NCBI RefSeq assembly: GCF_004138215.1
Contig: NZ_RYYS01000103.1
Coordinates: forward strand, 1-64,000
Reading direction: 5' to 3'
DNA: 64,000 bases
Origin: Anaerophilus nitritigenes
GTDB lineage: Bacteria > Bacillota > Clostridia > Peptostreptococcales > Thermotaleaceae
Shown here piece after piece: positions 1-64,000 of this stretch. Each line of letters opens with the position of its first letter. Position 1 is the stretch's first letter. The position numbers were made by a program, and so were the translations under genes. The notes below the pieces were generated by a model. It was not told where the DNA came from, ran no database searches, and worked only from the letters and a program-made list of their open reading frames with translations.

Positions 1-168
1 TCTTCTCTCGAAAATAGCAAAATATATTCTGCTATAAAAGAATCAGCTAATTACTATTTAAAAAGGAAACAAGATTGCTTAGTCAAACTTGTAAACTGGT
101 GTAAAAGAATAATGTATGGAAGAAATAAATTTGATATTTTAACAAAAAAAATATTGTGGTTTGAATAA
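1..168 (+). pseudogene. C-terminal remnant of a transposase-like gene (partial at window edge)
   Basis: An open frame enters from the left edge and stops at 166-168, giving 55 residues. Its end, with KRIMYGRNKFDILTKKIL, resembles the KRxMYGRxxxxxLxxKxL tail of ISL3-family transposases. The N-G-x-x-E-G stretch that normally precedes this tail and carries the catalytic Glu is not recognisable, so I read this as a decayed copy. The family assignment rests on one short motif and is tentative; the rest of the gene lies outside the window. Confidence 0.35.
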
Positions 169-300
169 AATAGAAAAATCAATTAACTATGGAAAGAACC
201 ATTCTTATGTTATCACTTATAAGTAACATCAAAATGTTGTTATTTATATGAAAACAAGATTCTATAAGGATAATGAAGAGTCTAGGAAGCTTCATTTATT

Positions 301-417
301 TATTTACAAATTCCAAAGGTAGCACAACAAAGGTTAGGACGTGCTTTAATATTTACTACAATGGATATTTACTCCCATGTAATTACAGAGGTAGAGAAAG
401 AAGCAGCGGATAAATAG
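301..417 (+). pseudogene. Tyrosine recombinase/integrase C-terminal fragment
   Basis: A 38-codon open stretch ends at 415-417 and encodes QQRLGRALIFTTMDIYSHV followed by ITEVEKEAADK. This matches the end of phage-type integrases (LGHxxxxTTMDIYSHV...EKEAADK), including the catalytic Tyr of the TMDIYSHV segment. The usual LGH has become LGR, and no start or upstream catalytic region exists, so it is a broken leftover. With the transposase tail at 1-168 it marks an old mobile-element insertion. Confidence 0.55.
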
Positions 418-458
418 GATGATGGTATATTTTCAAAGGTGAAATTTGTGAGGATGTA

Positions 459-509
459 AAATATAAGACCTATTTTCTTTGAAGAATAGAAAAGATAGGT
501 CTTATATTT
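459..509. terminator. Bidirectional hairpin between integrase remnant and minus-strand operon
   Basis: Perfect 15-bp arms at 459-473 and 495-509 (AAATATAAGACCTAT and its complement) around a 21-nt loop. It ends six bases from the stop of the minus-strand membrane gene, so it probably terminates that operon. Confidence 0.6.
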
Positions 510-514
510 AGGCT

Positions 515-877
515 CTAATGAAATCGTCTAATATAAGCAACAGAAATTGAAAATGTTAGCCAACCAATGAGGAGTATAATCTTAAAAAATTCTGATATCA
601 TTGGTATGTGAAAATCATGTATAAGTATGATGATTATGACAACAGCTAGAAATGTAATGTTAAAAGCTAATGAGTATGCTCGACCACTTATATATGAAGC
701 TCTTTCATCCATACTGGATTTAAATAATTTAACCCCTATATAAGATTGAATGAAAAAGACGCCTATTACAGATAATATACCACCTATTGTTAAGGCAAGA
801 TTTAAGTTAACAGGGATTAAAACAATGGTTATCAATATGGTTAATATGATGTAGATAATATCAAGATTATTTTTCAT
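515..877 (-). CDS. DUF2178-like four-helix membrane protein
   Basis: 120 residues with about four hydrophobic segments (roughly 7-27, 31-51, 70-88, 95-115) and a central MDERASYISGRAY stretch. A DER-x-x-x-I-x-x-x-A pattern between membrane pairs is typical of small DUF2178/DUF3796-type proteins found beside XRE regulators. It starts 2 bases after the stop of the upstream regulator gene (880-1077), with a GGAGGAAT ribosome site inside that gene's end, so the two are co-transcribed. Its molecular function is not known; the pairing suggests a membrane component controlled by, or signalling to, the regulator. Confidence 0.6.
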   Translation of the reverse strand: MKNNLDIIYIILTILITIVLIPVNLNLALTIGGILSVIGVFFIQSYIGVKLFKSSMDERASYISGRAYSLAFNITFLAVVIIIILIHDFHIPMISEFFKIILLIGWLTFSISVAYIRRFH

Positions 878-879
878 AA

Positions 880-1077
880 TTATTCCTCCTCATATAGAAA
901 AATATGTTCAATCGTAGTATTGAATACTTTTGCAATTTTAAATGCGAGGGTTATAGATGGATTGTAGTGACCCTTTTCTAAGGATATTATAGTTTGTCTT
1001 GATACGTTTACTAATTTAGCAAATTCATCTTGTGTTAGATTATGGATATCCCTAAGCTGTTTGATTCTGTTTTTCAA
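880..1077 (-). CDS. Small XRE-family HTH transcriptional regulator
   Basis: 65 residues, almost entirely one lambda-repressor-like helix-turn-helix (IKQLRD...LTQDEFAKLVNVSRQTIISLEKG, residues 5-40) followed by PSITLAFKIAKVFNTTIEHIF. Length and sequence match the compact YozG/YgzD-like regulators paired with small membrane proteins. The start is a TTG at 1077-1075 preceded by AAAGGATG. It is the first gene of a two-gene operon with the membrane protein at 515-877. Two identical-looking dyads around its promoter suggest autoregulation. Confidence 0.85.
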   Translation of the reverse strand: MKNRIKQLRDIHNLTQDEFAKLVNVSRQTIISLEKGHYNPSITLAFKIAKVFNTTIEHIFLYEEE

Positions 1078-1114
1078 TAATAATCACATCCTTTTTTATA
1101 TAATAAATTTGAAT

Positions 1115-1192
1115 GTAAAATAAACTTTACAATTTTAATATACATCTGATTCCAAATGATGTCAAGCATACTTTACGTAAAATTCACTTTAC
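1115..1192 (-). promoter_or_regulatory. Sigma-A promoter with twin operators for the XRE operon
   Basis: On the minus strand a TTGACA (1165-1160) is followed after exactly 17 bases by TATATT (1142-1137), a near-consensus promoter. Two 16-bp dyads, GTAAAATAAACTTTAC at 1115-1130 and GTAAAATTCACTTTAC at 1177-1192, flank it 62 bp apart, one just downstream of the -10 and one just upstream of the -35. The pattern is GTAAA-N6-TTTAC. I infer these are operators for the XRE protein, with a repression loop or occlusion. Confidence 0.65.
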
Positions 1193-1199
1193 ATATAAT

Positions 1200-1561
1200 A
1201 ATTATATCTGAGAAAAAAGATAAAAGAACAGATAAGGAAGATAATTAATAAGAATTACAATCTATTTTAGTTTGCTCTAAATGATTCTTGGCAGTTTCTC
1301 TTACTACGTTGTCAAATCGTCGTCAAAGGTCGAAACACTAAAATAAAACCTAATTTTTCTTGAAAATTCAAGGAAGATGAGGTTTTTGTATTATAAGAGA
1401 TGATGACAATATATAGGAGAGTGATAACCGATTTTTTCCTAAAGTATCTGGACACTATCCAAGTATGTAATTGAATTGTAAAAAAAATAGCATAATGTTA
1501 GAATAAGATAGTTAGAGGAATTGCAAATAAAACTTATTGTTCAACCAATTATGGAGGCTTT
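1200..1561. other. Intergenic region with a nested hairpin
   Basis: No gene seen. A terminator-like element spans 1345-1387: outer arms AAAACCT (1345-1351) and AGGTTTT (1380-1386) plus a perfect inner dyad CTTGAAAATTCAAG (1359-1372), followed by a T-run. It is downstream of nothing intact on the plus strand and may belong to the decayed mobile element. The rest is AT-rich sequence upstream of the sensor kinase gene. Confidence 0.4.
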
Positions 1562-3523
1562 ATGAAAAAGGGAAAGATCATAATCTTAATTATACTGCTA
1601 ATTAGTGGTTTCATTGGTATAAGGAAGTTAGACATAAATTTAAGATACAATATAGGGATGCGTGAATATTATAAATACAATACTCCACTAACCGAAAAAG
1701 AAAAAGAGTTGTTAAAGAAAAAACCTTTTATTGTAGGGGTTTATAATGATCCACCTTTGGCATTTATTAATGAATTTAATAACTATAATACTGGAATTAT
1801 GGTGGATTATTTATCTCAATTAGCAATTGAATTAAGTAGTAATATTCATTTAAGAGTAGGATCAAAGGAGTATTTACTCAATGCAATAAAAAGTGATGAA
1901 GTGGACATCATGGTTGTGGAAAATACATACAAGAATAAAAAAGAGTTTGATATAAGTCAGCCATTATGTGTTGTTAAGGGGAAAATACTAGTTAAGAATA
2001 ACTCAAATATAGAAAATATTAAGGATCTAAAGGATATGACTTTAGTGGCATTGGAGAGAGACAATATAGATGGGCGTATAAATAAATATTTTAAATATAA
2101 AAGTAATGTTAAAATCATTGAAGTAGACAATATCTATCAATGCTTTGCTTTAATCAATAAAGATAGTGTAGCTGGATTTGTAGGCGATGATATGGAAGCC
2201 GCACATTTTCTTAATGTGACCAATAGAGGCGCAAATTTCAGATTTTTAGAACCGACTCTTTATGAAAAAGAGATGTGCTTGGCTGTTAAAAAAGAAAATA
2301 GCTATTTTCTGAATATATTGAACAAAGCTATATTAGAATTAAAGAAAAAAAACTTGATAGCACAGACTCAATATAAATGGCTTGGTAATTTTGATACTGA
2401 TAGTATTGACTTAAGACATATTGAGTTAGCTTATAAAGTAGTAATTGGCATTCTATTTATTATAGGTATCTTTTCTAGCTGGAATTATGTTATTACCCAA
2501 AGAGTTAACACAAAGACTAAGGAACTATCTGAAAGTAAAGAGGAATTACGCCTTATTATTGATACCATGCAAAGCGGTATTATGGTTATAGAAAGGAATT
2601 CTATAATTGTGGAATGTAATGATGCAATTACTAGTATAACGAATATGCCTAGAGAATATTTAATAGGAGCTGATTATAACCAACTTAAAGTATTAGAGCC
2701 TTTTGTTGACAAAGATCAAATGAATAAGGTATTAAATGTGGGCAATGCATATTATTATGTTACTAGTCAGAAAATTGCGAGCAATAAAAGTATGATTATA
2801 ATTGAAAATTATACAGAAAAGTATTTGCATGAAAAGAAGGCTAGACAGGAAGCTAAACTGATAGCTGTTGGACAGCTATCGGCTGGATTGGCTCATGAAA
2901 TAAGAAATCCATTAGGATTAATAAAAAGCTATATTTATATTATTGAAAAGTATTGTGTGAATGAAATGTGTGAGCATGCTATATTGGTTATCAATGACTC
3001 GGTAGCAAGAATTAATAAGCTTATTGAGAACTTATTAAGATTTTCAAAGCTTTCGAATGATGAAATTAAATCAGTGAATATTGAAAACTTAGTAAGCTTA
3101 ATACTAGATTTGGAAAAAAAGAATATTGAACGAAATGAAATCAATATGATCTGCAAGGTCACTGGGAACCATTCAAAGCCAGTTTTAATCAATGAAGATG
3201 TGCTAAGAATGGTACTGCTTAATCTAATAAATAATAGTATTCATTCCTTTGAAGGTGTTGAGAGAGAGGAAAAGAAAATTTACTTAACAATGAACATTGA
3301 AGAGAACTATTTAAATATAAAGGTTATAGATAATGGGTGTGGTATAGAAAAGGAAAAGCTTGAGAACATATTTGATCCTTTTTATTCTACCAAAGAAAAT
3401 GGAACAGGCTTAGGTCTTTATATTATCAGTACAGAAATATCCAATAATGATGGAAGGATATCTGTAAAAAGTAATTTTGGAGAAGGTACAGAGTTTGATA
3501 TAGTTTTACCAATAAAGGGGTAG
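1562..3523 (+). CDS. Sensor histidine kinase with extracellular solute-binding (SBP_bac_3) domain, NtrB/DctB-like
   Basis: 653 residues. A short N-terminal membrane helix (about 5-22) is followed by an extracellular family-3 solute-binding domain (about 50-280, with PFIVGVYNDPPLAF), a second helix (about 291-310), a PAS domain (about 325-420), then the kinase core: H-box LAHEIRNPLG with phosphorylated His445, N-box LLNLINNSIHSF, G1 DNGCGIE, and GTGLGLYI. The order is that of NtrB/DctB-type kinases that feed sigma-54 activators. Its stop overlaps the start region of the response regulator gene, and a DctP-type TRAP transporter follows, so it likely senses the transporter's substrate, either directly or with the binding protein. 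The ligand cannot be told from sequence. Confidence 0.9.
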   Translation: MKKGKIIILIILLISGFIGIRKLDINLRYNIGMREYYKYNTPLTEKEKELLKKKPFIVGVYNDPPLAFINEFNNYNTGIMVDYLSQLAIELSSNIHLRVGSKEYLLNAIKSDEVDIMVVENTYKNKKEFDISQPLCVVKGKILVKNNSNIENIKDLKDMTLVALERDNIDGRINKYFKYKSNVKIIEVDNIYQCFALINKDSVAGFVGDDMEAAHFLNVTNRGANFRFLEPTLYEKEMCLAVKKENSYFLNILNKAILELKKKNLIAQTQYKWLGNFDTDSIDLRHIELAYKVVIGILFIIGIFSSWNYVITQRVNTKTKELSESKEELRLIIDTMQSGIMVIERNSIIVECNDAITSITNMPREYLIGADYNQLKVLEPFVDKDQMNKVLNVGNAYYYVTSQKIASNKSMIIIENYTEKYLHEKKARQEAKLIAVGQLSAGLAHEIRNPLGLIKSYIYIIEKYCVNEMCEHAILVINDSVARINKLIENLLRFSKLSNDEIKSVNIENLVSLILDLEKKNIERNEINMICKVTGNHSKPVLINEDVLRMVLLNLINNSIHSFEGVEREEKKIYLTMNIEENYLNIKVIDNGCGIEKEKLENIFDPFYSTKENGTGLGLYIISTEISNNDGRISVKSNFGEGTEFDIVLPIKG

Positions 3524-3528
3524 TGTAT

Positions 3529-4905
3529 ATGGTTAAAAAAAAAGGATACAAAATACTAATTGTAGATGATGAAATTGAGTATCAAAAGGTTCTGGCTTTA
3601 ATACTTTCAGATGTTGGATATGATATAGCTAGCTGTTCCAATGGGCATGAAGCTCTTGAACATATCGAGAAAAATATCGTAAATCTTGTACTTACTGATT
3701 TAAAAATGCCTGTTATGGATGGAGTTGAGCTGATTAAGAGAATAAAAGAAACATACGATGAGGTTGAGGTAATTGTTATGACAGCCTTTGGCAGTATTGA
3801 AAGTGCAGTTGATTCAATAAAGTATGGTGCACTCGACTATTTTGTTAAGAGTAGTGATATAAAAGAATTGGTTATGAAAGTCGATCGGTTAGCTAAAATA
3901 TATAGATTAGAGCGGCAAAGTTCTTTTTTACTTAAGAATCAAAATGAAACTGAATCATTTATTGAGTCTAAAAATAAGGAATACTTAAATCTTTTGGAGA
4001 TGTGTAAAAGAGTTGCAGATACAGGTATTAACATTTTGTTATTAGGAGAATCTGGAGTAGGTAAAGAGGTCATTGCAAACTATATTCACCGATTAAGTAA
4101 AAGAAGGCAAGAACCATTTGTTCCTGTAAATTGCCAAGTTTTCCCTGAAGGAGTCATAGAATCTGAGTTGTTTGGTCATGAAAAAGGTTCATTTACAGGA
4201 GCTATTGATACTAGAATCGGAAAATTTGAACAAGCCAACTTTGGCACCTTATTCTTAGATGAAATTGGAGATTTGCCCATTGTAACACAAGGAAAATTAC
4301 TAAGAGTTTTAGAAAGTAGGAAAATAGAAAGACTAGGAAGTAATAAGTCAATTGATTTAGATGTGAGATTTATTTCAGCAACAAATAAAGACCTTTCAAA
4401 ACAAATCATTGAAGGAGATTTTAGAGAGGATTTGCTATATAGAATTAATACATTGACGCTGAATATACCACCACTGAGAGAAAGAAGAGAAGATTTGCCA
4501 GCACTCATTAATTTTTTCATTAAAAAAATTGAAATGGATCAAAAGAAAAAAATCAAGAAAGTTGATGACAAGGTAATGGATTTTTTATTAGGATATGACT
4601 ATCCAGGAAATATTAGAGAACTTAAAAATATAATTGAAAGGATGATAGCATTAAGTAAAGATGGTGTTATTACAGTCAATGAAATATTAATGCCACTAGG
4701 TTGCGTTAATAAAAAAAAGTTGATAAATAATAATTGTGAAAAGACATTAAAGAAGGCTCGTGCTAATTTTGAAAAGATTTTTATATCAGAAGCTCTAAAG
4801 AACAATACTGGGAATGTTACCAAAACAGCAGATGAATTAGAAATAAGCACAAGGCAGCTGTGGAATAAAATAAATCAATATAAGATAGAAGTGGGAAAAG
4901 TGTGA
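3529..4905 (+). CDS. NtrC-family sigma-54-dependent response regulator (DctD-like)
   Basis: Receiver domain (about 1-120) with acidic DDE pair and phosphorylatable Asp57 in LTDLKMPVMDG; AAA+ domain with Walker A GESGVGKE, the sigma-54 contact loop GSFTGA (a Ser variant of GAFTGA), and Walker B LFLDEIGD; C-terminal Fis-type HTH (NNTGNVTKTADELEISTRQ). The ATG at 3529 is preferred over the GTG at 3523 because AAAGGGG lies 8 bases before it. The gene is coupled to the kinase gene and stands directly upstream of a sigma-54 promoter for the TRAP operon, which it presumably activates. Confidence 0.92.
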   Translation: MVKKKGYKILIVDDEIEYQKVLALILSDVGYDIASCSNGHEALEHIEKNIVNLVLTDLKMPVMDGVELIKRIKETYDEVEVIVMTAFGSIESAVDSIKYGALDYFVKSSDIKELVMKVDRLAKIYRLERQSSFLLKNQNETESFIESKNKEYLNLLEMCKRVADTGINILLLGESGVGKEVIANYIHRLSKRRQEPFVPVNCQVFPEGVIESELFGHEKGSFTGAIDTRIGKFEQANFGTLFLDEIGDLPIVTQGKLLRVLESRKIERLGSNKSIDLDVRFISATNKDLSKQIIEGDFREDLLYRINTLTLNIPPLRERREDLPALINFFIKKIEMDQKKKIKKVDDKVMDFLLGYDYPGNIRELKNIIERMIALSKDGVITVNEILMPLGCVNKKKLINNNCEKTLKKARANFEKIFISEALKNNTGNVTKTADELEISTRQLWNKINQYKIEVGKV

Positions 4906-4960
4906 ATAATTTTTCAGTGTTGAGCATGGAAGTGTGAAAAATAATTCACACTTTTTATTT
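4898..4960 (+). promoter_or_regulatory. Paired dyads: probable activator binding sites (UAS), second one also a terminator
   Basis: Two copies of the pattern TGTGAA-N6-TTCA lie at 4901-4916 (overlapping the regulator's stop codon) and 4933-4950 (perfect, TGTGAA-N6-TTCACA). Including flanks they share AAGTGTGAA and are 32 bp apart, about three helical turns, as expected for dimers of an NtrC-type activator. The second dyad followed by CTTTTTATTT can also act as an intrinsic terminator for the kinase/regulator operon. The promoter lies about 85-130 bp downstream. Function is inferred. Confidence 0.5.
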
Positions 4961-5031
4961 TTATATAAATATTGATCATCCTAAAATAAGCATTACATTG
5001 AGGGTGAAGGGCATTCATTGATTTTAGATAA

Positions 5032-5048
5032 TTGGCATGACAGTTGCA
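5032..5048 (+). promoter_or_regulatory. Sigma-54 (-24/-12) promoter for the TRAP operon
   Basis: TTGGCATGACAGTTGCA carries the invariant GG (5034-5035) and GC (5046-5047) separated by exactly 10 bases and matches the TGGCAY-N5-TTGCA consensus. It lies about 60 bases before the dctP start and just after the gene of a sigma-54 activator. Confidence 0.85.
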
Positions 5049-5106
5049 ATTATAAAATAATGATAACATCATGAATGTTAAAAATTAAAAGAAAGGATTG
5101 AAAAAG

Positions 5107-6129
5107 ATGAAAAAAGGAAAAGTGCTAGCTTTTATATTAACATTGGTATTGGCAATGAGTTTGATGGGAGGTTGTGGAAGGAAGGATACTACCACATCAG
5201 AGAATGGACCAATTGTTATCAAAATTGGACATACTGACTCTTCTCAAAGATCGACTCACAAATGGAGTGAAGCTTTAGGAGAGTATTTAGAAAAAGAAGC
5301 ACCAGGAAAGTTTAAAGTAGAGGTTTATTCAGATGGACAATTGGGAGATACACCAGATTTAGTATCAGGGATTAAACTGGGAACCGTTACAATGATGTTT
5401 GACTTATCAACACCAATTACATCTGCAGCAGGACCAGCTTCAACTTGTATTGATTTACCTTATTTATATCCTTCATTTGAAGATTGGGAAAAGGGTACTT
5501 TTGAAAATGGTGGACTAGAGTTGTTTAATGAAACTTTAAAAGATTCAGGGTACTATTGTATAGATATGTATTATAACGGGATGAGACAAGTGATAAGTAG
5601 AGATAAGATTTATAAAACAAAAGCTGATCTTAAAGGACAGAAAGTTCGTATTGCACAAAATGATTTAAATATTGAAATTTGGAAAGCTATGGGGGCTAAT
5701 CCAACACCTATGGCTTGGGGAGAAGTGGTAACTTCATTATCTCAAGGACAGATCAATGCATTAGATCACTCTTTAGGTGTATTCAATGATTTTAATCTAC
5801 ATGAAATTGCCCCATATGTAACATTAACAAATCATGCTTCCTCTCCATTCCCAATAATCTGTTCAAGAGACTGGATTGAATCTTTAGATCCCGCAGACAG
5901 AGAAATATTGGAAGCAGGAGTTAAAGAAGTTGCGAAGAGCCAAAGAGCAGAGGAATTTGCTAAAGAGCAAAGTTATATAAAAAGATTTATAGATGAAGGG
6001 GCACAAGTGTATGAATTAACTCCTGATGAAATAAAGGCATTTGAAGAAGCAGTAAAACCAGTATATGACTATCAACGTAAAATTGTTGGAGATGAAATGG
6101 TTGATAAATGGTTAAATACACGTCCTTAA
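5107..6129 (+). CDS. dctP: TRAP transporter substrate-binding lipoprotein, DctP family
   Basis: About 340 residues with a lipoprotein signal (AMSLMGGCGRK; acylated Cys in LMGGC). The mature part is a DctP-fold binding protein with the typical MRQVISRDKI, LKGQKVRIAQN (conserved carboxylate-binding Arg) and GQINALDHS segments. It delivers an organic acid-like substrate to the DctQ/DctM permease encoded next. The ATG at 5107 is chosen over the TTG at 5098 because AAAGGA abuts the TTG but sits about 9 bases from the ATG. A very strong hairpin follows the gene, which should let the binding protein be made in excess over the permease. Confidence 0.93.
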   Translation: MKKGKVLAFILTLVLAMSLMGGCGRKDTTTSENGPIVIKIGHTDSSQRSTHKWSEALGEYLEKEAPGKFKVEVYSDGQLGDTPDLVSGIKLGTVTMMFDLSTPITSAAGPASTCIDLPYLYPSFEDWEKGTFENGGLELFNETLKDSGYYCIDMYYNGMRQVISRDKIYKTKADLKGQKVRIAQNDLNIEIWKAMGANPTPMAWGEVVTSLSQGQINALDHSLGVFNDFNLHEIAPYVTLTNHASSPFPIICSRDWIESLDPADREILEAGVKEVAKSQRAEEFAKEQSYIKRFIDEGAQVYELTPDEIKAFEEAVKPVYDYQRKIVGDEMVDKWLNTRP

Positions 6130-6133
6130 TTTA

Positions 6134-6179
6134 AATAAATATAAGAAGTAATATAGCTATATTACTTCTTATATTTATT
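6134..6179 (+). repeat. Perfect 46-bp palindrome between dctP and dctQ
   Basis: The sequence is symmetrical around 6156/6157 (AGCT centre) with 23 matched positions on each side. As RNA it would form a 21-22 bp stem with almost no loop, five bases after the dctP stop. There is no long T-run, so I read it as an mRNA-stabilising or attenuating hairpin that sets the ratio of binding protein to permease rather than a full stop. Confidence 0.6.
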
Positions 6180-6251
6180 ATACAAAACCCAGGATGATAA
6201 GCCTTGATAAGGAGTTATTTTAAGGTGTCATATGGTTTATAAGATAGTATG

Positions 6252-6299
6252 AAAGGAGGTTAGGTCATTACTCTTTTACTGGGGTAATGGTATAACATG
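6252..6299 (+). promoter_or_regulatory. dctQ translation start region with SD-bridging hairpin
   Basis: The strong Shine-Dalgarno AAAGGAGGT (6252-6260) is 37 bases from the dctQ ATG (6297), too far to work linearly. Between them 6266-6274 can pair with 6281-6289 (CATTACTCT with GGGGTAATG, 9 bp including two G-U pairs, loop 6 nt). Folding would leave about 12-13 unpaired bases between SD and ATG. An in-frame stop at 6285-6287 excludes an earlier start. The mechanism is inferred. Confidence 0.4.
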
Positions 6300-6785
6300 A
6301 AAAATAAAGTTTTGAAAGCTTTAGATAAAATTGAAGATACGGTTTTAATAACTATGTTTATGGCAATGGTTGGAGTAATATGTTTTCAAGTCATTATGAG
6401 ATACGTCTTTAACAATTCACTATCTTGGTCAGAAGAACTAGGCAAATTTTTATTTGTGTGGCTTTCGTGGCTAGGAATAAGTATAGGTCATAGAAGAAAA
6501 GAACATATAAAAATTACATTATTGATTGATAAATTACCGTATAAGTTAAATAAATTGGCAGAAGCAATATCAGAACTAATTGTTATTGTTATTTGTGGCA
6601 TTACAATGTATTACGGATTTACAATGATTAACATACAAATGAATATTCCTTATGCAGGAATTAAAATAAGTACAGCATGGGGATATCTGTCTCTTGTACT
6701 TGGATGTGCAATATTTATAATAAGAGCAGCTGTATACCTTTTAGAGGCAGTTAAATGTATTTTAAAGAATGAAGTAATTTCATAA
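6297..6785 (+). CDS. dctQ: TRAP transporter small permease, DctQ
   Basis: 162 residues with four predicted membrane helices (about 17-37, 50-66, 89-109, 127-148). The conserved QVIMRYVFNNSLSWSEELGKFLFVWLSWLG segment, here split over residues about 30-58, is the DctQ signature. It forms the membrane complex with DctM and receives substrate from DctP. It lies between a regulatory hairpin and dctM (14 bases on), so translation of Q and M is probably coordinated. Confidence 0.93.
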   Translation: MKNKVLKALDKIEDTVLITMFMAMVGVICFQVIMRYVFNNSLSWSEELGKFLFVWLSWLGISIGHRRKEHIKITLLIDKLPYKLNKLAEAISELIVIVICGITMYYGFTMINIQMNIPYAGIKISTAWGYLSLVLGCAIFIIRAAVYLLEAVKCILKNEVIS

Positions 6786-6799
6786 GGAGGAAAGATATA

Positions 6800-8116
6800 A
6801 TGGCAGTACCAGTATTATTTATTGCATTATTTGTGATGTTATTGATAGGTGTTCCTGTTGGATTTGCGATAGGTGGAGCCACTATGCTATCAATGTTTGC
6901 CTATTCAGACTTGAACATGGCTATCAATGCGCAATATTGCTATAGTGGAATATTCTCATTTACTGTAATGGCAATACCTTTTTTTATGTTGGCTGGACTT
7001 ATAATGTCAACAGGTGGAATAGCCAAAAGAATTGTTGATTTTGCATCTGCATTAATAAGCTTTGTAAGTGGTGCTATTGGTTGTGTAACAATTATTGCAT
7101 GTATGTTTTTTGGTGCTTTATCAGGATCTGGAATGGCAACAACATCAGCAATTGGTGGGATGATGATTCCAGAGATGAAAAGAAAGGGTTACGATCCAGC
7201 TTATGCAGCTACGATCGTTTGTTTTGGAGGCATTATCGGTCCAATTATTCCTCCAAGTTTATCTTTTGTGTTATATGGAGCTTCAACGGGAGTATCTATT
7301 TCACAATTATTTTTGGCAGGAGTATTGCCAGGAGTATTGATGGGTATTTTGTTTTTAGGTGCAAATATTATAACGTGCACTATAAAAGGAGTTGACTTAA
7401 AACAAAAGAGAGTTAACGATTCTGATGAGAAAGTGCCTATTGGGGAAGCTATGAAATATAGATTTTCAGAAATTGCTAAAAGTATGAAAGAAGGTTTTTG
7501 GGCGTTATTATCTCCAGTTATTATTCTAGGAGGTATTTATTCAGGAGTATTCACTCCTACTGAAGCTGCTTGTATATCTGTTGTATACTCAATTATAATA
7601 AGTTTATATGTATATAAAGATTTAACGTGGGCGGGATTAAAAAATGTATTTTTGGATACAGCAGTATTAAATGGAATAACTTCATTTTTATTAGGATATT
7701 CTACCGTATTTTCTACATTTATGACATATGAAAGAGTTCCACAGACGATTACAGAATTTTTGACAAGTGTATCGACGAATCCTTTAATTGTATTGTTGTT
7801 TGTTAACTTAATATTATTAGTTGTAGGCTTATTCTTAGATACAGTGCCAGCTATTATTGTTATGGCTCCAATGTTAATGCCTACAGTTCAAGTATTAGGC
7901 ATTAACCCTGTGCACTTTGGAGTATTGATGACTGTAAACTTAGCATTAGGTTTATGTACTCCTCCTTATGGTTGCAACCTGTTTGTAGGGGCAGCTGTTG
8001 CTAAAATAAAAATGGAAAGCATGTTTGTACATATTATGCCATTGTTCATAGTGGGATTAATTGGATTAGCCTTAGTAACCTATATACCGTGGTTATCACT
8101 TGTATTTATTAATTAG
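6800..8116 (+). CDS. dctM: TRAP transporter large permease, DctM
   Basis: 438 residues, about 12 membrane segments. Family hallmarks include MAIPFFMLAGLIM, ALSGSGMATTSAIGG and the GGIIGPIIPPSLSFVLYG loop, plus PPYGCNLFVG near the C terminus. It is the sodium-coupled translocating subunit of the tripartite transporter. The start is an ATG with GGAGGAAAG upstream. A strong terminator follows at 8139-8195. Confidence 0.95.
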   Translation: MAVPVLFIALFVMLLIGVPVGFAIGGATMLSMFAYSDLNMAINAQYCYSGIFSFTVMAIPFFMLAGLIMSTGGIAKRIVDFASALISFVSGAIGCVTIIACMFFGALSGSGMATTSAIGGMMIPEMKRKGYDPAYAATIVCFGGIIGPIIPPSLSFVLYGASTGVSISQLFLAGVLPGVLMGILFLGANIITCTIKGVDLKQKRVNDSDEKVPIGEAMKYRFSEIAKSMKEGFWALLSPVIILGGIYSGVFTPTEAACISVVYSIIISLYVYKDLTWAGLKNVFLDTAVLNGITSFLLGYSTVFSTFMTYERVPQTITEFLTSVSTNPLIVLLFVNLILLVVGLFLDTVPAIIVMAPMLMPTVQVLGINPVHFGVLMTVNLALGLCTPPYGCNLFVGAAVAKIKMESMFVHIMPLFIVGLIGLALVTYIPWLSLVFIN

Positions 8117-8138
8117 ATTAATAATTGGAGTGGGAGTT

Positions 8139-8195
8139 AACAAATTCCTACTCCTTTTTTGTTTTAGAAATAGCAAAAAGGAGTAGGAATTTGTT
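8139..8195 (+). terminator. Terminator with 21-bp perfect arms after dctM
   Basis: AACAAATTCCTACTCCTTTTT (8139-8159) is exactly repeated in reverse complement at 8175-8195, around a 15-nt loop; a T-run sits inside the left arm after an alternative smaller hairpin (GGAGTGGGAG with CTACTCC). The same CTACTCCT/AGGAGTAG core reappears before the RAYT gene at 24868-24893. Confidence 0.7.
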
Positions 8196-8554
8196 ATATA
8201 ATACTCAGAGGAATAAAAGTACATTTATTTAAAGATAAATACAAAAACGAGGGAGTAGAAAACACAATGCAAATTCAAAATCTTGAAAAATAGAAAAGAA
8301 ATCATTAACCGTCCCCAAATTTCCCAAATTTTCCATATTTTCCATATTGTTACCCATATTGTCTTATTGCCTATACTTAGTTTTTTATAAAATAAGACAA
8401 GGATATTGAAGAATTTTGTTGAAATATTCACAGCATATGTTATGTTTATATAAATAAGGAAGAAGAAAGTATCGATTAATATATAAACAACCTTTAGAGT
8501 AAAATTATATTTAGATAATGAAATTGCAGATAAAGAAGTAGGAGGTTTTAATTT
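8196..8554. other. Gene-free stretch holding a REP-like copy and pyrimidine-rich repeats
   Basis: TTAACCGTCCCC at 8305-8316 is a minus-strand copy of the GGGGACGGTTAA core found around the RAYT gene at 24.8-26.0 kb. It is followed by CCCAAATTT, CCCAAATTTT and two TTTTCCATAT units (8317-8346), an obvious short-period decay. An open frame on the minus strand here is only the translation of this low-complexity tract. GTAGGAGG at 8538-8545 is the ribosome site of the next gene. Confidence 0.55.
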
Positions 8555-11134
8555 ATGAATGATAAAAAAGTAAGTATTGTTATATCTGGGGACATATGTA
8601 TAAATTCACTTCAGTGGATTACAGACCCTCAAAATAATGAAGGATTGAATTGGCAAACCCATTTGAATATGCATACTGTTTTAAAACCTGGTGAATCTTT
8701 GTTACTATCAAAGCTTGTAGCTTTGGCAACGGATAGTTCTATATGTTCACCGAAGATCAAGTATTTAGAGTCAGATTTACCAAAAGAATTTCTTCGTTCT
8801 AATGCAACACTAGATTTATTTCCTGTATCTTCTAATGAAAAAGATAAGAATAAAGTATATCGAGTGAAACATTTTATGGGATTTACAGGACCATCATCTG
8901 GTAAGCCAAAGTTACTTCCAATTTATGATGATGATGAAAATGCTGATCTAGTAATTATAGATGATGAAAATAATGGTTTTAATTCTAATGAAGAGTTTTG
9001 GCCTTTGGCAATAAAATCATCTAAAAAATCACCTATTGTATTATATAAAATGAATAATCCTATTTCATCTAGTGATCTTTGGAAGCATCTAGAAAAATTT
9101 CATATTGAAAATACCATCGTTGTTATAAATGCTGATGATTTACGTTCAAAGGGAGTAAACATTAGCAAAAGTCTTTCTTGGGAAAGAACATCACAGGATT
9201 TTGTTTGGCAAATCAACAATAATCCGAATCTTGCCTTCCTTGCAAAATGTCATCATCTTATAGTACCCTTTGGACTTGAAGGTGCTATTTATTATAGGAA
9301 TGATAGATCAGTAGCTGAATCTAGGTTATATTTTCTTCCCTATGAATTCGAAGGAGGTTTTGTGAAAGATACACAAGGTAAAATGTATGGATTGACCTCT
9401 TGCTTTGTTGCTGGACTATCACGCAGTATTGTTTCCTCGAAAAAGCATAATAAAAAGAAGCTCTCTTATTGGCTGAGTAAAGGAATTCGAGAAGGTATTG
9501 TTGCTGCACAAAAATATTTCATAGAAGGTTTTGGTAAAAACATTGAAGAATTTACTTTTCCTAATCCTGCAATATTTGTTGAAGATGAGAACGACTTTAT
9601 ATACAAAGAGCATGTGCAGGATGTAAAAATCCCTAATGAATCTGATATAAACGGGTATTCCCGTTGGTATATACTTGAAGACAAAAGTTCCGCAAATTTA
9701 GCAGAAATTGCTTATGATATTGTTAAAAATGGAGAAAGAAAAGTACTTAAATCTATTCCAAGTGCACAGTTTGGAAAATTAAAAACGGTAGATCGAACAG
9801 AAATTGAAAGTTATAGAAGCATAAAGAATTTGATGCTAGAATATATTTCCACAACCAATGCTGTTCGTCCTTTGTCCATTTCTGTATTTGGAACACCAGG
9901 ATCTGGAAAGTCCTTTGGGATCATGGAGATAGCTGCTAGTATTGCACCCAATCTTATTAAAGCATTAAATTTTAATTTATCTCAATTTCGTACAACAGCA
10001 GATTTAATTAATAGTTTTCATAAAGTAAGGGATCTATCTTTGGAAGGAAAAGTTCCACTAGTATTTTTTGATGAATTTGATTCTACTTTTGAAGGAAATC
10101 TTGGATGGTTGAAATATTTCTTAGCACCTATGCAAGATGGTGTATTTAGAGAAGGGGATGCTATTCACCCTATAGGAAAGGCTATTTTTGTATTTGGAGG
10201 AGGTACTAGTAGTTCTTTTAAAGAATTCTGTGGAGAAGATATTACCGATGAAATGGAACAAAAACAATTCTTAAAAGCATTCAAAAGTGCAAAAGGACCT
10301 GACTTTATTAGTCGTCTGAGAGGATATGTAAATATCTTAGGACCTAATCAAGCAAATGGACAGTTAGACCAATTATTTATCATTCGAAGAGCGATGCTAT
10401 TACGATCATTGTTGGAGCGTAAAGAACCTCATTTGATAAATGAAAAGGGAGAAGCTCAAATTGATAATGGTGTACTAAGAGCATTGCTTAAAATTCCAAG
10501 ATACAAGCATGAATCAAGATCTATGGAAGCTATATTAGAGATGAGTATGTTAAATAAAGCAAAGAAATGGGAGCAATCTTATTTACCTTCTAGAGAGCAG
10601 TTAAAACTCCATGTAGACGAAGACCAATTTTTACGTCATTTAATGCATGATGCATTTTTTAGTGAAAAAATTGAAAGTCTTGCAAAAGCGATTCATCAAA
10701 AATATATTATGTTAAATAAAGATAATAAAAATATTGATGCAGATTTTATAAGTCCTTGGGATGAGCTCAGTGAAGATCTTAAAAGCTCCAATATGGATCA
10801 TGCAAAACATATTCCTAGAGCGTTACTTAAAATTAATTATGATGTTGTATCTGTTAAAGAAACACCAAAATATATTGACTTTACAGAAGATGAGTTAGAG
10901 ATTTTAGCAAACTACGAACATACCCGTTGGTGTCTTCATAGAAAAGAAGCAGGTTGGACTCATGGTAGAGTAAAAGATATAGATAGAAAAACGGATCCTG
11001 CCCTCGTTCCTTGGGATCTATTACCTGATGATAAAAAAAATAAAGTATACCAAATGGTTAAGATTTGGCCAGAAATATTGTCTAGTGCAAATTTTAAAAT
11101 AGAACCATTAAAATTTTCATCTGATAATTATTGA
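8555..11134 (+). CDS. P-loop ATPase with C-terminal RyR domain; function unknown
   Basis: 859 residues, no signal peptide or membrane helices. Three parts: (1) residues about 1-370, with VVINADDLRSKGVNISKS, CHHLIVPFGLEGAIYY and SCFVAGLSRSIV, which look like a ribokinase/PfkB-type fold (tentative); (2) an AAA-like P-loop domain with Walker A GTPGSGKS at about 446-453 and Walker B PLVFFDEFD at about 500-508, plus FISRLRGYVNILGP; (3) residues about 779-845, a RyR domain (YEHTRWCLHRKEAGWTHG, then DPALVPWDLLP), named after ryanodine receptors and found in bacteria in nucleotide-signalling and conflict-type proteins. It stands alone between two strong terminators with a good GGAGG site. A sensor/effector role is possible, but nothing here proves defence. 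Confidence 0.75.
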   Translation: MNDKKVSIVISGDICINSLQWITDPQNNEGLNWQTHLNMHTVLKPGESLLLSKLVALATDSSICSPKIKYLESDLPKEFLRSNATLDLFPVSSNEKDKNKVYRVKHFMGFTGPSSGKPKLLPIYDDDENADLVIIDDENNGFNSNEEFWPLAIKSSKKSPIVLYKMNNPISSSDLWKHLEKFHIENTIVVINADDLRSKGVNISKSLSWERTSQDFVWQINNNPNLAFLAKCHHLIVPFGLEGAIYYRNDRSVAESRLYFLPYEFEGGFVKDTQGKMYGLTSCFVAGLSRSIVSSKKHNKKKLSYWLSKGIREGIVAAQKYFIEGFGKNIEEFTFPNPAIFVEDENDFIYKEHVQDVKIPNESDINGYSRWYILEDKSSANLAEIAYDIVKNGERKVLKSIPSAQFGKLKTVDRTEIESYRSIKNLMLEYISTTNAVRPLSISVFGTPGSGKSFGIMEIAASIAPNLIKALNFNLSQFRTTADLINSFHKVRDLSLEGKVPLVFFDEFDSTFEGNLGWLKYFLAPMQDGVFREGDAIHPIGKAIFVFGGGTSSSFKEFCGEDITDEMEQKQFLKAFKSAKGPDFISRLRGYVNILGPNQANGQLDQLFIIRRAMLLRSLLERKEPHLINEKGEAQIDNGVLRALLKIPRYKHESRSMEAILEMSMLNKAKKWEQSYLPSREQLKLHVDEDQFLRHLMHDAFFSEKIESLAKAIHQKYIMLNKDNKNIDADFISPWDELSEDLKSSNMDHAKHIPRALLKINYDVVSVKETPKYIDFTEDELEILANYEHTRWCLHRKEAGWTHGRVKDIDRKTDPALVPWDLLPDDKKNKVYQMVKIWPEILSSANFKIEPLKFSSDNY

Positions 11135-11159
11135 ATCTAAAAAATCTTTTAGGGCAATT

Positions 11160-11194
11160 AAAACAGAGGGACAGTGAAGATGTCCCTCTGTTTT
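11160..11194. terminator. Bidirectional terminator
   Basis: Arms AAAACAGAGGGACA (11160-11173) and TGTCCCTCTGTTTT (11181-11194), 14 bp perfect with a 7-nt loop and A/T runs on both sides. It separates the convergent ATPase and chemoreceptor genes. The GGGACA/TGTCCC core resembles the REP-like repeat family of this window. Confidence 0.85.
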
Positions 11195-11198
11195 ATAG

Positions 11199-13316
11199 TT
11201 ATACGTTAAATTTACTAATTTGATTTTTTAATTTACTTACAATTTGTACAAGTTCATCTGTATTTTCTGTAATCGTATTGATTTTATCAGACTGTTCCTT
11301 GATATCTGATACTGAGTCAACAGTTGATATAGAATAACCGTGTACTATACTCGCTATTTCTTTTGTATTTTTCAAAACAGATTCAGTACTGTTTAATAGT
11401 TCATAGAATATATTTTGAGTTTGCTTTGCGTTAAGATCAGATATTTCTACTTTATCAACAACGGTGGATAACGCTTGACTACAATTAGTAATTATATTTC
11501 CTTGTTGCTCAACTGCATACATACCGTTATTCATAGTTTTAACGGTACTTTTCGTATCTTTTTGTATATCTTTTACTAAAACAGATATTTCTTCTGTTGC
11601 TGTTTTAGATTGTTCTGCAAGCTTTCTAATTTCATCAGCTACAACTGCAAAACCTTGTCCATATTCTCCAGCTCTAGCTGCCTCTATATTAGCATTTAAA
11701 GCAAGTAGATTTGTTTGTTCGGATATATCTTTTATGATAGTTATAATATTACCTATTTGCAAAGAACGATCATCTAATTTATGGATTGCTTCAGTAGCAA
11801 GTCTTACAGTTTTATTAACAGAATCAAGATGAATAGTAGCTTCTTTCATAGAAGTCATGCTTTTATATACAAGCTCTGTAGATTCTTTTGTATTTATTGT
11901 ATTTTTTTCAATTTGCTGTGCACCCTGGTTTACTTGTTTTTCGACTTTTTCTAGCATTTCCATAATATTATTTGTATATGTACTTTGTTTTTCAGCTGTG
12001 ACTGAAATTTCTCCTATTACATTAGAAACTTGATTCATAGAAGTTTTCACTTCCTGAGTGGAGATAAGCAATTGCTGTGAAAAGTTATCAACATGTCCAA
12101 AACCACTACTTACATTACCAACTATTGTCCCAAGATTCTCAAGAAATTTATTTACAGAATTACCGAGTTTGCCAATTTCATCTTGATTTTTCATATGAAT
12201 ACGGGTTGTTAAATCTCCACCTTTTTCTGAAAGATTGTTTAACTCAGTTTCTAAAATATTTAATGGCTTTGTTACAATTAGATTTGTAATAGAATAAATA
12301 ATACATGTTATAATCAACAAAAGCACTAACAAAACAGCTCCAACAATCCAAACTGATTTTAAAGAATGTTTTATAACTTCCATATTCGATTGTACAAAAA
12401 CTAGATACCATTGGCTAAGGTAGTTTTCATTCTCAAAATCATATTTTTGTATTGTATAAGTTTTATCTTGGCCATCAAAATTTAGTGAAGTGTAGGTTTC
12501 ATCTCCAATAATTTTATTGAGTAAAGGCTTGTATGTTTTAACAGCATCCTCATTGAGTATATTTTGTTTTTGTGGGTGTGAAATTAAAAATCCATTTTCA
12601 TCCATCATGAACATATAACCTGTATCCCCGAGTTTAATATTATTTACAAATATGTCTGTAAAATGATTCATAGGAAGTGCCATATGTGCTGTACCAATTA
12701 GATTACCTTCATTCATAACAGGAACGGAGATAACAAATACTGGATTGCCATAGATAAGACTTCGATATACATGAGTAACAACATGATCTTTACTCTTATT
12801 ATAAATATCTTTTGCCATAGGATGATCTGCACTAGATTTTCCCACAGAAGCTCCATTTGATGAATCTACAAAAAAAACACCTCTCTTGATTATATGATCT
12901 TCTCCATCAACAGATGTAATATTTAAACTCGTCTCAGGACTAAGATTAGAAGCTAAAGCAATATTTTCATAATATTTGTTTTGATCAGCTATGGATAAAA
13001 GAAATTCATTGGCTTTGGTCACTGCTTCTTTATTAGACGGATTTAAGCAGGCCTCTATAGTACGTGGATCTTTTGAAATGATCAATAAAGTAGACATTTG
13101 ATCATCGATCCATGTCTTTAAAGTTTTATTAGCTTGGTCTAAGATTTTTACATTAAAGTCTTTATTTGATTTTGTTTGGCTAACTTTATTCAAATTAAAA
13201 ATTCCTGCTCCAAGTGCTACTAATAAAAATAGCAATATGGGCAGTATCCACATGATATATGTATGTGCTATTTTTTTGCGTTTTACATTTTTTGATTTTA
13301 AAATACTTTTAAACAT
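11199..13316 (-). CDS. Methyl-accepting chemotaxis protein with extracellular Cache domain
   Basis: 705 residues: N-terminal helix (about 20-40), extracellular dCache-type sensor (about 45-320, with [17 protein letters not shown], the Cache signature), second helix (about 325-348), HAMP (about 350-400), then the long coiled-coil signalling domain with the hairpin tip [19 protein letters not shown] that contacts CheA/CheW. It would sense a small molecule outside the cell and steer swimming; no che genes are in the window. The ATG is preceded by GGGAGGAATAT. It is monocistronic. Confidence 0.93.
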
Positions 13317-13761
13317 ATATTCCTCCCATTAATATTAAGCATGGCTTTAAATGATTTCTTTCTTTTGTTGTGCTTTACATAATATTCCTCCATTCTTAAT
13401 GTAGTTCCTTTGAGTTTACACTATATTTCCTAAAATTTTAATAGTTCAAGTATACCATATTCATACATTAGGTAATTGATCACCTTGAAAAGCAATTAAG
13501 GTCTAATTTATAATTTTGATAGATTTGGAACAATAAAAAATTTATTTTTAGAGAAAAAGAACTAGAATGATTTATGAAATACACAAAAGAGAAAAATAAT
13601 AATAAATAATTGGAATATGAAGAAAAAATGAAAGTAGCAGATGATATTTCAAAGGAATAGGTGTACTATCTCTTTTTATGATATAATGACAAATAAAAGT
13701 TAAGGATTTGAATAGCTAGAAATTAAACAATAATATGGCTACATATTGTAATTTATAAAAT
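13317..13761. other. Divergent intergenic region between chemoreceptor and NagZ genes
   Basis: No gene seen. On the minus strand a second GGAGGAATATT ribosome site (13390-13381) precedes an ATG-TAA start-stop (13380-13375), 60 bases upstream of the near-identical start site of the chemoreceptor. Further up, TTGAAC and TATAGT 18 bp apart could be its promoter. On the plus strand an extended -10 (TGATATAAT, 13679-13687) serves the NagZ gene. Confidence 0.4.
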
Positions 13762-13776
13762 ATGAGGTTGATGAAA

Positions 13777-14952
13777 ATGAAAATATTTCATATAAAATAC
13801 ATTAAAATTATAGGTACATTACTGTGTTTATGCATGTTGATGACTTCATGTAAACTGGTTTTTAATGGTACAAAAGATTCTGAGAGGAATAAAGAGAAGA
13901 TTGAAAAAGTAGTAATTAGTGACCCAGTAGAAAAGCAAATGTCTGATTTAGAAAAAGCCCATCAAATATTAAATGAAATGAGCCTTGAAGAAAAAGTGGG
14001 ACAAATGTTTATTGTTCGTTGTCCTCAGGAAAATGCGATACAATCTATTTCAAAGTATCATTTGGGTGGGTATATTCTTTTTGGTCGTGATTTTAAAAAT
14101 AAAACACAGGAAGAAGTTTCTTTAAACATCCAAAGTTATCAAAATGCTTCAAAAATAGATATGCTGATTGGTGTTGACGAGGAAGGAGGAACAGTAAATC
14201 GGGTTAGTGCATATAATCAATTTCGTTCTTCTCGGTTTAAGTCTCCGCAGAATTTATATAAAGAAGGAGGCTGGGCTTTGATTGCAAAAGATACAGAGGA
14301 AAAAGTTACTCTTCTTAAATCTCTTGGAATCAATCTCAACATGGCACCTGTAGGTGATGTGTCTACCAATCAAGATGATTATATGTATGCTCGTACATTT
14401 GGAAAAGATGCAAAACTTACTTCACAATATGTCCAAAAAGTTGTAGGAGTGATGAATAACAACAAATTAGGGTGTGTTTTAAAGCATTTCCCAGGATATG
14501 GAGATAATTTAGATACCCATACAGGGATGGCTTATGATTATCGTAGTTATGAATCCTTTGTCAAAAATGATTTTTTACCATTTATTTCAGGAATCAAAGC
14601 AGGAGCAGATGCAATATTGGTATCACACAATATTGTAGATTGCATGGATTCACAATACCCTGCGTCTTTATCTGCAAAGGTACATCAAATATTGAGGAAA
14701 GATTTAAGCTTTGATGGTGTTATAATTACGGATGATTTATATATGGATGCTATTCAGAAGTATACAAAAGCAGAGGAAGCAGCAGTAGTTGCAGTATTAG
14801 CAGGAAACGATATGATTTGTTGTACAGATTTTGACGTGCAAATTCCTGCTGTTATTGAGGCTGTTAAAAATGAAATAATTTCAGAGGATACTATTGATCA
14901 ATCTGTTATTAGAATATTGTGTTGGAAATTGATCCTTGACATTATAGAGTAG
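13777..14952 (+). CDS. nagZ: Lipoprotein beta-N-acetylhexosaminidase, NagZ-like GH3 (copy 1)
   Basis: About 391 residues. The N terminus is a lipoprotein signal (GTLLCLCMLMTSCKL; Cys in LMTSC), followed by a spacer and a full GH3 domain with EKVGQMFIVRC, GGYILFGRDFKN, IGVDEEGGTVNR, KHFPGYGDNLDTHTG (His248 of the NagZ Asp-His dyad) and VIITDDLYMDAI with the nucleophile Asp near 319. It would remove beta-linked N-acetylglucosamine from muropeptides or other glycans at the outer face. The ATG at 13777 is 8 bases from GAGGT; the earlier ATG at 13762 lies upstream of that site. A paralogue lies at 17.8-18.9 kb. Confidence 0.85.
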   Translation: MKIFHIKYIKIIGTLLCLCMLMTSCKLVFNGTKDSERNKEKIEKVVISDPVEKQMSDLEKAHQILNEMSLEEKVGQMFIVRCPQENAIQSISKYHLGGYILFGRDFKNKTQEEVSLNIQSYQNASKIDMLIGVDEEGGTVNRVSAYNQFRSSRFKSPQNLYKEGGWALIAKDTEEKVTLLKSLGINLNMAPVGDVSTNQDDYMYARTFGKDAKLTSQYVQKVVGVMNNNKLGCVLKHFPGYGDNLDTHTGMAYDYRSYESFVKNDFLPFISGIKAGADAILVSHNIVDCMDSQYPASLSAKVHQILRKDLSFDGVIITDDLYMDAIQKYTKAEEAAVVAVLAGNDMICCTDFDVQIPAVIEAVKNEIISEDTIDQSVIRILCWKLILDIIE

Positions 14953-14987
14953 TAAAAAAGGCAGATTAAGAAGGATTATTAGAAAAT

Positions 14988-15014
14988 AAAAGAGACAATG
15001 AATTTGTCCCTTTT
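14988..15014. terminator. Bidirectional terminator
   Basis: Arms AAAAGAGACAA (14988-14998) and TTGTCCCTTTT (15004-15014), one internal mismatch, 5-nt loop. It lies between the convergent NagZ and methyltransferase genes, one base from the latter's stop. Confidence 0.65.
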
Positions 15015-15015
15015 G

Positions 15016-15828
15016 CTAATTTACTTGAATTTTTATTATTTTCGCCATTTTTTTAAATCTTGGAATGCACCAGAGCCACCTCATATTTCTCCATCTTTTT
15101 CCTCCAACATCAAAATGGTACCATTCTTTTACAAAATGAAGTCGATTATCAAAGCATTCAATTTCTTTTCCTGACTTAAATCCAGAATAAAATTCAGATT
15201 TTGTTTTTAGTTTGTTCACTGACTCATGATGCTTTGATTTTCCTACCGCCAGGGGATCCATTGCTTCAAAAACAATATATGAATTTGTAAAGTGATCTGC
15301 TAATTTCTTAAATAAATTTTTTAATTGAGGTATATCAAAATACATAAATATACCTTCTGCGATTATTAACACATTTTCTTTTTTGTCTATTAAATCCATC
15401 CATTCATACTCAAATACTGATTTTTCTATAAATTTAAGTCTATCTGTTTCTTTTATGAATTTTCTTCTGATGTTTATTCCTTCAGCTAAATCTATATCAT
15501 ACCAGCGAATATTTTTAAGATCTATTCTAATAGGTCTTGTATCTAGACCAGCACCTATATTGATGATGGTTCCATTAGGGTTTTTTTCTACATATGCTTT
15601 AGTCAAATCATCTAGTATTTTAGTTCTTGCTGCAACACCAACTTGTGTTTTATAAAATTTATTATCATCTCCAAATATAGAAAAATCGTAATCAATTTTT
15701 TTTACTATCTCTAAAGATTTAAAATCTTTTATAATACTATCTTCTCTTTTGGTTTCCTGTGCTCTAGCCCATACTGGTATAAGCATGGTCTCTGGAACTC
15801 CTACTAATTCTTCTTTATATTTTCCCAT
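15016..15828 (-). CDS. Class I SAM-dependent methyltransferase, leucine carboxyl methyltransferase (LCMT/PPM1) family
   Basis: 270 residues. TKILDDL, GTIINIGAGLDTRPIRID (SAM-binding motif I) and RWYDIDLAE, then VLIIAEGIFMYF, are the LCMT-family pattern. In bacteria these act on small molecules or polyketide/siderophore-like products rather than phosphatases; the substrate here is unknown. Start ATG with AAAGGGTG 9 bases upstream. A 17-of-19 match to the Fur box sits 66 bases upstream, so it is probably induced by iron limitation. It is monocistronic. Confidence 0.8.
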   Translation of the reverse strand: MGKYKEELVGVPETMLIPVWARAQETKREDSIIKDFKSLEIVKKIDYDFSIFGDDNKFYKTQVGVAARTKILDDLTKAYVEKNPNGTIINIGAGLDTRPIRIDLKNIRWYDIDLAEGINIRRKFIKETDRLKFIEKSVFEYEWMDLIDKKENVLIIAEGIFMYFDIPQLKNLFKKLADHFTNSYIVFEAMDPLAVGKSKHHESVNKLKTKSEFYSGFKSGKEIECFDNRLHFVKEWYHFDVGGKRWRNMRWLWCIPRFKKMAKIIKIQVN

Positions 15829-16243
15829 ATTGATTCACCCTTTCTTTATCCCTTAAAACTTTTATTTTTATACTGTTATAAAATTTATTACAAGATATTG
15901 AAAATCATTATCATTACATTTTTTAAAAAAATATGTATTTCAAATAAAATACATAATGAAAGCTATAACCTTAATTTTTAATGTTATTTTTTCATAATAA
16001 AATTATTTCTGATTGATAAAATTTTGAGTTAAAATAATCTAATGAAATAATATGGATCTAGTAACTCTACTTTTTTTATGATATCATATAATATTTTTTT
16101 TTGCACTATAATAAGTTATTGTATTTTACAATAATTAATTAACTGTCCCTACACTTTTACTACACTTTTACACTTTTATAAAAAAAACAAATGTTACAAT
16201 TGACACATATGAACATAAATAAAGTAGAGAGGGGGGAGCGATT
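15829..16243. other. AT-rich divergent region with Fur box and degenerate REP copy
   Basis: No gene seen. Besides the Fur box, TTAACTGTCCC at 16139-16149 is a one-base variant of the window's REP core in minus orientation, followed by three ACACTTTTA units (16151-16179). AGAGGGGGGAG at 16227-16237 is the ribosome site of the sigma factor gene. Confidence 0.45.
15894..15912 (-). promoter_or_regulatory. Fur box upstream of the methyltransferase gene
   Basis: GATATTGAAAATCATTATC matches the 19-bp Fur consensus GATAATGATAATCATTATC at 17 positions. It lies 66-84 bases before the minus-strand start, about where the -35 element should be, so iron-loaded Fur would block transcription. Confidence 0.65.
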
Positions 16244-16783
16244 TTGGATAAGTTTTTTGTCACACTATGTGAAAGCTATCATTCAAAAATTTTAAAATAT
16301 CTATATTATTCTATAGGAGATATAGAGGATGCCAAAGATCTTACTCAAGAAGTATTTGTTATTGTATACAATCGTATAGATGAATTGCAAAATCATGAAA
16401 ATGTGGGTGGATTTATTTATCAAACAGCAAAATTTGTAGGAGCTAATTTTAAGAGAAAAGCTATTCAAAAGAATTTAAAGGAAACTCCTATAAATATGGA
16501 AATAGGAAGCCAAGAGTCGGATTTGTATGAAAAACTCATTATAAATTATGATCGTAAAATTGATGAAAACCAGTATATTGATAATGTATTATCGTTGCTT
16601 TCAGAAGATAAGTACAAGCTTTATAAACTTTATTATATTGAAAATAAAAGCTATAAGGATATAGCGAAAATACTAAATGTTAATGAAGTAAGCTTACGTA
16701 TGAGATATGTAAGACTAAGACGTGAAATAAAAAAATTAACACATCATATAGCGAAAGAAAAATTTGTTACAAACAAATATTGA
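16244..16783 (+). CDS. ECF-type RNA polymerase sigma factor
   Basis: 179 residues with the sigma-70 region 2 (SKILKYLYYSIGDIEDAKDLTQEVFVIVYNRI, about 15-46) and region 4 (YIENKSYKDIAKILNVNEVSLRMRYVRLRREI, about 128-160) joined by an acidic linker. Start is TTG at 16244 behind a G-rich Shine-Dalgarno. The next gene has the layout of its anti-sigma factor, so the pair likely reads out an envelope signal. Its own promoter is not obvious from the sequence. Confidence 0.88.
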   Translation: MDKFFVTLCESYHSKILKYLYYSIGDIEDAKDLTQEVFVIVYNRIDELQNHENVGGFIYQTAKFVGANFKRKAIQKNLKETPINMEIGSQESDLYEKLIINYDRKIDENQYIDNVLSLLSEDKYKLYKLYYIENKSYKDIAKILNVNEVSLRMRYVRLRREIKKLTHHIAKEKFVTNKY

Positions 16784-16840
16784 CGACATATATTAAGTGA
16801 TAGGATATGAGCTCAATCCTAACAAAAAGGAGGATATTAA

Positions 16841-17704
16841 ATGAAAGGCAATTTTAAAAATACTCCACAATTTCAAAGTATACATAGTAAACTTGACGAA
16901 GCCATTGATAATATGGATATGGTTGAAATTGAAAGACAACTTGAAAAATTATCTAAACAAAGGCCTCTACCGTATGAAATAGAAGATAGTAAGATGTTTG
17001 CCAAAAGAATTATAAAACAAAATAAGAAAGGAAATGGTATTATGAAAAAGGGTATAAGAAAATCAGGAATATTAGCAGCTTGTTTAGTATTAACTATAGG
17101 TGTAACAGCAGCTTATGGAACAGATTTATTTAAAAACTTTAAATTTTACAATAAAGATACAACAGTTGAAATAAGAACAAACCAAAATATAAGTGATAAA
17201 GAGGCAGAAAGACTTGCAAAGGAAGCTAAAGACAATTATAACTCTCCAGATAAAAAAGGTATAATTACTGAAGCGAAGACAATGACATTCTCTAACATAA
17301 AAGAGGTTGAAAAAGCTTTAGGAGTAAAAGTTATTTTACCTTCATATATTCCAGAAGATTTTAAAATGGAAAAAGATATAATGGTTCAGGAGTCTTTTAA
17401 TAATAATCACAATATCTATATTACTTATAAATCAAAGGATCAAGAGAATAGATTGTTTGGGGTTACAATCATAACACAAGATATGCTAGAAGATAGTACA
17501 GTTGTAACAGTAACAGATTCTGTTCATAAAGATGATTATAAGACTCCATCAGGTACTAAATATTCAATATTAGAGGAAGGTGAAGGGATTATAGCAAATA
17601 CTGATATTGACAATATAAATTATGGTTTAGTTTTTATGGGAGTAGATGAAAAAGAGATGCATAAAGTGATTAATAGTGCTGATTTAAGTGGCTATATTCA
17701 ATAA
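16841..17704 (+). CDS. Membrane anti-sigma factor with DUF4367-type extracellular domain
   Basis: 287 residues: N-terminal cytoplasmic part (1-75), one membrane helix (about 77-96, GILAACLVLTIGVTAAYG), and an extracellular DUF4367-like domain (about 140-287, with VKVILPSYIPEDFKME and GLVFMGVDEKEM). This order and its place 57 bases after the ECF sigma gene support an anti-sigma role. The cytoplasmic part lacks the HxxxCxxC zinc motif of classical ZAS domains, so binding to sigma must use another surface. Good AAAGGAGGAT ribosome site. Confidence 0.75.
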   Translation: MKGNFKNTPQFQSIHSKLDEAIDNMDMVEIERQLEKLSKQRPLPYEIEDSKMFAKRIIKQNKKGNGIMKKGIRKSGILAACLVLTIGVTAAYGTDLFKNFKFYNKDTTVEIRTNQNISDKEAERLAKEAKDNYNSPDKKGIITEAKTMTFSNIKEVEKALGVKVILPSYIPEDFKMEKDIMVQESFNNNHNIYITYKSKDQENRLFGVTIITQDMLEDSTVVTVTDSVHKDDYKTPSGTKYSILEEGEGIIANTDIDNINYGLVFMGVDEKEMHKVINSADLSGYIQ

Positions 17705-17715
17705 GTTATATATGA

Positions 17716-17766
17716 GACTGCTTCATAATATAAGGCTAATACCTTACATATGAAGTGGTCTTTTTT
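17716..17766 (+). terminator. Terminator of the sigma/anti-sigma operon
   Basis: A 12-bp stem (17716-17727 with 17749-17760, two G-U pairs) carries an inner 5-bp stem (TAAGG/CCTTA) and is followed by TTTTTT. Confidence 0.8.
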
Positions 17767-17780
17767 ATGTTCATTGTTTA

Positions 17781-18878
17781 TTGTTATGGTATAATGGAAA
17801 AAACTTAAAATACGAGGTTGATAAAAGTGAAAAAATAATAGTTAGTGACCCTGTAAAAGAGGAGATCTCTAATATAGAAAAAGCTCGTGAAATATTAAAT
17901 GAAATGAGCCTTGAAGAAAAAGTTGGTCAAATGTTTATTGTTCGTTGTCTACAGGAAAATGACGTACAACTTATTTCAAAGTACCATTTAGGTGGGTATA
18001 TTCTTTTTGGTCGTGATTTTAAGAATAAAACACAAGAAGAAGTTTCTTCTAATATCCAGAGCTATCAAAATGCTTCAAAGATAAATATGTTGATTGGTGT
18101 TGACGAGGAAGGTGGAACGGTAAACCGTGTTAGTTTATATGATGAATTTCGCTCTACTCGGTTTAAGTCTCCACAGGATTTATATAAAGCAGGTGGATGG
18201 GATTTGATTGCACAAGATACAGAGGAAAAAGCTATCTTGCTTAAGTCTCTTGGAATCAATCTCAATATGGCACCTGTTTGTGATGTGTCCACAAATCCCT
18301 CTGACTATATTTATAAACGTACATTAGGAAAAGATGCGAAACTCACCTCGCAATATGTTCAAAAAGTTGTAGGTGTTATGAATGAGAATAAACTGGGTTG
18401 TGTTTTAAAGCACTTCCCTGGATACGGGAATAATTCAGATACCCATACAGGAATTGCTTATGATCATCGAAGTTATGAATCTTTTGCAAAAAATGATTTT
18501 TTACCATTTATTTCACGAATCGATGGAGGAGCGGGTGCAGTATTGGTATCCCATAACATTGTAGAATGTATGGATTCTAAATATCCTGCATCCTTATCTT
18601 TAAAGGTACATCAAATACTAAGAGAAGATTTAAACTTTGATGGGGTTATTATGACAGATGATTTGTATATGGATGCTATTCAACAATATACAAAAGCAAA
18701 ACAAGCAGCAGTGGTTGCTGTATTATCAGGTAATGATATGATTTGCTGTACGGATTTTGAAATACAAATTCCAGCTGTTATTGAGGCTGTTAAAAATGGA
18801 ACAATTTCAGAGAGTAAGATTGACGAATCAGTTATTAGAATACTATGTTGGAAATTGAGTCTTGGTATTGTTGAGTAG
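17781..18878 (+). CDS. NagZ-like GH3 paralogue (copy 2), signal peptide lost; probably a damaged gene
   Basis: The GH3 domain is complete (EKVGQMFIVRC, GGYILFGRDF, KHFPGYGNNSDTHTG, VIMTDDLYMDAI) and very close to copy 1 at 13.8-15.0 kb. The first 40 or so residues are not: the region that matches copy 1's ribosome site and start (GAGGTTGATAAAAGTG) now reads GTG-AAA-AAA-TAA in the old frame, because a deletion between short TGAAAA repeats joined the start region to the IIVSDP segment out of frame. The open frame extends to a TTG at 17781, but that lies before the extended -10 (TGGTATAAT, 17787-17795). Without a usable start and signal it is likely poorly expressed or cytoplasmic; the first internal ATG is at 17903. 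Confidence 0.6.
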   Translation: MLWYNGKNLKYEVDKSEKIIVSDPVKEEISNIEKAREILNEMSLEEKVGQMFIVRCLQENDVQLISKYHLGGYILFGRDFKNKTQEEVSSNIQSYQNASKINMLIGVDEEGGTVNRVSLYDEFRSTRFKSPQDLYKAGGWDLIAQDTEEKAILLKSLGINLNMAPVCDVSTNPSDYIYKRTLGKDAKLTSQYVQKVVGVMNENKLGCVLKHFPGYGNNSDTHTGIAYDHRSYESFAKNDFLPFISRIDGGAGAVLVSHNIVECMDSKYPASLSLKVHQILREDLNFDGVIMTDDLYMDAIQQYTKAKQAAVVAVLSGNDMICCTDFEIQIPAVIEAVKNGTISESKIDESVIRILCWKLSLGIVE

Positions 18879-19180
18879 TATAAAAAGGACCATAAGAGAG
18901 TATATGAAAAACAGGGGAAATTATATTCTAGGTTTAAAAACTTAGGGGGTTTATGTAGGATGAATAAAATAGAATGGATTGATATTTATAATTTACAAAT
19001 GAAACCTTGTATAGGGTATAGTTTATCAATAATATAATTTGTTATCCTTATAAATAGTTGTAATAATTTATAATATATAGTAATTAAGACCTATTTTTAC
19101 ATATTAAAGGAATCTTATGTCGAATATAATGTTATACTTAAGTAGTTGAAAAATATATTAATGTAAAAAGAGGTGGAAGA
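18879..19180. other. Gene-free intergenic stretch
   Basis: AT-rich, no supported gene. AGAGGTGG at 19170-19177 is the ribosome site of the next gene, and a TATAAT at 19125-19130 could be its -10, though no good -35 is seen. Confidence 0.3.
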
Positions 19181-19732
19181 ATGAAATCAAAATTTAAAAA
19201 ATTAGTATTAGGTATTATGGTTTTATCATGTATAGCTTTACTATTTGGGTGCTCAAATAGTGTTTCTAAATCTCCTGCTAAAGAATATAGCAATAAATTA
19301 AACACTTTTAAAATTTCAGTTGCAGGAGAATGGATTGTAGAAGAAAATACAAATGAAAATAATATTACTTTGGATAATGAAGACAAAAGTTTAACAATTA
19401 CTATTCAGGGATTTTCAAAGAGCTTTGAAGCTATGGATCAAATAAAAGATGTTGATACATTTATTGCTTTGAAAGAGAAAACAGTACTTGCGAAGCTGAT
19501 AGAAATGGGAGAAGTATCTGAAATAGAAAATGTTAAAATTGATGGAGTAAAAGCTGCTAAAGCAAATGAAATTGTAGCAGAACAAAATGGTGTAGTTGCA
19601 AAGTGTTATAATGTGTATATTGAAACTGAAAAAGCATTCTATTCTGCAACGATTACAGGAGTAGAAGAATTGTATGATAAAAATATTGAATCCTTGAAAG
19701 AAGCACTAAAAACTTTTAAGGAAGTAGAATAG
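19181..19732 (+). CDS. Small lipoprotein with PsbP/Mog1-like domain
   Basis: 183 residues. Lipoprotein signal with box ALLFGC (acylated Cys about residue 24), then a compact alpha/beta domain (LNTFKISVAGEWIVEEN ... LTITIQGF ... FYSATITG). The pattern resembles PsbP/Mog1p-like lipoproteins common in Clostridia whose function is unknown. Standalone gene, with its own ribosome site (AGAGGTGGAAG) and terminator. Confidence 0.7.
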   Translation: MKSKFKKLVLGIMVLSCIALLFGCSNSVSKSPAKEYSNKLNTFKISVAGEWIVEENTNENNITLDNEDKSLTITIQGFSKSFEAMDQIKDVDTFIALKEKTVLAKLIEMGEVSEIENVKIDGVKAAKANEIVAEQNGVVAKCYNVYIETEKAFYSATITGVEELYDKNIESLKEALKTFKEVE

Positions 19733-19744
19733 ATTTATTTTTGA

Positions 19745-19801
19745 TAAGCAAATAAAAATCATGACCATATTTTTATAGTTGGTCATGATTTTATTTGCTT
19801 A
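19745..19801 (+). terminator. Long terminator hairpin
   Basis: Arms 19745-19767 and 19780-19801 (TAAGCAAATAAAAATCATG... and complement) pair over about 22 bp with one bulged base and a 12-nt loop. Confidence 0.75.
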
Positions 19802-19857
19802 TAAAGAATCCTTTATATTAAAATAGTATTAAAACTAGATACAAAGAAAGGACATAT

Positions 19858-20559
19858 ATGGATATAACGTATAAAGATCAAACTATTATATTTGCAATAG
19901 AATATAAAAAAAGAAAAACTATACAAATTGAAATTGATCCTGCCTGTAGAGTTAAAGTACTTGCACCTAAAGGGACAAAAGAAGAGAGAATTGTAGAGTT
20001 AATAAAAGAAAAAGCTCCTGATATTTTAGAAAAAATTAATCAAATAAGAACAAAAGATGAAATAATAAAAGAGCAAAAGCATAAAAATGAAGGAAGTCTT
20101 TTGTATCTAGGAAATAATTACTCTATGCAAGTAATTATTGATGAGAATGTAGAAAAGGAAAGAGTCATCTTGGAGGAAGATACATTTATAATCATAGTTA
20201 AAAGCAATGAAAAGCTTATAATTGATATAGTTTTAGAAAAATATTATAAAAGAAAATGTAAAGAAATCATTGGAAAAAGAGTAGGATATTATCAAAAATA
20301 TTTTAAGACTAAAGTAAAAGATGTGAAAATAGTAGTTTCTCAAAGTAAATGGGGAAGTTGTGATTCTGATAGAAATCTAGAGTTTAATTGGAGATTGATT
20401 AGAGCACCTCTAGAAGTAATAGATTATATTGTAGTTCATGAACTGTGTCATTTAGAACATATGAATCATGATAGATCATTTTGGAGATTAGTAGGAAAGA
20501 TCATTCCAGACTATAAAGAAAGAAGTGAGTGGCTAAAATATAATGGAATGAGAATTTAG
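19858..20559 (+). CDS. YgjP/DUF45-type zinc metallopeptidase-like protein
   Basis: 233 residues. The family core is VVSQSKWGSCDS ... LEFNWRLIRAPLEVIDYIVVHELCHLEHMNH, with zinc ligands His194 and His198 in HELCH and His204 further on, and a FWRLVGKIIPDY end. This is the WLM/SprT-like YgjP family. The real substrate is not settled for most members. No signal peptide, so cytoplasmic. Start ATG with AGAAAGGAC upstream; monocistronic. Confidence 0.85.
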   Translation: MDITYKDQTIIFAIEYKKRKTIQIEIDPACRVKVLAPKGTKEERIVELIKEKAPDILEKINQIRTKDEIIKEQKHKNEGSLLYLGNNYSMQVIIDENVEKERVILEEDTFIIIVKSNEKLIIDIVLEKYYKRKCKEIIGKRVGYYQKYFKTKVKDVKIVVSQSKWGSCDSDRNLEFNWRLIRAPLEVIDYIVVHELCHLEHMNHDRSFWRLVGKIIPDYKERSEWLKYNGMRI

Positions 20560-20789
20560 TATGTAGACCTGGATCAATATTTACAATGGTAGCTTTAGGA
20601 TGTTTTTTAATTGATAAAGATAATTATTTGTAAAAATATAGAGGTCTATTTCTTTTTTGTCAAATTATTTTTGTAAGAAGTATTTTTTCTGAAATTAAAA
20701 AGTTTACATCTTGGAAATATTCTATTTATCTTTTAGAAAAGAAAAGAAGCTATAATTTTACTATAAGATGATAAATAGGAGGAGAAAAC
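20560..20789. other. Intergenic region
   Basis: No gene seen. AGACCT (20564-20569) and AGGTCT (20642-20647) followed by a T-rich run could form a distant-arm terminator, but the loop is long and I do not rely on it. AGGAGGAG at 20778-20785 is the next gene's ribosome site. Confidence 0.25.
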
Positions 20790-21992
20790 ATGAAATTTAC
20801 AAAAAAAATAGTTTGTACTTCATTGATTGCAGCAATTTCTGTATGTGGAATGACTGCTTGTGATTCAAAAGAAAAAGAAAAGGAGGTCGTAGTACTTAAC
20901 AATCAACAAGACGAAATTAATGATGTTTTATCCATTAAAAAAATTGATGAAATTGATAATTTTAGAGGAGAGTATTGGCTTGGGAATGGAAAAATTTTAG
21001 GAATCGAGAACTTCAGTATTTCACATGATAATGAAAAAATTCCTAATGTAGCTATATATGATATAAATAGTGGAGAGCTTCAAACTTTAAGTAAAAATGA
21101 GGATAGTGGTAAAACATTATTATCTACTAGGGATATAATAAAAGATGAAAGATATGTATTGTATACAAAAAGATTCGACTGGTATAGTTGGGATGATAGA
21201 AAAAATGTGTATATAATTGACTTAAAAACTGGAGAAGAAAAGAAAATAGCAGAGAAAGTAAATGAAGCATCTGGATTTTTGGATGAAAATAAAATAATTT
21301 GTTCAAAAGGTATGGATCTATTTATATATGATGTAGACGGAAATGAAGAAAAAATTAAGCTTCCAAATAAACTAGTTGAAAACTTAAATGATTTTAACGA
21401 ATATAGCTTTGAAAAACACTTAAAATTATATTATGATGGAGAGTCTCCTGATGATAAGGAGCTTAAAGAAGCAAAAGAAAGATATAAATATGAAAAAGAA
21501 AATAACTCTATACGATTTCCTATTAAAAAAGGTGATGAAATTTTACTAGAGACATATACTGAAGCTCCTTTTGTATATAATTTAAAAACGAAAGAATATA
21601 AAGCAACAACAAAGGCAGAGGCTAAAAAGTTTTATTATCATAGAGACAAGCAAAATACGGCTAAATTAGAAGAAAATGCTTCAGGAGAGAGAGAACTTTG
21701 GGAATTAGATGAAAATGGAAAACATAAAAAAATTATTGCGAAAGGTGATATAAGAGGAAGCGTGCAAGTTTCACCAGATAAGATAAAGGTTGCTTATCGT
21801 GTGTATGGTGAAAAAGGAGAAAAGAATATGTTTGTTTATGACTTTGAAACAGAAAAAAGCTTTAAGATTTTTTCACAATGTGTTTCAGAGGCGGATTGGG
21901 ATAAAGATTCAAATCAATTTTTTATGACATCTTATAAAGAATCAGAAAATCCTCATAATTCTTATGTAACGAGTGTAGTAACTTTAAATTAG
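20790..21992 (+). CDS. Lipoprotein with WD40/TolB-like beta-propeller repeats
   Basis: 400 residues. Signal with lipobox CGMTAC (Cys about residue 24). The rest has repeating blade-like strands: NVAIYDINSGELQTL, NVYIIDLKTGEEKKIA, MDLFIYDVDGNEEKI, ELWELDENGKHKKIIA and NMFVYDFETEKSF, spaced as in propeller proteins, with a charged insert about residues 205-260. Role unknown; it may be a surface sensor or interaction protein. A two-component system follows after a terminator, so a link is possible but not shown. Confidence 0.65.
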   Translation: MKFTKKIVCTSLIAAISVCGMTACDSKEKEKEVVVLNNQQDEINDVLSIKKIDEIDNFRGEYWLGNGKILGIENFSISHDNEKIPNVAIYDINSGELQTLSKNEDSGKTLLSTRDIIKDERYVLYTKRFDWYSWDDRKNVYIIDLKTGEEKKIAEKVNEASGFLDENKIICSKGMDLFIYDVDGNEEKIKLPNKLVENLNDFNEYSFEKHLKLYYDGESPDDKELKEAKERYKYEKENNSIRFPIKKGDEILLETYTEAPFVYNLKTKEYKATTKAEAKKFYYHRDKQNTAKLEENASGERELWELDENGKHKKIIAKGDIRGSVQVSPDKIKVAYRVYGEKGEKNMFVYDFETEKSFKIFSQCVSEADWDKDSNQFFMTSYKESENPHNSYVTSVVTLN

Positions 21993-22011
21993 GAATATGA
22001 TTTATAGAAAG

Positions 22012-22033
22012 AAGAGCAAATGTGCTCTTTTTT
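22012..22033 (+). terminator. Terminator
   Basis: AAGAGCA (22012-22018) and TGCTCTT (22023-22029) with a 4-nt loop and TTTTTCT tail. An open frame across it would extend the following regulator backwards; the hairpin supports the later ATG at 22086. Confidence 0.75.
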
Positions 22034-22085
22034 CTATTTTAAATATTATGCTAAAATAGGGTTAGATAAAAGAAAGGAGATATAT

Positions 22086-22787
22086 ATGGAAATCAAAATA
22101 CTAGTAGCAGATGATGAAGACAATATAACAGATTCAATTGCCTATGCTCTAAAGCGTGAACAATATATAGTTTATAAAGCTTATGATGGGGAGGAAGCCG
22201 TAAGTCAAATACAAAATTTTCGTCCAGATTTATTGATTTTAGATGTAATGATGCCAAAGCTTAATGGTTATGAGGTTTGCAAAAAAATAGAAGATAATAA
22301 CAATATGGGAATTATCATGCTTACAGCCAAAAGTGATTTGGTAGATAAAGTATTAGGCCTTGAATTAGGTGCTGATGATTATATGACAAAGCCATTTGAT
22401 ATGTTAGAGCTTCTTGCAAGAGTTAGATCCTTAAGTAGAAGAATAAAAAAAGGAAATAGTGACATAGAAAAAACCTCTGATGAAGTTTTAAAGATACATG
22501 AAATAAAAATATGTTTAAGAGAAAGAGTGGTTTATATAGAGAATAATATGATAGATTTAAAACCAAAAGAATTTGATCTTTTATCGTTTCTTGTAAAAAA
22601 TAAGGGAAAAACCTTTACAAGAGATGAGATTCTAGATAAAGTTTGGGGACAAGATTATTTTGGAGGAACAAGAACTATTGATATACATATCCAAAGAATT
22701 AGAAAAAAGATAGGAAAATATAGTGAAATTATAAAAACTATACCTAAAATAGGATATAAAGTAGTGGAGAAAATTTATGAAAGCTAG
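22086..22787 (+). CDS. OmpR/PhoB-family response regulator
   Basis: 233 residues: receiver (1-120) with DDED cluster, phospho-Asp53 in LLILDVMMPKLNG and Lys in MTKPFD, then a winged-helix DNA-binding domain (LKPKEFDLLSFLVKNKGKTFTR ... VWGQDYFGGTRTIDIHIQRIRKK). ATG at 22086 has AGAAAGGAGA 6 bases before it. The gene overlaps the kinase gene by 11 bases, so the two are translationally coupled. Confidence 0.93.
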   Translation: MEIKILVADDEDNITDSIAYALKREQYIVYKAYDGEEAVSQIQNFRPDLLILDVMMPKLNGYEVCKKIEDNNNMGIIMLTAKSDLVDKVLGLELGADDYMTKPFDMLELLARVRSLSRRIKKGNSDIEKTSDEVLKIHEIKICLRERVVYIENNMIDLKPKEFDLLSFLVKNKGKTFTRDEILDKVWGQDYFGGTRTIDIHIQRIRKKIGKYSEIIKTIPKIGYKVVEKIYES

Positions 22788-24237
22788 TATAAAAATAAAA
22801 TGGACTATATTTATTATTTTATTACTTATTTTTAATCTTTTTATCATAAGTTTTTTTATGTTAAAAGGAATAGAAAAAAACCAAAGACAATCTTATGAAG
22901 CATTTTTAAAAGACAATAGTAAAACGGCAAATCTTTATATAAGGGAGAAATTTCTTTCTAGTGATTATGAAGATTGTAATAAATTTTATACTGAAAATGC
23001 ACAAGAAATAGGATTTAATTTAGGGAGAATATTAGATTTGTATATATCATTTTATGATATGAAAGGAAATTTGATATCAAGTATACAAAGTGATATAAAA
23101 GATGAAAAAAATCTAAAAATCATGAAGGAAGCTTTAAATAACAAAATCGTATATGAAAAAAATAATGAAAAGATATTGTATCTAGCTCCTGTATATGATT
23201 TAAAAAAACAAATTGGTGTATTAAAATTTGAATATGATACGCAAAAAGAAAAAGCTTTTTATAAAGAAATCAGACTGCTTTTCTTAGAAGTTGGAATAGC
23301 TTCGATTGTTGTGACTTATTTATTGGCACGTTTTTATTTTTCAAAAATTGTTCATAACATCTTAGGACTTAAAAAATCTGTAAAAGAAATTGAAAAAGGA
23401 AATTATGAAGCTGTAAAAATATTAGATGAAAAAGATGAAATTGGGGATTTGAGTAAAGGCATATATTTTATGGCAAGTAGAATAAAAGGAAATATGAATG
23501 AGATTCATAATGAAAAAGAAAAACTACAGCTGGCTGTAGAAAAACTTCAAAGATTAGAGAAGCAGCAAAAAGAATTTATAGGAAATATTACTCATGAATT
23601 TAAAACTCCACTAACTGTAATAAAAGCACAAATAGATTTGATGACCCTTTATAAAGATGATGAAGATATGGTACATAAATCAAAGGAAATAGCAGAAAAA
23701 GAATTAAAAAGATTAGATAGCATGGTAGAGAATATACTTTATTTATCAAGAATTGAAAAATATGATTTTGAATTAAAAAAAGAAAAAATAGATACAAAAA
23801 AAGTTCTCATAGATATATGTAATAGAATGAGTGGAAAAGCTTCTAAATTTGGCATAGAAATCATAAAAAATATCCAGTCAGCTTATATTTTTATGGATTG
23901 TGAAAGCTTTATGCAAATATTTATAAACCTTATAGACAATGCAATCAAATACAATATAAGTGATGGAAAAATATATATAAGAAGCTATGTAAGAGATAAT
24001 TACAACTATATTGAAATAGAAGATACAGGGATCGGAATACCCTGTGAGTATAGAGAAAAAATATTTGATCCCTTTTATACAGTAGATAAAAATCGATCAA
24101 AAAAGTTCTCGGGAACTGGGCTAGGACTTTCTCTTGTCCATAACCTTGTAAAAAAACAAAAGGGACGGTTAACTATTTTAAACTCTAAAGTGGGAACTAT
24201 TTTTCAAATTATATTTCCTATTTATAATGAAAAATGA
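22777..24237 (+). CDS. Sensor histidine kinase
   Basis: 486 residues: helix 1 (about 8-30), extracellular region (about 31-165), helix 2 (about 168-188), HAMP (about 188-240), coiled coil, HisKA with His273 in GNITHEFKTPLTV, and ATPase domain with LIDNAIKYN, DTGIGIP and GTGLGLSLVHNL. Partner of the regulator in front; the signal is unknown. A copy of the window's REP core, GGGACGGTTAA at 24162-24172, lies in frame in the codons for KGRLT near the C terminus, where kinases often have a G-x-hydrophobic segment, so the protein is not disrupted. Confidence 0.92.
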   Translation: MKASIKIKWTIFIILLLIFNLFIISFFMLKGIEKNQRQSYEAFLKDNSKTANLYIREKFLSSDYEDCNKFYTENAQEIGFNLGRILDLYISFYDMKGNLISSIQSDIKDEKNLKIMKEALNNKIVYEKNNEKILYLAPVYDLKKQIGVLKFEYDTQKEKAFYKEIRLLFLEVGIASIVVTYLLARFYFSKIVHNILGLKKSVKEIEKGNYEAVKILDEKDEIGDLSKGIYFMASRIKGNMNEIHNEKEKLQLAVEKLQRLEKQQKEFIGNITHEFKTPLTVIKAQIDLMTLYKDDEDMVHKSKEIAEKELKRLDSMVENILYLSRIEKYDFELKKEKIDTKKVLIDICNRMSGKASKFGIEIIKNIQSAYIFMDCESFMQIFINLIDNAIKYNISDGKIYIRSYVRDNYNYIEIEDTGIGIPCEYREKIFDPFYTVDKNRSKKFSGTGLGLSLVHNLVKKQKGRLTILNSKVGTIFQIIFPIYNEK

Positions 24238-24291
24238 GAAATACCATATCTACTATTTTGGGTATATTATAATATTTAGGGAGGATTCAAT

Positions 24292-24798
24292 ATGTTTTAT
24301 TTAAATAAATTTTATTCAGAATATAAATGGGAGGACATAAAAGAAAAAGGAATATTTAAATATATATTAGTTGATGTAACATTATATAAAATAATTGTTC
24401 AAGGAATGATTTTATGTATTCTTAATGGTATTTTTACTGGGGCTATATCAAATGTGAATCAATTTTATTTTAGAGATATATTTATAAAATTATTATTATT
24501 TTCTTTATTGGGAGTAACTATTGGATATTTAGAATGGAATTTTTTAAAACAATTAGGAAAGAAAGATTCAAAACTTGATTTTAATATGTTTTTAAGATTT
24601 ATAGTGATATATGGAGTCCTTAACTGGGGTGTATTATTAGGGATTGCTGTAAGTAATTATTTCTTAAAGGATTTTATTATGAAGTTAATTATTTGGGGAA
24701 TGGTAGGAATGGTATATGGAATAATATTATGGTGGATTCATTATGATAAATTTAAAAAGCTTTCAAATGGAACAAGGGATGGAACAAGGGACAGTTAA
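24292..24798 (+). CDS. Four-helix integral membrane protein of unknown function
   Basis: 168 residues with about four hydrophobic segments (about 33-55, 62-84, 96-118, 125-147) and short polar ends. I do not recognise the family. It has an AGGGAGGA ribosome site and follows the kinase gene by 54 bases, so it may be part of that operon. Its last residues (NGTRDGTRDS) and stop are encoded by the tandem GGAACAAGGGA repeat that leads into the REP-like array, so the original C terminus was probably replaced. Confidence 0.65.
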   Translation: MFYLNKFYSEYKWEDIKEKGIFKYILVDVTLYKIIVQGMILCILNGIFTGAISNVNQFYFRDIFIKLLLFSLLGVTIGYLEWNFLKQLGKKDSKLDFNMFLRFIVIYGVLNWGVLLGIAVSNYFLKDFIMKLIIWGMVGMVYGIILWWIHYDKFKKLSNGTRDGTRDS

Positions 24799-24840
24799 AT
24801 ATTAATATGAACAAGGTGAACAAGGGACGGTTAAATATTA
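24775..24840 (+). repeat. REP-like direct repeats, left flank of the RAYT gene
   Basis: GGAACAAGGGA occurs at 24769-24779 and 24781-24791, then GGGACAGTTAAATATTAA (24788-24805) and GGGACGGTTAAATATTAA (24824-24841). The core GGGACRGTTAA is thus present twice in plus orientation immediately before the transposase gene, while two copies in minus orientation lie after it. Confidence 0.8.
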
Positions 24841-24867
24841 AGAATAATAAATGATAATATGCAGAAA

Positions 24868-24900
24868 CTACTCCTAAAAGAACAAAGGAGTAGGTTTTTT
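24868..24900 (+). promoter_or_regulatory. Hairpin sequestering the RAYT ribosome binding site
   Basis: CTACTCCT (24868-24875) pairs with AGGAGTAG (24886-24893), loop 10 nt, followed by GTTTTTT and the ATG at 24901. The only good Shine-Dalgarno, AGGAG (24886-24890), is inside the right arm. The structure is both terminator-like and able to hide the start site, so transposase synthesis should be low. Confidence 0.55.
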
Positions 24901-25797
24901 ATGCCTAGAGTAGCTCGAGTAAAAAGCGAAGAAGGAATTTATCATATTATGTTTCGGAGTATAAGTGAAGTGAATTTGTTTTTAGATGATATAGACAAAA
25001 TAAAATATTTCAAATTGTTTCAAAAATATCAAAAGAAGTATCAATTTAAGGTATATGCCTATTGTTTGTTAGATAATCATGGACATATGATCATAGATTG
25101 TAATGGAGCAGACATATCTAAAATTATGCATAGTATTAATTTTTGCTATGCTCAATATTTTAATAGAAAATATAATAGGCATGGGCATTTATTCCAAGAT
25201 AGATTCAAGAGCAAATTGATTAAAGATGAAAAATATTTGATTACATTATCTGCGTATATTCATAACAATCCTAAGGATTTGCCTAATTATAAAAATCAAG
25301 TAGAAAGATATCCATTTTCTAGTTTAAATGATTATATCAAAGGAAGCAACAGTTTTGAAATATTAGATATTTCTTTTCTAAGTCAACTACTTAATTTAAC
25401 TAATAAAAAAAATAAGAAAACTTATATTGAATTTGTAAAACAATGCGAAAATGAAAATGATTCTATTGATGTAGAATTTGAAAAAGTTGAAAATGTATAT
25501 AAAAGCGAAAGAAGAATTATTCCAAGAAACTATACAGGAGAAGAAGTTGTAGAAATGGTAGCTAAACATTTAAAAATAGAGCAAAATAGAGTATATGTAA
25601 AATATAAAAGGAAATACGTAAAATTAAGAGCCATTAGTTGTTTTTTAATGAGCTGTTATTGTAATATGACTCAAAAGAGGATATGTAGATTAATAGGAAA
25701 TATTACTCAGACGAGAGTTTCAAATTTATCTATGATAGGTATGGAGATGGCTTTTAAAGAAGACGGATTGTTAGAGAAATTTTTAAAAAGTGCTTAA
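24901..25797 (+). CDS. REP-associated tyrosine transposase (RAYT, Y1/IS200-like)
   Basis: 298 residues from the ATG at 24901. MPRVARVKSEEGIYHIMFRS, a single HUH pair in NHGHMI (His60, His62), GHLFQDRFKS and the catalytic Tyr119 in YIHNNP are the Y1 transposase layout used by RAYTs. The C-terminal half (about 215-295) has a DnaA/HTH-like segment (YVKLRAISCFLMSCY). Such enzymes nick and join single strands at REP hairpins. It is flanked by two plus-oriented and two minus-oriented GGGACGGTTAA cores, a REPtron-like arrangement. An upstream in-frame ATG at 24859 would put the hairpin in the coding region and has no ribosome site. Confidence 0.88.
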   Translation: MPRVARVKSEEGIYHIMFRSISEVNLFLDDIDKIKYFKLFQKYQKKYQFKVYAYCLLDNHGHMIIDCNGADISKIMHSINFCYAQYFNRKYNRHGHLFQDRFKSKLIKDEKYLITLSAYIHNNPKDLPNYKNQVERYPFSSLNDYIKGSNSFEILDISFLSQLLNLTNKKNKKTYIEFVKQCENENDSIDVEFEKVENVYKSERRIIPRNYTGEEVVEMVAKHLKIEQNRVYVKYKRKYVKLRAISCFLMSCYCNMTQKRICRLIGNITQTRVSNLSMIGMEMAFKEDGLLEKFLKSA

Positions 25798-26206
25798 GCT
25801 TAAATAAATATTTACAGAAATCAAGGGGTTATTTTGAGTGCCTAAAAATAAAATAGAATCCAATAAAGGAGTCTTTTATCTTGTGATAAAGGATTTTTTT
25901 ATTGTAATATTAAAATTTATTAACCGTCCCCAAACCCTATTAACCGTCCCCAAACCCGTTCTAAACCCTACAAAACTGCCCAAAACTGAAACCAAAACCC
26001 AAAAACCATGTGATAAATCTAAAGTAATGAATAGATATATGAAATAGATATACGTACAGTTAAAGTTATTATTTAAATATATGAGGGAAATATGTTGATT
26101 TATGGTAATGGGAATGTTTTAATATTATTAGGCAAGGAATATTTTGTTATTTAAATAGTTGGAATGTTCTTAAAGTTAATACATTAGAGTAAAAAGGAGA
26201 GTATCT
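25798..26206. other. Gene-free stretch around the right-hand repeat
   Basis: Apart from the repeat tract there is a hairpin TTTTATC/GATAAAG at 25874-25890 before a T-run, probably ending the transposase transcript. A frame open from 25838 to 26047 just translates the C-rich repeat and has no recognisable protein features. AAAAGGAGAG at 26191-26200 serves the next gene. Confidence 0.45.
25920..26010 (-). repeat. Inverted REP-like pair with C-rich (minus-strand G-rich) tail
   Basis: TTAACCGTCCCCAAACCC occurs at 25920-25937 and, as TTAACCGTCCCCAAACCCG, at 25940-25958, followed by a decaying series of CCCTA, CCCAAAA and CCAAAACCC units to about 26009. Read on the minus strand it is a run of GGG/GGGG tracts separated by 3-10 bases. 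Composition is far from the surrounding AT-rich DNA. Confidence 0.75.
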
Positions 26207-27436
26207 ATGAAAAACATAATTACAATTTTTTTATTATTGTCTTTATTGCTGAATTTATGTGCATGTAGTTTTGCAGAAAATAAAGATTTGCAAGGATCAG
26301 AAGAGGAATTATTAAGAAAAGAGGTGCATTTAAAGAAAGTTTTAGATATAGATTTAAGCAAATTTAAATTATGTGATCTTGCTAATGATTTTATTAACAT
26401 AAAGGAGATGGAGTTTAAAGGAAAATATAATATAGATACACTATATAAAAAAGGAGTCAAAATGGAGGGCGGATTAAGATTTACCAACAGATTTGAAGAT
26501 AATATTATAGGCAACTTAAAGATGGGAATGAATACTGAGGAGTTTATTCAGAACATAGGGCAACCAAATATTAAGAACGAAAAAATAGAATTATTAGGAT
26601 ATAAAACAGAAAAATATTATTTGATTATTAAGGGAAATAAAAAAGTAGAAGAAGTTTCTTTCATTAAGAGAGATTTCATTTCAAAAGACTATAAGAATCT
26701 ATTATATGATTTTGTAAAGAATGGAGAAGAAAAAGGTTATTATACTTCTTATGATACTTTTATGGAAAAATATCATAAATATTTATCTAAGTCTCATATT
26801 AGAGGCGGAGGATGGCTTGTACGATATCCAGGAATAGAATTTGAGCTTTTTGATGAAATAAAGATACGAGTATATAATGATTTTGATGGAACTTTAGTGA
26901 AGGAAAATAAGAATGTAAAAATTACTTATATAGATAAAGATTTCGTATTTAAGGGAGAAGAAATCTATTATTCATGGGAAGAGATTTTACAAAAAGAGAT
27001 ACAAAAAAACGGAATCTTATCTCCTTATAAAAAATATCTTGCTTATAAGGAGGATGGTGGTACTTATGAAAATGCTAGTATTCTTATAAGATATTGTGAC
27101 TATAGTAAAGCGGACGAAAGAATATATCCTGGATATTTTGTAGATAACTTAAAGTGGATTAGTGATAGATATTTATTTTTTACTGCTGGTTTTAAAGGAT
27201 TGTTTTTATATGATGTAAAGAATAGTCAATCAATCAATTTAATAGATAGACTGGAAGGGGAAGAAGTATATCCAGAGTATGAATTAAAGTCTATAGATTC
27301 AAATAGTATCCAATATATAAACGAACATGGGGAAAAAATTATACTTAATTATGAATTTGATGATGAAGGAAATATTAATATAAGAAATAAAAAGAATAAT
27401 AAAGAAAATAATAAAGACAAAGTTAAAAAAGGATGA
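26207..27436 (+). CDS. Lipoprotein of unknown function
   Basis: 409 residues, lipobox LNLCAC near residue 22 after a clear hydrophobic signal. The mature protein has a segment NLKMGMNTEEFIQNIGQPN (about 102-120), reminiscent of SmpA/BamE-like folds in which a glycine-proline turn follows the helix, then a beta-rich part with FLYDVKNSQSINLID blades and a Lys/Asn-rich tail (about 390-409). I do not recognise the family. It stands alone between the repeat region and two hairpins. Confidence 0.6.
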   Translation: MKNIITIFLLLSLLLNLCACSFAENKDLQGSEEELLRKEVHLKKVLDIDLSKFKLCDLANDFINIKEMEFKGKYNIDTLYKKGVKMEGGLRFTNRFEDNIIGNLKMGMNTEEFIQNIGQPNIKNEKIELLGYKTEKYYLIIKGNKKVEEVSFIKRDFISKDYKNLLYDFVKNGEEKGYYTSYDTFMEKYHKYLSKSHIRGGGWLVRYPGIEFELFDEIKIRVYNDFDGTLVKENKNVKITYIDKDFVFKGEEIYYSWEEILQKEIQKNGILSPYKKYLAYKEDGGTYENASILIRYCDYSKADERIYPGYFVDNLKWISDRYLFFTAGFKGLFLYDVKNSQSINLIDRLEGEEVYPEYELKSIDSNSIQYINEHGEKIILNYEFDDEGNINIRNKKNNKENNKDKVKKG

Positions 27437-27471
27437 AGATTATATTAATGTTTTAAAGATTAGTAATATTA

Positions 27472-27562
27472 CAGATGCAACGGCATCTGAACTATATCAA
27501 TAAAATAGACTTATTTTCTTTTGATAAAAATGCCCATCTGCTTATAACATAAGGGTGTTTTT
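27472..27562 (+). terminator. Two hairpins after the lipoprotein gene
   Basis: First, CAGATGC (27472-27478) with GCATCTG (27483-27489). Second, AAAAATGCCC (27526-27535) with GGGTGTTTTT (27553-27562), a 10-bp stem with two G-U pairs ending in a T-run, the likelier terminator. Confidence 0.6.
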
Positions 27563-27639
27563 ATTTCTTTTGGCACAAGGATCTAAATAAATGAGTATAA
27601 TGAAATATAAAATTTACGATCTAAAAGGAGGAGATTTCA

Positions 27640-27771
27640 ATGGAGCTTTCAAAAAATGTTCAACATGACTTGTTATTGATAATTACTTCCATGTTGTTTA
27701 TTCTCTTTGTAACAGGTTGTGCAGGTCCTTCTGAAATATCTGATGAAACGAGAATTATTCCAGTCATATAA
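27640..27771 (+). CDS. Small (43-residue) lipoprotein
   Basis: ATG at 27640 with the excellent ribosome site AAAGGAGGAG 6 bases before it. The peptide has a charged start, a hydrophobic core (LLLIITSMLFILFV) and a lipobox FVTGC followed by AGPSEISDETR, ending at 27771. It is a convincing lipoprotein though very short. It is followed 40 bases later by another small gene with its own strong ribosome site. A different frame crosses this gene from 27719, but that one lacks a ribosome site. Confidence 0.65.
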   Translation: MELSKNVQHDLLLIITSMLFILFVTGCAGPSEISDETRIIPVI

Positions 27772-27811
27772 AATATTTGTAAAATCAGTTTACAAAAAGG
27801 AGGAGGAATTA

Positions 27812-28138
27812 GTGTCTTCAAAAGATCCAATGGATTTACTTTTAAAAAAAGTCATGGAAGAATTTGGAATACAAGAAGAGTATGAGCGGATGAAGCGAGA
27901 TCGTAAAAATTGCAATAAAGCTAATTTAACTCCAGGTCAAATATTAGTGATAGCGGCTTTGTTAGGTGGAGTTTTAGAGGTAACTTCTATTTTAATAGAT
28001 AAAGATCAATTAGTACAAATTGTTTTGAGTGGTTCTTTAAAAAGACCAAAGGCTAAATCCCAGTTAGAACAAATCATGGATCAAGTGGGAGGTATGCCTT
28101 TTGATCAAGTAATGAAGAATTTATTGAGGAGATATTGA
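27812..28138 (+). CDS. Hypothetical protein, 108 residues
   Basis: GTG start at 27812, chosen because AAGGAGGAGG precedes it by 6 bases; the frame is open further upstream to 27719 but that part overlaps the small lipoprotein gene and lacks a ribosome site. The protein is mostly helical and charged with one hydrophobic helix (LTPGQILVIAALLGGVLEVTSILI, about residues 44-66) and the tail MDQVGGMPFDQVMKNLLRRY. I do not recognise it. Co-transcription with the preceding lipoprotein is likely. Confidence 0.6.
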   Translation: MSSKDPMDLLLKKVMEEFGIQEEYERMKRDRKNCNKANLTPGQILVIAALLGGVLEVTSILIDKDQLVQIVLSGSLKRPKAKSQLEQIMDQVGGMPFDQVMKNLLRRY

Positions 28139-28617
28139 TGAAAAATGGATAATAAAAAAGCATATTTGTAGATGAATAGATGGATATAAATAAAATGATG
28201 GACAAGCAGGTGGAATTTTCTGAAAAAAGATATATATATAAATATTAAAATATTAAAATATATCATCTTCAATATACGATCAAATATATTGTAATCAAAT
28301 CGATAAAAAGTTCAAATAAACTTAGCGTAAAAGTATGGGAAAATGACTAAAAATGTTATATAATAAATTTTTTTGAAAAAAAAGGATATTGTGATATATG
28401 TAGAGAATACTCTATTGACAAAAGAAAGATAATGATATGAAAAGTCCGTAATTCTAAAAAGCGTGAATAATTTAAATATTAAACATATAGATTGTTTTAT
28501 AGATTTGAAGATAGTTATGCATGATTTTTAAAGATTTTCATATATTTTAAAAAAGGGGGGAGCTTTTTTATTGATGATTTTGTAAAACAAAAAAAGAAAA
28601 ATTAAGGGGGAAAAATC
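28139..28617. other. Gene-free upstream region of the TAXI-TRAP operon
   Basis: About 480 AT-rich bases with no supported gene or strong hairpin. A short ATAAATATTAAAATATTAAAATAT run near 28240-28262 is low complexity. GGGGGGAG at 28555-28562 is followed by TTGATGATTTTG, and AGGGGGAAA at 28606-28614 is the ribosome site of the binding protein. Confidence 0.3.
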
Positions 28618-29619
28618 ATGACAAAAAAAAAGAGATTATTATCGGGGTTAACCATAGGTATTATGCTTATAGGATTATTAGGAGGCTGCGGTAGTCAATC
28701 AACAGATACAAGTAGTGAACAGCCAGAAGAAACAAAACAAGTTTTTGTAAATATTGGAACTGGAGGAACAGCAGGTACATATTTCCCATTAGGGGGAGCT
28801 TTTTCTGAAATATGGAATAATAACATAAAAGGAGTAAATGCTACTGCTCAAAGTACAGGAGCTTCTGTAGCAAATATTAACTTATTGAAAGATAAAAAAG
28901 TTGAAGTAGTAATTGTACAAAATGATGTCGCTTGGTATACAGAAAATGGAGAAGAAATGTTTAAGGATGCTAAGTATGAAGACATTAGAGGATTAAATAC
29001 TATGTATAGTGAACCTCTTCAACTCATTACTACAGATCCAAAGATTAAAACGGTAGCAGATTTAAAAGGTAAAAATGTTGCAGTAGGGGCTATTGGTAGT
29101 GGAGTAGAAGCTAATGCTAGACAAATTATAGCTGCTGCTGGAATGGATTTTGAAAAAGATATTAAGGCAAAATTTTTATCCTTCTCAGAAGCATCATCAG
29201 GACTTAAAGACAAACAAGTAGACGCAGCATTTTTAACAGCAGGAATTCCAACTGCTGCAATTCAAGATTTAGGAGCTCAAAATGATGTACACGTAGTACC
29301 TGTAGATGGAGAAATAGCAGATAAGCTATTAGAAAAATACAAATTCTTTACAAAATTCACTATACCTGCAAATACTTATAAAGGACAAACAGAAGATATA
29401 CAAACTTTAACAGTTAAAGCTATGCTTGCTGTAAATGCTGATTTAGACGAAGAATTAGCATATCAAATGGTAAAAACTATTTATGATAATCACGATAGAA
29501 TAGTAGCAGCTCATAATGTAGGGAAAAATATTACAAAAGATACAGGACTAGAAGGAATGTCTATCACACTTCATCCTGGAGCTGAAAAATACTTTAAAGA
29601 AGAAGGATTATTAAAATAA
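28618..29619 (+). CDS. TAXI-family TRAP transporter substrate-binding lipoprotein
   Basis: 333 residues, lipobox LLGGC (Cys about residue 25). The mature part has FVNIGTGGTAGTYFPLGGA, the TAXI-family hallmark, plus LKGKNVAVGAIGSGVEANARQ and DAAFLTAGIP. TAXI proteins feed fused 4TM-12TM TRAP permeases, and that permease gene follows. Known or proposed ligands in the family include dicarboxylates and glutamate; none can be assigned here. Confidence 0.93.
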   Translation: MTKKKRLLSGLTIGIMLIGLLGGCGSQSTDTSSEQPEETKQVFVNIGTGGTAGTYFPLGGAFSEIWNNNIKGVNATAQSTGASVANINLLKDKKVEVVIVQNDVAWYTENGEEMFKDAKYEDIRGLNTMYSEPLQLITTDPKIKTVADLKGKNVAVGAIGSGVEANARQIIAAAGMDFEKDIKAKFLSFSEASSGLKDKQVDAAFLTAGIPTAAIQDLGAQNDVHVVPVDGEIADKLLEKYKFFTKFTIPANTYKGQTEDIQTLTVKAMLAVNADLDEELAYQMVKTIYDNHDRIVAAHNVGKNITKDTGLEGMSITLHPGAEKYFKEEGLLK

Positions 29620-29634
29620 GGAGATTAAAGTAAT

Positions 29635-30135
29635 TTGGACAAAAAAGGTATAGGGAGATGGAACATAATTATTGTATGTATGTTGCTTGTAGGAGTAATT
29701 CTTATCACGGACTCAAAAAGTAAAAAGGTATTAGTCATTGAGGATTTAGACGAAAACATCAAACATGAATTTATTCTTCCGGACTCAAAATTTAGCATTG
29801 GATATACACATTCTGTATTATTAACTCCAGTAGAAGAATTTTTTCAGATAAAGAATAAAAATGAGTTATCGCTTTATAAAACTATATATGAATCCTTTGG
29901 GGTAGGGCTTCCGTATTCACAACAAGAAGGAGACTTTGAGATCAAGAATGGAAAATTTATATTAAAAATAAATAGAGATTTTCATGATATTCATTTAAGA
30001 GTATCGCCAATTCCTAAACATTGGTTATCTGTTGGTGATCATAGGTATGAACTTATAGATTTAGTAAAGAAACCTGATGACTTGATTAAAATTTATATCG
30101 TAGATAGATATGATCCATTCTCAAACCTCTTGTAA
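29635..30135 (+). CDS. DUF1850 protein of TAXI-TRAP operon
   Basis: 166 residues with one N-terminal helix (about 8-24), then FSIGYTHSVLLTPVEEFFQI, ESFGVGLPY and IHLRVSPIPKHWLSVG. DUF1850 proteins are regularly encoded between the TAXI binding protein and fused permease; the HS-x-x-x-x-P-V-x-E motif is typical. Function unknown, presumably assembly or accessory. TTG start at 29635, with AAGGAGAT upstream. Confidence 0.85.
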   Translation: MDKKGIGRWNIIIVCMLLVGVILITDSKSKKVLVIEDLDENIKHEFILPDSKFSIGYTHSVLLTPVEEFFQIKNKNELSLYKTIYESFGVGLPYSQQEGDFEIKNGKFILKINRDFHDIHLRVSPIPKHWLSVGDHRYELIDLVKKPDDLIKIYIVDRYDPFSNLL

Positions 30136-30224
30136 CAAAAGGGGTTTGGGAAGAATTTTTTTATTGAGATTTAGGATAAAAGTATTATAGAGACAAGAGA
30201 AGATGTTGAGAAAGGGGATATAAA

Positions 30225-32183
30225 ATGAAACAAAATAAAGATATAAAACCCCAAGGAATAGATGAAATAAGTGCGGGTGATACACAAGATATATTAAGAA
30301 AATATGATAAGGGTTCCGATTTTCGTGAACTAAAAGGAGTTGCAGGTAAAGTTATATCTGCTATTTTAATATGTTTTACTCTTTTTCAATTATATACAGG
30401 TATATTTGGAGTTATGGATGCTATGCTTCAAAGAGCAGTACATTTAGCTTTTGGTTTATCTTTGGTATTTCTTTTATATCCATCTAGAAAAAGTTGGTCA
30501 AGAGAGAAGATGCATCCTGTAGATATTTTACTTGCTATTACAGCAGCAGCAGTGTGCATGTATGTAGTAGTTTTTTACAAAGAGCTCGTATTAAGAGCTG
30601 GAACTGTAAGTCAAACAGATATGATTATAGGGATTATGGCTATTATTTTAGTATTAGAGGCTGCTAGAAGAGTAATTGGGTGGCCTATGGTAATTATCGC
30701 ATTATTATTTATATTATATGCATTATTTGGAATTTATGTTCCAGGGCAACTTGCTCATAGAGGGGTAGATATTGAAAATTTGGTACAACAATTATTTTTT
30801 ACAACAGAAGGAATATTTGGTATTCCTATAGGAGTATCTTCTACTTTTATATTTATGTTTTTATTATTTGGAGCTTATCTTGAAAAGACTGGAATGGGAG
30901 AATTTTTTATTGATAGTGCCAATGCTTTAGCTGGATTTGCAGCTGGAGGACCTGCAAAGGTTGCTGTAATTTCTAGTGGTTGCATGGGAACATTAACAGG
31001 AAGTTCTGTAGCAAATGTAGTTGGAACAGGGAGCTTTACGATTCCTATGATGAAGAAGTTAGGGTATAAGAGCGAGTTTGCTGGAGCTGTTGAGGCGACT
31101 GCATCAACAGGTGGACAATTGATGCCACCGATCATGGGAGCTGCAGCTTTTCTTATGGCAGAATTTACAAATACTCCATATGTAAATATTATTTCTGCTG
31201 CTTGTATTCCAGCACTCTTATATTATTTTGGAGTATTTTCTGGAGTACATTTTGAGGCTAAAAAGCTTGGCTTAGAAGGAATTTCAAGAGATAGACTTCC
31301 CAAGTTTGGTAAAATAATGAAACAAAGAGGGCATCTGCTTATTCCAATTATTATTGTAGTTTATTTATTGGTTGCAGGGTATACACCTATTCGAGCAGCA
31401 TTAGGTGCTATTGTTACATCCATTTTATGTGCATCTATCAAGAAAGAAACAAGACTTAGCTTTAAGGATATAGTAGATGGGCTAGAAAAAGGTGCAAGAG
31501 GAGCTTTAACAGTAATTGCTGCATGTGCTTGTGCAGGAATTATTATCGGAGTTGTAACTCAAACAGGGTTAGGACTTAAAATGGGTTCAATTCTTGTTAG
31601 TATTGCAAATGGAAAGCTTTTTCTTACTCTATTTTTCACTATGATTACTTCTTTGATTTTAGGAATTGGAGTTCCTACGACTGCCAATTATGTAATCACA
31701 TCTACTATTGCAGCACCAGCTCTTTTGATGATGGATGTTCCTATAATGGCAGCTCATATGTTCGCTTTTTATTTTGGGATTGTTGCTGATGTAACACCGC
31801 CTGTTTGTTTAGCAGCTGTTGCAGCGGCTGGAGTGGCAAAATCTGAACCTATGAGAACAGGTGTTCAAGCTGCAAGGCTTGCTATAGCAGCATTTTTAAT
31901 TCCATATATTTTTGTATATAGTCCAGAACTTTTACTTATTGATGTTCAGCCTTTAGAGATGATTTTGATTCTTATTACAGCACTAATAGGAATCATATGT
32001 GTAGCAGCAGCTCTTACAGGATATTTAAGAGCAAATATGTCTATGATAGAGAGGATGATATTTGCTGTTGGAGGAGTACTACTTGTAACTACAGATATAA
32101 GGCTAAATATAGTAGGGATAATTCTCCTGGCAGGAGGATATTGGATGCAAAGAGAAAAGGTGAAACAAGAAATGGTTGCATAA
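30225..32183 (+). CDS. TRAP transporter fused permease (4TM-12TM)
   Basis: 652 residues. The N-terminal third holds the small-subunit helices (about 45-160), the rest the DctM-like large subunit with GEFFIDSANALAGFAAGGPA, TGSSVANVVGTGSFTIPMMKK, STGGQLMPPIMGAAAFLM and GIGVPTTANYVITSTIAAP. Fusion of both membrane subunits is standard for TAXI-type TRAP systems. It works with the binding lipoprotein two genes upstream. Start ATG behind AAAGGGGAT. Confidence 0.94.
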   Translation: MKQNKDIKPQGIDEISAGDTQDILRKYDKGSDFRELKGVAGKVISAILICFTLFQLYTGIFGVMDAMLQRAVHLAFGLSLVFLLYPSRKSWSREKMHPVDILLAITAAAVCMYVVVFYKELVLRAGTVSQTDMIIGIMAIILVLEAARRVIGWPMVIIALLFILYALFGIYVPGQLAHRGVDIENLVQQLFFTTEGIFGIPIGVSSTFIFMFLLFGAYLEKTGMGEFFIDSANALAGFAAGGPAKVAVISSGCMGTLTGSSVANVVGTGSFTIPMMKKLGYKSEFAGAVEATASTGGQLMPPIMGAAAFLMAEFTNTPYVNIISAACIPALLYYFGVFSGVHFEAKKLGLEGISRDRLPKFGKIMKQRGHLLIPIIIVVYLLVAGYTPIRAALGAIVTSILCASIKKETRLSFKDIVDGLEKGARGALTVIAACACAGIIIGVVTQTGLGLKMGSILVSIANGKLFLTLFFTMITSLILGIGVPTTANYVITSTIAAPALLMMDVPIMAAHMFAFYFGIVADVTPPVCLAAVAAAGVAKSEPMRTGVQAARLAIAAFLIPYIFVYSPELLLIDVQPLEMILILITALIGIICVAAALTGYLRANMSMIERMIFAVGGVLLVTTDIRLNIVGIILLAGGYWMQREKVKQEMVA

Positions 32184-32198
32184 CCTATAAAAAGTCAG

Positions 32199-32221
32199 GC
32201 TCACTATAGTTTATAGTGAGC
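32199..32221 (+). terminator. Hairpin after the TRAP permease gene
   Basis: GCTCACTATA (32199-32208) and TATAGTGAGC (32212-32221), 10 bp with a 3-nt loop. There is no long T-run, so it may stabilise or end the transcript. Confidence 0.55.
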
Positions 32222-32317
32222 TTGCTAGTATTTATGATATTATATGTAAAAATATTGATTAATTTAGTGTTTGGTGATATACTCAAGGTTAAAAATATTT
32301 ATGCTTAGAGGTAAAAA

Positions 32318-32782
32318 ATGATAGAAAAATATATGAGAGAAGCATTGAGAGAAGCAAAAAAGGCTATGGAATTAGAAGAGGTTCCTATAGGGGCAGTAAT
32401 TGTTAAAGATGGACAAATTATTGCAAGAGCTCATAACTTAAGAGAAACATTTAAAGATCCTATAGCTCATGCAGAAATATTAGCTATTCAAAAGGCAGCT
32501 AAATTCTTAGGAGGATGGAGATTATCAGGCTGTGATCTTTATGTAACAGTAGAACCTTGCCCTATGTGTGCAGGAGCTATTATTCTTTCAAGAATAGATA
32601 CTTTAGTGATAGGAACTATGGACCCTAAAGGTGGAGGTGCAGGTTCTTTGTTTAACATTCCAGAGGATAATCGATTAAATCATCAAACAAAAGTAATAAG
32701 AGGAATATTAAAGAATGAATGTGCACAACTTATGAAAGATTTTTTTAAATATCTTAGGAATAAAAAAAGTGGTTGTAGCTAA
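32318..32782 (+). CDS. tadA: tRNA adenosine(34) deaminase TadA
   Basis: 154 residues, the usual TadA length. Zinc and catalytic motifs are HAE (His51, Glu53) and PCPMC (Cys81, Cys84), with MREALREAKKAMELEEVPIGAV at the start and LFNIPEDNRLNH near the end. It converts A34 to inosine in the anticodon of tRNA-Arg(ACG). The neighbouring ffs/dnaX genes often seen downstream of tadA in Firmicutes are absent here. Confidence 0.95.
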   Translation: MIEKYMREALREAKKAMELEEVPIGAVIVKDGQIIARAHNLRETFKDPIAHAEILAIQKAAKFLGGWRLSGCDLYVTVEPCPMCAGAIILSRIDTLVIGTMDPKGGGAGSLFNIPEDNRLNHQTKVIRGILKNECAQLMKDFFKYLRNKKSGCS

Positions 32783-32800
32783 TTTGCTAAAACCACTTTT
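32765..32800. terminator. Bidirectional terminator overlapping the tadA end
   Basis: AAAAGTGGTT (32765-32774) and AACCACTTTT (32791-32800) pair perfectly, with an extra TAGC/GCTA inner stem. The tadA stop codon lies in the loop, and the convergent small gene begins its 3' end at 32799. Confidence 0.75.
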
Positions 32801-33077
32801 ACTTTGTAGAATGTCTTTTGTGAAGCTTAAAACAACGAAGAGATCTAATAAAAAGAGATATTTTACTAGAAATATGAAATTTTAATTGACTTAAAAATTT
32901 AATTTTAGAAGTCCATATAGAATATAGTCTAGAAAAAGAAAAAGTTTCTAGTAGAAAGCAAATAAAAATAATTGTTAAAGATAAGATAGCATAATATATG
33001 TTGTCTAGATAATTAGAAAGCATTCCTAATATGGCAGCAATCAGTACTAACAGCAAAGTCATGTAAAATTTGTTCAT
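32799..33077 (-). CDS. Small membrane protein, unknown
   Basis: 92 residues with two adjoining hydrophobic helices (about 4-22 and 27-48) and a very basic C-terminal half (about 55-92). The ATG at 33077 follows a GAGGTG ribosome site, which supports it as real. I do not recognise the family. It is convergent with tadA and shares its terminator. Confidence 0.5.
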   Translation of the reverse strand: MNKFYMTLLLVLIAAILGMLSNYLDNIYYAILSLTIIFICFLLETFSFSRLYSIWTSKIKFLSQLKFHISSKISLFIRSLRCFKLHKRHSTK

Positions 33078-33345
33078 TTATGTCACCTCATCATTTAGCA
33101 TCTATATTAAAATATATCATTTTTGAATATCAAAAAGAATATAAATTATAAAATATTTATAAAAATTTTTGTCATTTTTGATTCTACTTATAATAAATCA
33201 ATAGTATAAGAGAAGGAAAATTTGGATTTGATAAGAAGGATTATTTGCTATAGGAGTAAAAGAATAGTTTGTTCCATTGTTTATGTTTTGGATCTAGGGG
33301 TATCTTTAATGTATACAAATTGAAAAGAGTAAAGGGGGATTTAAA

Positions 33346-33774
33346 ATGAAAAAAATATTAATTGCTTATGATGGTTCAAAGTATGCCAATAAAGCTCTGT
33401 TTAAAGGAAGTGAGATTGCAGAGAAATTTGGTAGCGATTTAAAAATACTTTATGTTATAGACGATACTCCATATCGAAAAGGATTAATAGAAGCAGATGC
33501 TGCATTTCAAAAATTAAAAGAAGCTGTTTTAGAAAAAAGTCAGGAAATTTTAGAAAAGGGATTAAAGAATTTAGAAAATTTCAGTGGAAAAATAGATTCT
33601 GCAATAGAATTTGGACATCCTGCTCATAAAATTATTGATGTAGCTGAAAAAGAGGAGATGGATTTAATCGTAATGAGTAATAGAGGGTTAGGATCTTTTC
33701 AAAAGGTGATGCTAGGAAGTGTATCTCATAAAGTATTAAGTCATTCAAAGGTACCTGTTTTAATTGTAAAATAA
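33346..33774 (+). CDS. Universal stress protein, UspA family
   Basis: 142 residues, single Usp domain: KKILIAYDGSKYANKAL at the start, DLIVMSNRGLGSFQKVMLGSVS with the G-x2-G-x9-G-S nucleotide-binding pattern, and KVPVLIVK at the end. The motif predicts ATP binding. AAAGGGGGAT ribosome site; monocistronic with terminator at 33843-33869. Physiological role not assignable. Confidence 0.92.
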   Translation: MKKILIAYDGSKYANKALFKGSEIAEKFGSDLKILYVIDDTPYRKGLIEADAAFQKLKEAVLEKSQEILEKGLKNLENFSGKIDSAIEFGHPAHKIIDVAEKEEMDLIVMSNRGLGSFQKVMLGSVSHKVLSHSKVPVLIVK

Positions 33775-33842
33775 TGTATAGCTTTTTATAGAGAAATATT
33801 CTATTAATGTATGATTTATATAAATAGTATATAGTCAAGTAT

Positions 33843-33869
33843 AAAAAGTCTTCCAAAGGAAGACTTTTT
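33843..33869. terminator. Bidirectional terminator between usp and leuB
   Basis: AAAAAGTCTTCC (33843-33854) and GGAAGACTTTTT (33858-33869), 12 bp perfect with a 3-nt loop. It ends both the stress protein gene and the long leu/ilv operon. Confidence 0.88.
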
Positions 33870-33876
33870 ATACAAA

Positions 33877-34947
33877 TTAAATTTCATCCGTTATTAATTG
33901 ACCCATTTCTTTAGTGCCTACTTGTTTTTTACCTATGCTCATAATATCTTTTGTTCTATATCCATTTTCTAAAACTTTGAATACAGCTATTTCAATTGTG
34001 GTAGCTTCTTCTTCAAGTTGAAATGAGTATTTTAACATCATAGCAGCAGACAATATTGTAGCAATTGGATTTGCTAAATCCTTTCCGGCAATATCAGGAG
34101 CAGAACCATGTATTGGCTCATACATACCTAGTCCACTTTTACCTAAGCTTGCAGATGGAATGATTCCTATGGAACCTGTGATTTGACTTGCTTCATCAGA
34201 AATAATATCTCCAAACATATTTGTTGTAACTATTACATCAAAGCTTGAAGGATTTTTAATCAGTTGCATAGTAGCATTATCAACATACAAATGGTCAAGT
34301 TCTACTTGTGGATAGTCTTTTTTAACTTCGAGAATTACTGAACGCCATAACCTTGATGATGCGAGTACGTTTGCTTTATCAATATTTGTAACTTTTTTGT
34401 TTCTAAGCATTGCAATATCAAAAGCAGTCTTAGCGATTCGTCTAACTTCTTCAACTGCATACATCTCAGTATCCCAAGCGGCTTGACCCAAATGAGTTTC
34501 TTTGATTCCTCTTTCGCCAAAATACATTCCGCCAGTTAATTCTCTCACAACAATAAAGTCTATACCTTTGCTAGAAATTTCATCTTTTAATGGACATGCA
34601 TCTTTTAATGTATCATATAAGACTGCTGGACGTAGATTTGCATAAAGTCCTAACTCGCTTCTTAAACCTAACAATGCTTTTTCAGGACGTTTTTCTACTG
34701 GAAGTGTATCCCATTTATGGCCACCAACAGCTCCAAGTAAGATACTATCACTACTTTTACAAATATCTAAAGTTTTTTGGGGAAGAGGTTCACCAAATTT
34801 ATCAATAGCTATTCCTCCTGCATCTACTTCAATAAATTTAAATTGATGTCCAAACTTATGACCAATTTTATTTAATACTTTTGTTGCTTGTTCGATTATG
34901 TCTGGACCTATTCCGTCGCCTGAAATTACTGATATATTAAAATTCAT
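33877..34947 (-). CDS. leuB: 3-isopropylmalate dehydrogenase
   Basis: 356 residues. NAD-binding/metal motifs include [47 protein letters not shown] and [13 protein letters not shown]. It oxidises and decarboxylates 3-isopropylmalate in leucine synthesis; LeuB also acts on methylmalate in the citramalate route to isoleucine. Last gene of the isoleucine T-box operon, 50 bases after leuD. Confidence 0.96.
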
Positions 34948-34997
34948 AAATAACTCCTTTCCTATAATTACGAGATTTGAGATGATACGAAAAAATA

Positions 34998-35492
34998 TTA
35001 TGAATCTAACTTTTCTTTTAATGTATTGATAAGTCCCTCTTTTGCAATGATATCATTCATAAATTTAGGGAAGGGTTGCGCTTGATAAAATTCATTTTTT
35101 GTTAAATTTGTGATGATACCAGTTGAAAAGTCTACTTCAATTTGGTCACCAGATTGAATTCTTTCAGCTGCTTCACTACATTCTAAAATTGCAAGTCCTG
35201 TATTGATGGCATTTCTATAAAATATTCTTGCGAATGAGTGAGCGATTACGCAAGATATACCGCAAGCTTTTATTGCAATGGGTGCGTGTTCCCTTGATGA
35301 TCCACAGCCAAAGTTTTTTGTAGCAACAATAATATCACCTTGTTGTACTTTTTTTACAAAGTCGATATCAATATCCTCCATACAATGCAGAGCCAACTCT
35401 TTTGGATCTGAGGAGTTTAGATATCTTGCTGGGATGATTACATCTGTATCAACATTTTCTCCATATTTAAAAACTTTTCCGTTTGCTTTCAT
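34998..35492 (-). CDS. leuD: 3-isopropylmalate dehydratase small subunit
   Basis: 164 residues, the short LeuD type. [16 protein letters not shown] at the start and [18 protein letters not shown] are the swivelling-domain hallmarks. It pairs with LeuC, 17 bases upstream, to isomerise isopropylmalate and, in the citramalate pathway, citramalate. Confidence 0.95.
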
Positions 35493-35509
35493 TTTTGAAA
35501 CTCCTCTCC

Positions 35510-36769
35510 TTAGACGGATTCTGGGTCTTTAATTTTACCTGCCAAAGCTGATGCTGCTGCAACTGCAGGACTGGCTAAATACACTTCTGAATCAACATGA
35601 CCCATTCTTCCTACAAAATTACGATTTGTTGTTGAAATACATCTTTCACCTTTTGCTAAAATACCCATATGTCCACCTAAACAAGGTCCACACGTTGGGG
35701 TGCTAACAGTTGCACCAGCTTCTACAAAATCTTCGATCAATCCTTCTCTAAGTGCTTGCAGATATATTTTTTGTGTGCCAGGAAAAATAATGACTCTTAC
35801 ATTTTTAGCTATTTTTTTGCCTTTTAATATTTTAGCAGCAATTCTTAAGTCTTCCATTCTTCCGTTTGTACAAGATCCAATGACAACTTGATCAATTGTT
35901 ATTTCTTCAACTTCATCAATGGTTTTTGTATTTTCTGGCAAATGAGGAAATGCCACTGTAGGTCTTAATTTTGATAAGTCAATTTCAATAATTTCATCAT
36001 AGTTTGCATCATCATCTGCTTCAAAAACTTTAAACTCTTTTACTGAATGTTCTTTTAAATATTCTATTGTTTTTTCATCTACTGGGAAAATACCATTTTT
36101 TCCACCAGCTTCAATGGCCATATTTGCAATAGTAAATCGATCATCCATTGTTAAATATCTTAATCCATCACCACAAAATTCCATAGATTTATACAATGCA
36201 CCATCAACTCCAATTAATCCGATGATATGCAAAATAATATCTTTTCCGCTAACCCATTTAGCGGGTTTGTTTTTAAGTATAAATTTGATTGCAGATGGAA
36301 CTTTAAACCATGTGTATCCACTTGCCATACCACAAGCCATATCTGTGCTTCCAACACCAGTAGAGAAGGCACCTAATGCACCATAGGTGCAAGTGTGTGA
36401 ATCTGCACCTATTACAACATCTCCTGCTACAACCAATCCTTTTTCAGGTATTAAGCAATGTTCTATACCCATGGAGCCTACATCAAAAAAGTTATCAATA
36501 TTTTTATCTATGGCAAATTCACGACACATTTTACAATGCTCAGCAGATTTTATATCTTTATTAGGTGTAAAATGGTCTAAAATAATTGCAACTTTTTCAT
36601 GATCAAAAACTTTATTTACACCAATTTTTTTAAATTCTTTGATAGCAACTGGAGTTGTAACATCATTTCCTAAAACCAGATCTAATTTTGCTTCGATTAA
36701 CTGACCAGCACAGACTTCTTTAAGTCCTGCGTGTGTAGCTAAAATTTTTTGAGTCATTGTCATTCCCAT
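35510..36769 (-). CDS. leuC: 3-isopropylmalate dehydratase large subunit
   Basis: 419 residues from the ATG at 36769, which has GAAGGAGGAC before it; the frame is open 15 codons further but without a ribosome site. The Fe-S cluster cysteines are in VIGSCTNGR and TCGPCLGGH, and [15 protein letters not shown] is the active-site region. The length fits the bacterial/archaeal LeuC type 2. Co-translated with leuD. Confidence 0.95.
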
Positions 36770-36839
36770 TTTATGTCCTCCTTCAAAAGTTTTGCTATGA
36801 GTATATAAGAGCATTACATTATTTGTTTCTTATTAAAAT

Positions 36840-38432
36840 TTAAATAAAAGCTTTGATTTTCTTTTCAATATCTTTTATTAACTTGTATTCAATGGAGTCC
36901 ACTAAAGCTATCCAGCTTGCTTCTATAATATCTTTGGAAACACCAATTGTTGACCAGCTTTCTAAACCATCTGTTGATTCTATCAAAACACGAACCTTAG
37001 AAGCGGTAGCACTATTGCTATCTATGACTCTTACTTTATAATCTGTTAAATGAACTTTTGAAAGTTCAGGGTAAAAGATTTCTAATGCTTTTCTAAGAGC
37101 TTTATCTAGTGCATTGACAGGTCCATCTCCATCTGAGGCTGTAATTTCCATTTTACCGTCAACTATTACTTTTATTAGTGCTGTTGCAGATTTACCTTTT
37201 TCATAAGGTTGTTCTCCTATGATTTTAAAATTTTCAAGTTTGAAAAAAGGAGTATACTTTCCTAATTGTTTTCTTATTATTAATTCAAAAGTTCCTTCTG
37301 CACCCTCAAACTGGTAACCTTCGTATTCTAACTCTTTTAATCGAGTCATTATTTTTTCTGTTTCTGGAGAGTTTTTAGTAACATATGGTGCTATTTTTTG
37401 AATTTTTGAAAGTATTGTACTACGGCCACCAACTTCACTAGTTAGAAATTTTCTTTCGTTTCCAACAAGTGTAGGGTTAATATGTTCAAAACTATGGGAT
37501 GCTTTTGCAACACCATCAATATGCATACCTGCTTTATGTGCAAAAGCTTTTTTCCCAACAAACGGTGACTGATCATTTAAATTTACATTAGATACTTCAG
37601 CTATAAAACGTGAGGTTGTTGTAAGTGTTTTTAAATGATCATTTTGTACACAATGATAATGATCTTTTAACTGTAAACAGGGTATAATGGTTGCTAGATT
37701 TGCATTACCACAACGTTCTCCAAATCCAAGAAAGGTACCTTGAATATGTTCTATGCCTGCTTTGACTGCAATAATAGAATTTGCTACAGCCATTTCACAA
37801 TCATTGTGGCAATGTATTCCTATTGAAACTTTTTTAAACTTTTCTTTAACGATTTTAGTAATTTCAAAAATTTCATTAGGAAAAGTTCCACCATTTGTAT
37901 CACATAAAATCACACAATCAGCGCCAGCAGCTATGGCAACTTGTAATACTTTTAATGCATATTCTGGATTGTTTTTATATCCATCGAAAAAATGTTCTGC
38001 ATCAAAGAAAACTTCTTTATTTTTAGATTTTAGATAAATGATTGTTTCTGAAATCATTTTAAGGTTTTCATTTAGTGTTGTTTGAATGATTTCTGTTACA
38101 TGGAAATCCCAGCTTTTTCCGAAAATCGTGATAGTATTTGTATTTGCATTTAATAGTGATTGAACATGAGGATCTTTTTCTACGGGGATATCTCGTCTTC
38201 GAGTACTTCCAAAAGCAGAAATTTTTGAATTTTTAAGATGGACATCTTTTAATCTTTTAAAAAATTCTAAATCTTTTGGGTTAGAACTAGGATTTCCAGC
38301 TTCAATATAATGTACACCAAACTCATCTAAAGCCTTCACTATTTTTAGTTTATCTTCTACAGAAAATGAAATATCTTCTGCTTGTGCTCCATCTCTTAAT
38401 GTAGAATCAAATATTGTAATTTTTTTTATCAA
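36840..38432 (-). CDS. cimA: (R)-citramalate synthase
   Basis: 530 residues. The HMGL-like barrel starts with TIFDSTLRDGAQAEDISFS and contains IGIHCHNDCEMAVANS and GFGERCGNANL; the C-terminal LeuA-type regulatory domain (about 400-530, with SDGDGPVNALDKALRKAL) provides feedback control, usually by isoleucine. The D-S-T-L-R-D-G-A-Q form and length match CimA rather than LeuA. It condenses pyruvate and acetyl-CoA to citramalate, bypassing threonine deaminase. TTG start with GAGGGTG before it. Position in the isoleucine T-box unit fits. Confidence 0.92.
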   Translation of the reverse strand: MIKKITIFDSTLRDGAQAEDISFSVEDKLKIVKALDEFGVHYIEAGNPSSNPKDLEFFKRLKDVHLKNSKISAFGSTRRRDIPVEKDPHVQSLLNANTNTITIFGKSWDFHVTEIIQTTLNENLKMISETIIYLKSKNKEVFFDAEHFFDGYKNNPEYALKVLQVAIAAGADCVILCDTNGGTFPNEIFEITKIVKEKFKKVSIGIHCHNDCEMAVANSIIAVKAGIEHIQGTFLGFGERCGNANLATIIPCLQLKDHYHCVQNDHLKTLTTTSRFIAEVSNVNLNDQSPFVGKKAFAHKAGMHIDGVAKASHSFEHINPTLVGNERKFLTSEVGGRSTILSKIQKIAPYVTKNSPETEKIMTRLKELEYEGYQFEGAEGTFELIIRKQLGKYTPFFKLENFKIIGEQPYEKGKSATALIKVIVDGKMEITASDGDGPVNALDKALRKALEIFYPELSKVHLTDYKVRVIDSNSATASKVRVLIESTDGLESWSTIGVSKDIIEASWIALVDSIEYKLIKDIEKKIKAFI

Positions 38433-38462
38433 AGTTCACTCACCCTCATACATATATTTATT

Positions 38463-39461
<999 letters not shown>

Positions 39462-39494
39462 TTACCTCCTATATTTTTATACAAATTTAAATAT

Positions 39495-40001
39495 TTAATA
39501 GTCTTTATAGTCTTTTAAGGTTTTTATTCCTCTTTCAAGTCCTGTAATACCAGTACGTACTAATTCGAGGATTCCATAAGGTTTCATCAGTTCTATAAAT
39601 GCATTGTTTTTATCTTTTTCCCCTAATATTTCAATAACTAATGATTCTTGAGAAACATCTATAATGGATCCTCTAAAAATTTTAACGGTATCAATAATTT
39701 CAGCTCTAGCTGTTGAATCAGCTCTTACCTTAATCAAATTTGTTTCTCTGTAAACTGAATTGCAAGGTTTAAGTTCAATGATTTTAATAACATCAACTAG
39801 GTTATCTAACTGTTTTTGTATTTGTCCTATAATAAACTCATCACCATAAGTTTCAATTGTGATTCTTGAGTGTTTAGGATCTTGTGTCTCACCTACACTT
39901 AAACTTGAAATATTAAAGCATCTTCTACTAAACAAGCCTGTTATTCTACTTAATACACTTGAATGATTTTCTACCAAAATTGATAAAATGTGTTTTTCCA
40001 T
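39495..40001 (-). CDS. ilvN: Acetolactate synthase small (regulatory) subunit
   Basis: 168 residues from the ATG at 40001, preceded by GAGGTGATCC. N-terminal ACT domain (ILSILVENHSSVLSRITGLFSRR ... SLSVGETQDP) and C-terminal ACT-like half (LVRTGITGLERG). Binds valine and modulates IlvB. Unusually it is separated from ilvB by leuA and two T-box leaders, so the catalytic and regulatory subunits are under different control. The start at 40040 is unlikely because it is in the leader near the terminator. Confidence 0.93.
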   Translation of the reverse strand: MEKHILSILVENHSSVLSRITGLFSRRCFNISSLSVGETQDPKHSRITIETYGDEFIIGQIQKQLDNLVDVIKIIELKPCNSVYRETNLIKVRADSTARAEIIDTVKIFRGSIIDVSQESLVIEILGEKDKNNAFIELMKPYGILELVRTGITGLERGIKTLKDYKDY

Positions 40002-40049
40002 TGGATCACCTCTTTTCATAAAACAGTGTACTAAATCCATACAGGGTAT

Positions 40050-40337
40050 AAAAAACTCACCCCTAGATTAGCTAGGGGTGAGAGTTCATCACACGTTACC
40101 ACCCTAATTTAATTTTACTTTACAGTAAAAGACTCAAAAGGTTCTATCAAACCTTAGCCAATAACGGAGCTTACCGTTTATTCTTACTATATATTTATAA
40201 AAATATAATTTCAGAATAAAGACTCATGAGGGATATGTTTTTTAATTTAGTTACTAGTTTGCACCAAACACTAGCTCTCTGAAAACAAAAATTAAAAACC
40301 GGTCTCAATCGTTGCCTTTGAATAATAATATTAATTT
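40050..40337 (-). ncRNA. T-box riboswitch, isoleucine specifier (ATC), for ilvN-ilvC-cimA-leuCDB
   Basis: Minus strand. Stem I begins at AGAGAGCTAGTGTTTGGTG (40278-40260). Aligning with the leuA leader places the specifier codon ATC at 40234-40232, in CATATCCCTCATGAG. The T-box sequence is AGGGTGGTAACGTG (40105-40092), a variant of AGGGTGGNACCGCG. The terminator has arms CTCACCCCTAG (40082-40072) and CTAGGGGTGAG (40066-40056) plus a T-run. Uncharged tRNA-Ile should favour antitermination. Confidence 0.88.
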
Positions 40338-40342
40338 TCAAA

Positions 40343-40371
40343 ATGTTATCAAAATTTTATATTCTTGTCAA
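40343..40371 (-). promoter_or_regulatory. Promoter of the isoleucine T-box unit
   Basis: TTGACA (40371-40366) and TAACAT (40348-40343) with a 17-base spacer, lying over the last codons of leuA. A CodY-like 15-mer with three mismatches, AATTTTCAAAATGTT, at 40333-40347 overlaps the -10. Confidence 0.7.
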
Positions 40372-42049
40372 TAGAAAATTTTGAATTTTTATTTAAAAAA
40401 ATCAAAATTTTATTAAAACAACTTAAAACAGAATATATGGAAGATTTTGCTATGCTATTGCTAATTCCAGATCCATAAATAAATTGATCTTTATATTTAA
40501 TTTGTAAATAAGTAATAGCTTTTGAATGAGTACTGTTAGATAATGAGTGTTCCATGTAATCTGTAATTTCAAAGTGTAAATCAAATCTAGTGATTAACCC
40601 TTTGCAGAAAGCTTCTAACAAGCCTTTGCCTACTGAATTTATAATTTCAATTTCATTTTCAAAATCAATTACAAATTCTAAATTTGTGTTATTGTCAAAG
40701 ATCTCTTTAAAATTAATAAGTTTAATGGGTGAATGGATGTTTACATATTGATTACAGAATAACTCATATAGATCTTTTGGTGATAATTCTTGATTCTTTT
40801 CATCACTAATTTTTGTAACTAAGTTGCCAAAATGTTGTTGCATATTTTTAGGAATATTTAATCCATAATTTGTTTTTAAAATATAAGCAGAACCACTTTT
40901 TCCAGATTGACTATTGATTCTTATGACTGGGTCATAATTTCTTCCAACATCAAAGGGATCAATAGGCAAATAAGGAACTTCCCATATTTCTGAGTTTTCT
41001 TTAATTTTTTCCAATCCTTTATGGATTGCATCTTGGTGAGAACCTGAAAAAGCAGTATATACTAATTCACCTGCATAGGGTTGCCTTTTGTGTATACTCA
41101 TATGAGTTGATTTTTCATATGTTTCTATAGCTTCGTTTATGTTGCTAAAATCAAGGTATGGGTTTATGCCTTGCGTAAACATATTTAATGCAAGGGCGGT
41201 AATATCAGCATTACCAGTTCTTTCACCATTTCCAAAAAGTGTACCTTCGATTCGATCGGCACCTGCTAACAATCCTAGCTCACTTGCAGCAATAGCAGTT
41301 CCTCTGTCATTATGTGTATGCAAGCTAATAATAATATTATCTCTATTTTTTATGTTCCTACAGACGTATTCTATTTGGTCAGCGTAAATATTGGGAGTAG
41401 TCATTTCAACTGTTGCTGGTAAGTTGATAATGACTTTATTGTCCTTTGTAGGCTTCCAGATATCAATGACGGCATTACAAACTTCCACTGCATAATCTAC
41501 TTCTGTACCCGTAAAGCTTTCAGGAGAATATTGAAAGATAAACTTTTCTTTACCATATTTTTGAGCCATATATTTAAGTTTTTCAGCACCAGAAATAGCA
41601 ATTTTTTTCACTTCGTCTTTTGAAGCATTAAATACAACATTTCTTTGTAAAGTTGAGGTAGAGTTATAAACATGAACAATTGCTTTTTTAATTCCTTCTA
41701 ATGCTTCAAATGTTTTTTCAATGATAGGATCCCTAGCTTGAGTTAATACTTGAACGACGACATCATCTGGAATTAAATTTTTTTCAATAAGTGTTCTCGT
41801 GAATTCAAATTCTGTATCAGAAGCTGCTGGGAAACCTATTTCTATTTCTTTGAAACCAATATTTACCAAATAATTAAAAAAGTCAATTTTTTGTTCTAAT
41901 GACATTGGAATTTCAAGAGCTTGATTTCCATCTCTTAAATCCACACTGCACCAAATGGGAGCTTTTGTAATTGTATTGTTTGGCCAAGTTCGATCTATTA
42001 ATTTTATAGGTTCATATCTTTTGTATTTTTTATAATTGAAATGATTCAT
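40349..42049 (-). CDS. leuA: 2-isopropylmalate synthase (LeuA, long type 2)
   Basis: 566 residues, the long form. The catalytic barrel has CSVDLRDGNQALEIPMS, EIGFPAAS, SLHTHNDRGTAIAASELG and GNGERTGNADI; the C-terminal part (about 430-560) is the leucine-binding regulatory domain, rather divergent. It joins acetyl-CoA to 2-oxoisovalerate. It is a single-gene unit behind its own leucine T-box, with GGGACCTCC reading as AGGAGGTCCCC before the ATG at 42049. Confidence 0.93.
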   Translation of the reverse strand: MNHFNYKKYKRYEPIKLIDRTWPNNTITKAPIWCSVDLRDGNQALEIPMSLEQKIDFFNYLVNIGFKEIEIGFPAASDTEFEFTRTLIEKNLIPDDVVVQVLTQARDPIIEKTFEALEGIKKAIVHVYNSTSTLQRNVVFNASKDEVKKIAISGAEKLKYMAQKYGKEKFIFQYSPESFTGTEVDYAVEVCNAVIDIWKPTKDNKVIINLPATVEMTTPNIYADQIEYVCRNIKNRDNIIISLHTHNDRGTAIAASELGLLAGADRIEGTLFGNGERTGNADITALALNMFTQGINPYLDFSNINEAIETYEKSTHMSIHKRQPYAGELVYTAFSGSHQDAIHKGLEKIKENSEIWEVPYLPIDPFDVGRNYDPVIRINSQSGKSGSAYILKTNYGLNIPKNMQQHFGNLVTKISDEKNQELSPKDLYELFCNQYVNIHSPIKLINFKEIFDNNTNLEFVIDFENEIEIINSVGKGLLEAFCKGLITRFDLHFEITDYMEHSLSNSTHSKAITYLQIKYKDQFIYGSGISNSIAKSSIYSVLSCFNKILIFLNKNSKFSIDKNIKF

Positions 42050-42077
42050 AGGGGACCTCCTTAATTTTTTATATATA

Positions 42078-42350
42078 ATAAAAAAACTTCCGTCTCAATA
42101 AAGAGACGGAAGTTATTCCGCGGTACCACTCTAATTTGTTTTATAAAAAAACACAGCTCTTACGTAAGATTTACGATTGTCGATATAACGGTCGATCCCG
42201 ACTTACTTACTATAACAAAAGTTATGGTTCAGCTCGTTACTCATAGGCGAGTTCAAAAGTTAATAATAGTTGTTTTGCACCATACAACAACTCTCTGTAT
42301 ATTATTAAAAATTTACTATTCCTAATCACAGTGTTAATATTATTTGATTT
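42078..42350 (-). ncRNA. T-box riboswitch, leucine specifier (CTC), for leuA
   Basis: Minus strand. Stem I starts with AGAGAGTTGTTGTATGGTG (about 42297-42279); the specifier CTC is at 42251-42249 in GAACTCGCCTATGAG. The canonical T-box AGAGTGGTACCGCGG is at 42132-42118, and the terminator arms AACTTCCGTCTC and complement lie at 42114-42103 and 42096-42085 with a seven-T tail. Uncharged tRNA-Leu should allow read-through into leuA. Confidence 0.93.
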
Positions 42351-42356
42351 TTTAAA

Positions 42357-42385
42357 ATAGTAGCACATTTTTATTGTTAAGTCAA
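42357..42385 (-). promoter_or_regulatory. Promoter of the leucine T-box/leuA unit
   Basis: TTGACT (42385-42380) and TACTAT (42362-42357), 17-base spacer. The -35 overlaps the stop of ilvB (TTG-ACT-TAA), so transcription starts just after ilvB. Confidence 0.75.
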
Positions 42386-44071
42386 CAAATCTTTTGAATT
42401 TTCTGTTATAAAATGATCTAGGTTTGAATTAGCGGGTATCATTGGAAAAACTTTTTCATCACAATCAATTTCAAAATTAATGACAACAGGTTTTTTTAGT
42501 GAAATTGCTTTTCTTAAAATTTCTTCAACTTGGGATTTTTCTGTAATATGAAAAGCTTCTGCATTGTAAGCTTGAGCAAGCTTAACAAAATCTGTTGTTT
42601 TGTTTAATGTGGTATAAGAATATCTAGAGTCATAAAATATACTTTGCCATTGCCGAACCATACCAAGAGCATGATTATTCATAATCAATATGATTACAGG
42701 AATATTGTATTCAACAGCGGTTGCGATTTCTATACAATTCATTCTAAAACAGCCATCTCCTGTAATATTCATAATAATTTTATCAGGATTTCCAATACTT
42801 GCACCAATGCTTGCTCCTAAGCCAAACCCCATAGTTCCCATTCCACCAGAAGTGATAAGATGGCGAGGTTTTTCGTGTTTAATGTATTGACAGGCCCACA
42901 TTTGATGCTGACCAACATCTGTTGTTATGATTGCTTGACCTTTTGTAATTTCATTAATTTTTTCCATGATGTATTGAGGTTTAAGCTGTTCATCTTTTTT
43001 GTATGTTAGTGGATATTTTAATTTTAGCTGGTTTACTTGGTTGTTCCAATCCTTATGATCTTGTTTTGTTAACATTGAATTTAAGCGTTTTAATATTTCC
43101 TTTAAATCTCCAATAACACTTTGATCAATAAAAATATTTTTATTGATTTCAGCAGGATCAATATCTATGTGCAAAATTTTAGAATTTTTTGCAAATTGAG
43201 ATGTGTTTCCAGAAACTCTATCTGAAAACCTAGTTCCTAGTGCAATAAATAAATCACATTCCATAACAGATAAATTTGAGGCTTTAGACCCATGCATACC
43301 TAACATTCCAGTATAACGAATATTGGATGCTGGAAAACCTCCAAGGCCCATAGTACTTAAAGTTACTGGCGAATCAATTAATTCAGCAAATTTTATTAAT
43401 TCTTCTGTTGCTTTTGAAGAAATAATACCCCCGCCAGCAAAAATTATTGGTTTTTTACTTTTGCATATTAATTTTATAGCATTTAATAAATCATTTTGTT
43501 TTATTGTTTTTGTCCTTGGTAAAATTTTTTTAGGTTTTTTATATTCATATTCACAAGTATCACTTGTAACATCTTTTGTTATATCGATCAAAACAGGCCC
43601 TGGTTTATTGGACTGAGCGATATAAAAAGCTTTTCTTATCGTTTCAGCTAACATATTAACATCTCTAACGATAAAATTATGTTTTGTTATGGACATAGTA
43701 ATTCCTTGTATATCAACCTCTTGAAAACTATCTTTTCCTAAAGAGGCTACTCCAACGTTTCCAGTTATAGCGATTAAGGGAACAGAATCTGCATAAGCAG
43801 TAGCGATTCCTGTTACAAGATTTGTTGCTCCAGGACCACTTGTGGCTAAACATACTCCTACTTTTCCAGTTGCTCTAGAATATCCATCAGCAGCATGAGA
43901 TGCACCTTGTTCATGGGATGTAAGATAATGTTTTATTTTATCGCTATATTTGTAGAGTGCATCATATATATTTAAAACAGCTCCGCCAGGATATCCAAAG
44001 ATTGTATCTACTCCTTGCTCTAATAAACATTCTAGTAAAATTTCAGAACCATTTAATTTCAAAAGCATCAC
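42377..44071 (-). CDS. ilvB: Acetolactate synthase large (catalytic) subunit
   Basis: 564 residues. ThDP-enzyme motifs: GYPGGAVLNIYDALY, HEQGASHAADGYSRATGKVGV (catalytic Glu), TSGPGATNLVTGIATAYADS, and the cofactor motif GDGCFRMNCIEIATAVEYN. Makes acetolactate or acetohydroxybutyrate. The GTG start may be followed by better ones: a TTG nine bases on lies 8 bases after GGAG and would give MKLNGSEIL. Follows ilvD by 7 bases; its regulatory subunit is two units away. Confidence 0.95.
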   Translation of the reverse strand: MMLLKLNGSEILLECLLEQGVDTIFGYPGGAVLNIYDALYKYSDKIKHYLTSHEQGASHAADGYSRATGKVGVCLATSGPGATNLVTGIATAYADSVPLIAITGNVGVASLGKDSFQEVDIQGITMSITKHNFIVRDVNMLAETIRKAFYIAQSNKPGPVLIDITKDVTSDTCEYEYKKPKKILPRTKTIKQNDLLNAIKLICKSKKPIIFAGGGIISSKATEELIKFAELIDSPVTLSTMGLGGFPASNIRYTGMLGMHGSKASNLSVMECDLFIALGTRFSDRVSGNTSQFAKNSKILHIDIDPAEINKNIFIDQSVIGDLKEILKRLNSMLTKQDHKDWNNQVNQLKLKYPLTYKKDEQLKPQYIMEKINEITKGQAIITTDVGQHQMWACQYIKHEKPRHLITSGGMGTMGFGLGASIGASIGNPDKIIMNITGDGCFRMNCIEIATAVEYNIPVIILIMNNHALGMVRQWQSIFYDSRYSYTTLNKTTDFVKLAQAYNAEAFHITEKSQVEEILRKAISLKKPVVINFEIDCDEKVFPMIPANSNLDHFITENSKDLLT

Positions 44072-44078
44072 TCCATTT

Positions 44079-45740
44079 TTATATTAATATTGCACCTGTA
44101 TGAGCGCTTTGTACAAGTTTTGCATATCTTGCTAAATAACCAGTTTTTACTTTTGGTTCAGGCGGAATCCAATTTTTCCTTCTTTTTTCTAATTCTTCAT
44201 CAGAAACTTCAAGGTGTATAATACCTGCATTGATATCAATCTGAATAAAATCACCATCTTCAATGAGCGCTATATTTCCTCCAACAGCAGCCTCTGGAGA
44301 AGCATGTCCAATACTTGCTCCTCTAGAGGCACCAGAAAATCTTCCGTCAGTAATAAGTGCGACATCTTTATCTAGCCCCATACCAGCTAATGCAGAGGTT
44401 GGTGAAAGCATTTCTCTCATTCCTGGGCCACCTTTTGGACCTTCATAGAGAATTACAACTATATCACCTTTTTCAATTTTTCCATCATATATAGCCTTGA
44501 TTGCTTCTTCTTCTGAATTATATACTTTAGCTTTACAACGTGTTTTTAACATTTCTGGTGCTACAGCAGAACGCTTTACAACACAACCGTCTAATGCGAT
44601 ATTTCCCTTTAATACGGCTATTCCACCAGTTTTGCTATAAGGTGTTTCTGCAGGTTTTATAATGCTTGTATCTAAATTTTTAATGTTTTGAAAATTCTCG
44701 CTAAAAGTTTTTCCTGTAACGGTCATTACTTCTAAATTTAAAAGATCTAGTTTTGTGAGTTCTTTCATAACTGCATAGATTCCCCCAGCACGATTTAAAT
44801 CTTCCATATGATGGTTGCCTGCTGGAGCAAGTTTACATAAATTAGGAGTTTTTTCACTGATTTCATTCGCCATGTCTAATGTAATTTTAATTCCAGCTTC
44901 ACTTGCTATAGCTGGTAAATGGAGCATACTATTCGTACTACAGCCTATAGCCATATCAACAGTCAATGCATTTAAAAATGCTTGTTTTGTCATAATATCT
45001 CTTGGTTTAATATTTTTGTGAATCAAATTTACGATTTGCATACCAGCTTTTTTTGCAATTCGTATTCTTTCAGACATAACTGCAGGAACAGTACCATTAC
45101 CTGCTAAACCCATTCCTAAAACTTCTGTTAAACAATTCATGCTATTTGCTGTATACATTCCTGAGCAGGATCCATAAGTTGGACAACTATTATTTTCACA
45201 AAACTTTAATTCATCTTCATTAATTTTTCCAGAAACAAAAGCTCCAATAGCTTCAAAGGTATTGGAAAGACTAGTATCTTCACCCGTTAAGCTTTTTCCA
45301 GCTAACATAGGACCTCCACTTATTAGTATGGAAGGAATGTTAATTCTTGCTGTAGCCATTAACATACCAGGAACAATTTTGTCGCAGTTTGGAATCAAAA
45401 CTAATCCATCAAATGCATGAGCTACTGCCATTGTTTCAATAGAGTCTGCAATGAGTTCACGACTTGCTAATGAATATCTCATTCCCTCGTGACCCATAAC
45501 GATACCATCGCATACTCCAATAACAGGAAACTCAATGGGAGTTCCACCATTTGCAAGAATCCCTCTTTTGACAGCTTCTGTTATTTTATCTAAATGGATA
45601 TGACCAGGAATGATTTCGTTAAAAGCATTAGCAACACCAATAAGTGGGCGACTTAATTCTTCGTCTGTATATCCCATAGCTTTAAAGAGGGATCTATGTG
45701 GAGTTCTTTCTATTCCTTTTTTTACTCGATCACTTATCAT
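44079..45740 (-). CDS. ilvD: Dihydroxy-acid dehydratase
   Basis: 553 residues. Typical segments: [52 protein letters not shown] (Fe-S cysteines), and [19 protein letters not shown]. Dehydrates dihydroxyisovalerate and its isoleucine analogue. Between ilvE (19 bases) and ilvB in the first unit. Confidence 0.97.
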
Positions 45741-45759
45741 TTTATCCTCCTTAAATGGT

Positions 45760-46827
45760 TTATTTTACTTCTCTAATCCAATCAAATTCATCTTTTTCTT
45801 TTCCGTATTGTATTCCTGTTAAATGATTATAAAGTTTTTTTGTGAACTTACCAAGTTGACCATTTGAAACTATAATTTCTTTATCTTCCCATAAGAATTT
45901 ACCAATAGGAGATACAACTGCTGCTGTTCCACATCCAAAAGATTCTTCTAATTTTCCTAGTTGAAATGCTTCATAAAGCTCTTGAATAGAAATTTTTTTC
46001 TCAACAACTTCATATCCCCAACTTTTAGCAAGGGTAATAATAGAATCTCTTGTGATTCCTTCTAAAATACTACCATCTGCTAATGGAGTGACTAATTTAC
46101 CACCAATTTTGAAAAAGATGTTCATAGATCCAACTTCTTCTATATACTTTTTTTCAACTCCATCTAACCATAATACTTGGTCAAATCCTTTTGATTTTCC
46201 AACTACTTGACCTTTTAAACTGATTGCATAGTTAGCAGATGCTTTTACATGACCACTTCCACCTTTTACTGCACGTACGTAATTACTTTCAATTGCTATA
46301 TTAACAGGAGTTAATCCGTTTGAAAGATATGAACCGACTGGAGATAATATTATTACAAATTTGTAAGTATTAGAAGGATGAATGCCTAACATACTTTCTG
46401 TCGCAAAAATAAATGGTCGAATATATAAAGCTGTTCCTTCATTTGTTGGGATCCAATCTTTTTCTAATGAAACAAGTTTACAAAGTGCTTCTAGAGCAAA
46501 ATCAACATCAATTTGAGGAATACAAAGTCTATTGTTAGATTTATTTAATCTCTCAAAGTTTTTTTGGGGTCTAAATAAAGTAATTTTACCATCTGCTTTA
46601 GTTTTATAAGCTTTTAGGCCTTCAAAAACTGATTGACCATAATGTAAAATTAATGAAGCAGGGGGAATTTCAAAATTTGAATAAGGAACAATTCTTGGAT
46701 CGTGCCAGCCTATATCATTGGTATAATCCATTACAAACATATGATCGGTAAAAAATTTACCAAACCCTAATTTGTTAAAATTTGGTTTGGGTTTAAGCTT
46801 TTTTGATAATTCTACTTTAATTTCCAT
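45760..46827 (-). CDS. ilvE: Branched-chain amino acid aminotransferase
   Basis: About 355 residues from the ATG at 46827, which has AAGGAGGTATC ahead; the open frame continues 16 codons but lacks a ribosome site. Class IV aminotransferase, long (group II) form: [30 protein letters not shown] (PLP Lys in the HVKASANYA region is followed by the QVLWLDG segment), [10 protein letters not shown] and [12 protein letters not shown]. Last step for Val, Leu and Ile. First gene of ilvEDB. Confidence 0.94.
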
Positions 46828-46897
46828 ATAGATACCTCCTTGTATATTTTTGTAAAAAAGCTCTAGATAGTTCATGTTTTTAGATAAATTTCATTCA

Positions 46898-46926
46898 ATT
46901 ATAGTATAATCTGTCTTTTCAGTCAA
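46898..46926 (-). promoter_or_regulatory. Promoter of ilvE-ilvD-ilvB
   Basis: TTGACT (46926-46921), a 17-base spacer and a perfect TATAAT (46903-46898). The start of transcription would be about 65 bases before ilvE; there is no room for, and no sign of, a T-box. Confidence 0.8.
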
Positions 46927-46999
46927 ATGTTAATTTTGAGATTTTTAAGAATTGTCATTTTGGAAATAGGATATATGAAAGAAAAACAATAATAAAATA

Positions 47000-47014
47000 A
47001 ATATTCTGAAAATT
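47000..47014. promoter_or_regulatory. CodY box upstream of ilvEDB
   Basis: AATATTCTGAAAATT matches the CodY consensus AATTTTCWGAAAATT at 14 of 15 positions. It lies about 75 bases upstream of the ilvE -35. CodY represses branched-chain synthesis genes when these amino acids and GTP are plentiful. Confidence 0.5.
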
Positions 47015-47149
47015 GAAAAGAAAATATTTAAAAAAATCAAAAAACAGAATAGAGATTAAGGTAGTTTATAAAGTGTTTATTGTGATTACAAAATAATGTG
47101 GAGGTTTTACATAGAAATACTTTATGAGTTAAGATTTGTACCAATAGCC

Positions 47150-47199
47150 AAAAAGAAGGAGATGGTTTGGAAGTTGATTGAAACCATGTCCTTCTTTTT
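47150..47199. terminator. Bidirectional terminator
   Basis: AAAAAGAAGGAGATGGTTT (47150-47168) pairs with AAACCATGTCCTTCTTTTT (47181-47199), about 18 bp with one mismatch, loop 12 nt. It likely ends the minus-strand Spo0E-like gene. Confidence 0.75.
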
Positions 47200-47333
47200 G
47201 TTTTACAGCAAATTATGTATTTGATAATTATTAGAAAGTAAAGCTTTCTAATAATTATAAGCAATTGGAATATGAAATAAAAAGATAAAAATTATTTTTA
47301 TAGTATGAATAGTGCAGATCATTATATGTGAAA

Positions 47334-47483
47334 TTAATTAGTATGATTTTCAATTGCTTCTAGGATTGTATCTAAATAGTTGCTAAGCATACAAATATCA
47401 GTATCTGCTAAGTCTTCGTTATTATTCATTTTACGAGAAATTAAGTTGTGAACAGAATTCATCAAATGAACAGTAGCATGCAT
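47334..47483 (-). CDS. Spo0E-like small protein (aspartyl-phosphate phosphatase family)
   Basis: 49 residues, ATG at 47483 with AAGGAGGAGC 6 bases before it. The sequence has NLISRKMNNNEDL and CMLSNYLDTILEAIEN; the S-x-x-L-D core with flanking helices is the Spo0E family signature (SQELD in Bacillus), where it dephosphorylates Spo0A-P and delays sporulation. A preceding N-terminal stretch MHATVHLMNSVH is slightly unusual. It fits a spore former carrying ger genes. Confidence 0.6.
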   Translation of the reverse strand: MHATVHLMNSVHNLISRKMNNNEDLADTDICMLSNYLDTILEAIENHTN

Positions 47484-47846
47484 GGCTAGCTCCTCCTTTT
47501 CTTTAAATTAAGATATATTTTTATAGCATATAAGAAATGATGTGCTATAAAGAATTTTCTAAAATAAATAATACTTATTCAAGAGCATTTATATAATAGC
47601 ACATTCTATATAATTTTCAATTTAAAAAGAGATGTTCATAAAAATATATGTTCTAAATTTACTTTTTTAAAAAATAATTTAATGTTCGCATTTAATTCAA
47701 TAAATATATTTAAATATATAAAAATACAATGAATAACATCCAAAAACACGAACAATATAAAATAAAAATAGAAAAAAGTTGACTTTTGTAGAACTGTGGA
47801 TTAAAATGACAATATCAATTTAATGTATAGGAGGATGAAAATAGAC
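47484..47846. other. Divergent intergenic region with purine-permease promoter
   Basis: No gene seen. A plus-strand promoter is TTGACT (47780-47785), 17 bases, TAAAAT (47803-47808). Upstream, AATGTTCGCATTT (47681-47693) matches the PurR box (AWWWCCGAACWWT) in reverse at 12 of 13 positions and AAACACGAACAAT (47744-47756) matches at 11 of 13, but their spacing and orientation are not those of Bacillus PurR pairs. No purine riboswitch is seen. Confidence 0.45.
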
Positions 47847-49145
47847 ATGACATCTAAAGGTATTGATTTTTTTAAGCTAGAAGAACATAAAACAAATATA
47901 AAAACAGAAGCAACAGCAGGAGTAACTACATTTATGACTATGGCATATATTCTTATTGTACAGCCAAGCATGATGTCTGCTGCTGGTATGGACACAGGAG
48001 CAGTTACTGTAGTGACAGCTTTACTTTCAGGAGTATTTACATTATTTATGGCTCTTTATACAAATCTTCCTTTTGCATTAGCACCTGCCATGGGCAGTAA
48101 TGCTTTTTTTGCTTTTACGTTAGTAGCAGGAGGATTAGTGACTTGGCAACAAGGACTTGGAATGGTATTTATATCAGGGATGATATTTATCGTACTTACT
48201 ATATTAGGACTTCGTGAAATTATTGTTAAAATGATTCCTAAAAATGTGAAAATTGCAATTGGATCAGCTGTAGGATTTTTTATTGTACTTGTTGGATTTA
48301 AAAGTGCAAAGTTTATGATGATTACACAAGACGCTATTAAGATTGGAGACTTGGGAGATCCTATTACCAAATTATCTTTAATGGGACTGGCTTTAGCAGT
48401 TATTTTAATGGCGAATAAAGTAAAAGGTGCTCTTTTATGGGCAATGATTGGAACAACTATAATGGGTATTCCTATGGGAATTACAAAAGTACCTAATAGT
48501 TTGATATCTATACCTCCATCGATTGCACCTATTGCATTTCAATTAGACATTATGGGAGCATTAAAATGGAGTTTCTTTCCACTCATGTTTACATTCTTTG
48601 TAGGAGATTTTTTCTCTACTTTAGGAACTTTACTAGGAGTATCTGCAAAGGCAGGATTTTTAGATGAAGAAGGAAATTTGCCAAATATAGATAAGCCTTT
48701 TTTAGTAGATGCCATTGCTACTATAGTAGGAGCTTTACTAGGTTCTACAGTAGTAACTACTTATATTGAGTCAGCATCAGGAGTAGAAGCTGGAGGACGT
48801 ACAGGACTTACAGGAGTAGTAACAGGAATTTGTTTTTTACTTACTATGTTTTTTACACCTATTGCAGGTATGATTCCAGCAGCAGCTACAGCACCTGCCC
48901 TCATTTTGATTGGCCTTTTGATGTTATCAGGAATGAGTGAAATTGATTATTCAGATTTTACAGAAGCTTTTCCTGCTTTTGCAACTATTATTTTTACTGC
49001 TTATACATCAAGCATTGCAAATGGAATTAGTATAGGAATTATTTCTTATACTTTTGTAAAATTGGTTTCAGGAAAAGCTAAAGAACTTCATTTTGGACTT
49101 TATATTTTATGTATTCCACTGATTTTTTACTTTATTATTATGTAA
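47847..49145 (+). CDS. NCS2-family purine (guanine/hypoxanthine-type) permease
   Basis: About 432 residues, some 12-13 membrane segments. TEATAGVTTFMTMAYILIVQP at the start, GMGSNAFFAFTLV-like ALAPAMGSNAFFAF, SAVGFFIVLVGF, and ESASGVEAGGRTGLTGVV are the AzgA/PbuG-type signatures. Imports purine bases. The ATG at 47847 is 12 bases from AGGAGG; an ATG right after the AGGAGG (47835) is too near. Adenine deaminase follows, consistent with purine salvage. Confidence 0.92.
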   Translation: MTSKGIDFFKLEEHKTNIKTEATAGVTTFMTMAYILIVQPSMMSAAGMDTGAVTVVTALLSGVFTLFMALYTNLPFALAPAMGSNAFFAFTLVAGGLVTWQQGLGMVFISGMIFIVLTILGLREIIVKMIPKNVKIAIGSAVGFFIVLVGFKSAKFMMITQDAIKIGDLGDPITKLSLMGLALAVILMANKVKGALLWAMIGTTIMGIPMGITKVPNSLISIPPSIAPIAFQLDIMGALKWSFFPLMFTFFVGDFFSTLGTLLGVSAKAGFLDEEGNLPNIDKPFLVDAIATIVGALLGSTVVTTYIESASGVEAGGRTGLTGVVTGICFLLTMFFTPIAGMIPAAATAPALILIGLLMLSGMSEIDYSDFTEAFPAFATIIFTAYTSSIANGISIGIISYTFVKLVSGKAKELHFGLYILCIPLIFYFIIM

Positions 49146-49312
49146 TTATATAGGATATATACAAAATTATAAGAAATAATATTAAATTTTTAATAATTGT
49201 TCAGAAGTAAAATGCTTTTGTTATAATATAAGTTATCAACAGTTTGTGGCATGTATTTTATACATGCTATATTCTATTTAATTAGAAATGACTTGAGAAA
49301 GGGGCAAATATA

Positions 49313-51100
49313 ATGAAGATATTTCCAAAAGATAAAAAAGCATTGATTGAAGCTGCAATGGGAAAAACACCATGTGATGTAGTGATTCAAAATGTAAATA
49401 TGGTAAATGTATTTACAGGAGAAATTTATAAAGCAAATATAGGTATTTATGAAGGATTTATAGCTCACATTCAGTGTGATCCAGATGACTTACATAGACA
49501 AGAAAATGAATTAGTAGGAAAGCAGTATTATGATGGTTTTGGAAAATATATAATTCCAGGACTTATTGATGCACATATTCATATAGAAAGTACAATGATG
49601 ACACCAAAAAACTTTGCAAAAGCAGTTGTTCCACATGGAACAACTACCGTTGTTACAGATCCTCATGAAATTGCTAATGTATGTGGAATAGATGGAGTTA
49701 TGTATATGCATGAATCTAGTAAAAATCTTCCTATGAGACAATATCTTTTGGCACCATCTTGTGTACCTGCTGTTCCTGGCAAGGAAAATGGAGGAGCGAT
49801 TTTTCAAGATAAAGAAGTAAAACAATTATTAGAACTTAAAAGAGTAATAGGATTAGCAGAAGTAATGGACTATCCAGGGGTTATTCATAATGATCAAAGA
49901 ATGGTAGATATATTAGATTGTGTAGAAAAAAGAAATCTTTTTATGCAGGGACATGCCCCATTTGTAAGCGGAAGAGAACTGTCAGCTTATTTATGTGCAG
50001 GGCCTAATAGTGACCATGAAAGTCGCATAGGCCAAGAAGCAAGAGATAAAATGAGAGTAGGAATGTATGTAGATGCTAGGGAAAGCTCTATTTCAAAAAA
50101 TGTAGAAGATATTGTAAAAAATATACAAGATTTTAGGTATTTTAATTATCTTACTCTTTGTACAGATGATAGAGAAGCAGAAGATATTTTAAGTAGTGGA
50201 CATATGAATGATGTAGTAAGAAAAGCAATAAAATGTGGAATGAATCCTATAGATGCTATTAGAAGTGCTACTTTAAACGTAGCAAAAGAAATTGGAATCA
50301 ACAATTTAGGAGCGATTGCACCTGGATACGTAGCAGATTTAGTGATCTTAGATTCATTAGAAGAAATGAATCCTTGTGCAGTATTTTTTGAAGGAAAGTT
50401 AGTTGCAGAAAACAAAGAGTTAAAGGTAGAGATTGTGAATCAAGTTTTTGAATTAGAAAATAAAAATACTATGTTTGTTGAAGATATAACATTAGAAGAT
50501 TTTAAGATAAAAGCACCTATACAAGAAGGAAAAATAAAAACAAGAGTGATCAAGTATCAAGAGCTTAATTTCTCTACAACAGATTTTGTAATAGAAGAGA
50601 TTCCTGTAAAAAATGGATATTTAGATATTTCTCATGATATAAATCTTAAGTTTGTGATTATTATCAATAGACACAAAGGACACCAAACAAAGGGGTATGG
50701 GGTAGTTAGAAATTTTGGTACGCATATGGGAGCTGTAGGAAGTACAGTATCTCATGATTGTCATAATTTAACGATTGTCTATGATACACCACAGAATGCT
50801 TATATAGTTGCTAAGGATTTGATTGAACTGGGGGGAGGAATAAATTGTGCAAAAGATGAAAAAATGATAGAGCATCTACCTCTTTCTGTAGGGGGACTTA
50901 TGTCTACTAAGCCTTGTGATGTAATTGCTAAAGAAGCTACTAAAATGAAAAAAGCCTTAAAAGATTTAGGACTTACAGAGATAGAAAATCCTCTTTTAAG
51001 AATTGCTACATTAGCTCTTCCAGTTATACCAAATGCAAAAATGTCTGACCTTGGAATGGTTGATGTACTTAAACAACAAATCGTAGATTTATTTGTTTAA
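49313..51100 (+). CDS. ade: Adenine deaminase
   Basis: 595 residues. Metal site GLIDAHIHIESTMMTP, DPHEIANVCGIDG and the late DDREAEDILSSGHM; C-terminal GRTNMGAVGSTVSHD-like THMGAVGSTVSHDCHN and GGINCAKDEKMIEHLPLSVGGLMS. Converts adenine to hypoxanthine, feeding the permease-linked salvage route. The length is that of the bacterial Ade family. AAAGGGGC ribosome site; separated from the permease gene by 167 bases. Confidence 0.96.
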   Translation: MKIFPKDKKALIEAAMGKTPCDVVIQNVNMVNVFTGEIYKANIGIYEGFIAHIQCDPDDLHRQENELVGKQYYDGFGKYIIPGLIDAHIHIESTMMTPKNFAKAVVPHGTTTVVTDPHEIANVCGIDGVMYMHESSKNLPMRQYLLAPSCVPAVPGKENGGAIFQDKEVKQLLELKRVIGLAEVMDYPGVIHNDQRMVDILDCVEKRNLFMQGHAPFVSGRELSAYLCAGPNSDHESRIGQEARDKMRVGMYVDARESSISKNVEDIVKNIQDFRYFNYLTLCTDDREAEDILSSGHMNDVVRKAIKCGMNPIDAIRSATLNVAKEIGINNLGAIAPGYVADLVILDSLEEMNPCAVFFEGKLVAENKELKVEIVNQVFELENKNTMFVEDITLEDFKIKAPIQEGKIKTRVIKYQELNFSTTDFVIEEIPVKNGYLDISHDINLKFVIIINRHKGHQTKGYGVVRNFGTHMGAVGSTVSHDCHNLTIVYDTPQNAYIVAKDLIELGGGINCAKDEKMIEHLPLSVGGLMSTKPCDVIAKEATKMKKALKDLGLTEIENPLLRIATLALPVIPNAKMSDLGMVDVLKQQIVDLFV

Positions 51101-51169
51101 ATCACAGAATTCTCAATAATTGTTTCTTATTTTTATAACTTTGCTAAAATATGCTTTGTTTTTAGTCTG

Positions 51170-51196
51170 AACCACTGAATTTTTCAGTGGTTTTTT
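51170..51196 (+). terminator. Terminator after ade
   Basis: AACCACTGA (51170-51178) and TCAGTGGTT (51184-51192) with T-rich loop and six Ts after. Confidence 0.85.
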
Positions 51197-51349
51197 AAAT
51201 TACAATGTTGCTAAAGATCTTATTATTTGATAGTCTAAAAAATATGAAAGATTATGGTGAAAGGAAGGGAAAAATGAAGAGTAAAGTAGAAAAATTTATA
51301 TTGTTTATTTCCTAGGAAATGAACAAAATGACGAAATGGAGTGTGACAG

Positions 51350-52477
51350 ATGAATCAAAGAAAATTAAAAGGATTATTTTTACTATTTACATTGTTATTT
51401 ATTGTTTTAGTTTTTACAGGGTGTAGTGATGGAGTAGTCGTAGAAACTAGTAGAGAGTCAGAAGCTTTAAAAGAGCAAGTAACTACTCAAGTATTAGGGG
51501 ATTTGAAGGTGCATTTTATTGATGTAGGGCAAGCAGATAGCATTTTAATTCAAAATAAGGAATATAATATGCTCATTGATGCAGGGAATAATGCAGATGG
51601 AGATTTAGTTGTAAATTATTTAAAGGAACAAGGCGTTGAAAAATTAGATTATGTAGTAGGAACGCATCCTCATGAAGACCATATAGGAGGATTAGATGAT
51701 GTGATTGATAACTTTAATATTGAAAAGATATATATGCCAAAGGTTACTCATACTAGTAAGACATTTAAAGATGTGATTACTTCTATTAAGAAAAAAAATC
51801 TTAAAATATCTACTCCTTATGTAGGAGAAGAAATTATACTAGGAGATGCAAAAGGAATTATACTTGCTCCAAATAAAGATGAATATAAAAACCTTAACGA
51901 TTATTCTATTGTTATAAAATTAGTTTATGGAAATACTTCATTTTTATTTACTGGAGATGCAGAAGATGTTTCAGAAGATGAAATGTTAAAAAACGGATTC
52001 GACTTATCATCAGATGTATTAAAGATAGGTCATCATGGAAGTCATTCTTCTACAACAAGTTTATTTTTAGATCGAGTAAATCCTAAATATGCAGTAATTA
52101 TGTGTGAAACAGGAAATGACTATGGACATCCTCATAAAGAGACTATGGAAAAATTAAAAAGTAGAAATATTCCTGTATATAGAATAGATCAGCAAGGAAC
52201 AATTATTGCTAGTAGTAATGGAGAAGAAATACAATTTAATGTATCATCTGGAGATTATACTTATGGAAAAGATACAAAAGGTAATAAAAATAAAGAAGTG
52301 TCTAAAAATGAATCTACACAAAGTGCAATAGGAGCAATTAAAGGAAATATTAATAGTAAAGGAGAAAAGATCTATCATATGCCAGATGGTGCATATTATG
52401 CAAAGGTGAATGCAGAAGTTTATTTTAAAACAGAAGAAGAAGCACAAAATGCTGGATTTAGAAAATCAAAAAGGTAG
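51350..52477 (+). CDS. ComEC-like metallo-beta-lactamase-fold lipoprotein
   Basis: 375 residues. Signal with FTGC lipobox (Cys about residue 25); MBL core with HFIDVGQADSILIQ, GTHPHEDHIGGLDD (metal-binding HxHxDH form HPHEDH), FLFTGDAE and LKIGHHGSHSSTTSLFL. This is the C-terminal hydrolase of ComEC made as a free lipoprotein, common in Clostridia, probably a surface nuclease or phosphohydrolase. The C-terminal 80 residues (GNINSKGEKIYHMPDGAYY...FKTEEEAQNAGFRKSKR) form a nuclease-associated module that resembles Ada-type/YNEB-like metal-binding tails. DUF3006 gene follows by 8 bases. Confidence 0.9.
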   Translation: MNQRKLKGLFLLFTLLFIVLVFTGCSDGVVVETSRESEALKEQVTTQVLGDLKVHFIDVGQADSILIQNKEYNMLIDAGNNADGDLVVNYLKEQGVEKLDYVVGTHPHEDHIGGLDDVIDNFNIEKIYMPKVTHTSKTFKDVITSIKKKNLKISTPYVGEEIILGDAKGIILAPNKDEYKNLNDYSIVIKLVYGNTSFLFTGDAEDVSEDEMLKNGFDLSSDVLKIGHHGSHSSTTSLFLDRVNPKYAVIMCETGNDYGHPHKETMEKLKSRNIPVYRIDQQGTIIASSNGEEIQFNVSSGDYTYGKDTKGNKNKEVSKNESTQSAIGAIKGNINSKGEKIYHMPDGAYYAKVNAEVYFKTEEEAQNAGFRKSKR

Positions 52478-52485
52478 GGGATAGA

Positions 52486-52698
52486 ATGTATCTTATAATT
52501 GATAGATTTGAGGGGAATTATGCAATTTGTGAAGATGAACAAAAGAATATGATTTCTATTGGAAAAGAAAATATTCCCAAAGAAGCAAAGGAAGGAGATG
52601 TATTATTTGTTTATGATGAAAAAATAATCATAGATAAAGAAGAAACAAAAAAAAGAAAAGAAGAAATAGAAAAGATAGCAGATGATTTGTGGGAATAA
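52486..52698 (+). CDS. DUF3006 family protein
   Basis: 70 residues: YLIIDRFEGNYAICEDEQKNMISI and GDVLFVYDEKIIIDKEETKKRKEEI with a charged helical tail. DUF3006 proteins are regularly encoded with ComEC-like MBL lipoproteins, as here (8-base gap). Function unknown. Confidence 0.88.
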   Translation: MYLIIDRFEGNYAICEDEQKNMISIGKENIPKEAKEGDVLFVYDEKIIIDKEETKKRKEEIEKIADDLWE

Positions 52699-52725
52699 CC
52701 TTCTAGTAAACTAGGAGGTTTTTGT
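52697..52725 (+). terminator. Terminator, twin of the one at 56.7 kb
   Basis: AACCTTCTAGT (52697-52707) and ACTAGGAGGTT (52710-52720), one mismatch, then TTTTG. The first 18 bases (AACCTTCTAGTAAACTAG) recur exactly in the terminator at 56713-56730 on the other side of the protease gene. Confidence 0.85.
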
Positions 52726-52842
52726 TTTATAGAGATTTGAAAAATAGATTTTGCAAATTTTTTTTTATTGTGAAAATGAAGAGGAGTATTATATAATGAA
52801 TTAAATTATAAAAAAACTATAATTTATAGAGGGAGGAATAAA

Positions 52843-55800
52843 ATGAAAAAAAGGAAAAATTCTATTGTCAAAGGAATGGTGTTGGTATTGATAATGAGCA
52901 TGCTATTTAGTAGTATGCTGCAAATACAGGTATGGGCTGATTGGGAAAAGGGACCTATTAATCCTGAGTATGAATCATATATTCATAAGCTGAATAGTGG
53001 AGAAGACCCTTTAAGTAGTATAAAGATAGGAGAGAGGGAATATAAATTAGGGAAAATACCTACTCCCTTCATTATTTCAAATAGTAGTTCTCAGAATCTA
53101 ATGAGATTTGGAAGAATGAGCAAAGAATTTTTACCTACAAGATATGATTTAAGAGAAAAAGGAAAGCTAACTTCTGTTAAAAATCAAGGACAGTATGGTA
53201 CATGCTGGGCTTTTGCAGGGATGGCATCTTTAGAATCTTATCTCCTACCATTGAAAGAATATAACTTTTCAGAAAATCATTTAGCATATGGTCATGGATA
53301 TTTTAATAAAATTACCCTTGATGATGGAGGATTTCCTGCTCAAACATGGTCCTATTTTTTAAGATGGGAGGGTCCAGTAAATGAAGAAGATGACCCTTAT
53401 GATGGCGTAGATCGAAGGAATATGGATATAGAAACAAAAAAACATGTGCAAAATACAAGATGGATTGTGCATGGAAAAGATTTCACAAATAATGAAGGAC
53501 TAAAAAAAGCCATCCTAAAATATGGGGCAGTAGATAGTGCAGTGTATGTAGATGATGCAATGGAGTATTTACTAAATTATAATCATTATTCTTATTATTC
53601 AGGAACAAATAATGATAAAGAAAATGAAAGAAATCGAAAGGGAAATATATTGACAAATCATGAGATTACTTTAGTAGGATGGGATGATGATTATCCTAAG
53701 GAAAATTTTGTAATCACTCCACCAGGAGATGGAGCTTTTATTGTAAGAAATAGTTGGGGAAAAAATTTTGGAGATGAAGGATATTTTTATTTATCTTACT
53801 ATGACATATTTGATGATATGGAAGATGATGAAAAAATCACTTTAAGTAGTATTTATATGGGGGAGTCTGTAGAAAATTATAAAAATATTTATCAATATGA
53901 TCCTTTGGGATTGATTACTTTGATTGGAGATAAGGAATACGAAAAATTATATGGAGCAAATATTTTTACTGCAAAAGAAGACGAAAAAATTGAAGGGGTA
54001 GGGTTTTATGCTGTTGTAGATAATCTTTCATATAAAATATGGATATTTTCTAATGCTATTGAATCAGGTACTGCTCTAGATTTAGGAGATCCTATCAAAG
54101 AAGGGATTTTGCAAGAACAGGGTTATCATACGATTGAATTAGATGATTTGGTAGAAGTAAAGGAAGGAGAACAATTTTCGGTTATCGTAGAGTTTTCTGC
54201 ACCAAGGAGTGATTTTTCATATTTAGTTCCTGTTGAAAATTTTCTATATGGTTTTAGTGAAAATGCTTCTGCAAACCCAGGAGAAAGTATGCTAGGGCTA
54301 CCAAAAGAGAATACTGTATACAATGAGGTATATTGGAGTGATATAACAGATATAGATTCTACAGCAAATATTTGTATCAAAGCCTATAGCTATAAAGATA
54401 CAGTACCCAAATTAGAAGCTTATTATCCAAATCAAGAGAATAACTTATTTATGGAAGAAACAGATGAGGGAATTTTTTCTTTTAGCAAAAGGATTTTTCC
54501 ATCACAAGAATATGAAAATATTTATCTTTTAAATAAAGATATAAGTACTGTCACAAAAAATGTTTATGATACAGTTTATGAAATAGTCTATGGAAATGAA
54601 CATAAAGATTTTATTGTAGATATGGATAAAATAATTGATAACGATCGACTAAAAATTAAACCAATAGATGGTTTTAGGTTTGGAGAAAAATATACCCTTC
54701 TTATTCCTCAAAATGCCGTAGAGGATAAGGGTGGAAAAAACTTAGAAAAAGATTATAAAAAAGAAATTTCATTGCCAACAAAAGAAGAATATCTTCTTCA
54801 CCAAGCACAACAAAAGTTAAAATATAGAAATATTGTCAGTCCTATTTATGAAAATAAATTAAATTTGATTCAAGATGATGAATCTATAGGAGATAAAGGA
54901 ATTAAAATCATTTGGGAAAGTAAAGATCAAAGTTTAGTAGACAATGAGGGCAATGTTTTAAAACCATTAGATCAAATAACAACAAAGGATAAAGTAAAGC
55001 TTATAGCTCGTTTTATTTTAGGAGAAAAATCAGTTGAAAAATCATTTGATGTAAAATTAAATAATTATAAGGAGATTTTTTATACCCATAAGGTAAGAGA
55101 TGCATTAACATTTGATCAAATCAAAGGAGAAAATAATAGCCTATATGATATTAGAAGCAACCTAAGACTTATAAAAGACGGAAGCTTTTTAGGGGATGAA
55201 TATAAAGATGTTTTGATTGAATGGACTTCAAGGAATGAAAATAGTATTACAAATGATGGGGTGGTTCATCAAGGATTAGAAGATCAGAATACATATTTGA
55301 TTGCTTTAATTAGAATGAAAGGAAATATGTATGCAGATGTGACGAGTAGTTTTCCCTTAACTGTGAAAGCTTCAGAACCATCTATATCAAAGGGAGGATC
55401 TAGAGGTGGAGGAAGTAGTTCTGTAACAAATAAAAAATCTATTCAAGGATCTTTGGGAGGTAGTCTTGAAAAAAATGGTGCTACTGTAACTATACCAAAG
55501 AATGCTTTTGATGGAGAAATAGATATTACAATAGAAAAAATATCAGATATATCCAAACTACCTTTATCTAAAGAAATGAAGTTTATGAGCAATGTAGTAG
55601 AAATCAAAAAAAATAAAGAAGGGTTATTTAAAAAACCTGTTCATATCACTATAGATTATAATCTATCAAAAGTAGATTTAGAAAAATATGATTTAGGCAT
55701 CTTTTGGTTGAATGAAGAAACAAAAGAATGGATTAAACTAGATGATATTCATATAGATGAAAAAAATAAAAAAGTAAGTGGAGAAATCAATCACTTTACA

Positions 55801-56661
55801 AAATTTGCAGTAATTGCTATTGAAAAAACAGAAAATACTTCTATTCCAATACATATAAAAGATATTGACGGACATTGGGCAGAAGAAAATGTCAAAGAAT
55901 TGATACAAAAATATGGAATTACTGGTTATTCAGATCATACATTTAAGCCAGAGGATCCAATTACAAGAGCAGAGTTTACAAGTATTTTAGTAAAAGTATT
56001 GCAATTAAAAGGAAGTGGAAAAATATTTTTAGATACTAAAGATCATTGGGCAAAGGATGTTATTTCTATTGCTCAAAGGAATGAGATTGCATCTGGATAT
56101 GAAGATGGAAATTTTAGACCAGATGAGTACATTACTAGAGAGCAAATGGTTGCAATGCTTGCAAAAGCCATGAAGCTTTCGCAAGGTAAAAGCACTTTAG
56201 ATTTTATAGACAGTAAAGATATATCTTCATGGGCAATAGAACCTTTAAAAGTAGCAGTACAGACAGATTTAATAAAAGGATATCCAGGAAATATATTAAA
56301 GCCAAAAGGATATGCAACAAGAGCGGAGGCTGCAACTATGATTAAAAAGGGTTTAGATCTTTCTTCAACAAAAGAGATAAAAGTAGGAGAAGAATTTCAA
56401 ATACAGTTAGAAGAAAATATTACAACAGGTGCTACATGGCATGTAGATATAGACAATGAAAATATGATAAAAATCATTACTAGTGAATACAAGGAAAAGG
56501 AAAACCAAGAAGGAAGAAAAGGGGCAGGAGGAATCCATACCTGGGTAGTTAAAGGATTAAAAGAAGGAAAGACAAAAATACATTTTAGATTGTATCAAGA
56601 TTGGAATAAAGATACAATTTATCAAACAAGAGACTATACAATTCATGTATTATCAAAATAA
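52843..56661 (+). CDS. SLH-anchored papain-like (C1) protease with C-terminal chagasin-like (I42) domain
   Basis: 1272 residues. Signal peptide 1-32; C1 peptidase about 95-345 with oxyanion Gln115, catalytic Cys121 (GTCWAF), His273 (NHEITLVGWDDDY) and Asn303 (RNSWGKNFGDEGY); lectin-like domain about 350-510 common in clostridial C1 proteases; Ig-like segments about 515-840; Gly/Ser linker about 850; ZU5-like domain about 865-985; three SLH repeats (about 1007-1055, 1063-1112, 1123-1170, with GHWAEE and DHWAKD) for cell-wall binding; and residues 1179-1272 resembling chagasin inhibitors of C1 proteases: ENITTGATW, GAGGIHTW and FRLYQDW correspond to the NPTTGY, GxGG and RPW loops. An enzyme carrying its own inhibitor type is unusual. 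Confidence 0.88.
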   Translation: MKKRKNSIVKGMVLVLIMSMLFSSMLQIQVWADWEKGPINPEYESYIHKLNSGEDPLSSIKIGEREYKLGKIPTPFIISNSSSQNLMRFGRMSKEFLPTRYDLREKGKLTSVKNQGQYGTCWAFAGMASLESYLLPLKEYNFSENHLAYGHGYFNKITLDDGGFPAQTWSYFLRWEGPVNEEDDPYDGVDRRNMDIETKKHVQNTRWIVHGKDFTNNEGLKKAILKYGAVDSAVYVDDAMEYLLNYNHYSYYSGTNNDKENERNRKGNILTNHEITLVGWDDDYPKENFVITPPGDGAFIVRNSWGKNFGDEGYFYLSYYDIFDDMEDDEKITLSSIYMGESVENYKNIYQYDPLGLITLIGDKEYEKLYGANIFTAKEDEKIEGVGFYAVVDNLSYKIWIFSNAIESGTALDLGDPIKEGILQEQGYHTIELDDLVEVKEGEQFSVIVEFSAPRSDFSYLVPVENFLYGFSENASANPGESMLGLPKENTVYNEVYWSDITDIDSTANICIKAYSYKDTVPKLEAYYPNQENNLFMEETDEGIFSFSKRIFPSQEYENIYLLNKDISTVTKNVYDTVYEIVYGNEHKDFIVDMDKIIDNDRLKIKPIDGFRFGEKYTLLIPQNAVEDKGGKNLEKDYKKEISLPTKEEYLLHQAQQKLKYRNIVSPIYENKLNLIQDDESIGDKGIKIIWESKDQSLVDNEGNVLKPLDQITTKDKVKLIARFILGEKSVEKSFDVKLNNYKEIFYTHKVRDALTFDQIKGENNSLYDIRSNLRLIKDGSFLGDEYKDVLIEWTSRNENSITNDGVVHQGLEDQNTYLIALIRMKGNMYADVTSSFPLTVKASEPSISKGGSRGGGSSSVTNKKSIQGSLGGSLEKNGATVTIPKNAFDGEIDITIEKISDISKLPLSKEMKFMSNVVEIKKNKEGLFKKPVHITIDYNLSKVDLEKYDLGIFWLNEETKEWIKLDDIHIDEKNKKVSGEINHFTKFAVIAIEKTENTSIPIHIKDIDGHWAEENVKELIQKYGITGYSDHTFKPEDPITRAEFTSILVKVLQLKGSGKIFLDTKDHWAKDVISIAQRNEIASGYEDGNFRPDEYITREQMVAMLAKAMKLSQGKSTLDFIDSKDISSWAIEPLKVAVQTDLIKGYPGNILKPKGYATRAEAATMIKKGLDLSSTKEIKVGEEFQIQLEENITTGATWHVDIDNENMIKIITSEYKEKENQEGRKGAGGIHTWVVKGLKEGKTKIHFRLYQDWNKDTIYQTRDYTIHVLSK

Positions 56662-56699
56662 GATGAAAAAATTCAATAAAAATGCTTTATTTATCATAA

Positions 56700-56749
56700 T
56701 TTATCAAAGAAAAACCTTCTAGTAAACTAGAAGGTTTTTCTTTGATAAA
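56700..56749. terminator. Bidirectional terminator, 24-bp perfect arms
   Basis: 56700-56723 and 56726-56749 are exact reverse complements with a 2-nt loop, containing AAAAACCTTCTAGT. It serves the protease gene and the convergent permease gene, whose stop codon (56727-56729) lies inside the right arm. Confidence 0.92.
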
Positions 56750-57806
56750 ATTTTGCAGCAATAAGAAGTAAGCTAGGTAGGATTACTTGAAAAACAAAAG
56801 AATAAAAAGGCCATACTTCAAAAGACCATTCATAATATTCCATAATACTATCAAATTCTAAAGAAGCCAAATTCAGTGCTATAAGACCTAAGGGTAAAAC
56901 AAGAAATCTATAATCTTGGAAATTGAAAAGTTTTGACATTCCAATACATGTTGCAAGAAGGTATATAGATATTTCTATAAAACCTCCTAACATGAAATTA
57001 ATGCTACCTAAAATTTCAAGTCTTTGTAGAGAGTCTCCTACAGTGACTCGTGTAATGGCTTGATAATTAGGGAAATAAGAGATAGAAGCATCTTTTATTC
57101 CTATGACTAAAAGACCAGTTAAAGAAGTTGCTAATATTACGAGTCCTCCTATTAATAAACTCTTTAAATATATTTTATGAGAAGGTTGATTGTTAAAATG
57201 AGAAAAAACCATAGGAAATACTACGATATAAGCAAAAGGAAATGAAAATAATTCAAATGCTCCCTTTAATATAGAAGAAAAAGGAGTTTGTAATATAGGA
57301 TAAATATGATGAAGATCCATATCAGGAATAAGTAAAAATATTATAAGAATTGTAATAAAAATAGGAATGGGTAAAAAAAAGGAAGCCCATCTTCCTAAAA
57401 CTTCTATTCCCGATTTGAGCGCAAAGATACTTAAAAAAATAAATATACCCATAGAAATGGGCATAGGGGTAGAATCTAAAGCTACAACATGAATAAATTG
57501 TCCATAATTTCTAATATTTAATGCAGTTACATCAAGTGTATACCAAGTAAATAAAAGAATAATAAATTTGCCTATCCATTTTCCCAAACAAATTTCACAC
57601 ATATCAAAGAGATTCTGACCAGGAAATGAAGCATGCAGGTTTCCATATAATAAAATTACAGGAATTGACATAAAAAAAGCCAATACAATAGATATCCATA
57701 AATCTTTACCCGCTTCTAAGCCCATTACAAATATAGAAGATGAACCGATTATAAATATGGTTATCATACAAAATTTTTGCTGATCCGATAAAATTTCTTT
57801 AGACAA
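56727..57806 (-). CDS. Orphan GerAB-like germination permease (GerAB/ArcD/ProY family)
   Basis: About 359 residues with 10 membrane helices; SKEILSDQQKFCMITIFIIGSS at the start and LFDMCEICLGKWIGKFI, as in GerAB spore germination subunits of the APC superfamily. TTG start at 57806, with GGAGG 9 bases before it; the frame runs on to 57851 without a ribosome site. No GerAA or GerAC gene is next to it, unlike the gerAB-AC-AA set at 61.2-64 kb, so it may be a spare subunit. Confidence 0.82.
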   Translation of the reverse strand: MSKEILSDQQKFCMITIFIIGSSSIFVMGLEAGKDLWISIVLAFFMSIPVILLYGNLHASFPGQNLFDMCEICLGKWIGKFIILLFTWYTLDVTALNIRNYGQFIHVVALDSTPMPISMGIFIFLSIFALKSGIEVLGRWASFFLPIPIFITILIIFLLIPDMDLHHIYPILQTPFSSILKGAFELFSFPFAYIVVFPMVFSHFNNQPSHKIYLKSLLIGGLVILATSLTGLLVIGIKDASISYFPNYQAITRVTVGDSLQRLEILGSINFMLGGFIEISIYLLATCIGMSKLFNFQDYRFLVLPLGLIALNLASLEFDSIMEYYEWSFEVWPFYSFVFQVILPSLLLIAAKFYQRKTF

Positions 57807-57896
57807 TATAAATTCCTCCAATAAGATTGTAGTAATAATAGTCTTTAACAAAATCCAAAATCTTATTATATGTTTTACGAAAAGTCAAAAATAAAT

Positions 57897-57962
57897 TTGA
57901 CGAAGAGTATTTTCTTTATTATAATGAATAGTAATTCATTATAATATGAATCTGAATTCATA
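57897..57962 (+). promoter_or_regulatory. Promoter and twin operators of the tetR-MATE operon
   Basis: TTGACG (57897-57902), 17 bases, TATAAT (57920-57925). A perfect dyad TTATAATGAAT-N4-ATTCATTATAA (57919-57944) covers the -10, and a second, TATGAAT-N4-ATTCATA (57945-57962), follows at once. These are likely the operators bound by the TetR protein; both share the TGAAT-N4-ATTCA centre. Confidence 0.75.
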
Positions 57963-57976
57963 AAAGGGGTGAAAAA

Positions 57977-58546
57977 ATGCCTAAAATTATAAAAGATATA
58001 GAGGAAAATATATTTAATGGGGCTATGGAGTTGTTTGGAAGCTATGGATATAGACAAGTGGATATGAAAATGATTGCCCAAAATGCAGGGATTGCAGTAG
58101 GGACATTATATAATTATTATTCTAATAAACAAAAACTATTTATGGGTGTCTTAGAAAGAAGTTGGCAAATAACATTTGAAAAATTAGATGATATTTTACA
58201 AGAGAATATGGATATAGATGAAAAATTAGAAAAATTTATTTGTATTTTATATGATGAAATATCTAAAAGAAAAGGATTGGGAGGAGTTTTAAATAAAGAA
58301 AATGCTTTTGAAGGAGAGGATTTACAACTTGTTTTAAAGATAAAGGAAAAATTTTTTGAAAAGATGATGAAAATTCTTACAGTTTTAGAATTGAAAAGGA
58401 ATAGTGTATTACCAGAAGAAATAAAAAAAAGAATAGGAATAAGTACGGCTGTTATGATTTCTACTATGATTAAAGAATATCCAAAGGAAAAGAGCACAAA
58501 TGTTGAGTTTATTAAAAATTGGATTACAGCTACATTAAGAGACTAA
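57977..58546 (+). CDS. TetR/AcrR-family transcriptional regulator
   Basis: 189 residues. N-terminal HTH (KDIEENIFNGAMELFGSYGYRQVDMKMIAQNAGIAVGTLYNYYSNKQKLF, about 5-54), then an all-helical ligand domain typical of the family. It precedes a MATE efflux gene by 13 bases and sits behind twin operators, so it should autorepress and control the exporter. Ligand unknown. GGGGTG ribosome site. Confidence 0.92.
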   Translation: MPKIIKDIEENIFNGAMELFGSYGYRQVDMKMIAQNAGIAVGTLYNYYSNKQKLFMGVLERSWQITFEKLDDILQENMDIDEKLEKFICILYDEISKRKGLGGVLNKENAFEGEDLQLVLKIKEKFFEKMMKILTVLELKRNSVLPEEIKKRIGISTAVMISTMIKEYPKEKSTNVEFIKNWITATLRD

Positions 58547-58559
58547 AGGAGAGTTAGAT

Positions 58560-59915
58560 ATGACAGAAAGAGAAAAAATGATGGGAGAAGAGAAAATTTC
58601 TAGTGTATTATTAAAATTGTCTATACCAGCAATTATAGGTATGCTTGTAAATGCTATTTATAATGTAGTAGATACTGCTTTTGTAGGAATGTTAAAAAAT
58701 ACGAGTGCTATTGCTGCTGTTAGTGTAGCTTTTCCTATGTTTATTATGATAGGAGCCATAGGATTGATGTTTGGAATAGGAGCAGGATCTTATATATCTA
58801 GGCTTTTAGGAGAAAAGAATAAAAAATTAGCAGATCAAACAGCATCTACTACCTTTTTTACGAGTTTGATTTTTAGTATATTTTTTACTATATTTGGAGT
58901 TAAGTTTATTATTCCTATATTAAAAATGTTTGGGGCTACAGATACAATTATGGTTTTTGCCAAGGAGTATTCAAAGATTATTATGTTTGGATCTACTTTT
59001 ACAATCATGAATATGACACTTAATAATACGATTCGAGCAGAAGGAAATGCAAAATATAGTATGATGGCTATTAGTATAGGAGCAGTTATAAATATTATAT
59101 TAGATCCTATTTTTATGTTTGCATTTGATATGGGAATTAAAGGAGCTGCAGTAGCTACTGTTGTGGCTCAAAGTATATCTTTTATATTTTTGATGAGATA
59201 TTATATACTTAAAAAAAGCTATATTCATATCTCTATAAAATATTTTTCTCCTTGTATAAAGATTTATAATGAAATTATGAAAATAGGAGTATCTACTTTT
59301 GCTAGACAAGCTTTAGGAAGCTTTTCTCTAGGGTTTATTAATCTAGCAGCAAAAGCATATGGAGATGCAGCTGTTGCAGCTATGGGAATATCTTTAAGAG
59401 TATTTTCATTAGGAATGTTTGTAATATTTGGATACAATCAAGGATTTCAGCCTGTAGTAGGTTATAATTATGGAGCTAAAAAATATGAAAGAGTCAAAGA
59501 ATCTATTAAAGTATCTTTAAAATGGACCAGTATATTTTGCATTATTATTACTATAATATTTAATGTTTTTGCAAAAGAAATTATACTAGTATTTAGTAAA
59601 GATATGGATGTAGTCATGATCGGAGAAAAGACTTTAAGAGTGATGAGTATGTTATTTCCTTTGTTTGGATTTCAACAAGTTTATGCTGTGTTATTTCAAG
59701 CACTAGGAAAAGGAAAAGAAGCATTAACTTTATCTATAGCCAGACAGGGAATCTTTTTACTTCCTGCAATTTTTATTTTATCTAAATTGTTTCAATTGAA
59801 TGGAGTGATTTGGAGTCAAACTGTTGCAGATTTTTTAACACTTATACTTACAAGTATATTAGCTATTAGATTGCATAAAGAAATAAAAGAAAAAAATACA
59901 AATCAAGGAGTATAG
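58560..59915 (+). CDS. MATE-family multidrug efflux transporter
   Basis: 451 residues, 12 helices. IPAIIGMLVNAIYNVVDTAFVG, FGIGAGSYISRLLGEKNKK and GFQPVVGYNYGAKKYERVKE are the MATE/MepA-type signatures. Sodium- or proton-driven export of cationic drugs is the family role. Same operon as tetR. Confidence 0.94.
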   Translation: MTEREKMMGEEKISSVLLKLSIPAIIGMLVNAIYNVVDTAFVGMLKNTSAIAAVSVAFPMFIMIGAIGLMFGIGAGSYISRLLGEKNKKLADQTASTTFFTSLIFSIFFTIFGVKFIIPILKMFGATDTIMVFAKEYSKIIMFGSTFTIMNMTLNNTIRAEGNAKYSMMAISIGAVINIILDPIFMFAFDMGIKGAAVATVVAQSISFIFLMRYYILKKSYIHISIKYFSPCIKIYNEIMKIGVSTFARQALGSFSLGFINLAAKAYGDAAVAAMGISLRVFSLGMFVIFGYNQGFQPVVGYNYGAKKYERVKESIKVSLKWTSIFCIIITIIFNVFAKEIILVFSKDMDVVMIGEKTLRVMSMLFPLFGFQQVYAVLFQALGKGKEALTLSIARQGIFLLPAIFILSKLFQLNGVIWSQTVADFLTLILTSILAIRLHKEIKEKNTNQGV

Positions 59916-59990
59916 AGTAAAAAAATAAAGGAAATCCAATTTATCAGTAAAATACGGATAAAATTAAACAAAAAAGGGAGTGATTGTATT

Positions 59991-61121
59991 TTGATAAGAA
60001 TAATAAAATTAGTGATTGTCGTTTTAGTGTGTATATTATTTGGATCTATAACTTATGCACACAGTCTGTCAAAAGGAACGGTTATCGAAAATGGAACAAT
60101 TCTTTTGAAAGAACCTAAGATAAATTCTCAAGTGATAGAAAGACTTTCATTAGAAGATGAAGTATATATAGAGAACAATCATGGAAGATGGTATAAAGTT
60201 TCTACGAAAAGAGGCACTTTTGGCTGGGTTCATAGTGAATGTGTTCTTTTAGGAAAAGCAGAAAAGCCATTCATACAAAATGCTGTTGTAAATACAGAAT
60301 CTATAAATATATATAAAGAAGCTAATATTGAAGCGGATATTTTAGGAAGATTAGGTTTTGCTACAAAGATTGCAATAGTGAAAAAAAAGGATGGATGGAT
60401 TGAGATTTGTATGGGAGATGAAGTTTTAGGATGGGCAGTAGATGAGGATATACAAATTATTCCTCATAATAAAAAAGGAAAAATTTCAACAGATAGCCCA
60501 ATTTTATCTAATCCTTCTTCAAATATGAAAAGTATAGATAAAATTGATAAAAATGAAAAATTTAATATTCTTGATTTAAAAGAAGACTATTTTGAAATTG
60601 AATACAAAGGCAAAAAAGGATGGGTTCTTGCAAAAAATGTAGGGTTGATTCATGAAGAATTTTTTCCTGAAAGCTTTGCAAAGAAAGAAATAAATATAAA
60701 AGAAGAACAAGAAAATATAACTACAACAAGAGAACAAATTATAGAGGATGCCAAATATTTAGGAAATGATTATAAAGTGATAGGTTATGATTTGTCTATA
60801 CGATCTTGTGGAAAAAGTGTAGGATCAAAATATAGAGGTTATACCAAAACAGGTATTAACTTAAATGGAAAGCAATGGGGAGAAGCAATGGTAGTTGCGG
60901 TAGATTCAAAACAGATTCCTCTTGGAAGTAAGGTACTTATATTATTTGATGAAAATGATTGGAGATCCAAATACAATGGTATTTATCTTGCAGCAGATAC
61001 GGGTGGTGGCATTAAAGGAAATGTAATTGATATCTACTTAGGAGATGGGGGAGACGATCAGATTCAAGCAGTAAAAGATTTTGGAACAGCTACTAATGTA
61101 ATTGTATATATTCTAAATTAA
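59991..61121 (+). CDS. Secreted SH3/3D-domain cell-wall protein
   Basis: 376 residues: signal peptide (about 1-24), three bacterial SH3-type domains (about 27-95, 97-160, 165-225, with RGTFGWVHSECV, DEVLGWAVDED and KGKKGWVLAKNV), and a 3D domain (about 285-376) with the motif AADTGGGIKGNVIDIYLGD holding the three aspartates. 3D domains resemble the MltA lytic transglycosylase core, so it may cut or bind peptidoglycan, possibly in spore cortex or germination given its ger neighbours. TTG start behind GGGAGTG. Confidence 0.88.
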   Translation: MIRIIKLVIVVLVCILFGSITYAHSLSKGTVIENGTILLKEPKINSQVIERLSLEDEVYIENNHGRWYKVSTKRGTFGWVHSECVLLGKAEKPFIQNAVVNTESINIYKEANIEADILGRLGFATKIAIVKKKDGWIEICMGDEVLGWAVDEDIQIIPHNKKGKISTDSPILSNPSSNMKSIDKIDKNEKFNILDLKEDYFEIEYKGKKGWVLAKNVGLIHEEFFPESFAKKEINIKEEQENITTTREQIIEDAKYLGNDYKVIGYDLSIRSCGKSVGSKYRGYTKTGINLNGKQWGEAMVVAVDSKQIPLGSKVLILFDENDWRSKYNGIYLAADTGGGIKGNVIDIYLGDGGDDQIQAVKDFGTATNVIVYILN

Positions 61122-61140
61122 GCCCTTATGGGCTTTTTTT
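61120..61140 (+). terminator. Terminator after the 3D-domain gene
   Basis: AAGCCC (61120-61125) and GGGCTT (61130-61135), TTAT loop and T-run; left arm includes the stop codon. Confidence 0.85.
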
Positions 61141-61187
61141 GTATACAAAAATAATATAATGGAAAAAATAAAAATGGAGGTGCTAAA

Positions 61188-62282
61188 TTGAAACAAACAT
61201 TAACTCATAGACAAATTTCTTTTATTGTTTTTGGACTCGTAGTAGGTTATGGACTTATTAATTTACCACAAAAAGTAGCAGAGAGCGGAGGAACACAAGG
61301 ATGGGTTTCTTTAGTTTTTGCCACAGTCTTTACAATGTTTTTTACTTATATTATTTTAAGTCTTAGTTTGAGTTATCCTAATCAAACAATTGATGAATAT
61401 AGCAAAGTATTAATGAATTCATTTTTTTCATATATTATAGTAATTTTTTATATTATATATTTTTTTATATCATTTTGTATGATGACTAGAATTACTTGTG
61501 AAACTATTAAGTTAACTATACTTACTAATACTCCTATATGGGTAATTTCTTTGACTTTGTTAATAGTGGTTTATTATGCAGTCATACATAAAATATTTAC
61601 GATAGGAAGAATTTGTGAAATTTATGGGATGATGATTATTACAGGTTCAATTTTTCTATTTTTTGCTATATTTTTAGAAGGAGAATGGATTCATCTACTT
61701 CCTTTTTTTGAAGTACAACAGTTGCCTAAATATATTTATAACTCAAAATCTATTGTTTTTTCTTTTTTAGGAATAGAAATTTTAACAATTTTACCCATAC
61801 AAAAGAAAGATAATATTCATGTATATAAATATGTTTTGGGGATGATTTTATTTATAGGTTTTTTTTATATTTTAGATGTGGAAGCTTGTATAGCTGTCAT
61901 GGGATCTGAAAATATTATATATTATCATGATGCATTATTGGCTACATTGAGAAGAATAGATATTAAAGAGCTTCAATTTATTAGAAGATTAGATGGGATT
62001 TTTATTATTGTATGGATTATGTCTATATTTTGTAGTGTGTTGATTGAGGTATATGCAACTGTACATTTGATCAGCAAAAAATTTAAAAACATATCTTTTT
62101 CCAAGATAGCTGTTTTTGTAAGCATTATAGGATTTTTTATATCTTTACTTCCAATGACTTTTATGCAAACAGAAGAAATATTAGATATAGTGAGTAAAAT
62201 GGGAGTTTTGACTGTTGTTGTTTTTCCTACAATATTGTTTATTATTGAAAAGGTGAAAAAAAATGTTAAAAAAAGCATATGA
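61188..62282 (+). CDS. gerAB: Spore germination receptor subunit B (GerAB-type permease)
   Basis: 364 residues, about 10 helices. TLTHRQISFIVFGLVVGYGLINLPQKVAE is the GerAB opening, followed by QGWVSLV. Forms the membrane germinant receptor with GerAA and GerAC, encoded next; the three genes overlap, order AB-AC-AA. TTG start with GGAGGTGC ribosome site. The nutrient sensed is not known. Confidence 0.92.
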   Translation: MKQTLTHRQISFIVFGLVVGYGLINLPQKVAESGGTQGWVSLVFATVFTMFFTYIILSLSLSYPNQTIDEYSKVLMNSFFSYIIVIFYIIYFFISFCMMTRITCETIKLTILTNTPIWVISLTLLIVVYYAVIHKIFTIGRICEIYGMMIITGSIFLFFAIFLEGEWIHLLPFFEVQQLPKYIYNSKSIVFSFLGIEILTILPIQKKDNIHVYKYVLGMILFIGFFYILDVEACIAVMGSENIIYYHDALLATLRRIDIKELQFIRRLDGIFIIVWIMSIFCSVLIEVYATVHLISKKFKNISFSKIAVFVSIIGFFISLLPMTFMQTEEILDIVSKMGVLTVVVFPTILFIIEKVKKNVKKSI

Positions 62283-63405
62283 AATTTTGATTTTAATAAT
62301 ATGCAGCATAGCTTTAGTTGGATGTTGGGATTATAGAGATATTGATCAAAAGTGTGTGGTAGTTTCTATAGGAGTAGATAAAGTAAAGAATATGATTGAA
62401 TTTTCAGGAGAAGTAGCACAGTTTGCTTCTTCTAAAGAGAAAGGTGAAAAAGCACAAGTAGCTAATGTATACAATATGGAATCTTTGGGAAAAACCTTTG
62501 GAGAAGCGAGAAAAAATTATGATTCAAGCAATCCATTTCCACTGTTCTTAGGAGCGGCAAGAGTTGTTGTTTTTGGACAAGATTATGCGAAAGAAGGAAT
62601 AGGATCTTATTTAAATAGAGTAGATAGAACTACTGATTATAGAAAGACAGTATTAGCAGTAGTAAGTAAAGAAAAGCCTTCAATTCTTTTAAATACAGAT
62701 ACCCAAAAAGATATAGCAGTAGGATTTTTGATAGAAAATATTATAGGTTATTTAGAGAATAAAGGAAGGAGTATATATTCTACTGTTGGAGATCTCTTAT
62801 CTGATATAGAATTACAACAAGCAGGATATGTTATGCCTTATATAGGAATGAAAAAAGATAATATATCTTATTTAGGACTTGCAGTAATGAAGGATTCTAA
62901 ATTAATAGATATCATAGATGAGAAAAACACACAAGGAATGTTGTATTTGTTGGTGAAAAACCTATCTTCATTTGAAGGGATAGAGGAAATAGAAAACAAA
63001 AATAACAAATATTCTTTTTTGATATCTATAAAAAAAAGAAAGATAAAAATAGACTATGAAAAAAACATACCTGTTATTTATATTGATCTTGATTTAGATG
63101 CGCAGCTTTCCTATCAATATTATAGAGAGCATCTACATAAAAAAAATATAGAAAAGTTAGAAAAAGAAATTTCTAAAAAACAAAAACAAAAAATACAACA
63201 GATCATTCAAAAAGCACAGAAAGAATACAAATGTGATATTTTTGGATTTGCTGAATATTTTAGAGCACAACACATACAAGAATATGAAAAGATGAAATGG
63301 AGAGAAATTTTTCCCAATTCGAAAGTAGTCATTCGTGTAAATACTAAAATAATTAATACAAATTTAGTAAATCAAAATGTTAAAGAAAAAGTCACAGAGG
63401 AATGA
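62263..63405 (+). CDS. gerAC: Spore germination receptor lipoprotein subunit C (GerAC)
   Basis: 380 residues, lipobox ALVGCWDYRDID (Cys about residue 21), with C-W-D-x-R-[DE]-[IL] the GerAC signature. Then VVSIGVDK, LGAARVVVFGQDYAKEGIG and YLNRVDRTTDYRKTVLAVVS. Overlaps the gerAB end by 20 bases and the gerAA start by 4. Confidence 0.94.
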   Translation: MLKKAYEILILIICSIALVGCWDYRDIDQKCVVVSIGVDKVKNMIEFSGEVAQFASSKEKGEKAQVANVYNMESLGKTFGEARKNYDSSNPFPLFLGAARVVVFGQDYAKEGIGSYLNRVDRTTDYRKTVLAVVSKEKPSILLNTDTQKDIAVGFLIENIIGYLENKGRSIYSTVGDLLSDIELQQAGYVMPYIGMKKDNISYLGLAVMKDSKLIDIIDEKNTQGMLYLLVKNLSSFEGIEEIENKNNKYSFLISIKKRKIKIDYEKNIPVIYIDLDLDAQLSYQYYREHLHKKNIEKLEKEISKKQKQKIQQIIQKAQKEYKCDIFGFAEYFRAQHIQEYEKMKWREIFPNSKVVIRVNTKIINTNLVNQNVKEKVTEE

Positions 63406-64000
63406 ATAAGATGAATCAAAAAAAACTATGGATAGAAAAGCTACAAAAAATAGATGATAAAGTCCTTATAAAAAAGATTTCTATGGATTATGGGGATATC
63501 TTTTTAGCATATATTCCTTTATTAACAGATAGAAAAATGATTTCTGAATACATTATAAAACCTATATTAAATAAAAAAAGTGAAAAAATAGATATAGAAA
63601 AACTTCTTCATTCTATTATTTATATAGACGATGCATTTTCAGATGAAAATATAGAGAAATTAGAAGAGTATATTTTAAAAGGAAATTCTATTATCTTTTG
63701 TTCTTATTCTAAAGATTATATTGTTGCAAATACAAAAAAGACACAAAAAAGAGCAGTTAGCCCTCCAGAACTAGAAACTACACTAAGAGCTCCTAAAGAT
63801 GCTTTTACAGAAAGCTTAGAGACAAATTTATCTTTGATTCGATATAGAATAAAAGATAAATCATTAAAAATGGATTCATATTGTATAGGGACAAGAACAA
63901 AGACAGATGTAGTTATGGTATATATAGAAGATATAGTAAATACAGAATATGTACAAGAAGTAAAAGAGAAATTATCAAAAGTAAAAATTGATGGAATATT
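63402..64000 (+). CDS. gerAA: Spore germination receptor subunit A (GerAA), 5' part, cut by window end
   Basis: 199 codons of an open frame from ATG 63402 (a second in-frame ATG at 63411), running off the window. It contains SPPELETTLRAPKDAFTESL and TNLSLIRYRIKD, then GTRTKTDVVMVYIEDI, which match the conserved soluble N-terminal region of GerA family proteins. The membrane part lies beyond the window. Start overlaps the gerAC stop (ATGA). Confidence 0.9.
   Translation, partial: MNKMNQKKLWIEKLQKIDDKVLIKKISMDYGDIFLAYIPLLTDRKMISEYIIKPILNKKSEKIDIEKLLHSIIYIDDAFSDENIEKLEEYILKGNSIIFCSYSKDYIVANTKKTQKRAVSPPELETTLRAPKDAFTESLETNLSLIRYRIKDKSLKMDSYCIGTRTKTDVVMVYIEDIVNTEYVQEVKEKLSKVKIDGI

Follow-up and report, generated by a model that had tools for sequence, protein, structure and literature searches.

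A TIRYT/TIRtron-type transposon in Anaerophilus nitritigenes with tandem arrays of flank and element end at its junctions

Why should a transposase gene be flanked on each side by two copies of the same short repeat? The window, i.e., the whole 64,000-nt stretch of Anaerophilus nitritigenes DNA that was analysed, contains a Y1 transposase gene (24901-25797) with two plus-oriented GGGACRGTTAA cores before it and two minus-oriented cores after it. A preliminary description had reported this arrangement, whose coordinates hold, and had likened it to the REPtron layout, a RAYT gene with REP/BIME repeats. We find that the locus is a 1.1-kb transposon of TIRYT/TIRtron layout, nearest to TnpA_Y1 subclass 2.1, and that its repeat is not a REP/BIME. 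The point that is new is that junction arrays, built of flank plus element end, account for the doubled cores.

The element and its termini

The window holds seven exact copies of GGGACRGTTAA, where 0.03 would be expected in shuffled windows. They lie at 8305-8315 (-), 16139-16149 (-), 24162-24172 (+), 24788-24798 (+), 24824-24834 (+), 25920-25930 (-) and 25940-25950 (-), within one base of where they had been placed before. The two cores nearest the gene are the terminal inverted repeats (GGGACGGTTAA; 24824-24834 on the plus strand and 25920-25930 on the minus strand), as identified by motif scan and paralogue comparison, and the whole element runs for 1107 bp from the GGGAC of its left end to the GTCCC of its right end (24824-25930, +). 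We compared six paralogues, three from the genome of the window (G000) and three from a same-genus relative (G001). In the last 11 bp of the left and right ends, mean pairwise identity is 0.95 and 0.94, but it falls to 0.34 and 0.31 in the 30 bp beyond them. Similarly, G000 C73 and G001 L066 are homologous over 1.2 kb at 87% identity, up to the GTCCC end, the other side being a contig end. GGGACRGTTAA is the terminus of the element, because identity and homology stop there. Several copies with such defined ends occupy different sites in G000 and G001, as copies of an insertion sequence do.

By eye, the copies have no constant target site and no general target-site duplication, the C75 pair having a possible one of 5 nt; four miniature copies in G001 have CATCA in common on the left. 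Folding places one hairpin (CTACTCCT..AGGAGTAG; 24868-24893, +) directly before the start codon, over the likely ribosome-binding site, and another near the right end (25861-25904, +). Twelve left ends were folded, and the stem of the first hairpin is shared by the six copies nearest to that of the window. Both hairpins presumably have roles in the element, and GGGACRGTTAA is probably recognised by the Y1 transposase, which would mobilise the element and its derivatives.

Motif abundance depends on a close transposase, which we define by our own cut of at least 50% identity over most of the length. The G000 genome has 23 copies of GGGACRGTTAA versus 1 match to the reversed control pattern. Five of the 23 are coding coincidences: four lie inside ORFs of at least 90 residues, including 24162-24172, and the fifth (L011) lies in what we read as a short Hfq-like frame and counts as non-coding under the 90-residue cut-off. 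The remaining 18 lie in non-coding DNA or extend over the end of a gene. Across the 16 genomes of the family, the six with a close transposase have 23, 27, 19, 15, 8 and 5 copies (reversed control 1, 1, 3, 1, 3 and 2) and the remaining 10 have 0-5; G014 has 5 (control 1), yet no transposase match. At the level of the order (78 genomes), the four genomes with the close transposase clade, which are mutually related and so do not amount to four independent tests, have 23, 27, 19 and 15 copies. None of the remaining 74 exceeds 6 copies (range 0-6), and together they have 88 versus 155 control matches; they include G077, with one distant transposase match (E 3.8e-63) and 3 copies. The link between repeat and transposase made in the preliminary description is thereby upheld, both by the genome-wide enrichment and by the inverted flanks on several transposase paralogues. 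It was to be given up if the motif proved not to be enriched, or equally abundant in related genomes without the transposase; neither is the case, because the motif is enriched and its abundance is limited to genomes with a close transposase.

Arrays at the junctions

Outside many ends there are locus-specific tandem units, in each of which several nucleotides of the local flank are joined to the first bases of the element end, in most cases G or GG and sometimes 8-29 nt. The left junction array of the window element (24768-24823, +) was read and parsed into units as tggaacaaGGGA / tggaacaa + 20 nt of end / tgaacaaGG / tgaacaa, and the core at 24788-24798 sits in the unit of tggaacaa and 20 nt. 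By unit parsing, the right array (25931-25957, -) has one 20-bp unit of 7 nt of flank and 13 nt of end, which holds the core at 25940-25950. The doubled cores are local duplications of the end with some nucleotides of flank. Arrays also stand outside the window ends at 8305 (8316-8363, -; absent beside the corresponding G001 end) and 16139 (16150-16178, -; found by repeat scoring). Units at other loci are built alike, each locus having its own flank, and loci labelled Clostridium, Caloramator, Fonticella and Fervidicella have arrays by eye, some with another tail after GGGAC. We parsed 118 unit steps, which, like the 118 sites they come from, are not independent because coding coincidences and several ends within one array are included; the number of end bases per unit (k) is 0 in 20, 1 in 31, 2 in 43 and at least 4 in 24 of them. 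Altogether, k is at least 1 in 98 of the 118, and random recurrences have k of 0 in 66%, 1 in 22% and 2 in 7%.

The arrays lie on the outer side of the ends. Among the 23 G000 copies, the background q95, a whole-number score (7) that somewhat more than 5% of random windows therefore reach, is reached in the 45 bp outside at 17 and in the 45 bp inside at 4. By shuffling, 11 of the 18 non-coding copies and none of the 5 coding ones reach P < 0.05 on the outside, and 1 of all 23 does so on the inside. For a broader set we took the GGGAC nearest the gene on each side, which gave 98 ends from 58 elements. The family contributed 23 of 25 matches with at least 50% identity over most of the protein (G009 C41 and G013 C4 were left out, and so was a fragment of 87 residues), and other genera contributed 35 of 56 loci (without 18 matches that were partial or truncated and three JADPRS loci duplicating G009). 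Sides that gave no end, having no GGGAC in range or meeting the end of the locus, number 5 of 46 in the family and 13 of 70 in other genera. The array definition was set after viewing G000 and G001, and the other-genera set (B) is the independent check. One record, labelled 'Lutibacter sp. B2' (L162, L163, L201), has contigs like those of G009, which is grouped in the family of the window; Lutibacter is a genus of Bacteroidota, and the label looks wrong.

An array with k of at least 1 stands at 36 of the 98 ends, left and right alike (20/50 and 16/48), and the other 62 have no array in this form. At 23/41 family ends and 23/57 other-genera ends, the 5-mer adjoining the element is found again within 32 nt; at 18/41 and 18/57, this second copy runs on into one or more bases of the end. 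At random positions before GGG (n = 2597), 8.7% recur, 3.1% with a base of the end. At the same loci, 38 nt further out, 4/41 and 5/57 recur (with an end base at 4 and 3), and at other GGGAC sites more than 700 bp from transposase genes, some of which are ends of other elements, 12/113 recur, 10 of these sites with an end base. The hairpin-type GGGAC ends of distant relatives (18 loci, with a downstream range of 900 bases versus 400 for the ends beside transposase genes) have an array at 2/25 (Fisher P 0.003), a contrast of degree because reiterated units are also seen by eye in some of them (L039-L041, L053). In distant relatives L030-L036, L042, L045 and L053, GGGACGG lies inside a hairpin whose stem varies by lineage, unlike the window type.

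We consider it probable that this is a transposon of the TIRYT/TIRtron kind, in which a Y1 enzyme moves the element and its derivatives, and breakage and re-copying at the junction yield the arrays. Because the arrays are linked to the element type of this transposase, we infer that its cleavage makes them, by fill-in of a staggered or nicked end or by strand slippage at the cut. Most likely, the enzyme would cut at the boundary between flank and GGG, or 1-2 nt inside it. The break or nick would then be repaired by local re-copying across the junction, mostly of 7-12 nt, over a stretch that runs from the flank into the first bases of the element and often ends after G or GG. This would leave a tandem duplication, and the process may repeat to give locus-specific units that resemble extra cores; fill-in of a staggered cut and slippage of the growing strand at the cut would both fit. 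For human cells, small tandem duplications at DNA break ends are reported (PMC8355091). If the enzyme does make the arrays, one gene family would explain the short tandem repeats beside these elements, and the arrays make the way in which such an enzyme cuts DNA open to test. A bolder idea, tentative and a little short of an even call, is that the ends are standing hot spots, where each failed or completed Y1 cut leaves the flank and the first 1-2 element bases duplicated. The arrays would then be a fossil record of cleavage position and stagger for this enzyme group, and the ends a source of fast-changing repeats in these genomes.

Could ordinary replication slippage after insertion do the same, with no role for the transposase and with G-rich ends merely favouring slippage? 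This account asks for no enzyme at the ends and suits the finding that 3 of 6 aligned orthologous ends differ between species by at least 8 nt just outside the end. However, the recurrence seen at the boundary falls away 38 nt further out, is low at random positions before GGG and is matched at few hairpin-type GGGAC ends, and we regard slippage as an unlikely, if serious, explanation.

It is a good deal less probable that the arrays pre-existed in the target and that the element prefers sites beside short tandem repeats. Many units have k of 0-2, which chance could supply in part, given the share of random recurrences with k of 1. However, the 24 unit steps with at least 4 end bases hold 4-29 nt of the element end, and such units were therefore not in the target beforehand. 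In the window, TCAA precedes the outermost copy of the flank, and an element-like GGG precedes the next. The order at G001 C12, going inwards, is outermost flank copy, 20 nt of end, altered flank copies, element; the matching site in G000 C60, with ~92 bp between the aligned flanks, is empty and has no array, in a stretch that has also diverged. At the rarA-hom junction (named by our own reading), which is occupied in G001, G000 has no array, but G001 has ~350 bp of extra DNA. Comparison of L109, L115 and L066 with their own genome, and of five joined-flank sites with G001, gave no clean second empty site. Taken together, the empty site, the differences between orthologues and the end-bearing units favour arrays that were probably duplicated at the junction during or after insertion.

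The transposase and its relatives

The 298-residue product of 24901-25797 (+) is a Y1 (HUH) transposase with a C-terminal part that appears to be DnaA-domain-IV-like. It matches Pfam Y1_Tnp (E 7.6e-17), as well as Bac_DnaA_C at 20.4 bits (under the cut-off of 31.5) and NCBIfam REP_Tyr_transpos, REP-associated tyrosine transposase, at 60.3 bits (under the cut-off of 80). A sequence search against solved structures gave 0 matches at E 0.01, so the fold is a predicted one, from an AlphaFold2 model with a mean pLDDT of 85.7 (19-row alignment). The best solved match of the model is 4er8, the E. coli RAYT bound to a REP hairpin (target TM-score 0.73), with IS608 transposases next; 1j1v, DnaA domain IV on a DNA box, ranks 45 (E 0.1, target TM-score 0.74). 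Both HuH histidines (NHGH) and the Y---NP motif (YIHNNP) are present.

The nearest protein group appears to be TnpA_Y1 subclass 2.1. In the available text of PMC6006769, a 2018 survey, this group ranks second in size among Y1 transposase relatives and has no REP-like sequences beside it, and class 2 has a hydrophobic HuH middle residue (L, V, I, F, Y or M). Like subclass 2.1, the window gene encodes a long Y1 protein with Y---NP and a putative DnaA-C/HTH-like tail and has no REP beside it. However, the HuH middle residue (position 61) is G in the window protein and in 13/13 rows of alignment A2, so that subclass 2.1 is the nearest group and membership is not proven. The 19 rows of alignment A3 have G in 7, A in 3, L in 5 and V in 4; a small residue (G or A) is found in many members of the clade in the two alignments. 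The window family also differs from the published account in having several related copies per genome with exact ends, as an insertion sequence has. From sequence comparison, a clade close to subclass 2.1 thus seems to behave as a mobile insertion sequence, with exact inverted ends, miniatures and, in two elements, a passenger gene.

The closest described kind is the TIRYT/TIRtron, an arrangement set out in the available text of PMC3733652 and PMC6006769, the only two papers in which we found the terms (the literature searched lacked most subscription papers). As in the former, a RAYT-like tyrosine transposase lies between inverted repeats that are not REPs. The same text reports that many TIRtrons have in common GGGGWSAS, a GGGG-rich motif, with copies elsewhere in some genomes. 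GGGACRGTTAA fits this only in part. The ends read GGGACAG or GGGACGG; a fourth G belongs to the flank in some copies and is missing from others, and the GGGACGG form departs from the consensus. What is available of PMC3733652 describes no exact boundaries and no miniature pairs, passenger gene or flank-plus-end arrays, and the available text of PMC6006769 has nothing on such arrays either. The nearest precedents for the arrays are the large REP clusters reiterated with flanking DNA (PMC3733652) and the tandem REPIN clusters that include flanks (PMC3116915), again as far as the available text goes. Literature on RAYT tandem repeats, tyrosine transposase slippage and IS200 junctions, with few subscription papers among it, contained nothing comparable.

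IS200/IS605 elements such as IS608 have the Y1 fold, hairpins near the ends and a hairpin over the start of the transposase gene, and the window element is like them in all three. In contrast, the window family has true terminal inverted repeats and junction arrays, and its left junctions have no constant 4-nt target by eye.

The REPtron reading, a domesticated RAYT with REP/BIME palindromes, draws on the best structural match and on the NCBIfam name, under cut-off as it is. The available text of PMC3116915 adds likenesses to RAYTs with REPINs: the Y1 fold, non-autonomous inverted pairs and tandem clusters that include flanking DNA. However, palindromic REPs with a GT[AG]G foot were not found beside the gene (ends by eye, left ends folded), and the tandem units are short flanks with partial ends rather than whole REPINs. 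In addition, the ends are the precise limits of several related copies in each genome, and passenger or miniature DNA lies between them. We therefore reject this reading as very unlikely, because REP hairpins are missing from the ends, which coincide exactly with the boundaries of the element; the boundary comparison of the six paralogues largely refutes it, and the proposed REPtron layout falls with it.

Dispersed ends, derivatives and passengers

As part of the TIRYT/TIRtron explanation, the dispersed non-coding motif copies are likely to be ends of miniature or passenger-carrying derivatives. Two GGGACA/TGTCCC hairpins at 11160-11194 and 14988-15014, which had been listed along with the copies, are terminator-like by eye (a stem, then a T-run), have no GTTAA and were rejected as members of the motif family. 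A regulatory site or terminator unrelated to mobility, which these hairpins might suggest, is hardly credible and already contradicted, since they have no GTTAA and the motif marks element boundaries with an abundance that tracks the transposase. The copy at 24162-24172 was correctly placed, but we rejected it as a family member: it encodes ..KGRLT.. within a histidine-kinase-like gene, the corresponding G001 kinase gene carries the same DNA, and the match is a coding coincidence. The copy at 24788-24798 is not strictly intergenic either, because it overlaps the 3' end of ORF 24292-24798 and provides its stop codon. The last codons and stop of this ORF (..NGTRDGTRDS) are made by the junction array, and the stutter has therefore altered a neighbouring reading frame.

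The solitary end at 8305-8315 (-) corresponds to a degenerate end in G001 L101. The end at 16139-16149 (-), from the motif scan, lies beside a methyltransferase gene (15016-15828). A leucine-carboxyl-methyltransferase-like gene adjoins a family end at three sites in two species (window 15016-15828, L058 2211-3024 and L101 949-2070), with a broken frame in L058. This block (window 15017-16157) was considered as an element, being found at three different sites, but we do not call it one because its left boundary has no matching end.

Six pairs of exact inverted ends enclose no transposase and measure 59-274 bp from end to end: G000 C75 has one, G001 C13 and G009 have two each, and G010 has one although it has no close transposase. 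In G001 C13, four related miniature copies lie less than 6 kb apart, and the right end is altered in three of them. All four (100 bp each; L109 1350-7182) have CATCA as left flank and are alike in their right flanks, as though they had multiplied locally. In G001 L063, a DUF2971 gene (4139-5068) lies between the transposase and the right end. In G000 C27, a DUF2971 gene (L059 2486-3415) lies between a left and a right end with no intact transposase gene, in an element that has ~160 bp resembling the transposase 3' region. The two elements stand on opposite sides of the same homoserine-dehydrogenase-like gene (by our own reading), and it seems that DUF2971 was carried along by the element as a passenger. 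PADLOC gave no match for DUF2971 as a defence gene, and it is not mentioned in the literature found by a search limited to 2026. In G006, L104 (2428-4022) and L105 (5882-7089) have ORFs that we read as IS3-like transposases between the Y1 transposase and the right end. Elsewhere in the window, two similar ORFs (13762-14952 and 17781-18878) both align to a single G001 stretch (L101 ~8884-10088).
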